From a virus: DNA of 28,894 nt. The stretch covers positions 1 through 28,894 of IMG/VR virus record IMGVR_UViG_3300010401_000072; one strand, 5' to 3'. Both the position numbers and the translations under genes were made by a program. The notes under the pieces were generated by a model. It had not been told where the DNA came from, made no database searches, and was given only the letters and a program-made list of their open reading frames with translations. The stretch's first letter is position 1, and each line of letters opens with the position of its first letter. Shown in pieces: positions 1 through 28,894 of this stretch.

Positions 1-1
1 A

Positions 2-70
2 GAAGTAATAGCATTAGTTATTTATATAGTAGCAGATACGGAAGATCATTTAAATAAACATTCTAAATAA
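2..70 (+). CDS. C-terminal end of an unidentified protein (partial)
   Basis: The window opens inside a reading frame whose last 22 codons are visible, ending in TAA at 68-70. The stop shares its last base with the ATG of the next gene, the tight packing seen throughout the window. The visible residues (ending LNKHSK) are too few to assign a family. Confidence 0.55.
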   Translation, partial: EVIALVIYIVADTEDHLNKHSK

Positions 71-264
71 TGAAAAGGTTTTACATAATATATAATGATG
101 ACACCTCTGTAATACAGGGAACAATAGATTGTGATGAAGAAACATTTAAAAGAAGATTTATTCTTCCTTTAGGGAAAGATGTATATTCCTATCAATTAAG
201 GGATGTACAAGAACCTCCAAAGGAAGAATTGACATTAGAGACATTAAACCAAATAACATTATGA
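70..264 (+). CDS. small hypothetical protein
   Basis: A 64-residue soluble protein of unknown function. It has no signal peptide or membrane segment. The N-terminal half looks like a short beta-alpha unit (MKRFYIIYNDDTSVIQG then an acidic helix), and the C-terminus is acidic. Its ATG overlaps the stop of the preceding gene and its own TGA overlaps the next ATG, so it belongs to an operon of small genes running to 5408. I do not recognise a family. Confidence 0.6.
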   Translation: MKRFYIIYNDDTSVIQGTIDCDEETFKRRFILPLGKDVYSYQLRDVQEPPKEELTLETLNQITL

Positions 265-590
265 AAATAGGTATTATTATAACTTTATTAGTTATATCCT
301 TAATTGAATATACAATAATAGGTACATCAGGAAATGTAGACGAAATCAAAAGAAGAGCACCTTTAGAATGTCCGTATAGAGGTTGGAAAATATTAAGATA
401 TGAAGGTTATCAATATGATTCTTGGGGAAGACATGGAGGAGTAGTATGGTATCACGTAGCAAATATAGATAATCCTAATATTCAATATAGGGTAGCTATT
501 GCTCTATGGAATGATGAGTTACAATATTATTACGGAAAACCTGAACAATTAAGCAGAGTGGAAATAGATATTAAAAATTCCCCAAAATGA
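261..590 (+). CDS. hypothetical membrane-anchored or exported protein
   Basis: A 109-residue protein that starts with a strongly hydrophobic segment (about residues 3-22, IGIIITLLVISLIEYTIIG), consistent with a signal anchor or uncleaved signal peptide. The rest is rich in Tyr and Trp (DSWGRHGGVVWYHVANID, YYYGKPEQ) and looks like a compact beta fold on the outer side of the inner membrane. Start and stop both overlap the neighbours by 4 bases. No known family is recognised. The membrane anchor suggests a role at the envelope, which is inference only. Confidence 0.6.
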   Translation: MKIGIIITLLVISLIEYTIIGTSGNVDEIKRRAPLECPYRGWKILRYEGYQYDSWGRHGGVVWYHVANIDNPNIQYRVAIALWNDELQYYYGKPEQLSRVEIDIKNSPK

Positions 591-757
591 ATAAAATAAT
601 AAATTTCATCAATAGAACAAGACATCAAATATATTTAGCCTTTATAATGCTTAGAAATAGATATAAAAAGGTTAAATTCCATATATACATACATTGCGGT
701 ATGTTCTATGGCTGGTTTGAAGTGGAAAAACAATATAAAAAACTAAAATATGCTTAA
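587..757 (+). CDS. small basic hypothetical protein
   Basis: A 56-residue reading frame beginning with an ATG that overlaps the previous TGA and ending in TAA at 755-757. It is basic and aromatic (LRNRYKKVKFHIYIH, then CGMFYGWFEVEKQYKK). Support comes from the unbroken overlaps on both sides; without it the 590-750 interval would be an unusual gap in a packed operon. Function unknown. Confidence 0.5.
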   Translation: MNKIINFINRTRHQIYLAFIMLRNRYKKVKFHIYIHCGMFYGWFEVEKQYKKLKYA

Positions 758-905
758 AATATCATTTTATCTACTATTAACATTAATATTTATATATACA
801 GATATATGGATATTCAATCATATAAACGTATGGGTGTCTATAGGAACTCTCATATTTGCATTTTTTACAATCTTATTAATAAATAACCAAAAAACAAAAC
901 AATGA
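750..905 (+). CDS. small two-helix membrane protein
   Basis: A 51-residue frame that starts inside the end of the previous gene and ends with a TGA overlapping the ATG of the lipoprotein gene. It has two hydrophobic stretches, about residues 3-16 (KISFYLLLTLIFIY) and 29-44 (VSIGTLIFAFFTILLI), joined by a short polar turn, so it is probably a double-spanning inner-membrane protein. It lies directly upstream of an SPFH-type lipoprotein, so a shared envelope role is possible but unproven. Confidence 0.5.
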   Translation: MLKISFYLLLTLIFIYTDIWIFNHINVWVSIGTLIFAFFTILLINNQKTKQ

Positions 906-1681
906 AAAACTTATTATTCTTATTATTCTCGATCATTTTATTTTCCTGTGAACGAGTGGCTCCTAATTATTATGGAGTTTTAATGGAAAGTTATGGTAAA
1001 AACGGTAAATCAGACTATTCTCGACAGCAAGGTAAAGTAAATACAATGGGTCCAGGTACAGAATTATTTCAAGTACCAGCATTTGAACAACGTGGAAAAT
1101 TTAATGATGAAGGATTAGAGCTAAAAGCAGCAGATAATACGAAATTTACAGCACATCCCTTATATTCTTATAAAGTTATAGAAACAAGCGCTGTAGATGT
1201 AGTATTTCAGAATGCTAGATTGGGGGCAGGAAATGAATTTATGAGAAATCTAGAAGATAATATCTTAGAACCTCATATTTACGATCTTATTAAAGAACAA
1301 TCTCGCAAATATCCTACAGATACATTAATGGCAACTGGGGGATCATTAAAATTTGAACATAGATGTGAAGCTATAATTAAAGAAGCTTTTGATAAGGCAG
1401 GATTGGAATTAATTACTTTCAGTGCTAATCTTGAATTCAGTGAAAAGGTTACATCTAAAATTGATAATAGAAACGAAGTAAATACTAATATTTCTGTTTT
1501 AGATCAACAAATTCTTGAACAAAGAAAGAGAAATGAATTAGAAGCCCTAAAAACGGAGCAGAATTTAATAAAAAGCAGAGGTATCACCCCTAGTCTATTA
1601 CAATTAGAATTCATAGAAAAATGGGATGGTCATACACCTTTATATGGAAATATTCCTATTACATTAATGAAACAACCTTAA
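902..1681 (+). CDS. SPFH/band-7 (prohibitin-like) lipoprotein
   Basis: A 259-residue protein with a lipoprotein signal: a hydrophobic N-terminus followed by a lipobox ending in Cys16 (ILFSC), so it is probably lipid-anchored. Residues about 20-190 read as an SPFH/band-7 domain: a Tyr-Gly-Val start, the MGPGTELFQVP turn, an 'LELKAADNTKFTAHPLYSY' strand pair and the long helical region beginning 'KEQSRKYPTD'. The tail is an alpha-helical Glu/Lys/Gln-rich stretch (about 195-230) typical of SPFH oligomerisation. Cellular SPFH proteins (prohibitin, stomatin, HflK/C) form membrane rings and control proteases. A phage copy may tune the host envelope or HflB activity or take part in superinfection control; the role is inference, the family assignment fairly firm. 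Confidence 0.75.
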   Translation: MKNLLFLLFSIILFSCERVAPNYYGVLMESYGKNGKSDYSRQQGKVNTMGPGTELFQVPAFEQRGKFNDEGLELKAADNTKFTAHPLYSYKVIETSAVDVVFQNARLGAGNEFMRNLEDNILEPHIYDLIKEQSRKYPTDTLMATGGSLKFEHRCEAIIKEAFDKAGLELITFSANLEFSEKVTSKIDNRNEVNTNISVLDQQILEQRKRNELEALKTEQNLIKSRGITPSLLQLEFIEKWDGHTPLYGNIPITLMKQP

Positions 1682-1685
1682 TAAA

Positions 1686-2195
1686 ATGGCAACAAAACCA
1701 AAGAAAACAGCAGCTAAAAAAGCTTTAAAAAAGAAGCTTACAAAATCACAAATGCGTGTAGCTGTAGCAAAAGATGCTTTAAAACAGATAGAATTAGAGA
1801 AATACAAAGCTTGCTCAGGAGTTTATGTAGATTATGAATTAGAAGATAGAATTCATGAATCAGAACCTAATAGTCAAGTACAAGATATTATTAAAAAATA
1901 TACAAAACCTTGTGAGGTGTGTGCTCGTGGAGCCTTATTATTAAGTTCTATACGTAAATTTAATGATGTAACTGTTTCCAAATATAAAAAGAAATGGGAA
2001 TCTAAATCTAAACAGATATTCTCCAAACAAACTTTAAGTCTAGCTGAAATAGCATTTGAAGAATGGACTAAACTAAATCTTACTTCAATTGAAATATCAG
2101 CAAATCTATTTGGGCGTAAATATGATAATGACGAAGATAGATTAAAAGCAATTCTAGAAAACATTGTAGCCAATAAAGGTGAATTTAAGCCATAA
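1686..2195 (+). CDS. hypothetical protein with Lys-rich N-terminus
   Basis: A 169-residue soluble protein. Residues 1-20 are extremely Lys/Ala-rich (KPKKTAAKKALKKKLTKSQ) and look disordered and nucleic-acid-friendly. The rest is mostly helical with a Cys pair (KPCEVCARGALLL) that could bind metal together with an earlier Cys (KACSGVY). The C-terminus has a conserved-looking 'NLFGRKYDNDEDRLKAI' helix. The ATG lies 5 bases after the lipoprotein stop. I know of no function; the basic tail suggests DNA or RNA contact. Confidence 0.6.
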   Translation: MATKPKKTAAKKALKKKLTKSQMRVAVAKDALKQIELEKYKACSGVYVDYELEDRIHESEPNSQVQDIIKKYTKPCEVCARGALLLSSIRKFNDVTVSKYKKKWESKSKQIFSKQTLSLAEIAFEEWTKLNLTSIEISANLFGRKYDNDEDRLKAILENIVANKGEFKP

Positions 2196-2196
2196 T

Positions 2197-2361
2197 ATGA
2201 AAACCACTAAAAAAGTACACAAAAGAAGCAAGAAAGTCTTAGCTAGGGTTCCTGAGAGGACTTTCCATGTAAGAGAACTTATTGTTGAAGAAAGCTATCC
2301 AGGAGGTCCTAAGACTAAAATTGAAAGAGTTTATGCTGTAGACGACTTCTGTAGCCACTAA
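2197..2361 (+). CDS. small basic hypothetical protein
   Basis: A 54-residue protein. The first ATG after the previous stop (2197) is chosen; a longer frame from 2179 would use a weaker start inside the upstream gene. The N-terminal third is very basic (KTTKKVHKRSKKV); the rest could form a small beta hairpin (ERTFHVRELIVEE then KTKIERVYAVDDF). It sits two bases before the large modular protein. Function unknown. Confidence 0.5.
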   Translation: MKTTKKVHKRSKKVLARVPERTFHVRELIVEESYPGGPKTKIERVYAVDDFCSH

Positions 2362-2363
2362 TC

Positions 2364-5300
2364 ATGGAAACTATAATAGATGACTTTTTAGATGAGTTTA
2401 AAGATTGGTTAGGATATGGAAGAAAACCCATAAAAAGAATAAAAACTATGGAAATAAATGATTTAGCCATTGGAAAATGGTATGAAACCGTTCCTAATGG
2501 ATATATGAAACCTTTAGTTCTTAAACATAATTGTTTAACTGCCGATAGTATATATCATGGAAGATTTATAGAAAAAAGTAATGTAGAGAACAATGATTGG
2601 TGGAAAACAGCTGTACTACTAACAGATTTAGAGGAAATTCAACAATTTTTACCAGAGAATCACGTAGATAATAAGAAGTCTAAAGAAGTAGAACTTGTTG
2701 TAGGACAATGGATAGAATTCAACAGTTATCAATCTAATGGAAGTAAAAATATAATAAAGATAAAGCAGATTCATGAGAATGGTGATATAAGTGGAAATCC
2801 TTGGTTACATCAAACTTACATGAATGGTTCTGGTACTTGGACAAAAGCTAATATGTTTAACATAAAATCTGCTTCTATGAAGGAGGTATATGAATATTTC
2901 CCTGAAGAACGTCCTAAAGAACAATCTATTGAATTTCCAAAAGATGGAAAATGTACTACATTAGACCAAAGACTATTAAAATATCTAGTAGCTAGACCAT
3001 ATACAAAAGTAGTGGGAAATGAGAAAAGAGAATCTGCTATAGGAGTTGCATGGAATTCAGGAAGTCATTGGTTTTATTTAGGTAGTTCTGAAAAACCTGA
3101 ATATACATTAGCTCAATTAGAACCTTTCTTAAAAGACATTCCTATGGATAAACCAAAGGAATTAACATCTCTTCCTGAGAAATGGTGTATTAGAGCATTA
3201 AATAATGAGCAATTTTCTATTATTAAGCCTTATTTTCAAAAATTGAAATCTCACTATAAGGATTATATTGTATCTAGTCCAAATAATGGATGGAGTAATA
3301 GAGAAATTGATAATTATACTATAAACATAGATGTTTTTCTCAGAGATGGATACATAGAACTGACATTAGATCAGTTCCGTAAATGGGTGTTAAAAGAAGA
3401 AATTAAACAAGAAATTCCCATGAAAGAAGAATATTGGATAATTATTAGTAATGGAGAGGGAATGCATTCTGATGATAAGGGTAAATTAGTTATAAAGCTG
3501 GAAAATAAACCTTCTGGTAATATTTCTCATAATTATTATCCTAGTGGCTATTATTTCAAATTTCTAGATGATGTGGAGTATTCTACTAGAGAAGGTTCTG
3601 ATTTATATGGAAATTGTGGCGTAAGGATGATTAGGAAAGCCACTCCAGAGGAAATAGAGAAACTTCTATATATCAAGAAAGAAGAGAATCTTGTAGGGAG
3701 ATATTTGAAAGCCTTAAAAGATAGACCTCAGTCAATAAGAACTATGAAAAAAGGGGACTTTCTACTAATTACTATATGGTATCCCTCAAATACAGGAACT
3801 GGTGAATTTCAAGGAAAGAAATGGTCATGGGATTTACCATATGAAGATACGTGGGAACTTATGCCACAAGGTTTCATTCCTCCTATAAATCTAGAAAAAC
3901 AAGAACAGGGATTTATTATTGGAGACATCATAACGGATGAAGAAGTATTCTTTGAATATAAAGGATTAGGTACATTAAGTTCTTTATCTACTAGTGGATT
4001 TAGAATAAGTACTTCTGTTTGGACTCGTGAAAATCAATTTTCTTTTAAAAAAGAGAAGTTGAGGAAATGTACAGAAGAAGAAACTAGATGGTATAACAAA
4101 TGTAAAGAAGCTAGTAAATTCATTCCTAAGGAAGAAGCTTTGAAATCTGAGAAAATTGTAGAAACATATAATGTAGGAGACTGGGTGGTAATTTCTAAAT
4201 GGCCTGGAATATGGACTCCCTTAGCGGGAGGAGAATATCCAGCAGATGCTAAATATCCTCTTACTGTTCAAATCAAAAAGATTCAGGATGGAAAAGACTA
4301 TAAAGCTATGTTTGATGGAAAATATGGACACTGTCTAACAGATTTAATCAAACAGAATGCTATTCGTAAGGCTTCTCTTAATGAAATCCCTGTACAAAAT
4401 ACACCAATTATGAGTAAATTTAAAATAGGTGATGAAGTAGAGCTGGTACATAGTAACTATTTTACTGATTATGATGGAATACCTAGGGATAAAATTAGAC
4501 ATGGAAGTCAACCTAGAGTAGGAGATAAGGGAAAAATAGTAGAATTTTATGATAAATATTATATTGTAGATTTACCTAATTCTAAATTGGGATATGAAGA
4601 ATCTTCTTTAAAACTTGTAAATACGTCTTCTGTTATTCCTGAATATGTAGAATGTTTGTCATGGGCTGGATATTCTCATAAAGCTGGTAAAATATATAAA
4701 GTTACCAATGAATTCATTGATTGTGAAAAAGAAGGAAGTCCTACTAAATGGGAAAATTCTAATAATTGGAGAGTTAGTACATATTCTGCATATATGGCTC
4801 AACAAGAGATTCTAAACAAAGGAAGTATTTTGGAAGAAGCCAGAAAGAAATATCCCATAGGAACTAAATTTATTTGTGTTCATCTTAGACAAGAGAAAAT
4901 AGTAAATGAGTATATTGATAATTATCTCTCTTTTGGATGTATTAGGAGTAATGGGGGAGGTTCTTGTTTATATGATAAAAACATAGGGTGGGCTATAATA
5001 GTAGAAACTCCTGCATTTAATCAAAAAGAACTCCTTTTACAAGAAGCCAAACTTAAATATCCTCCTGGTACTAAATTTGAATCACCAAGTGGAGATATAT
5101 TCACTGTATCGGACAAAAAAGATCCATATATAAATGATTTTGCTCCTAATATTATATGGAATGGTGATGGTTTAGGTAGAATTTATAATGAAGGAAAATG
5201 GAGTAGAATACTAGAATCTCCAAAATATGTAGCAGGAATAGATCCTTATGAAGGAGCAAAGGTATTTCCATATAGAATGGAAGAAAGCCATCCTATTAAT

Positions 5301-5408
5301 GTAGAACTTCTCAGTCCAAGAAAAGAGGCAAAAATTGACACCTCTGTAAATAAAGTCAGTTCAGTGAAAACAGAACTTTTAAAACGTAGTAAAGTAGTGT
5401 ATTTTTAA
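2364..5408 (+). CDS. large modular beta-repeat protein
   Basis: A 1014-residue protein with no signal peptide or membrane segment. It is a chain of roughly ten divergent units of 60-100 residues. Each opens with a 'GxW/GD..' strand (IGKWYETVPNG, VGQWIEFNSYQ, VGDWVVISKWPG, IGDEVELVHSN, IGTKFICVHL, PGTKFESPSG), continues with charged beta strands and Trp/Tyr-rich turns, and often closes with an acidic helix beginning '(K)A(T/S)xEE' (RKATPEEIEKL, RKCTEEETRW, RKASLNEIP). The pattern suggests tandem small SH3- or Tudor-like barrels. I cannot assign a function: multivalent binding to nucleic acid, protein or cell-surface ligand are all possible. It ends the first operon. ATG 2364 fits the spacing; ATG 2448 is an alternative. 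Confidence 0.6.
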   Translation: METIIDDFLDEFKDWLGYGRKPIKRIKTMEINDLAIGKWYETVPNGYMKPLVLKHNCLTADSIYHGRFIEKSNVENNDWWKTAVLLTDLEEIQQFLPENHVDNKKSKEVELVVGQWIEFNSYQSNGSKNIIKIKQIHENGDISGNPWLHQTYMNGSGTWTKANMFNIKSASMKEVYEYFPEERPKEQSIEFPKDGKCTTLDQRLLKYLVARPYTKVVGNEKRESAIGVAWNSGSHWFYLGSSEKPEYTLAQLEPFLKDIPMDKPKELTSLPEKWCIRALNNEQFSIIKPYFQKLKSHYKDYIVSSPNNGWSNREIDNYTINIDVFLRDGYIELTLDQFRKWVLKEEIKQEIPMKEEYWIIISNGEGMHSDDKGKLVIKLENKPSGNISHNYYPSGYYFKFLDDVEYSTREGSDLYGNCGVRMIRKATPEEIEKLLYIKKEENLVGRYLKALKDRPQSIRTMKKGDFLLITIWYPSNTGTGEFQGKKWSWDLPYEDTWELMPQGFIPPINLEKQEQGFIIGDIITDEEVFFEYKGLGTLSSLSTSGFRISTSVWTRENQFSFKKEKLRKCTEEETRWYNKCKEASKFIPKEEALKSEKIVETYNVGDWVVISKWPGIWTPLAGGEYPADAKYPLTVQIKKIQDGKDYKAMFDGKYGHCLTDLIKQNAIRKASLNEIPVQNTPIMSKFKIGDEVELVHSNYFTDYDGIPRDKIRHGSQPRVGDKGKIVEFYDKYYIVDLPNSKLGYEESSLKLVNTSSVIPEYVECLSWAGYSHKAGKIYKVTNEFIDCEKEGSPTKWENSNNWRVSTYSAYMAQQEILNKGSILEEARKKYPIGTKFICVHLRQEKIVNEYIDNYLSFGCIRSNGGGSCLYDKNIGWAIIVETPAFNQKELLLQEAKLKYPPGTKFESPSGDIFTVSDKKDPYINDFAPNIIWNGDGLGRIYNEGKWSRILESPKYVAGIDPYEGAKVFPYRMEESHPINVELLSPRKEAKIDTSVNKVSSVKTELLKRSKVVYF

Positions 5409-5446
5409 TCAAATTTTAACAATTAACAATTTAAACAAAAACAATT

Positions 5447-5803
5447 ATGAACACAGTAAAATCATTCGTAAAACAATTCGTAGCAGTTATCAAGGGAGAC
5501 GATGCTGAAGCACAAGCTCAAAAAGTGCTTCGTCAAGCAGATAGTGCTCTAAAGAGTCAAATCGCCTCTTTAACAGGTGATACCATCACTTTTGAAGATA
5601 ATGTGATAGCAGCTAAAGAAAGGCAAGTATTGGCTTCTGTAAACAATGGAAAGCCTATTACTAGCCGTGAGACTTATGTACAAGGTCTTCTTTATGCTAA
5701 AAATGATGTAACTTCAGCTGAAGAAGCGTTGGATAAGCATTTGGAGAAAATTGCTTTCCTAGAGGCTCAATTGAAAGCATTAGGAGAAGAAGAAACTGCT
5801 TAG
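5447..5803 (+). CDS. helical hypothetical protein, monocistronic
   Basis: A 118-residue, mostly helical, Ala/Gln/Lys/Glu-rich protein with no membrane segment. The C-terminal third (about 82-115, from 'VTSAEEALDKHLEKI' on) looks like a coiled coil. The body contains 'EDNVIAAKERQVLASVNNG', resembling small structural or scaffold-like phage proteins, but no family is recognised. It is preceded by a 38-base A-rich leader and followed at once by a strong intrinsic terminator, and its codons are less AT-biased than its neighbours. Together these hint at a separately controlled, possibly abundant product. No clear promoter was found before it. Confidence 0.65.
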   Translation: MNTVKSFVKQFVAVIKGDDAEAQAQKVLRQADSALKSQIASLTGDTITFEDNVIAAKERQVLASVNNGKPITSRETYVQGLLYAKNDVTSAEEALDKHLEKIAFLEAQLKALGEEETA

Positions 5804-5811
5804 TATTTATT

Positions 5812-5839
5812 AAAAGGGAGAAAAATTTCTCCCTTTTTT
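5812..5839 (+). terminator. intrinsic terminator
   Basis: A near-perfect inverted repeat, AAAAGGGAGAAA (5812-5823) against TTTCTCCCTTTT (5826-5837), runs directly into a T tract. It lies 8 bases after the stop of the 118-residue gene and before the next promoter, so it cleanly separates two transcription units. Confidence 0.85.
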
Positions 5840-5860
5840 CATTTAAATTTAAACAAAAAA

Positions 5861-5892
5861 TTTGTAATTCTCAAATATTCATGTTACATTTG
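5861..5892 (+). promoter_or_regulatory. Bacteroidota-type promoter for homing endonuclease
   Basis: TTTG at 5861-5864 (-33 element), exactly 20 bases, then TACATTTG at 5885-5892 (-7 element, consensus TAnnTTTG). Transcription would begin a few bases after 5892, giving a leader of about 10-14 bases before the ATG at 5910. It follows directly after a terminator. Confidence 0.8.
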
Positions 5893-5909
5893 TGCAATAA
5901 TAGCACATA

Positions 5910-6605
5910 ATGGAAACAAAACCTCATTTTAATAGAAAATATTCACTAAATGAATGTTATTTTGAAAATATTGATTCTGAAGACAAAGCTTATTTCTTAG
6001 GATTGTTATATGCTGATGGGAGCTTAAATCCTAATAACTCTACTATTAGAATTATGTTACAAGAAAGAGATATTGATATTTTAAAGAAATTTCAATCTTG
6101 TATAAATTCCAATAGACCAATGAGATATATTATTACTCCTAAATCTCATCAACAAAATTGTTATAGTGTAGATACATCTAGTGGAAAAATGATGATTGAT
6201 TTACAAAAACAAGGATGTTTTATTAATAAGACTTATATATTGAAATTTCCAACAGAGGGACAAGTGCCTAATAATTTGATTCACCACTTCATTAGAGGAT
6301 ATTTTGATGGGGATGGATGTATAAATTTACATACTAAATCATCAACATTCAGTATAATAGGAACTTTAGATTTCCTAATAGAATTACAAAAAATTATAAT
6401 TAGAGAATGCGGACTAAATTTTACAAAAATACCTCCCAAGCATAAGACTAATAATATTATTTGTTATCTGAGGTATTCAGGAAATGTATCAAATTTTAAA
6501 ATTAGAGAATTTTTATATAAAGATGCTACAATTTATCTACAAAGAAAGAAAGACAAATTTGATAAAATTGTACCAAAAAAGAAAGTAAGACAATCTAATT
6601 GCTAG
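5910..6605 (+). CDS. LAGLIDADG-family homing endonuclease
   Basis: A 231-residue site-specific DNA endonuclease with both LAGLIDADG helices: YFLGLLYADGS at about 28-38 and FIRGYFDGDGC at about 127-137, each with the acidic metal-binding residue. The C-terminus carries the family's basic tail (FLYKDATIYLQRKKDKFDK). It lacks the N-terminal helix-turn-helix region of its relative at 21006, with which it shares the second motif region (KFPTE.QVP.NLI.HFIRGYFDGDG). It stands free between genes with its own promoter and has no intron or intein context that I can see. Presumed role: selfish spread by cutting endonuclease-free copies of the locus. Confidence 0.85.
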   Translation: METKPHFNRKYSLNECYFENIDSEDKAYFLGLLYADGSLNPNNSTIRIMLQERDIDILKKFQSCINSNRPMRYIITPKSHQQNCYSVDTSSGKMMIDLQKQGCFINKTYILKFPTEGQVPNNLIHHFIRGYFDGDGCINLHTKSSTFSIIGTLDFLIELQKIIIRECGLNFTKIPPKHKTNNIICYLRYSGNVSNFKIREFLYKDATIYLQRKKDKFDKIVPKKKVRQSNC

Positions 6606-6626
6606 TGCTTAGAAAGATGAACTAGA

Positions 6627-6659
6627 TACATAAAGGCTTAATTAAACTGACTTTATGTA
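6627..6659 (+). other. 9-bp stem-loop after homing endonuclease
   Basis: TACATAAAG (6627-6635) is perfectly complementary to CTTTATGTA (6651-6659), with a 15-base loop. No T tract follows, so it is not a standard terminator. It lies 22 bases after the endonuclease stop and 5 bases before a second, longer inverted repeat. Confidence 0.5.
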
Positions 6660-6663
6660 AATT

Positions 6664-6753
6664 AAGAGACAAAGGGGCTATATTCACCGTGTAAAGTGGA
6701 ACAAGATTTACGCTACTTGGAAATTTCAAAAATTCCTTGTACCTTTGTCTCTT
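6664..6753 (+). repeat. 12-bp inverted repeat enclosing two hairpins, overlapping a promoter
   Basis: AAGAGACAAAGG (6664-6675) is the exact reverse complement of CCTTTGTCTCTT (6742-6753). Inside lie a 7-bp hairpin with one G-T pair (6689-6695 with 6707-6713) and a short GGAA/TTCC hairpin (6719-6722 with 6733-6736). The right arm contains most of the -7 element of the endolysin promoter and its start region. It could be a paired operator flanking the promoter or a structured RNA in read-through transcripts from the endonuclease gene. Confidence 0.55.
6716..6747 (+). promoter_or_regulatory. Bacteroidota-type promoter for the lysis unit
   Basis: CTTG at 6716-6719 (3 of 4 bases of the -33 element), 20 bases, then an exact -7 element TACCTTTG at 6740-6747. 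The predicted start near 6752 leaves a leader of about 27 bases with an A-rich stretch before ATG 6779. The unit it would drive ends at the terminator at 9291-9319. Confidence 0.65.
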
Positions 6754-6778
6754 TCTTATTTTTAAACTTAATAAAATT

Positions 6779-7414
6779 ATGAAGAAATTATGTATTATTT
6801 TATTGTTATTATTTGCATATTTTCCTGCAAAAGAAGCTCCTGTAGAGAATAATCATGTAAAATTAGTAAAAAAGGCTGATTTCAAGCAATCTTTCAAATA
6901 TATTTTGTCTTTGGAAGGTTGGTATGCAAATGTTGAACATGATAAAGGAAAAGAGACATATGCGGGTATAAGTCGATTTTACTATCCTTTTTGGCAAGGC
7001 TGGCAATATTTAGACAAATATAAATGGCAACATGGAGGTAAAATAGCGTGGAATACACATATTCCTGATAAAATGCTAGATTTTTATGTACAGGACTTCT
7101 ATTTGGACATTTGGGTGAAGGAAAAATGGTATGATTTAAATGACCAAAAGGTAACAAATCACACCATAGATTTGCGTATAAATGGAACTCCAGGGGTAAG
7201 AATTATAAAAAGAACATTAAATGACTTAGGATGGAAACTAAATGTTAACAATAATATGGATAGTCTAACCATTTCATACATCAATAAATCGAATAAATAC
7301 GTATATTTGCGTAAATTAAAGCAGAGAAGAGAGGTTTTTTATTATAACATTGTAAAAAGAGACTCTACACAGAAGAAATTTCTGTCAAATTGGCTTTCAA
7401 GATCCTCAATTTAA
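6779..7414 (+). CDS. endolysin, GH108-type lysozyme with peptidoglycan-binding end
   Basis: A 211-residue cell-wall hydrolase. After a hydrophobic signal or signal-anchor (about residues 2-16) comes the GH108 catalytic signature: SLEGWYANVEHDKG with catalytic Glu46, then ETYAGISRFYYP. The C-terminal part has the PG_binding_3 pattern (GTPGVRIIKRTLNDLGW, then a Tyr-rich helix and the closing FLSNWLSR). It should cleave the glycan strand of host peptidoglycan at lysis. ATG 6779 is preferred because the frame upstream of it overlaps the promoter and would need a TTG start. The secretion signal implies export without a classical holin, or a holin among the small neighbours. Confidence 0.85.
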   Translation: MKKLCIILLLLFAYFPAKEAPVENNHVKLVKKADFKQSFKYILSLEGWYANVEHDKGKETYAGISRFYYPFWQGWQYLDKYKWQHGGKIAWNTHIPDKMLDFYVQDFYLDIWVKEKWYDLNDQKVTNHTIDLRINGTPGVRIIKRTLNDLGWKLNVNNNMDSLTISYINKSNKYVYLRKLKQRREVFYYNIVKRDSTQKKFLSNWLSRSSI

Positions 7415-7420
7415 ACCACT

Positions 7421-7648
7421 ATGAATGAACTAGAAAAACAAATATTAGAACTTATAGAGGATAATTTTAGTTGCAAATGTAGTGATTTGACATGCAACGC
7501 AAAGGGAACTACTCACAAAGCATCTATAGCTATTTCCAAGTTCTTCCTTGAGGAAATAAAAGAGGCGTACAATGAAGGATATGGATCGGGAGCAAATAGA
7601 AAAGCTATCACATCCGATGACTACCTAAAATCAAAATATAAAATTTAA
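7421..7648 (+). CDS. small hypothetical protein with Cys cluster
   Basis: A 75-residue protein starting 6 bases after the endolysin gene. It has a short Cys cluster (CKCSDLTC, about residues 18-25) that could bind a metal ion, followed by a helical region (ASIAISKFFLEEIKEAYNEG) and a Gly-rich turn. No family recognised; position in the lysis unit is the only functional hint. Confidence 0.55.
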   Translation: MNELEKQILELIEDNFSCKCSDLTCNAKGTTHKASIAISKFFLEEIKEAYNEGYGSGANRKAITSDDYLKSKYKI

Positions 7649-7652
7649 GACA

Positions 7653-7844
7653 ATGGAATTTAGCAAGCCTGATTCAAGTTATAATCCAATCTACATGGAA
7701 AAGGTAAAAAGAAAGGATTTTATAAAAAGTATTGCCAGAAAGCATTTCGATAAAATTGGAATAGCATGGGATAGTAAATATGCCCAAACTACAATTAATG
7801 CAATGATTGAACTGGATAACTTTAATCACCATCAAGAGAGATAA
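7653..7844 (+). CDS. small hypothetical protein
   Basis: A 63-residue basic protein, four bases after the preceding stop. It is predicted mainly helical (RKDFIKSIARKHFDKIGIAW) and has no membrane segment or known motif. Its spacing and orientation place it in the endolysin transcription unit. Confidence 0.55.
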   Translation: MEFSKPDSSYNPIYMEKVKRKDFIKSIARKHFDKIGIAWDSKYAQTTINAMIELDNFNHHQER

Positions 7845-7845
7845 T

Positions 7846-8025
7846 ATGGAATCAGCCGAAGAGATTTTAAAATCAATTCCTTATGGAAATGGAACAAAAT
7901 GGATAGCAAAAGAAGTAGCAATCTTAGCCATCAACGCAGCCCGTAAAGAAGCAATAGAAGAATGCGTTATGATAGCAACCGAAGGAGCAAATGAAATACT
8001 AAAACTAATTGACGAATTGAAGTAA
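7846..8025 (+). CDS. small hypothetical protein
   Basis: A 59-residue acidic protein. ATG 7846, one base after the previous stop, gives a natural N-terminus (MESAEEILKSIPYGNG); a longer frame from 7807 would overlap the upstream gene by 38 bases. It is mostly helical, Ala- and Glu-rich (IAKEVAILAINAARKEAIEE). Function unknown. Confidence 0.55.
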   Translation: MESAEEILKSIPYGNGTKWIAKEVAILAINAARKEAIEECVMIATEGANEILKLIDELK

Positions 8026-8044
8026 CCCCTTTAAAACAAATACC

Positions 8045-8188
8045 ATGAAAACAGAAGATATAGAAAAGCATTTTTATGAGTTGGGTAAAAAGGTAGGACA
8101 CTCTAAATTTAATGTGGAGTCTTTTATTTATGGATTCCTTTTAGGATTGGAAATATCATCATTGATTTATATTCTATATGCAAAGTAA
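8045..8188 (+). CDS. small single-span membrane protein, holin candidate
   Basis: A 47-residue reading frame, ATG 8045 to TAA 8188, behind a good A-rich leader. The first half is charged and helical (TEDIEKHFYELGKKVGHSK); the second is one hydrophobic span (about residues 27-45, SFIYGFLLGLEISSLIYIL). A short membrane protein encoded next to an endolysin suggests a holin or spanin-like lysis helper, but this is a context-only inference. Confidence 0.5.
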   Translation: MKTEDIEKHFYELGKKVGHSKFNVESFIYGFLLGLEISSLIYILYAK

Positions 8189-8214
8189 AATTTGAAAGTA
8201 AATTGGCTTGGAGT

Positions 8215-8484
8215 ATGAAAACAAAAAAGAAATATGTTTGGTTTTGGTATAGCGCAGGGCATCTTCAAAGGGTTGAATTTATAAGATGGTGTAAAACTAA
8301 AATGTCTACAGGAAGAGAAGATAATAATAAAATTGGAATTGGTGCCGTGGTAAAAAGCGATTGGCTATTTAAAGTTCATGGAGGGACAAGGCAACAAGCA
8401 ATATTAACTCCATACACTGAATTATATAGAACGCACAGCTCAGGCATGAATCATAGAAATGCAATTAAGAGACCTTCATTATGA
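8215..8484 (+). CDS. small basic hypothetical protein
   Basis: An 89-residue protein rich in Lys, Arg, Trp and His. ATG 8215 is chosen over a TTG at 8203. It starts with KTKKKYVWFWYSAGH and contains a central VKSDWLFKVHGG strand; the last base group overlaps the next ATG. No known family; the charge suggests nucleic-acid or membrane contact. Confidence 0.5.
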   Translation: MKTKKKYVWFWYSAGHLQRVEFIRWCKTKMSTGREDNNKIGIGAVVKSDWLFKVHGGTRQQAILTPYTELYRTHSSGMNHRNAIKRPSL

Positions 8485-8888
8485 TACAAGTAAAATACAA
8501 CGACCAAAAATGGTGCGTACTCCATCAAGGAGTATGGATAGAGGCTTCAGAAAAGGATTGGGATGAAATTGCAAGATGGGCACATTCAGTTGATGAGTGG
8601 GATTTACTATATCACGAATGGCTCCCAACTCCCGATCAAATCTATTCACTTCCTGATGAAGTGGAATTTGAGATTAAGAGTGAAGTAGAAAGTTGCATGT
8701 GTGTTGACTATTGCCCTCACGGAATGTCTCACGATAATTGTAAAACAACAAAACGAACTAAGCAAGTAGCTCACTTAAAGGATAGTGAGCCTAAGAAAGA
8801 AGAACCACATCCTTTTGATGGAAGCTGCGAATTACCTACTCTTGATGAAGCTATTCAAGAGTTAGCTAATAAAATTGAGAGAAGATGA
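8481..8888 (+). CDS. hypothetical protein with Cys/His cluster
   Basis: A 135-residue protein with three regions: a Trp-rich N-terminus (about 10-50, with VWIEASEKDWDEIARW), a Cys/His cluster (about 72-88, CMCVDYCPHGMSHDNC) that looks like a small zinc-binding knuckle, and an acidic C-terminal helix. Its codons use more C and G than the flanking phage genes, which suggests the segment came from a different source. Function unknown. Confidence 0.6.
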   Translation: MIQVKYNDQKWCVLHQGVWIEASEKDWDEIARWAHSVDEWDLLYHEWLPTPDQIYSLPDEVEFEIKSEVESCMCVDYCPHGMSHDNCKTTKRTKQVAHLKDSEPKKEEPHPFDGSCELPTLDEAIQELANKIERR

Positions 8889-8901
8889 AGAGAAACTAAA
8901 A

Positions 8902-9144
8902 ATGTACATGAGCTTACCAAAGGAGGAGATAGCTAAAATGCTACTTGAATGCAATAAATATTTTGACGGAAAGCCTCTACAAGTTACTAATTTGAAAGAC
9001 TCGCAGAGCGAGATAGAATCGCTCTGTGAGAGAGAACAAAATCATTATGAAATCATAGCAGAATATAACAGGAAACTTTTTGCTGCTGAATCGAAAATCA
9101 CAGAACTCGAAAGCAAATTAGCTACTTTAAATCCCAAGAAATGA
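8902..9144 (+). CDS. small coiled-coil protein
   Basis: An 80-residue acidic protein from ATG 8902; a TTG at 8875 would add 9 residues and overlap the preceding gene. The second half (about 40-78, with IESLCEREQNHYEIIAEY and AESKITELESKLATL) has heptad spacing typical of a coiled coil. The gene ends overlapping the ATG of a membrane peptide. Together they could form a soluble partner and membrane piece, but there is no direct evidence. Confidence 0.5.
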   Translation: MYMSLPKEEIAKMLLECNKYFDGKPLQVTNLKDSQSEIESLCEREQNHYEIIAEYNRKLFAAESKITELESKLATLNPKK

Positions 9145-9266
9145 ACAAAAAATTCAAAGAAATATTGAAATATCTCCTTTATATAGGAATTACAGTGTTT
9201 TTTGCTATTCTTTTATGGTTCTATTATACATTATATTCATTATTTAAGACATTTTATTGGATTTAG
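9141..9266 (+). CDS. small membrane protein, holin candidate
   Basis: A 41-residue frame that starts within the previous TGA and ends in TAG at 9264-9266. A basic start (MNKKFKEILK) is followed by one long hydrophobic and aromatic span (YLLYIGITVFFAILLWFYY). It is the last gene before the terminator of the endolysin unit. Size, topology and context fit a holin or pinholin, but no sequence family is recognised. Confidence 0.5.
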   Translation: MNKKFKEILKYLLYIGITVFFAILLWFYYTLYSLFKTFYWI

Positions 9267-9290
9267 TTTTAATTGTTTACAAAAAGAAAG

Positions 9291-9319
9291 AGGAGGAGTT
9301 GAAAAACTTCTCCTTTTTT
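9291..9319 (+). terminator. intrinsic terminator of the lysis unit
   Basis: AGGAGGAGTT (9291-9300) pairs with AACTTCTCCT (9305-9314) with one G-T pair and closes a GAAA tetraloop, followed by a run of T residues to 9319. It lies 24 bases after the last small membrane gene. Confidence 0.85.
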
Positions 9320-9333
9320 ATTAATTTTACATT

Positions 9334-9528
9334 ATGAAAATAGATATATATGAATTCCTTGAGGATTATGATTCCTCAGAACTATCAGAACAAGAATGGG
9401 AAGAAACAATGATGGATGCTTTAGCTGAATATCATGTTCTCTATCCAGATGTTCCTGAAATGAAGTTTAAGAATAGAATTTCTAATTATAAATCCTGGAA
9501 AAGGGAGAAATATGCACCAGAACAATAG
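9334..9528 (+). CDS. small acidic hypothetical protein
   Basis: A 64-residue very acidic protein, mainly helical (DIYEFLEDYDSSELSEQEWE) with a basic C-terminal patch (NRISNYKSWKREKY). It starts 14 bases after a terminator and I found no consensus promoter before it, so it may be expressed from an unrecognised start or by read-through. Small acidic phage proteins often mimic DNA or inhibit host proteins, but nothing specific supports that here. Confidence 0.5.
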   Translation: MKIDIYEFLEDYDSSELSEQEWEETMMDALAEYHVLYPDVPEMKFKNRISNYKSWKREKYAPEQ

Positions 9529-9579
9529 TCATGACTACTTTGCAATCCTTGCGAATATTACACTTTATCAATCAAAAAC

Positions 9580-9897
9580 ATGGTAAATAATTTAGAACTT
9601 ATAAAACCTCTCTTAATATTCCCAAATAAGGATAATTTCTATTTTACACAGATTATACAACGTAAGAAAGATCAGAAGTCAAGAAACTAGAGATAGAATT
9701 AAGGAATCTATTAAAAATAGAATATCTGAAGTAAAATTAAATTTTCAAATGGCTGAACTTATTAGAAAAGAATATAATGAAGGAAAAATTTCACAATATA
9801 GATTAGCTAAAAAGTTCAATGTTTCTAGAACATGTATCCGGACTATTATTCTTAGAAAAATATGGACAGGAATAGATAGAAGATTTAAAAACTGATA
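9580..9897 (+). pseudogene. decayed locus: N-terminal fragment plus endonuclease HTH remnant
   Basis: One continuous frame from ATG 9580 to TGA 9895-9897 is broken by a single TAG at 9688-9690. The first part (36 codons) reads LELIKPLLIFPNKDNFYF then a basic stretch. It looks like the beginning of a longer phage protein, which is a weak recollection only. The second part contains a helix-turn-helix typical of homing-endonuclease tails (KISQYRLAKKFNVSRTCI, then ILRKIW), but no nuclease motif remains. I read this as a scar: an endonuclease insertion whose catalytic part, and most of the target gene, have been lost. The 9529-9579 interval holds nothing else I can support. Confidence 0.45.
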
Positions 9898-9900
9898 ATC

Positions 9901-10098
9901 ATGTATTTGAACAAGAGAGTAGAAGTAAAAATACCAGAAAGAGGGAATAATGGAAAGCTTAATGGAAAATTCACTACTATTGTAGGAATTTGTCAATTAG
10001 AACCACAGAGTAATGAAAAATTAGGTGTAGCTTTGCAGACAGTAGTAGATAGAATGCCTGTCACATTAAATAACTTAAATGATATTAAAATACTATGA
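9901..10098 (+). CDS. small hypothetical protein
   Basis: A 65-residue protein probably forming a small beta barrel (NKRVEVKIPERGN, then GKFTTIVGICQLEPQ). Start follows the decayed locus by 3 bases; stop overlaps the next ATG. This type of short beta protein often accompanies replication operons in such phages, but I do not recognise a family. Confidence 0.55.
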   Translation: MYLNKRVEVKIPERGNNGKLNGKFTTIVGICQLEPQSNEKLGVALQTVVDRMPVTLNNLNDIKIL

Positions 10099-10415
10099 AA
10101 AAATATTTAGTAACAGTAGGAGATACTAATGATGGTGATTATGACACCAAAATTAAAGAAATAACAGACGAACAGATAGAGAAATTTAAACCCATCATAG
10201 AAGCAATCAAAGCATATGAAGGAGACTATAATTTCTTAACGGGAGAAGTGGCTCAAGATCAGGATGAAGATAATGCAGAAATATTATACGGAAATATTGA
10301 AGGATTTAAAGAATTTAAATATTTTGTTCCAAATGGAGACCCTAATTACAGTGGTATACATACATTAGAATCTATTAAACTATTAGTTGTACAAGAAGAA
10401 ACACAATTGTTATGA
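10095..10415 (+). CDS. acidic hypothetical protein
   Basis: A 106-residue acidic alpha/beta protein: an initial strand (KKYLVTVGDTNDGDYD), a helix (TDEQIEKFKPIIEAIKAY), an acidic linker and a C-terminal strand region. ATG overlaps the previous stop, and its own TGA overlaps the start of the metallophosphoesterase. No catalytic motif is visible and the function is unknown. Confidence 0.6.
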   Translation: MKKYLVTVGDTNDGDYDTKIKEITDEQIEKFKPIIEAIKAYEGDYNFLTGEVAQDQDEDNAEILYGNIEGFKEFKYFVPNGDPNYSGIHTLESIKLLVVQEETQLL

Positions 10416-11011
10416 ACAGCTGGTTCACTTCTGACACTCATTATGGACATAAAAACATAGTGAGAGGAACATCTGAATGGGAAAATAAAGATAATGCTCA
10501 AAGAGTGAGAGACTTTGATACTATGGAGGAACATAATGATGCCCTTGTAAAGAGTATTAATTCTGTAGTGAAAGAAGATGATGAATTATGGCATTTAGGC
10601 GATTGGAGCTTCGGAGGGAAGGATAATATCAAGATATTCAGAGATAGGTTGAAATGTAAAAATATCCACCTTATATTTGGTAATCATGATCAACATATAG
10701 AACCCTTGAATTCTCTATATAGGGAATTATTTAAAAGTTGTCAATATGTTAAAAATCTATCATTCAAAAAAGATGGTATAAAAACAAATCTATTTCTATC
10801 TCATTATAGCCATCAAGTTTGGGCAAAATCAAATCATGACACAATTCATTTATTTGGACATTCACACGGATCGCTGAAAGGTATAGGAAAATCAATGGAT
10901 GTAGGAGTCGATACAAATAATTTATATCCATATCATCTTGAAGAAATTATTTATATTATGAAGGATATTTCAGTAGAATTTATCGATCACCATAACATTT
11001 TGACCAATTAG
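10412..11011 (+). CDS. calcineurin-like metallophosphoesterase
   Basis: A 199-residue metal-dependent phosphoesterase. All main motifs are present: I SDTHYGH (D and H at about 7-9), II HLGDWSFGG (about 63-71), III FGNHDQH (about 88-94), IV LSHYSH and V LFGHSHG. Five motifs together point to an active two-metal centre. The family hydrolyses phosphodiesters or phosphomonoesters ranging from cyclic nucleotides to DNA ends and capped nucleotides; the substrate cannot be read from sequence. It could serve nucleotide turnover or destroy host signalling nucleotides. The gene directly precedes the promoter of the HNH endonuclease. Confidence 0.85.
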   Translation: MNSWFTSDTHYGHKNIVRGTSEWENKDNAQRVRDFDTMEEHNDALVKSINSVVKEDDELWHLGDWSFGGKDNIKIFRDRLKCKNIHLIFGNHDQHIEPLNSLYRELFKSCQYVKNLSFKKDGIKTNLFLSHYSHQVWAKSNHDTIHLFGHSHGSLKGIGKSMDVGVDTNNLYPYHLEEIIYIMKDISVEFIDHHNILTN

Positions 11012-11043
11012 TTTGGAATATTTAACATTTTTACATATATTTG
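11012..11043 (+). promoter_or_regulatory. Bacteroidota-type promoter for HNH endonuclease
   Basis: TTTG at 11012-11015 begins directly after the stop codon of the phosphoesterase. After exactly 20 bases comes TATATTTG (11036-11043), a full match to TAnnTTTG. The leader to ATG 11065 would be about 15 bases. Confidence 0.8.
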
Positions 11044-11064
11044 TAAGGTCAAAATTATAAATAT

Positions 11065-11589
11065 ATGTTAAAGAAATGTTGTATATGTGAATTAGACTTT
11101 CCTTCCACAATAGAGTTTTTCCATCGTAGAAAATCATCCATAGATGGACTTAGATGTGATTGTAAGTCATGTAGAAAAGAAAAAAAGAAGAAAGATTATA
11201 GTAAACCTTTAAAAAAGTGTTCAAATTGTAATATTGAAAAACCTAATACGAATGAATATTTTCATATAAAAAATGGGGGATTAAGAGCTAGAAATAGATC
11301 TCTTTGTAAAGAATGTCATAAAAGATGGTGTAGAAAGAATCATTTATTGAAAAAGTATAAAATAAGTGAAGAGGATTATGATAATTTATATAAAGAACAA
11401 GAAGGAAAATGTAAGATTTGTAACGTTCATTATAATTCTCTAGTTATAGATCATAATCATAATACAAATCAAGTTAGGTCTTTATTATGTGATAATTGTA
11501 ATACAGGGATTGGTATGTTAAAAGAAAATATAGAGATTATGAAAAGTGCGATAGAATATTTAAAGTATCATAATACAAAAACTAATTAA
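11065..11589 (+). CDS. HNH endonuclease, recombination endonuclease VII type
   Basis: A 174-residue DNA endonuclease. Two zinc-ribbon repeats (KKCCIC...CDCKSC at about 4-36, KKCSNC...LCKECH at about 50-80) precede the endonuclease VII core at about 112-155: GKCKICNVH, VIDHNHNTNQVR with the catalytic DHxH, and LLCDNCNTGIGML. T4 endonuclease VII resolves branched DNA, but free-standing phage members with extra zinc repeats usually behave as homing endonucleases. The private promoter and intergenic position favour homing. Confidence 0.85.
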   Translation: MLKKCCICELDFPSTIEFFHRRKSSIDGLRCDCKSCRKEKKKKDYSKPLKKCSNCNIEKPNTNEYFHIKNGGLRARNRSLCKECHKRWCRKNHLLKKYKISEEDYDNLYKEQEGKCKICNVHYNSLVIDHNHNTNQVRSLLCDNCNTGIGMLKENIEIMKSAIEYLKYHNTKTN

Positions 11590-11601
11590 AAAAACAAAAT
11601 T

Positions 11602-12030
11602 ATGGGAAAATTTAGATTAAATAGAGAACAATTTAATAAATGGCTTAGAGCCTTGAAATCAGGGAAATATAAACAGACAATAGGAACTTTGAATGATAGA
11701 AAAGGGTATTGTTGTTTAGGAGTAGCTTGTAAGGTTATTATTCCGAAAGAAAAATTGCAATATGAAAAAGATTTTGATGATGAAGGAAACGAAACAAAAA
11801 GTGAATATCTCGAAGGATTACTGCCAGATGAACAAAAATATGCTCCTCAATGGCTTGTAGAAATAAATGATGATTTTGCAAACAGAAGTAAATTAAATAA
11901 ACATTTATCTACATTAAACGATGAGGATAAATATTCATTTAAGCAAATAGCAGAAGTTTTAAAAGAAGCCTATCCAGAAAGGAAAAAGGCTAAAATGTCC
12001 ACTAAAAAAGTGTTGAAAAAGAAGAAATAA
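11602..12030 (+). CDS. conserved phage hypothetical protein
   Basis: A 142-residue protein starting with FRLNREQFNKWLRALKSGKY, a pattern I know from many unrelated phages (a WLxALxSGxY helix followed by a CCLGV segment, here YCCLGVACKV), but whose function I cannot name. The middle is acidic; the C-terminus is strongly basic (KKAKMSTKKVLKKKK). It begins 12 bases after the HNH gene behind an A-rich leader. Confidence 0.65.
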   Translation: MGKFRLNREQFNKWLRALKSGKYKQTIGTLNDRKGYCCLGVACKVIIPKEKLQYEKDFDDEGNETKSEYLEGLLPDEQKYAPQWLVEINDDFANRSKLNKHLSTLNDEDKYSFKQIAEVLKEAYPERKKAKMSTKKVLKKKK

Positions 12031-12043
12031 ATATTTAAAATAG

Positions 12044-12075
12044 TTTGTCATTATGACAATATTGATTTATCTTTG
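12044..12075 (+). promoter_or_regulatory. Bacteroidota-type promoter for GIY-YIG endonuclease
   Basis: TTTG at 12044-12047, exactly 20 bases, then TATCTTTG at 12068-12075. Only 4 bases separate the -7 element from the ATG at 12080, so the transcript would be leaderless or nearly so. This also rules out an upstream start at 12053, which would lie inside the promoter. Confidence 0.75.
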
Positions 12076-12079
12076 TAGA

Positions 12080-12652
12080 ATGAAAACAAAAGGTAAATCA
12101 GGAGTTTATATCATTCAAAATATCATAAATCACAAAGTCTATATAGGTGCATCTAATAACACTTATAAAAGACTTTGTGATCATAAAATGTGGCTCCGTA
12201 AGAATAATCATGACAATATCCATCTACAGGCATCTTTTAACAAATATGGAGAAAAGAACTTTACATTTGAGATTTTAGAAGACTGTAATAGAGAATATAT
12301 ATTTTCACAGGAAAATTACTGGTGTAATTTGCTAAACTCTCATGATAGGAGATTTGGTTACAACATTGATCCCACTTCTCCTTATGGAAAAATGGCTGTT
12401 TCTAATGAAACCAAAGAAAGAATGTCTAAAGGAGCTGCAAAAAGAATAGTATATGTATATACTTTATATGGAGATTATTTTGGAGTTTTTACGGATTTAT
12501 ATAAATGCGGAAAATATTTTAGGACAGATGCTCCTAATATTCATAGGAAGATGAATATCACGCAAAATAAGAAGAATTTGATAGATTCTGAAATAAGCAA
12601 ATATCTACTTGTTGATAAAGATATAGATATTTCTCATATAAAGAACAATTGA
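12080..12652 (+). CDS. GIY-YIG homing endonuclease, C-terminally truncated
   Basis: A 190-residue GIY-YIG nuclease: SGVYIIQN at about 7-14, VYIGASNN at about 20-27, then the catalytic-region RLCDHKMWLR, the EKNFTFEILEDC strand and Asn-containing RRFGYNID end of the domain. A NUMOD-like DNA-binding module follows (YVYTLYGDYFGVF and on). The frame then meets TGA at 12650-12652, but an additional NUMOD-like module continues in the same frame to 12835. The gene sits directly before the DNA polymerase gene, a classic homing site. The nuclease domain itself looks intact. Confidence 0.85.
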   Translation: MKTKGKSGVYIIQNIINHKVYIGASNNTYKRLCDHKMWLRKNNHDNIHLQASFNKYGEKNFTFEILEDCNREYIFSQENYWCNLLNSHDRRFGYNIDPTSPYGKMAVSNETKERMSKGAAKRIVYVYTLYGDYFGVFTDLYKCGKYFRTDAPNIHRKMNITQNKKNLIDSEISKYLLVDKDIDISHIKNN

Positions 12653-12835
12653 GATAATATATTTAATGAAATTAGGAATAGCTCTGGAAAATATAAGATA
12701 TATGATTGTTTTGATAAATTTATAGGAAATATAGATTCCAGAAAACTCTCAGATTTACTAAAAGTAGATATATCTTCGGTATGTGGAGCATTTAGTAAGA
12801 AAAGATATATAAAATCCTTAAGAATAACTAAATAA
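12653..12835 (+). pseudogene. in-frame NUMOD-like extension of the GIY-YIG gene
   Basis: After the TGA at 12650 the same frame stays open for 60 codons to TAA 12833-12835. It encodes a second DNA-binding module with the NUMOD layout: KYKIYDCFDKFIGN, an Arg-Lys-Leu-Ser-Asp helix, then LLKVDISSVCGAFSKKRYI. There is no good start codon in the first third. This is best explained by a nonsense mutation removing the last module; rare stop read-through is a less likely option. Confidence 0.6.
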
Positions 12836-12838
12836 ATT

Positions 12839-14818
12839 ATGAAACTTTGGAGAGATATTGATTTTAAGGTGCAGGTGAGTGATATTGAGACTCTAAAAGG
12901 AGCTACAATATTTGGGTTTAAGAATCCTGATACAGGACAAATGACAACTTTCGAGATAAGTAGAAGAAGAAATGATCTCTATAGCTTTGTGAAATTTTAT
13001 GATAAAAGTAGTATAGATTATATTGTAGGATTCAATTTTAAGGGTTTTGATGCCCAAGTTATACAATATATCCTAGAAAACTATGAAAAATGGTGGAATA
13101 ATACAAATATAGAAATTTGTAACATTATATATGTATTTGTTCAGGATTTGATAGATAATCAAAATTATAACTTAAGAGCGCCTTATTGGGAATCTCAATT
13201 TCTTTTACCTGTAATAGACGTATTCAATATCAATGGGTTAGATAATGAAGCGCGTAGAACATCTTTAAAATCGGCAGCTTTTCAAATAGACGGACAGGTG
13301 GAAGAAATGCCTATTCATCACAGTAGGGAAGATTTGACAGATGAAGAGATAGATAAGGTTATTAGTTATATGTATAATGATATAGAAGAAACCGAAAGAC
13401 TTCTAAATATCACTATAGGTAATACTAAGATCAAGGGATATGAAAATAATAATCAATTAGAACTTAGAGTAGCTATTGAGGAAGAATTTGGTCTAAAATG
13501 CTTAAATTTCTCTGAAATTAAGATAGGGGAAGAGCTTTTGAAGCAAAAATATGCAGAAGCTTTAGGTAAGAGTGTAAAAGATATTCCCAGAAAAGGAACA
13601 TTCAGGAAAGAAATAAAACTAAAGAATTGTCTACCTAAATACATCAAATTCCAAACAAAAGAATTACAAGATCTTCACAAGCTTGTAGTAGGGACATCTG
13701 TAAAAATGAATGATAAATTTGAGAATAAATTCAAATTTTATAACACAGAATATGTACAAGGTCTGGGAGGATTACACGCAGATAACTCTGATGAAATATG
13801 GGAGGCTAAAGATGATTATCTACTTCATGATGACGATGTAGCAAGTTATTATCCAGCTATAGTGGTAAATAATAACTATTTTCCATACCATTTAGGTAAG
13901 GAAATATTGAATGTATATAAGGAGCTTTATTTAAAAAGACTAGAATTAAAACCTTTAGCTAAGAAGGACAAAAGAATAAAAGGCATTGTAGAGGCATATA
14001 AACTTATTCTAAATGTATGTTTTGGTAAGTTTGGATCTATGGAGTCTTGGCTATTTGATAAACAGACTCTATATTCAGTTACTCTTACTGGTCAATTTAG
14101 CCTTTTCATGCTAATAGAAATGTTTGAACTTGAAGGAATAAGAGTAATTTCAGCTAATAGTGATGGCGTGACCACATATTTTCATAAAGACAAATTAGAG
14201 AAAAAGAAGGAAATTGTTAAAAAATGGCAAGAAATCACCAATTATCAGGTAGAAACTGTAGAATTTAAGAAATTTGTATATTCTACAGTGAATGATTATA
14301 TAGCCATAAAGACAGATGGAGAAGTGAAGACAAAAGGTGATATGGAAGATCAGCTTTTAATTCATAAAAATAAATCCAGAAATATTGTTCCTTTAGCTAT
14401 AAAAGCCTATTATATAGATGGAATTTCTCCTGAAGAATTTATTCCTAAACATCAAAATATATACGATTTTTGTATTAGAGTCAAATCTTCTAAAGATTTT
14501 CACTATGAAGGAATATCAGAAGAGAATACAAATATATATAACAAACTTATACGTTATTATGTCTCTAAAGAAGGCGAAAAAATATATAAAATTAAGAATA
14601 AAGAGTGCCAAACTAATGCCGTAAGTAGTGCTCAGGTAGAAGCAGGAGAGTATTTAATGAAAGTGTGTAATTTTCTAGATGGAAATACTAAAGTAGAAGA
14701 AGCTGGAATAGATTTCTCCTATTATATAGATAAAACTAGAAAATTAATAGATAAAATAGCTCTACATGGAAGAAAAGCAGTGAAGAAACAACCAGAAAAT
14801 CAATTAACTTTATTTTAA
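12839..14818 (+). CDS. family-B DNA polymerase with 3'-5' exonuclease
   Basis: A 659-residue replicative polymerase. Proofreading motifs: Exo I DIET (D15, E17), Exo II FNFKGFD (D71), Exo III YMYND (Y177, D181). The linking motif is QGLGGLH (about 307-313). Polymerase motif A is DVASYYP with Asp333, motif B is KLILNVCFG (388-396), and motif C reads ANSDG with Asp442; the first Asp of the usual DTDS is Asn here. All other catalytic positions are present. It is small for the family, like other phage enzymes that lack large insertions. The C-terminus ends with QLTLF, close to the clamp-binding QxxLxLF pattern. A homing endonuclease is inserted just upstream. Confidence 0.9.
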   Translation: MKLWRDIDFKVQVSDIETLKGATIFGFKNPDTGQMTTFEISRRRNDLYSFVKFYDKSSIDYIVGFNFKGFDAQVIQYILENYEKWWNNTNIEICNIIYVFVQDLIDNQNYNLRAPYWESQFLLPVIDVFNINGLDNEARRTSLKSAAFQIDGQVEEMPIHHSREDLTDEEIDKVISYMYNDIEETERLLNITIGNTKIKGYENNNQLELRVAIEEEFGLKCLNFSEIKIGEELLKQKYAEALGKSVKDIPRKGTFRKEIKLKNCLPKYIKFQTKELQDLHKLVVGTSVKMNDKFENKFKFYNTEYVQGLGGLHADNSDEIWEAKDDYLLHDDDVASYYPAIVVNNNYFPYHLGKEILNVYKELYLKRLELKPLAKKDKRIKGIVEAYKLILNVCFGKFGSMESWLFDKQTLYSVTLTGQFSLFMLIEMFELEGIRVISANSDGVTTYFHKDKLEKKKEIVKKWQEITNYQVETVEFKKFVYSTVNDYIAIKTDGEVKTKGDMEDQLLIHKNKSRNIVPLAIKAYYIDGISPEEFIPKHQNIYDFCIRVKSSKDFHYEGISEENTNIYNKLIRYYVSKEGEKIYKIKNKECQTNAVSSAQVEAGEYLMKVCNFLDGNTKVEEAGIDFSYYIDKTRKLIDKIALHGRKAVKKQPENQLTLF

Positions 14819-14819
14819 T

Positions 14820-15011
14820 ATGCAAGAAAAACAACAAAAATATCTATATTCTCTCAAGAATGGAGAGAAATTTATACATAACAATCATATTTACACCGTA
14901 TATACACATGAAGGAAATATGTCAGAGGTATTTTCTCAGGGAAAGTGGTCTGCATGGCCTAATTGGAATGGTGTAAGTAATACGAAAGTAACACCTTATA
15001 TCCCTCAATAA
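14820..15011 (+). CDS. small hypothetical protein
   Basis: A 63-residue Trp/Tyr-rich protein, probably a small beta sheet (LYSLKNGEKFIHNNHIYTVY, then GKWSAWPNWNG). Its layout recalls one module of the large repeat protein at 2364. It starts one base after the polymerase stop. Function unknown. Confidence 0.55.
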   Translation: MQEKQQKYLYSLKNGEKFIHNNHIYTVYTHEGNMSEVFSQGKWSAWPNWNGVSNTKVTPYIPQ

Positions 15012-15012
15012 T

Positions 15013-15114
15013 ATGATGGTATTTATAATGATAATAATATTATGCTTCTTTCTTACGTTTGCTACAGAAAGGAGAAATAGGAATGATAATGATATATCAG
15101 GAGGAACTATATGA
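15013..15114 (+). CDS. small membrane peptide
   Basis: A 33-residue frame from ATG 15013, one base after the previous stop, to TGA 15112-15114, which overlaps the next ATG. It has one hydrophobic span (MVFIMIIILCFFLTF) and a polar tail (ERRNRNDND). It fills the only gap in this part of the operon, which supports it being real. Confidence 0.45.
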   Translation: MMVFIMIIILCFFLTFATERRNRNDNDISGGTI

Positions 15115-15359
15115 AAATAAATAGAGATAACCTATATCACCATTTATTGGAAAAACAGTTCACGTATATTGAGAAGACTTCGCTCGATGCTGCTTTTGAA
15201 AAAGATTGGATGGAAAAATGGACTATTTCTAAAGAAAAACATGAAGAATTTAAGAAGTATTTCCTATCTTTGGTGAAGAAAACACTCAAAATAAATAAAA
15301 CCAAAGCACTTTCCAATTTTGAATGGTTTATAAAGAATCATGGAATTAATGTTAAATAA
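15111..15359 (+). CDS. small hypothetical protein
   Basis: An 82-residue helical, charged protein (NRDNLYHHLLEKQFTYIEKT at the start, then EEFKKYFLSLVKKTLK). No membrane segment. The closing NFEWFIKNHGINVK and the overlap on both sides put it in the polymerase-NAD operon. Not recognised. Confidence 0.55.
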   Translation: MKINRDNLYHHLLEKQFTYIEKTSLDAAFEKDWMEKWTISKEKHEEFKKYFLSLVKKTLKINKTKALSNFEWFIKNHGINVK

Positions 15360-15580
15360 TGGAAACATTAACAAATTTTGATTTTAAATTACATGTTAAC
15401 CAGATTAGGAAACAGAGGGATATTTACAAACAAAAATATAAGAAGGATTTGAAAGAAATCTACTTGAAAATTAACATGGACAATTTAACAGATCATCAAG
15501 TGTATTTAATTCATTATATTCCTGTTATAGAGAAATTGACAAAAATTAAAATAAATATCTATGAATTACAAAAGAATTAA
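15359..15580 (+). CDS. small basic helical protein
   Basis: A 73-residue protein with a long, Lys-rich helix in the first half (HVNQIRKQRDIYKQKYKKDL) and a second helix afterwards. The last 20 bases overlap the start of the PRPP-synthetase-like gene, so translation is probably coupled. Function unknown. Confidence 0.55.
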   Translation: METLTNFDFKLHVNQIRKQRDIYKQKYKKDLKEIYLKINMDNLTDHQVYLIHYIPVIEKLTKIKINIYELQKN

Positions 15581-16316
15581 ATACCCAGATGGACAAATAG
15601 GAGCAGAAATAGTGAATATAACACATCCTTATATAATAAATGAAAGAATTAACTCCTATGAGGACTTATTCTTTATAAAGAGTATATGTGATGCTTTAGA
15701 CTTCGCTAATGTTAAAAATCGTCATTTAGTAATACCTTGTCTATTTGGACAAAGGAGTGATAGGAGATTTCTTCCTACAAACTCATTTGATTTAAAAATT
15801 ATTGCAGATTTCATCAATTCCTGTGGATTCATGGATGTGAAGATATTTGATCCTCATTCTGATGTATCTTTGGCTCTAATTCATAATTCTAGCAAGGTTT
15901 CTCCTGTTGAGAAAATAGAACTAGCTATAAAGGATATAAATGAGGATATTATATTAATAAGTCCAGATGCAGGAGCTTATAAGAAAGTCTTTGAAATTGG
16001 TCAGAAATTCAATATGGAAGTGACAGCAGCAGTGAAGCATAGAGATTTAGCTGGAAAGATAGAGCTTAAGTTTATCGGAGATGTTAAAGGTAAAAACTGT
16101 CTTATTTTAGATGATTTATGTGATGGAGGGTATACATTTGTTATGCTGTCACAACAATTAAAAGACCAAGGAGCAAATAATATATATTTATATGTGAGTC
16201 ATGGATATTTCAGTAAAGGATTTGATGAATTAAAGAAGAATATAAAGAAGATTTATTGTACTAATTCTGTAAAGGATGTAAATGATGAATTTGTAAAACA
16301 ATTTAAAATAGTATGA
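15561..16316 (+). CDS. phosphoribosyl-pyrophosphate synthetase-like enzyme (possible Adps)
   Basis: A 251-residue member of the Prs family, which moves pyrophosphate from ATP to a ribose 5-phosphate. Visible motifs: ATP-site loop PCLFGQRSDRRF (59-70), FDPHSD metal site (96-101), SPDAGAYKK (134-142), KHRD catalytic loop (159-162) and the ribose-phosphate loop ILDDLCDGGYTF (182-193). It is about 60 residues shorter than bacterial Prs and lacks the usual allosteric regions. With a NAMPT-like gene two genes downstream it could make PRPP for NMN synthesis, or act as the NARP1 enzyme Adps, which pyrophosphorylates ADP-ribose. Sequence alone does not decide. Confidence 0.85.
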   Translation: MNYKRIKYPDGQIGAEIVNITHPYIINERINSYEDLFFIKSICDALDFANVKNRHLVIPCLFGQRSDRRFLPTNSFDLKIIADFINSCGFMDVKIFDPHSDVSLALIHNSSKVSPVEKIELAIKDINEDIILISPDAGAYKKVFEIGQKFNMEVTAAVKHRDLAGKIELKFIGDVKGKNCLILDDLCDGGYTFVMLSQQLKDQGANNIYLYVSHGYFSKGFDELKKNIKKIYCTNSVKDVNDEFVKQFKIV

Positions 16317-16720
16317 AAAAAGACGAATATTTAGAAGAAAATGCATCTTTTAACAGGTTATTAACAGAATATGATAAATATAAATCTCTTACTATAGGAT
16401 TTGATTTCGATGGAACTATTCATGATTATCATAAAACTGGAGCCACTTATGAGAGTACTATTCAACTATTAAAAGATTTGAAAGAAATTGGGTGTAAACT
16501 TGTATGTTGGACAGCTTATGAAGACTTAAAATACGTTAGGAAGTTTCTAGAAGATTGGAATATTCCATTTGATGGGATTAATGAAGGAGGAATTCCCCTA
16601 CCTTGGGAAACTAAAAAACCCTTCTTTTCAGCTTTATTAGATGATAGAGCTGGATTAATACAAGTTTATTCAGAATTAAAATTATTAACAGAAACTATAA
16701 AATCAAGAACAAATGTTTAA
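16313..16720 (+). CDS. HAD-superfamily phosphatase
   Basis: A 135-residue compact HAD hydrolase. Motif I FDFDGTIHDY (nucleophile and acid/base Asp), motif II CWTAYED (Thr), a Lys region WETKKPFF and motif IV LLDDRAG are all present, so it should be active. There is no cap domain, so it may act on large substrates or nucleotides. It overlaps the genes on both sides by 4 and 8 bases, locked between the Prs-like and NAMPT-like genes. It may therefore remove a phosphate from an intermediate or by-product of the NAD+ pathway. The substrate is unknown. Confidence 0.8.
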   Translation: MKKDEYLEENASFNRLLTEYDKYKSLTIGFDFDGTIHDYHKTGATYESTIQLLKDLKEIGCKLVCWTAYEDLKYVRKFLEDWNIPFDGINEGGIPLPWETKKPFFSALLDDRAGLIQVYSELKLLTETIKSRTNV

Positions 16721-18239
16721 ACCAATTAGTTTATACTACACCGATGGTTATAAAGTCGGTCATAAGAGAATGTTAGCTCCAGGTACAGATTATTTAGCTG
16801 GTAGCTGGATACCTAGAACTATTAAATATGCTCCTAAGGGAATAGAGAAAATCACATCTTTTGGTCAGCAATTGACAATGAGATGGTTAAATGATGAATT
16901 TCGAGAGAATTTCTTCAATGTTCCTTTAGAAGCAGCTCAAAAGTTTGGTAAGGATATGAGTGCATATTTAATGCAACCTTATGATGCTAAACATTTTGAA
17001 GACTTGCATAAATTAGGATATTTACCTATTAAAGTGAAAGCTATTCCGGAGGGAATTGAAACTTTTCCTAATATACCACATATGACTTTCATTAATACTG
17101 TTAAGGGATATGCATGGTTAACTCTATATTTGGAAACAATTATTAGCTCATTAGCATGGAAACCTTCTACATCAGCTACAATTGCTCGTCAATATAAGAA
17201 AAATGCTATAAAATGGGTGACAAAAACTGATCCTTCTAATTTATGGCTTACAGATTTTATGTGTCATGATTTTAGTGCTAGAGGACTATCTCCTTGGGAT
17301 ATGTTATCTAGTGGACTTGGACATGCAACTAGTCATAAAGGCTCAGATACACTTATTATTATACCAGGAGCACGTTATTTCTATAATGAAGGGGAGGATG
17401 ATATGCCTATTTTCTCTGTAAATGCTTCTGAACACTCTGTAAGCACCACTAAGATCTTCACTGTAGGTGAAAAACAAATGATTTTAGATTGGTTGAAAGA
17501 AATACCAGAAGGTATATTTTCAATGGTGGCAGATACATTCAGTTTATGGGAATTCATTCAATATTTAAAAGATCCAGAAGTTAAAACTGCTGTGTTAGCT
17601 AGAACTGGTAAATTAGTAGTTAGGCCAGATAGTGGTAATCCTGTAGATATTATTTGTGGATTAAATTCAAAGTATATTGGCAAAGAGTTTGAAGATTCAG
17701 ATGGTGCTCAAAGACAAGAGTATTGGGTCACAAAAAGTGAAGCAGCTCATCCGTCATATAAAGGTGTAATAGAACTTCTTTGGGATATATTTGGAGGTAC
17801 AGTGAATGAACAAGGATATAAAGTTCTTGATCCTCATATTGGAGCTATTTATGGAGATAGTATCAATATAGATAGACAGGTAGAAATCTATGAAAGATTA
17901 GCAGCTAAAGGATTTGCAGCCACAAATATCGTATTAGGTGTAGGAAGCTTTACTTATCAAATGAACACAAGAGATACTCTTGGCTTTGCTGCTAAAGGAA
18001 CTTGGTTTCAAGCTAATGATAAAGAATACAATATTTACAAAGATCCAGTTACTGACGATGGTAGTAAGAAATCTTTAAAGGGATTATTGGCTGTTCTACA
18101 GGATGAAAAAGGAGAATATTATTGTAAAACTGAATGTACTCATGAAGAAGAGAATTCTGGAGTATTACAGACGATATTCCAAGATGGAAAATTTTTTAAT
18201 CAAATAAGCTTAACAGAAATTAGAGCCAAAATCAACTAA
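16713..18239 (+). CDS. nicotinamide phosphoribosyltransferase-like enzyme (possible Namat)
   Basis: A 508-residue NAMPT homologue, full length for the family. Recognised regions: TDGYKVGHK near the N-terminus (10-18), the DFSARGLSP nicotinamide/phosphoribose region (186-194), HKGSDT (208-213), the active-site His in ASEHS (His241), RPDSGNP (304-310), GDSINID (381-387) and a GVGSF.Y region before the C-terminus. NAMPT joins nicotinamide to PRPP to give NMN; in the phage NARP1 pathway its relative Namat joins nicotinamide to ADP-ribose pyrophosphate, giving NAD+ directly. No NMN adenylyltransferase gene is visible in the window, which makes the direct route attractive but is not proof. Confidence 0.9.
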   Translation: MFKPISLYYTDGYKVGHKRMLAPGTDYLAGSWIPRTIKYAPKGIEKITSFGQQLTMRWLNDEFRENFFNVPLEAAQKFGKDMSAYLMQPYDAKHFEDLHKLGYLPIKVKAIPEGIETFPNIPHMTFINTVKGYAWLTLYLETIISSLAWKPSTSATIARQYKKNAIKWVTKTDPSNLWLTDFMCHDFSARGLSPWDMLSSGLGHATSHKGSDTLIIIPGARYFYNEGEDDMPIFSVNASEHSVSTTKIFTVGEKQMILDWLKEIPEGIFSMVADTFSLWEFIQYLKDPEVKTAVLARTGKLVVRPDSGNPVDIICGLNSKYIGKEFEDSDGAQRQEYWVTKSEAAHPSYKGVIELLWDIFGGTVNEQGYKVLDPHIGAIYGDSINIDRQVEIYERLAAKGFAATNIVLGVGSFTYQMNTRDTLGFAAKGTWFQANDKEYNIYKDPVTDDGSKKSLKGLLAVLQDEKGEYYCKTECTHEEENSGVLQTIFQDGKFFNQISLTEIRAKIN

Positions 18240-18241
18240 TT

Positions 18242-18433
18242 ATGAGAAATGAAGACTATTTAGATGAAGAAGATGATTATTTTAGAGAACAAGCCTTTTT
18301 AGAAGCTGAAAGTGAATTGGAATATAAATGTTGGATGGAAGAACAGAGCCTTCTTAGAAGAGAGGCAAAGATTAGTGTAATGATGCACGATAAACTTGTA
18401 ATTGAAAATGATAGAATTGAAGCTGAATCCTAG
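18242..18433 (+). CDS. small acidic hypothetical protein
   Basis: A 63-residue, strongly acidic helical protein (EDYLDEEDDYFREQAFLEAE and similar). No motif recognised. It overlaps the next gene by 26 bases and follows NAMPT by two bases. The charge could mimic DNA, but that is speculation. Confidence 0.55.
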   Translation: MRNEDYLDEEDDYFREQAFLEAESELEYKCWMEEQSLLRREAKISVMMHDKLVIENDRIEAES

Positions 18434-19052
18434 TCACTTAAATGAATTATTCAAAAAGGGGTATACACTAGAAATGGTGTATATCCTTAAAATGATAAAG
18501 AATGAAGGAGGACTAGCTATATGGGAGAACTATATAGAAGATGAGAATTATAGTCCAAAATGGCAAAATGTATTCAATACATTGGATAGAAAAGGACTTA
18601 TATCATCTATGAAAATTACTAAGGATGGAGAAGAATTATTAGATTTTCTATCTACAGAGGGAGAATCTGTTAAATTAGTTAAAAAGAAGCCTTCTGATGA
18701 TAATTTTGAGAAGTGGTGGAAAGCTTTTCCGAGCACAGACTCTTTTGATTATAAAGGAAGACATTTTTCTGGTACAAGGAGCTTGAAGGCTAAAAAGGAA
18801 GATTGTAAGGTTAAATTATATAAAATCCTCAATGAAGGAGAATATACAATAGATGAGATGGTGAAAGCTTTAGAATTAGAAATTAATCAAAAGAAAGAGG
18901 CATCTATTAAGTCAAATTCCAACAAACTTAGCTTTTTTCAAAATTCAATGACTTATTTGAATAATTTCACTCATGAGAGTTTTATAGAATTAATTAGGAA
19001 AGGAGAGAAAGTGAAAGAAGGAACAATACAATCTAACGAAACATTTATATGA
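18408..19052 (+). CDS. probable replication protein (helicase-loader candidate)
   Basis: A 214-residue protein from ATG 18408; a TTG two codons upstream is less likely. Residues about 1-75 look like a winged-helix unit (TLEMVYILKMIKNEGG, then a Leu-rich helix and KGLISSMKITKDG). The second half has a pattern I recognise from phage genes placed before DnaB-type helicases (FEKWWKAFPSTDSFDYKGR, then KEDCKVKLYKILNEGEYT and SMTYLNNFTHESFIELI). The winged helix plus this end resembles replisome organisers that load helicase. The stop overlaps the helicase ATG. Function is inferred from layout. Confidence 0.55.
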   Translation: MIELKLNPSHLNELFKKGYTLEMVYILKMIKNEGGLAIWENYIEDENYSPKWQNVFNTLDRKGLISSMKITKDGEELLDFLSTEGESVKLVKKKPSDDNFEKWWKAFPSTDSFDYKGRHFSGTRSLKAKKEDCKVKLYKILNEGEYTIDEMVKALELEINQKKEASIKSNSNKLSFFQNSMTYLNNFTHESFIELIRKGEKVKEGTIQSNETFI

Positions 19053-20179
19053 AGCTATATGATAATTTAATGACTGAAGTAGAAAAGGGAATGAATGGTA
19101 AAAATGGTAGTATTCCCTTTCCTATAGCTAAATTAGATGAATATTTGGATATTGCTAAAAATACGAATTATCTTTTAGTAGGAGATACTGGAGCCGGAAA
19201 AACCACTGTAGCTCATGATTTAATCTTAAATATCTTGGATTGGTATTATGATAACAAAACAGAAGATTTAAAACTTTCTGTTATATATTTTGGAATGGAA
19301 AGAAAACAGTATAATTATTCTGCTAAATGGGTAAGTAGAATGATATTCAAAAATGAAGGCATTTATATTCCTGTTAGAAAGATACTGGGAAGATTAAGAA
19401 AAAGAGATGAAAAAGGAAGACTTTCTAAAGAGTATGATTTACTAACCCCAGATGAATTATCTGCTGTAAAATCTTATGCTAAAATATTTAACAAATGGGA
19501 AGAAGATGAAACTTTTATATGTATAGAGGGAACTCATAACCCTACTGGTTTAAAGATCTATATTGATAATTTTGCCAAAAAACATGGAGTATTATCAGCT
19601 AGAGAAGAAGGACCATTAGGTAAACAAGTGTATACACCTAATCATCCTAATCATATTGTTTTAATAGTAACTGATTATGTAGGGGTATTAGATAAAGAAA
19701 AAGATGATCAAGGTGTAAAAAAGAACAGATTAGATATATACTCATCTATACAAAGGAGAAATAGGGATTTATATGGGTTTTCTCCTATTAATATTCAACA
19801 ATTATCAAGACAAGTGGGGGATAGTTCCAGAATTAAGCTAAATGATGTGAAACCTAAACTTACTGACATCGCTGATACCTCAGAATTAGCTAGAGATGCA
19901 GATGTTGTATTAGCTATCTTCGAGGCCTATAGATACCTTCCTGAAGACACAGAAACTGATTTAATTGGTTATAATTTAAGGAAATTAAAAGATAATAAAG
20001 GGTATAAGTATTACAGAACTTTACATATACTCAAATCATCTTTTGATGGAGACGGGATAACAATGGGGTGTGCTTTTCATCCAATGACAGGTATTATTCT
20101 TCCTATGCCTAAACCTCCAAAAGATATGACAGATCAAGATTATGAATCAATTACAAACCAAACTCACTTTTTATCATGA
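19049..20179 (+). CDS. DnaB-like replicative helicase
   Basis: A 376-residue RecA-fold ATPase of the DnaB type. Walker A GDTGAGKTT (45-53), a YFGMERKQ region matching motif H1a, a Walker B-like IVLIVTDYVGVL, and the sensor-type NIQQLSRQ region followed by SELARDADVVLAI, which is the common DnaB 'S..I..DAD' site. There is no clear N-terminal primase-binding domain, as in several phage helicases. It unwinds DNA ahead of the polymerase. It overlaps genes on both sides by 4 bases. Confidence 0.85.
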   Translation: MKLYDNLMTEVEKGMNGKNGSIPFPIAKLDEYLDIAKNTNYLLVGDTGAGKTTVAHDLILNILDWYYDNKTEDLKLSVIYFGMERKQYNYSAKWVSRMIFKNEGIYIPVRKILGRLRKRDEKGRLSKEYDLLTPDELSAVKSYAKIFNKWEEDETFICIEGTHNPTGLKIYIDNFAKKHGVLSAREEGPLGKQVYTPNHPNHIVLIVTDYVGVLDKEKDDQGVKKNRLDIYSSIQRRNRDLYGFSPINIQQLSRQVGDSSRIKLNDVKPKLTDIADTSELARDADVVLAIFEAYRYLPEDTETDLIGYNLRKLKDNKGYKYYRTLHILKSSFDGDGITMGCAFHPMTGIILPMPKPPKDMTDQDYESITNQTHFLS

Positions 20180-20415
20180 ATCGAGAACAATACATTAAAG
20201 CCAGAGAAGAGAATTCCATAGAAATCATGTATATGTACTATAAGGAGTTTTTTGACAAGAAAATACATAATCCTTTCTTAGAATTTGATAAATTTGTAGA
20301 ATGTATACAGCTCTATCCCCTTGTACAGCAAGCTTTTGCTACCTCTACGGCTTATTATGATGCTAAATTCAATATACTCAAATTACCTTTAAAAGATAAA
20401 ATATTATTCATATGA
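20176..20415 (+). CDS. small hypothetical protein
   Basis: A 79-residue helical protein (IKAREENSIEIMYMYYKEFF, then FDKFVECIQLYPLVQQAFA) with no known motif. It overlaps the helicase stop and the next start by 4 bases, so it is co-expressed with replication genes. Confidence 0.6.
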   Translation: MNREQYIKAREENSIEIMYMYYKEFFDKKIHNPFLEFDKFVECIQLYPLVQQAFATSTAYYDAKFNILKLPLKDKILFI

Positions 20416-20717
20416 GAAATATAGAAAAAGAATTAAAAGATGAACTAGATGTTAAATTTAAGCTCTATTTCGATAAACTTTTAATATATACAAAAAAGAA
20501 CGGAATAGACACTATATTTGGAGATTGGAATGTCACTTTCAGTAAAGAAGGTAAAGATTTGCATATTTCTTATAATTATCTATATAGACAATCTGGAATA
20601 TCTAGAGTACATAAGGAAATTAGTGAGAGTGCAATTGAACTAGTAGATGTTACAGATGAAATGTTCTATAATAACTATGTTAAAACAGTTATAGACTTAA
20701 ACTTTATAAAGAAATGA
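20412..20717 (+). CDS. small hypothetical protein
   Basis: A 101-residue alpha/beta protein: N-terminal helix (KELKDELDVKFKLYFDKLL), a beta meander around FGDWNVTFSKEGKDLHISY, then an acidic helix. No family recognised. Its stop overlaps the start of a small membrane protein. Confidence 0.6.
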   Translation: MRNIEKELKDELDVKFKLYFDKLLIYTKKNGIDTIFGDWNVTFSKEGKDLHISYNYLYRQSGISRVHKEISESAIELVDVTDEMFYNNYVKTVIDLNFIKK

Positions 20718-20914
20718 CAATATTATGGATATTACTTTACATACTAGGATTTGTAATTGTATGGGAAATTGATAGAAAATCCTTTAGAAGGAGTGAGAAT
20801 GCTAATCTTCCAGATAATATAAGGAAAAGAATTATTATCTCCTTGTTTTCATGGGTGATATTAATTGCTTTGTTGTTTATTTCTTTGTATGATTGGTGTT
20901 TTAGTAAAAAATGA
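20714..20914 (+). CDS. small two-span membrane protein
   Basis: A 66-residue inner-membrane protein with two hydrophobic segments (about 2-17, TILWILLYILGFVIVW, and 43-60, ISLFSWVILIALLFISLY), separated by a basic loop (RKSFRRSEN). It ends the helicase cluster before a homing-endonuclease insertion. Function unknown. Confidence 0.6.
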   Translation: MTILWILLYILGFVIVWEIDRKSFRRSENANLPDNIRKRIIISLFSWVILIALLFISLYDWCFSKK

Positions 20915-20953
20915 TATATGAAATGACCAAAAGAAAATAAATATCAATAGATA

Positions 20954-20985
20954 TTTGCATTTATGGATGAGATTTGGTAATATTG
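20954..20985 (+). promoter_or_regulatory. probable Bacteroidota-type promoter for LAGLIDADG endonuclease
   Basis: TTTG at 20954-20957, exactly 20 bases, then TAATATTG at 20978-20985, which matches TAnnTTTG at all fixed positions but one. The leader to ATG 21006 would be about 15 bases, like those of the other endonuclease genes. Confidence 0.55.
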
Positions 20986-21005
20986 TATCTTATTTTTAAA
21001 AGCAA

Positions 21006-21947
21006 ATGACTAATAAAGAAATAAAAGAGAAAGAAAAAAGGCAAAAAATTGCTGAAAAACTAAAAGAAACTAACAATTTCAAGAGAATATCACAAGAATT
21101 AAATGTATGTGAATGGTTAGTCAGCAAAGTAGCTAAATCTATAGGAGTAGAAAATAGATTATCTAGAGTTAAAAATTCAATTCCTGATATGGAAAGATTA
21201 TTTAACGAAGGTTATAACATAACCGATATTGGTAAAAAACTAGATATTAAATATAATGTAGTAGGTAAATATCTACGAAAATTGGGTTATAAATATTCCT
21301 ATTGTAATAAAAAGTCGATAAATTCTAAAGTTTTTGAGAAAATAGATACAGAAGAAAAAGCTTATTGGTTAGGATTTATTTATGCTGATGGTTGTATAAC
21401 AAGGAACAATACTTTTGAAATAACTTTACAAGAACAAGATTTATTTCATTTACAGAAACTTAAGATATTCTTATCATATGAAGGTGAAATAAAATATAAA
21501 TCGAAAGTAAAGGCACATAGACTTATGTTCGGAGATACAAAAATTTACAACGACTTAAATAAACTAGGGTGTACCCCTAGGAAATCTTTAACTCTAAAAT
21601 TTCCTACAGAAAGTCAAGTTCCTATAAATCTAATTAAACATTTCATCAGAGGATACTTTGATGGAGATGGGTCAATTCATCTAGTACATGGAAAAACTAG
21701 TAATACATACAATGCAAATTGTAGTATATTAGGAACATTTGATTTTTTGAATAAATTGAAAAAAGTATTAGAGAATAATGAAGTAAATAATGTATCTAAG
21801 ATAAGAGAAACTACAAGTAGGGCTTTCTCTCTAAATGTATTTTCAAGCATACATAAACCTAATTTTTTAAATTTTTTGTATAAAGATGCTAATATTTATT
21901 TGGAAAGAAAGTATGAAAGATATAAAAAGATATTTTACAATAGATAA
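21006..21947 (+). CDS. LAGLIDADG homing endonuclease with N-terminal HTH domains
   Basis: A 313-residue endonuclease. Two helix-turn-helix-like units open the protein (about 22-50, FKRISQELNVCEWLVSKVAK, and 63-95, GYNITDIGKKLDIKYNVVG), then LAGLIDADG helices YWLGFIYADGC (120-130) and HFIRGYFDGDG (212-222), and the basic end (FLYKDANIYLERKYERYKK). It is a clear paralogue of the gene at 5910, which lacks the N-terminal DNA-binding units. It sits 3 bases before the SF2 helicase start and has its own promoter, fitting insertion beside an essential gene. Confidence 0.85.
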   Translation: MTNKEIKEKEKRQKIAEKLKETNNFKRISQELNVCEWLVSKVAKSIGVENRLSRVKNSIPDMERLFNEGYNITDIGKKLDIKYNVVGKYLRKLGYKYSYCNKKSINSKVFEKIDTEEKAYWLGFIYADGCITRNNTFEITLQEQDLFHLQKLKIFLSYEGEIKYKSKVKAHRLMFGDTKIYNDLNKLGCTPRKSLTLKFPTESQVPINLIKHFIRGYFDGDGSIHLVHGKTSNTYNANCSILGTFDFLNKLKKVLENNEVNNVSKIRETTSRAFSLNVFSSIHKPNFLNFLYKDANIYLERKYERYKKIFYNR

Positions 21948-21949
21948 AA

Positions 21950-23035
21950 ATGACAACAAATCAAGACGTATTACAAAAAGAAATAGTTGAAAATGCCTTA
22001 ACTTTCTATAAAAACAACAAATATGGATTCTTAAATGTTTCCATGAGGGTTGGTAAAAGTAAAATGGCACTGGAAATACTAAACTTATTATATTCTCATC
22101 CTTGTAAAATGTTATTATGCTATCCAGAGAACACACTAATGGGAAACTGGGAGAGGGAAATGGTTAAATGGAATTACTCTAATCCTAATGTAATATTCTG
22201 CAATTTTAGCTCTTTACACAAATATAAAGATGAGAAGTTTGAATTTATTCTTATAGATGAAATGCATTCTGCTTCTGATATGGAAAGAGACTATTGTCAC
22301 CAGATAATGACAAATGATAAGGAAACATTAGTATTAGCCTTATCAGGAACTATAAGTAAAGAAACAGAAGGAAAATGGGGACTTAAAGAAATAGCTAAAT
22401 ATTCCCTAGGACAGGCTATAGACGATAATATCATTGCTGATTATGAAATAGAGGTACACTTCGTAGAGCTGGATAATTTATTCAAAACTCCTAATAAGAA
22501 AGGGAAGCTTTTAACAGAGAAGCAGAAATATGATAATTTGTCCTATGTTATACAACAAATGAAATATAAAGGTCAGAATTTCATGCATTTAGCTCTTTCT
22601 AGGAATAGATTATCTCTATCCTCTATAGGGAAAATGAAACATTTAAAGAAACTCCTTCTCCAATTACAAGATAAAAGAATATTGATATTCACAGGATTAT
22701 CAGAAGTTGCAGACAGTATAGGTATATCTTCCTATCATTCAAAGAGTGAAAATGATGAAAATTTACAGAAATTCCAGAGAGGAGAAATCAATCATCTTGC
22801 TCTAGTGGAGAAGGGAAAAACAGGATTATCTTACAAGAACTTGGATTGTGTAATTCTCTTGAATTTCACATATAATTCAGAGAATAGTGCTCAATCCATA
22901 TCAAGATCCTTGGAATTAGATTATTCTGGAAAGAAAGCTAAAATATTCATTTTAGCTATTAATGAAAAGCCAGAAATAAAGAAAATAAAAGAATCCCTTT
23001 CAATGTTAGACAGTTCAAAAATTAAATATATATGA
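21950..23035 (+). CDS. SF2 (SNF2/DEAD-like) helicase
   Basis: A 361-residue superfamily-2 helicase or translocase. Walker A is in NVSMRVGKSKMA (29-40), motif Ia CYPENTLMGNWE, Walker B is DEMH (103-106), motif III ALSGTIS (130-136), motif IV ILIFTG, motif V GKTGLSYKNLD and motif VI AQSISRSLELD. This is the short form seen in phage genomes. Likely roles are remodelling of forks and recombination intermediates, like T4 UvsW. It overlaps the next gene by 4 bases. Confidence 0.85.
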   Translation: MTTNQDVLQKEIVENALTFYKNNKYGFLNVSMRVGKSKMALEILNLLYSHPCKMLLCYPENTLMGNWEREMVKWNYSNPNVIFCNFSSLHKYKDEKFEFILIDEMHSASDMERDYCHQIMTNDKETLVLALSGTISKETEGKWGLKEIAKYSLGQAIDDNIIADYEIEVHFVELDNLFKTPNKKGKLLTEKQKYDNLSYVIQQMKYKGQNFMHLALSRNRLSLSSIGKMKHLKKLLLQLQDKRILIFTGLSEVADSIGISSYHSKSENDENLQKFQRGEINHLALVEKGKTGLSYKNLDCVILLNFTYNSENSAQSISRSLELDYSGKKAKIFILAINEKPEIKKIKESLSMLDSSKIKYI

Positions 23036-23259
23036 TAGAAAAAACTGAAGAAAAAGAAATAGTAAGGGAAGAAATCATAGGAACTCTAAAACTCATAGAT
23101 TTCACCACAACAGTGACAGAGATTAGATGTGATGAATGTAACAAAATAGACAAGAGTTATATGGATGAATGGGAGGCAGCAGAAGCCTTTTTAGACAGAG
23201 GATGGGATGTTATAGGAAAAAAATGTTTGTGCGAAATTTGCATAGGTAAATTAAAATAG
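23032..23259 (+). CDS. small zinc-ribbon protein
   Basis: A 75-residue protein with two Cys pairs, RCDECNK (about 34-40) and CLCEIC (about 65-70), separated by an acidic helix (YMDEWEAAEAFLDRGW), the pattern of a small treble-clef or zinc ribbon. It probably binds nucleic acid or a protein partner. It overlaps the SF2 helicase stop, so it may be a helicase accessory factor, by context only. Confidence 0.65.
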   Translation: MIEKTEEKEIVREEIIGTLKLIDFTTTVTEIRCDECNKIDKSYMDEWEAAEAFLDRGWDVIGKKCLCEICIGKLK

Positions 23260-23268
23260 GTACATTTG
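23237..23268 (+). promoter_or_regulatory. Bacteroidota-type promoter inside the zinc-ribbon gene
   Basis: TTTG at 23237-23240, exactly 20 bases, then TACATTTG at 23261-23268. The -7 element ends one base before the ATG at 23270, so a transcript would start at or inside the next gene. It would then serve either as a leaderless promoter for that gene or as a secondary promoter for genes from 23509 on. Confidence 0.65.
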
Positions 23269-23269
23269 T

Positions 23270-23512
23270 ATGCGAAAAATAGATGATATTATTAAGGATA
23301 TTTCTAATGTTTCTAACAATTTAAAATGGAAAGACATAGAGAATTTTTGCACACAAAAAGGCTTTATAATTAGTCCATCTAAAAAGGGATATAAAGTGTA
23401 TATAAAAGATAGTGTATGGAGTGTACATTTGGAACATAGAACATCAAATGAGCTAAAATACGGAATTATAAGAGAATTAAGGAAAATATTAATTAAAGAA
23501 AAAGTTATATGA
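23270..23512 (+). CDS. HicA-like small protein
   Basis: An 80-residue protein. From about residue 18 it follows the HicA double-stranded-RNA-binding fold: a helix (LKWKDIENFCTQKGFII), a Gly-containing strand pair (SPSKKGYKVYI), the HLEHRTSNELKYG turn, and a closing helix IIRELRKIL. HicA toxins carry a catalytic His in a G-S-H motif; here that position reads KKGYKVY, so mRNA cleavage activity is doubtful. No HicB antitoxin gene follows. It may be an RNA-binding remnant or a repurposed protein. Start ATG 23270 is the only one available. Confidence 0.6.
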   Translation: MRKIDDIIKDISNVSNNLKWKDIENFCTQKGFIISPSKKGYKVYIKDSVWSVHLEHRTSNELKYGIIRELRKILIKEKVI

Positions 23513-23790
23513 GTTATGTATTGTTATTTTTTGTGACAATTCTTCAAAATGGGAGTTTCACATTAGTAAGTAGAGCTAGAAATAGCTCAAGTATTGTATT
23601 CCATGCACTAGCTAGTGTGCTATCAAATGGAATATGGTTTATAGTGGTAAGGCAAGTAGTGCAACCAAATGCTAATACCTGGCTATTAGGAATCACATAT
23701 ACAGCAGGGGCTGTTAGTGGATCAATTTTAATGCATTATATTTCAATGAATTACTTAGAAAAATGGTTCAAAGCTAAACAACAAAAATAA
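23509..23790 (+). CDS. multi-span membrane protein
   Basis: A 93-residue membrane protein with about three hydrophobic helices: 1-18 (SYVLLFFVTILQNGSF), 28-49 (IVFHALASVLSNGIWFIVV) and 57-78 (TWLLGITYTAGAVSGSILMHY). The segment between the first two, SFTLVSRARNSSS, looks conserved and polar. It ends with a basic tail. I do not recognise the family; a holin-like or transporter-like role is possible. Confidence 0.65.
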   Translation: MSYVLLFFVTILQNGSFTLVSRARNSSSIVFHALASVLSNGIWFIVVRQVVQPNANTWLLGITYTAGAVSGSILMHYISMNYLEKWFKAKQQK

Positions 23791-24626
23791 TGATAGAAAC
23801 AAAACTAGAAAGCAAAAAAGAAGAATTCAATGAATTTTCATTTCCTACAGAAAAGAGTATTCCAGATACAGAGATGAAGAGTTGCGTACTTTATGGTCTC
23901 CCTAAATGTGGCAAGACTACAGTGCTAACAACTTTACCTAATTGTCTTATTATAGATACAGAGAATGGATCTGATAAGGTAAGTGGTCTTATTAAAAAGG
24001 TTCCTAATGATAAAGGACCTGTAGGTAAAATGCAATGGTTAGATAGATTTGCAGATGAGCTTATTAAAGCAGATAAACCTTATGACTATGTAGCTATTGA
24101 TACATTTACAGAAATTAATGAATGGGCAGAGTGGTCAGGAACGTATAAATACATGTCTACAACATTAGGAAAATCTTTCAATAGAGAGAAAGATGTATTA
24201 GGAAATCCTATTAAAGGAGGAACAATGTTAAAACCTAGCGATAATGATTATCAAAGTGTTCATACCCTCGCTGATGGTTATGGATATAGGTGGTCTAGGG
24301 AAGAAACTATGAAATTATTTGAAAAATACATGAAAGTAGCTAAAAAGTGTGTATTTTTCGTATGTCATGTAGAAGATAAATTTGTAGGAGGGGGAGATAC
24401 AAGAATAAAACTGAAAGAAGAGGTTGCTCCTAAACAGATTTCTTTAACTGGTAAGATTAAAGATATTATTCCTCGTAAAGTAGATGCTATCGGTTATGTA
24501 TATAACGAAGATGGTAAGATTAAAGTGAATTTTACAGGTTCAGAAGAAAGAGTAGGAGGTAATAGATGTCCTCATTTAAGAGGATATAATGATGTTTTAG
24601 ACTGGAGTAAAATATTCCTAAAATGA
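23790..24626 (+). CDS. Sak4-like RecA-fold ATPase
   Basis: A 278-residue single-domain ATPase of the AAA_24/Sak4 type. Walker A YGLPKCGKTT (35-44), the IIDTENGSDK strand (54-63), and Walker B YDYVAIDTF (98-106). Phage Sak4 proteins act as single-strand annealing or RecA-like recombinases, working with an SSB, and the probable SSB gene lies 3 kb downstream in the same direction. The start shares a base with the previous stop. Confident as an ATPase, moderate on the recombinase role. Confidence 0.8.
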   Translation: MIETKLESKKEEFNEFSFPTEKSIPDTEMKSCVLYGLPKCGKTTVLTTLPNCLIIDTENGSDKVSGLIKKVPNDKGPVGKMQWLDRFADELIKADKPYDYVAIDTFTEINEWAEWSGTYKYMSTTLGKSFNREKDVLGNPIKGGTMLKPSDNDYQSVHTLADGYGYRWSREETMKLFEKYMKVAKKCVFFVCHVEDKFVGGGDTRIKLKEEVAPKQISLTGKIKDIIPRKVDAIGYVYNEDGKIKVNFTGSEERVGGNRCPHLRGYNDVLDWSKIFLK

Positions 24627-25420
24627 TACTTATAGGAAGTAAAGCTATAAAACATTGGTTTCCTGATTTTCCTAGAGAACCAAAAGATACAGATTATATC
24701 ATAGATAGTAACGAATCAAAAAAAGGATTCACTTTACAGAAAAACGAAGGAAAAACAGAATATTTATATAATCCTATACTACATGAGTATAATTATGGGT
24801 TTCCTATATGTATGCCAAATAACTTATATACTCTTAAAATGTCACATTTATTTTGGGATTTAAATTGGGAAAAGCATGAATGGGATGCTACATGGTTAAG
24901 AGAGAAAGGATGTTCATTAAACAGACCTTTATTCGACAAATTATATAATTATTTCAATATTCTACATGGAAAGAATAAAAGAAGTGATTTAAAAATGTCA
25001 GCTTCTGATTTCTTTGATAATGCTTTAACTTGCCCATATGACCATGATTGGTTACATACACTATTAAATCCAATTCCTACATTCAATAAAGTATTAAAAG
25101 ATGGAATGGAGGTAGAAGTAGACGAAGAAAAGTTTAATTCATTATCTAAAGAAGAAAAAGAAGCATTGGTAAGAGAAGAAGTAGAAATAATGGCATTTGA
25201 AAGATGGCCTAATATAGACCATAGAGCAGCATATGGAAGAATGTTAAAGAAATTTATAATTTCCCATGCTCCCATGTGGGAAGCTATTTGGATTCTAGAA
25301 AATTATAAATATCTTTGTATGCCAAAACATAATTTTATTAAGTATTTAAATGAAAAAATCAATGAAAGAGGAATCAATATTATTAAAAGATCTTCAAGAT
25401 TTGTTGAAGAACAAGTCTAA
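24623..25420 (+). CDS. nucleotidyltransferase-fold protein
   Basis: A 265-residue protein opening with the minimal nucleotidyltransferase signature: IGSKAIKHWF (4-13) followed by KDTDYII (21-27), so Gly-Ser and a D-x-D metal pair are in place. The rest is a large helical part with KMSASDFFDN, CPYDHDWLH (His and Asp rich) and LVREEVEIMAFERW, which look conserved. Such proteins transfer a nucleotide to RNA, protein or a small molecule; the target is not readable. It overlaps the Sak4 gene by 4 bases and contains a promoter near its end. Confidence 0.6.
   Translation: MILIGSKAIKHWFPDFPREPKDTDYIIDSNESKKGFTLQKNEGKTEYLYNPILHEYNYGFPICMPNNLYTLKMSHLFWDLNWEKHEWDATWLREKGCSLNRPLFDKLYNYFNILHGKNKRSDLKMSASDFFDNALTCPYDHDWLHTLLNPIPTFNKVLKDGMEVEVDEEKFNSLSKEEKEALVREEVEIMAFERWPNIDHRAAYGRMLKKFIISHAPMWEAIWILENYKYLCMPKHNFIKYLNEKINERGINIIKRSSRFVEEQV
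25287..25317 (+). promoter_or_regulatory. Bacteroidota-type promoter within the nucleotidyltransferase gene
   Basis: TTTG at 25287-25290, 19 bases, then TATCTTTG at 25310-25317. The predicted start near 25322 gives a 28-base leader to ATG 25350, which supports the longer of the possible starts for the next gene. Confidence 0.6.
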
Positions 25421-25652
25421 GTATAAGATGCAGGAAGTAAAAGGACACATTGGTGTTCCTGAAGGTGGAGATGATGGAAATCAAGGGGAATATAATGAAA
25501 AAATCATATATTACAAGCATCCAGGGCTTCCAGAAGGAGTGTTTATGCAAGAAATTTATCAAACAGATAGTTATGGATATGATTATTCATTAACTGAGGT
25601 AAATTTCGTTAAAGGAAAAGAGAAAAAAGTAACAGTATTTGAGCCAATTTAA
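25350..25652 (+). CDS. hypothetical protein, paralogue of next gene
   Basis: A 100-residue protein with an N-terminal charged helix (KEESILLKDLQDLLKNKSKY) and a beta-rich part (GVPEGGDDGNQGEY, then YYKHPGLPEGVFMQEIYQT, VNFVKGKEKKVTVFEP). ATG 25350 overlaps the upstream gene by 71 bases, but the promoter just before it and the matching helix in the paralogue favour it over ATG 25428. The end matches the neighbour's 'VKPKEKTITVYE'. Function unknown. Confidence 0.6.
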   Translation: MKKSMKEESILLKDLQDLLKNKSKYKMQEVKGHIGVPEGGDDGNQGEYNEKIIYYKHPGLPEGVFMQEIYQTDSYGYDYSLTEVNFVKGKEKKVTVFEPI

Positions 25653-25653
25653 T

Positions 25654-25956
25654 ATGGAAAAATTAACAGGAGAACAAATAATTAATAAATTAAAAGAGTC
25701 AGAAATGACTTTAGATGATTTTGCTTATGGAGATTATAACTCCAAGGAATTAGGACTAGGTGAATCAAGTGAAGTAAAACAACATGGAGGAGAAGATGAA
25801 GGAAGTAACTGGTTTTCAGTTAAATATTTCAAAGATCATGATGTTTATATTAAAATCACTGGATTTTATGCTTCTCACGTAGGTACAGATTTCTATAGTT
25901 GGGATGATGTATTTGAAGTGAAACCTAAAGAAAAGACAATTACAGTATACGAATAA
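25654..25956 (+). CDS. hypothetical protein, paralogue of previous gene
   Basis: A 100-residue acidic protein from ATG 25654, one base after the preceding stop. It repeats the layout of the gene before it: N-terminal helix (KLTGEQIINKLKES), a His-Gly-Gly-Glu-Asp turn (KQHGGEDEGSNWF), aromatic strands (YIKITGFYASHVGTDFYSW) and the ending KEKTITVYE. The two probably arose by tandem duplication and then diverged widely. No family recognised. Confidence 0.6.
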   Translation: MEKLTGEQIINKLKESEMTLDDFAYGDYNSKELGLGESSEVKQHGGEDEGSNWFSVKYFKDHDVYIKITGFYASHVGTDFYSWDDVFEVKPKEKTITVYE

Positions 25957-25969
25957 ACTAAATAAACAA

Positions 25970-26746
25970 ATGGAAAAAACAAGAGAAGAGAAAATTAAAG
26001 AGTACAAAAAATCCAATGCTGCAAGGAAGGAAAAACTTGCTCTAAAAGCTGGATTTTCAACAGGAGCTGAATATTTAGCTTCCCTAGAGAAGAAGATTAA
26101 AATTAAGAAGACTACAAAGGTTAAAAACAAGGGCATTTTCTATGTTATTGATATTCTAGATGCTTCTGGAAGTATGGCAGGAGGTAAATATACTAACTCA
26201 GTTAATGGAATTAAAGAATCAATTAAGGATTTGACAAGTAGAAAAGATGTTAAATATAGTCTAATTGAGTTTATTCAAGCTAGTAAGCCCTTAAATAAAG
26301 CTGTAATGAATCAAGATCCTTCACAGGTAAGTATGAATTTAATTCCTTTTAGTGGAGCTATTGGAGGAGATACGCCTTTATATTATACTGTTTATGACAC
26401 TATTAGTAATCTTGTTGTAAATAAGGAAGACAAAGTATTAATAAAAGTGTATACTGATGGTGGAAATAATACAAAATACGATTATCAGGCAAAAGCGGCA
26501 GAAATCATTAAAAAAGTACAGAAAGAGAACTTTACCATCACTTTTGTAGCTACTCCTGAAGATTTGAGGAAAATCATGAATGATATTAATATTGATGAAT
26601 CTAATACATTAGCTACAGCAAATACAGCACAAGGTTTTATGGATAGTATGAAAATGTCTAGAGGAGCAACAATGTCTTATTTTGCAAGTGCTGATAAAGG
26701 AGAAAATGTATTGGTAGGATTTTATAAAAAACAAGAAAAACTTTAA
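25970..26746 (+). CDS. von Willebrand factor A domain protein
   Basis: A 258-residue cytoplasmic vWA protein. A basic helical N-terminus (about 1-50) contains EYKKSNAARKEKLALKAGFS. The vWA domain follows with a complete metal-binding MIDAS site: DASGSM (64-69), the Thr of GGDTPLYY (Thr135) and the Asp of VYTDGGNN (Asp163). Intact MIDAS residues imply metal-dependent binding to a partner protein or peptide. There is no signal peptide. No MoxR-type ATPase adjoins it; the nearest P-loop gene is the Sak4-like ATPase at 23790. Function unknown. Confidence 0.8.
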   Translation: MEKTREEKIKEYKKSNAARKEKLALKAGFSTGAEYLASLEKKIKIKKTTKVKNKGIFYVIDILDASGSMAGGKYTNSVNGIKESIKDLTSRKDVKYSLIEFIQASKPLNKAVMNQDPSQVSMNLIPFSGAIGGDTPLYYTVYDTISNLVVNKEDKVLIKVYTDGGNNTKYDYQAKAAEIIKKVQKENFTITFVATPEDLRKIMNDINIDESNTLATANTAQGFMDSMKMSRGATMSYFASADKGENVLVGFYKKQEKL

Positions 26747-26758
26747 TAAATAAAAAAC

Positions 26759-27289
26759 ATGAATACTAAGTTTAAACAATTAGCAGTAGGAGAAGTTTTA
26801 AGTGAAGTACAATATTACAAGGTTGTAAAACTAGCTGGAAATAAGGTACAATTGAAAAATCAAGCAAATACCGATATTGTAGTGGATAACAATTATGTAG
26901 AAAGTTGCTTAATTAGTGGTAAACAATATGAGAAAGAAGAAAAAATTTCAAAAACTGATTTAACTACTTTATTTCTAGGTAATCCTAATACAGCATTCAC
27001 AGTATCATTTAATAAGCAAGTAAAAGAAACTGATGTAACTAAAGAGATTATGGATTCCTATGAGGGAGCTACTCCTAAAACAATGGAGGCAGCTATTAAA
27101 AAGGCTGTAAAACGTGCTCTAAATGGAGAAGAAAGGATTTTAGAAGGTTATCATACAGGTAGTCAAGATGAAATGGGTAGAGTACAAGTGGTTGATATGA
27201 ATATCACTACAGGTAGTCCTAATAGGCTTGTAGATCCTAGAACACTTAATTATTTAATTTTAAAAGGAACAAAATACACTGTAAAATGA
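26759..27289 (+). CDS. hypothetical protein
   Basis: A 176-residue protein in three parts: a beta-rich start (FKQLAVGEVLSEVQYYKVV, NKVQLKNQANTDIVVDN), a middle with a Lys-rich helix (TMEAAIKKAVKRALNGEE) and a compact end (GRVQVVDMNITTG, RLVDPRTLNYLILKGTKY). No catalytic motif. It lies between the vWA gene and the small gene before SSB, and an A-rich leader precedes the ATG. I do not recognise a function. Confidence 0.6.
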   Translation: MNTKFKQLAVGEVLSEVQYYKVVKLAGNKVQLKNQANTDIVVDNNYVESCLISGKQYEKEEKISKTDLTTLFLGNPNTAFTVSFNKQVKETDVTKEIMDSYEGATPKTMEAAIKKAVKRALNGEERILEGYHTGSQDEMGRVQVVDMNITTGSPNRLVDPRTLNYLILKGTKYTVK

Positions 27290-27441
27290 GTATGTCGAAC
27301 ACAGAAGAAATTAAGAAAAGAGGTGAAATTTATGAAATAGACAAATCTAAAATAAGGGTGAATACCTTTATTGTCACTTTCATAGATGGTAGCCAAGCTA
27401 ATTGCAATGGAGAAACAATGAACAAATTAAACAAAAAATAA
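27286..27441 (+). CDS. small hypothetical protein
   Basis: A 51-residue frame that starts within the previous TGA and ends two bases before the SSB start. Its middle reads as a pair of short strands (KIRVNTFIVTFIDGSQANC) followed by a polar tail. The overlap and spacing fit the operon pattern; the function is unknown. Confidence 0.5.
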   Translation: MSMSNTEEIKKRGEIYEIDKSKIRVNTFIVTFIDGSQANCNGETMNKLNKK

Positions 27442-27443
27442 AT

Positions 27444-28325
27444 ATGAGTGAACAAAAAACAAATGGAATTTCAGGGAAGGTACGCGAAAGTCTTGATTTT
27501 GGGAAGAAGGTTGGACTTTTTCCAGCTAAAGTAATTGCTATTAATCCTAATAGAGAAGAGTATAAAGATTTGCTAGGAATGACTCTTTCTGATGAATCTA
27601 AAGCTGATGAATATACAGGAGAAAGTAAAGAAGGAAATGCAACAGTGAGGATTAATTTCTGGCTTGAAGAAATGAAAAGCAAACAAAAGTTTCCTGTTAC
27701 ATTCTTCCTGGAGAATAAGATTAGGAGTAATAAAGATGCCACTAAGACACAATATATTAATAATATCGGTGTTTGCAGTTGGAGCGATGATGAAAATAAC
27801 CTCCCTGATTGGTTTAAAAAGAGAGATTATAGGCAAGCATATACAGGAGAAGAGGATTTGTATTCTTTCCTTCGTACATGGTTGGGAAAATTGGATTATA
27901 AGGATGCAGAATCTACATTACAATTGGAATGGAAACAGCTTATTAAGGGTAATGTTAAGGATTTGAAAAGTCAGCTTAATGGGGAATATACTACACCAAT
28001 TGTAGCTTTAGCTGTTGTTAAGACTATTGTGAAAGAAGATGGTGAATCTAAGGAATATCAAGGTGTTTATAATCGTGGATTCTTGCCAGAATATGCTTTA
28101 AAACAATTCAGATTGGTAGATTATTCTAAACCTGATGTATTAGCAGCACTTAAGAAAAGAGCTTCTAAGGATTTAAAACCCCACGAACGCTTTGTTCTAC
28201 AAGTAACTGATAGTGAGCACGGGAGCAAAGATTCTTTTTTACTTAAAGATTTGAGAGATTATAATCCTGAAGAATTTTTAGTGGGAACAAATACCCCTAT
28301 TAGCTCTGATGGTAGCGATTATTAG
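27444..28325 (+). CDS. probable single-stranded DNA-binding protein
   Basis: A 293-residue protein from ATG 27444; a longer frame would need a TTG at 27402. The N-terminus (SGKVRESLDFGKKVGLFPAK) and following beta-rich region fit an OB-fold-type protein, and the C-terminus ends in a short acidic/aromatic tail (SSDGSDY), a usual SSB partner-binding feature. I recall similar proteins called SSB in Bacteroidota phages, but no single motif proves it. The location between Sak4-like, polymerase and primase functions fits. A structured RNA follows the stop. Confidence 0.5.
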   Translation: MSEQKTNGISGKVRESLDFGKKVGLFPAKVIAINPNREEYKDLLGMTLSDESKADEYTGESKEGNATVRINFWLEEMKSKQKFPVTFFLENKIRSNKDATKTQYINNIGVCSWSDDENNLPDWFKKRDYRQAYTGEEDLYSFLRTWLGKLDYKDAESTLQLEWKQLIKGNVKDLKSQLNGEYTTPIVALAVVKTIVKEDGESKEYQGVYNRGFLPEYALKQFRLVDYSKPDVLAALKKRASKDLKPHERFVLQVTDSEHGSKDSFLLKDLRDYNPEEFLVGTNTPISSDGSDY

Positions 28326-28331
28326 AGAGAA

Positions 28332-28434
28332 TAAAGATTATGTCGGATTACCTGTACCCTTGAAAAACTCGTATTTAAAGATAAGTAGGTAACCATCAAA
28401 TAAAAGGGTAGGAGAATAAGTGGAATAATCTTTA
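28332..28434 (+). ncRNA. structured RNA with H-type pseudoknot
   Basis: A 10-bp perfect closing stem pairs TAAAGATTAT (28332-28341) with ATAATCTTTA (28425-28434). Inside, GGATTACCT (28345-28353, one bulged A) pairs with AGGTAACC (28387-28394), and TACCCTT (28355-28361) pairs with AAGGGTA (28404-28410). The two helices interleave, so they form a pseudoknot. A small hairpin (28367-28386) fills the loop. The element starts 6 bases after the SSB stop and an intrinsic terminator follows 24 bases later. It may be a 3' UTR element, an attenuator or riboswitch before the primase gene, or a stable small RNA. No promoter of its own was found. Confidence 0.65.
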
Positions 28435-28457
28435 GTTTAAATTGTTAAACAAAAAAG

Positions 28458-28488
28458 AGCTAAGAGTAGAAATATTCTTAGCTTTTTT
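28458..28488 (+). terminator. intrinsic terminator before primase
   Basis: AGCTAAGA (28458-28465) pairs with TCTTAGCT (28476-28483), and a run of T residues continues to 28488. It lies between the structured RNA and the primase ATG at 28504, so primase transcription must either read through it or start downstream. Confidence 0.8.
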
Positions 28489-28503
28489 ATTATATTGCAG
28501 TCT

Positions 28504-28894
28504 ATGATAAAAGGACGAATTAAAAAAGAGCTATCTATGGATAGTATATTGGAGAAAATCACTCCTTATGACATCTATAGATGGTATATGCCAAATAAAG
28601 ATTGGAAACTAAATGATGTTACACATAGTCCATTTTCAACGGATAATAATCCTTCATTCCTTATAGGGAATAAATATGGAAACCTCTCACATATTGCTTT
28701 CAATGATACAGCTAAAAGAGGAGATTGTTTCTCATTTGTTAAACAATTATTCAATTTAGCCAATTTAGATGAAGTATTGAGAAAAATAGACTCAGATTTT
28801 GGCCTAGGAATAGGAAATAGTGAAAAAAAAGACTATAAAGCTATTGTAGGAGAATATAAACAACCAGAAATAACCAAAAGGAATAGCTTAATTC
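28504..28894 (+). CDS. DNA primase, N-terminal part (partial at window end)
   Basis: The first 130 residues of a DnaG-type primase; the gene runs off the window. The zinc-ribbon region of the family is visible as THSPFSTDNNPSF, a strand pair, then KRGDCFSFVKQLFN, matching the 'CPFHxxxxPSF ... GDxFxFV' layout. The usual zinc-binding Cys and His residues are replaced by Ser and others, so the fold may work without zinc. It would make RNA primers for the polymerase encoded upstream. The catalytic TOPRIM domain lies beyond the window. Confidence 0.75.
   Translation, partial: MIKGRIKKELSMDSILEKITPYDIYRWYMPNKDWKLNDVTHSPFSTDNNPSFLIGNKYGNLSHIAFNDTAKRGDCFSFVKQLFNLANLDEVLRKIDSDFGLGIGNSEKKDYKAIVGEYKQPEITKRNSLI

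Follow-up and report, generated by a model that had tools for sequence, protein, structure and literature searches.

NARP1 is the closest described relative of the locus presented here. It is known from the phages SPbetaL1, Bas63, ICP1 (NrsAB), and DyoEdafos, and from the chromosome of Paenibacillus foliorum, where it has been reported and shown to be active (PMC12774641). The locus shares with these members both enzymes, adjacent genes, the Namat catalytic core, and, except at one position, the adenine clamp. It differs from them in having a HAD gene between the pair and a methionine in place of one clamp aromatic. Judging from the families to which they belong, Adps would convert ADP-ribose and ATP to ADP-ribose pyrophosphate (ADPR-PP), and Namat would join ADPR-PP to nicotinamide, giving NAD+ directly. 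Together, the pair would reverse NAD+ cleavage by host defences.

Additional genes have been described at NARP1 loci. RyDEP of DyoEdafos, a RyR-domain glycosidase, was shown to supply ADP-ribose (PMC13232231), and a macro domain protein of phage Adele was proposed to be an ADP-ribose supplier (PMC12846349). The present locus resembles these in having an extra gene, but neither of the two is a HAD. Canonical phage salvage (NadV/NAMPT and NadM, KVP40 type) is similar in its NAMPT fold and in its presumed NAD+ supply during infection. However, it falls outside the Namat clade, does not have the clamp residues, and requires an NMN adenylyltransferase.

Gene layout

The window, which is the whole 28.9-kb stretch of DNA that was analysed, is a virus record with a GC content of 29.9% and is possibly a fragment. 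The preliminary description had placed a Prs-like, HAD, and NAMPT-like trio at 15561-18239. Three open reading frames on the same strand, with overlaps of 4 and 8 bp, were indeed found there. The Adps and Namat genes are in one operon with overlapping frames and the HAD gene between them.

15561..16316, + strand: predicted Adps (ADP-ribose pyrophosphate synthetase), 251 aa; phrog_619 and side of the tree
16313..16316, + strand: ATGA overlap of 4 bp, Adps stop and HAD start; open reading frame coordinates
16313..16720, + strand: predicted HAD phosphatase of the capless type (135 aa), third gene of the trio and recurrent; phrog_1238, AlphaFold model, and linkage
16713..16720, + strand: overlap of 8 bp, HAD end and Namat start; open reading frame coordinates
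16713..18239, + strand: predicted Namat (nicotinamide ADP-ribose transferase), 508 aa; solved relative SPbetaL1 Namat and clade

No Rfam or tRNA match was obtained in the window, and promoter and terminator scans gave results no better than shuffled sequence. The host of the phage is likely a member of the Bacteroidota, since crAss-like phages and a Maribacter phage have the closest counterparts to the DNA polymerase of the window (approximately 30% identity).

Other genes are present in the window. An open reading frame of 1014 aa (2364-5408) has no Pfam, PHROG, or phage-collection match. Two LAGLIDADG-type endonucleases (5910-6605 and 21006-21947), a GIY-YIG protein (12053-12652), and an endonuclease VII homologue (11065-11589) were identified, as was a calcineurin-like phosphoesterase (10412-11011, phrog_547). 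Near a relative of the latter (locus L193), there are genes for Adps and Namat at a distance of about 2.3 kb but no HAD.

The predicted Adps and Namat proteins

The first protein contains Pribosyl_synth and Pribosyltran_N domains (Pfam) and matches phrog_619 (PHROGs, E 5e-59). In the tree, it lies on the Adps side of a 100% branch, away from classic Prs. The preliminary description called it a short PRPP-synthetase relative, and its length of 251 aa is genuine, with Tenacibaculum and Polaribacter homologues of 252 aa. A truncated Prs was ruled out, as 251-252 aa is the normal length for this Adps branch. PADLOC gave only weak matches for this protein, to other phosphoribosyltransferase-type models, and no match for Namat or the HAD. 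The substrate loop was located by alignment.

16110..16136, + strand: Adps substrate loop DDLCDGGYT, residues 184-192; the classic Prs loop is DDxxDTGGT

This contrast between the Adps and Prs loops is a comparison made in the present analysis. The loop supports the Adps assignment but does not define it, because the SPbetaL1 Adps is an exception; its loop is DDLSSFGGT, unlike that of the window.

The third protein was identified as an NAPRTase (PF04095, E 7.5e-31) and as phrog_448 (E 2e-151). Its closest solved relative is the SPbetaL1 Namat (9W5X/9W5W, E 1e-107), with NAMPT far behind (1e-45). In a tree of 29 sequences, it groups with SPbetaL1 Namat, ICP1 NrsB, and the proteins of momo and OhShagHennessy, and four canonical NAMPTs lie opposite this clade across a 100/100 branch. 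A larger tree was also built, and there this protein likewise groups with Namat, away from classic NAMPT. In these comparisons, momo (a relative of Bas63), OhShagHennessy (a relative of DyoEdafos), and K5 stood in for the Bas63, DyoEdafos, and Adele proteins. The following Namat features were located by alignment.

16824..16829, + strand: selectivity-clamp loop K38-Y39, Bas63 type by the rule in PMC12774641
17346..17348, + strand: Asp212, the nicotinamide-reading Asp (D215 of SPbetaL1 Namat)
17433..17435, + strand: His241, the catalytic His
17943..17975, + strand: clamp-helix motif GSFTYQMNTRD, residues 411-421, fitting the motif in PMC12774641 except for Met

Every published catalytic residue of Namat is present in the window protein when it is mapped onto SPbetaL1 Namat. 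The stacking residue of the clamp loop is present as K38-Y39, and in Bas63 the stacking type is also a lysine and then the next residue, as described in PMC12774641. The same paper gives the clamp-helix signature as GSX-Phi-X-Phi-X-Phi-TRD. The window protein has the Namat-specific serine and aromatic of this helix (S412 and F413), so that position 3 of the motif is aromatic, and at position 7 it has Met417 instead of Tyr, the second of the two aromatics that stack on adenine. Position 7 also varies among the reference rows (His, Cys). In Namats from crAss-like phages and from a number of bacteria (L002, L003, L043, L071, L086, L173, L174, and L176), the nicotinamide-reading position holds Glu and not Asp.

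The preliminary description had proposed a NARP1 pair and had named placement against classic Prs and NAMPT as a check on it. This check did not refute the proposal. Both enzymes were found in well-supported clades with tested Adps and Namat or their relatives, and they cluster with these instead of the classic enzymes. The preliminary description had seen no NMN adenylyltransferase, and this holds for the window. A search for PF01467 nucleotidyltransferases gave no match there, nor in five related phages with complete genomes (DAC15, cr126_1, PTm1, Lbo-JY46, and Phass-1). The same search gave matches in 14 of 14 control genomes, and some PF01467 protein was found in 10 of the 22 searched records. 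As far as sequence can indicate, the two proteins are almost certainly Adps and Namat. It is well supported that the pair would be a new member of NARP1, because of the clade placement, the Adps-type loop, the Namat clamp (apart from Met417), and the lack of an NMN adenylyltransferase in the window.

The HAD protein

The HAD protein belongs to phrog_1238 (E 2e-21) and has no Pfam match at E <= 0.01. Four motifs were identified.

16403..16417, + strand: motif I, DFDGT, residues 31-35 (D31/D33), conserved among 72 HAD clusters
16511..16513, + strand: motif II, Thr67; Thr in 60 and Ser in 11 of the 72 clusters
16616..16618, + strand: motif III, Lys102, conserved in 70 of the 72 clusters
16640..16645, + strand: motif IV, Asp110-Asp111, conserved in 71 of the 72 clusters

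The catalytic motifs of the trio had been described as intact, and this was confirmed for all three proteins, including the Namat residues mapped onto SPbetaL1 Namat and the conserved HAD motifs. The AlphaFold model of the HAD is confident (pLDDT 93.9) and has a Rossmann-like fold, which together with the DxD, T/S, K, and DD motifs gives the features of the HAD superfamily. Since the catalytic Asp pair, the Thr/Ser, the Lys, and the Asp-Asp are conserved, phosphatase activity is predicted for this protein.

The best structural match of the model is BT_0820 (2obb), also a HAD protein. T4 Pnkp and a D-arabinose-1,5-diphosphate phosphatase from a phage came next, with weak matches. The BT0820 family (NF046079) is the closest match by sequence profile as well as by fold. 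However, the window’s HAD has a longer N-terminal helix, conserved R15, L16, and E19, and a NARP1 context. Membership in this family was rejected, as the score was 21.3 bits against a curated cut-off of 165. No substrate was found for BT_0820, and the papers searched gave nothing relevant on BT0820 or AfhF. The label “phosphoheptose isomerase” that is attached to the HAD family in phrog_1238 and in RefSeq records looks like a misannotation.

Linkage of the HAD to Adps and Namat

The HAD gene is found beside its partners in the nearest annotated phages. The order is Namat-HAD-Adps in the crAss-like phages DAC15 and cr126_1, and Adps-Namat-HAD in Phass-1. HAD-Adps was found in Lak and HAD-Namat in PTm1. 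IMG/VR was searched by the HAD alignment alone, and the matches were clustered at 80% identity (n=60). With a query alignment that was built from five operon members and may bias toward operon-type HADs, both Adps and Namat were found within 6 kb of the HAD in 43 of the 60 non-redundant phage clusters. Neither partner was near the HAD in 14. A scan of GTDB genomes with the HAD gave 71 loci in 47 HAD clusters, 33 of which have both partners within 6 kb; these are mainly from Bacteroidota and Bacillota.

Five gene orders were seen: Adps-HAD-Namat (28 phage and 19 bacterial), Adps-Namat-HAD, Namat-HAD-Adps, Namat-Adps-HAD, and HAD-Adps-Namat. Among the clusters with both partners, the HAD lies within 100 bp of one of them in 37 of 43 from phages and 30 of 33 from bacteria, so that the genes usually overlap or are this close. 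The runner-up family of coding-strand neighbours reaches only 10 of the 72 phage loci near the HAD. These neighbour-family counts serve as the linkage control, because the window’s own neighbour genes had too few relatives in viral contigs to give a rate. One such relative (L191), 63% identical to the helicase downstream of the trio, has neither Adps nor HAD nor Namat within 6 kb.

The HAD tree shows nine or more changes, on starred branches, in whether both partners are present, and it intermixes virus rows with bacterial ones (15 changes). On these sequence comparisons, the linkage of the HAD is greater than shared ancestry of a single locus would give; linkage is not proof of function. The HAD model, which does match elsewhere, had no match in the complete SPbetaL1 and ICP1 genomes, nor in those of relatives of Bas63 and DyoEdafos. 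Thus, the HAD appears to be an accessory that is not needed for the two core steps, because SPbetaL1 and ICP1 are without it.

The preliminary description had suggested the HAD as an added component, and its linkage in phages and bacteria supports this. The HAD is very likely a genuine third component of NARP1. No report of a HAD in NARP1 operons was found in the main texts of the papers searched, among which the first NARP1 publication was not. The NARP1 pair is already known; what is new is the HAD gene that recurs with it.

Bacterial operons

The NARP-type HAD is also an accessory in bacterial genomes. One neighbour family occurs in 41 bacterial loci, and the member that was tested contains Nudix and NrtR winged-helix domains. 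NrtR-type regulators are reported as sensors of ADP-ribose (PMC9503650). Proteins of the ADP-ribosylglycohydrolase, NADAR, macro, and Nuc_deoxyri_tr2 families are rarer neighbours; for each family, Pfam confirmed one member. Genes of the NADAR type were seen near the trio in L088, L089, L096, L138 (the Pfam-confirmed member), L148, L152, and L181, and ADP-ribosylglycohydrolase genes likewise recur near it in bacterial loci. The Nuc_deoxyri_tr2 family, tested with its member in L155, recurs beside the trio in L011, L012, L016, L125, L155, and others, and a family that resembles it recurs in 10 phage loci. Neighbours of this type can possibly be ADP-ribose or nucleoside glycosidases. The macro and HAD genes do not appear to be simple substitutes for one another, since both are present in L121 and L138.

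A HAD beside the Paenibacillus foliorum NARP1 was not mentioned in the accessible text of PMC12774641. Some HAD relatives are located away from NAD genes. In three Mucilaginibacter genomes, the HAD is near a canonical NadV/NAMPT-Prs-NadM cluster, 130 bp downstream in one and with genes between in the other two. In the family to which Flavobacterium cheniae belongs, only two of 249 genomes have a strong HAD match (E below 1e-40), and over half have weaker ones, probably to other, BT0820-like HADs.

Possible substrates of the HAD

The HAD would remove the phosphate from a phosphorylated ADP-ribose and so provide ADP-ribose, the substrate of Adps. Two candidates are ADP-ribose-1''-phosphate, which could come from ADPR-PP decay or RNA repair, and 2'-phospho-ADP-ribose, which could come from cleaved NADP+. 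An ADP-ribose phosphate is suggested because dephosphorylation would yield what Adps uses, because some of the bacterial operons also contain enzymes that release ADP-ribose, and because ADP-ribose is supplied at NARP1 loci by RyDEP (shown) and by the Adele macro protein (proposed). The choice of substrate is the weakest part of the proposal and is tentative, at somewhat less than an even chance. The whole proposal, a NARP1 operon with a dedicated HAD that most likely restores ADP-ribose from a phosphorylated form, is put forward just as tentatively.

A serious rival is that the HAD of the same operon destroys a by-product, either PPi from Namat or AMP from Adps, and thereby pulls the pathway forward. 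Both arise in the NARP1 and the canonical routes, which would explain the HAD near the canonical Mucilaginibacter cluster. However, cells already have a pyrophosphatase and AMP-using enzymes, and this reading is considered unlikely. No capless HAD of 135 aa is known to have PPi as its substrate.

It is slightly less likely that the HAD is a separate counter-defence gene acting on another immune or stress metabolite, which could be a nucleotide, the end of an RNA, or a signal molecule that carries phosphate. The T4 Pnkp phosphatase part, a weak fold neighbour, acts on RNA and DNA ends. Counter-defence genes cluster in phages, and NADAR and deoxyribosyltransferase-like genes recur here. The HAD, however, is linked to Adps and Namat and not to a varied counter-defence set, and this linkage persists in bacterial chromosomes.

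That the HAD is an unrelated passenger, kept by the conserved gene order of related phages, is very improbable. It could draw on the operon-derived query alignment, on the 14 phage clusters with no nearby partner, and on the relatives away from NAD genes. It is opposed by the five gene orders, the several bacterial phyla, the overlapping frames, the lack of any other neighbour family with comparable linkage, the L191 helicase relative with no trio, and the repeated changes of context on the HAD tree. Least probable of all is that the pair carries out classic NAD salvage, in which PRPP would come from Prs and NMN from NAMPT. Although the two are homologous to Prs and NAMPT and Namat keeps some NMN-forming activity in vitro (PMC12774641), membership in the classic families was rejected, as both proteins fall beyond those clades, the DDxxDTGGT loop is lacking, the adenine-clamp residues are present apart from one, and the window has no NMN adenylyltransferase.

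A predicted nicotinate branch

Nicotinamidase and NadE (NAD synthetase) genes were found together with Adps, Namat, and HAD in four loci: L006 (Phass-1), L073, L179 (Clostridium tagluense), and L181 (Thomasclavelia cocleata). Among 106 Namat rows, only these four have Ala or Ser at the equivalent of D215. The equivalent Asp219 is reported to determine the substrate specificity of NAMPT (PMC7096376). The four loci are predicted to be a nicotinate-using form of NARP1. In this route, nicotinamide would be converted to nicotinate, which with ADPR-PP would give NaAD, and NadE would then produce NAD+. The Namats of the four form one clade (94%), so one origin is probable, not four. This version does not apply to the window, because the window’s Namat keeps the Asp.

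Significance

More tentative still than the ADP-ribose phosphate proposal is the wider picture, in which NARP1 in phages and bacteria would often be a three-enzyme system, with the HAD recovering ADP-ribose from phosphorylated forms that are no substrate for Adps, for instance those left by NADP+ cleavage or ADPR-PP decay, and would also have a nicotinate-using sister branch. NARP1 has been described as a two-enzyme system. A recurrent phosphatase points to a metabolite of NAD+-depleting immunity that the pair alone cannot use, and the HAD finding defines a short panel of substrates for the phosphatase. The HAD gene further connects the NARP1 of phages with bacterial chromosomal operons for ADP-ribose recycling, which lie beside NrtR-type regulators.
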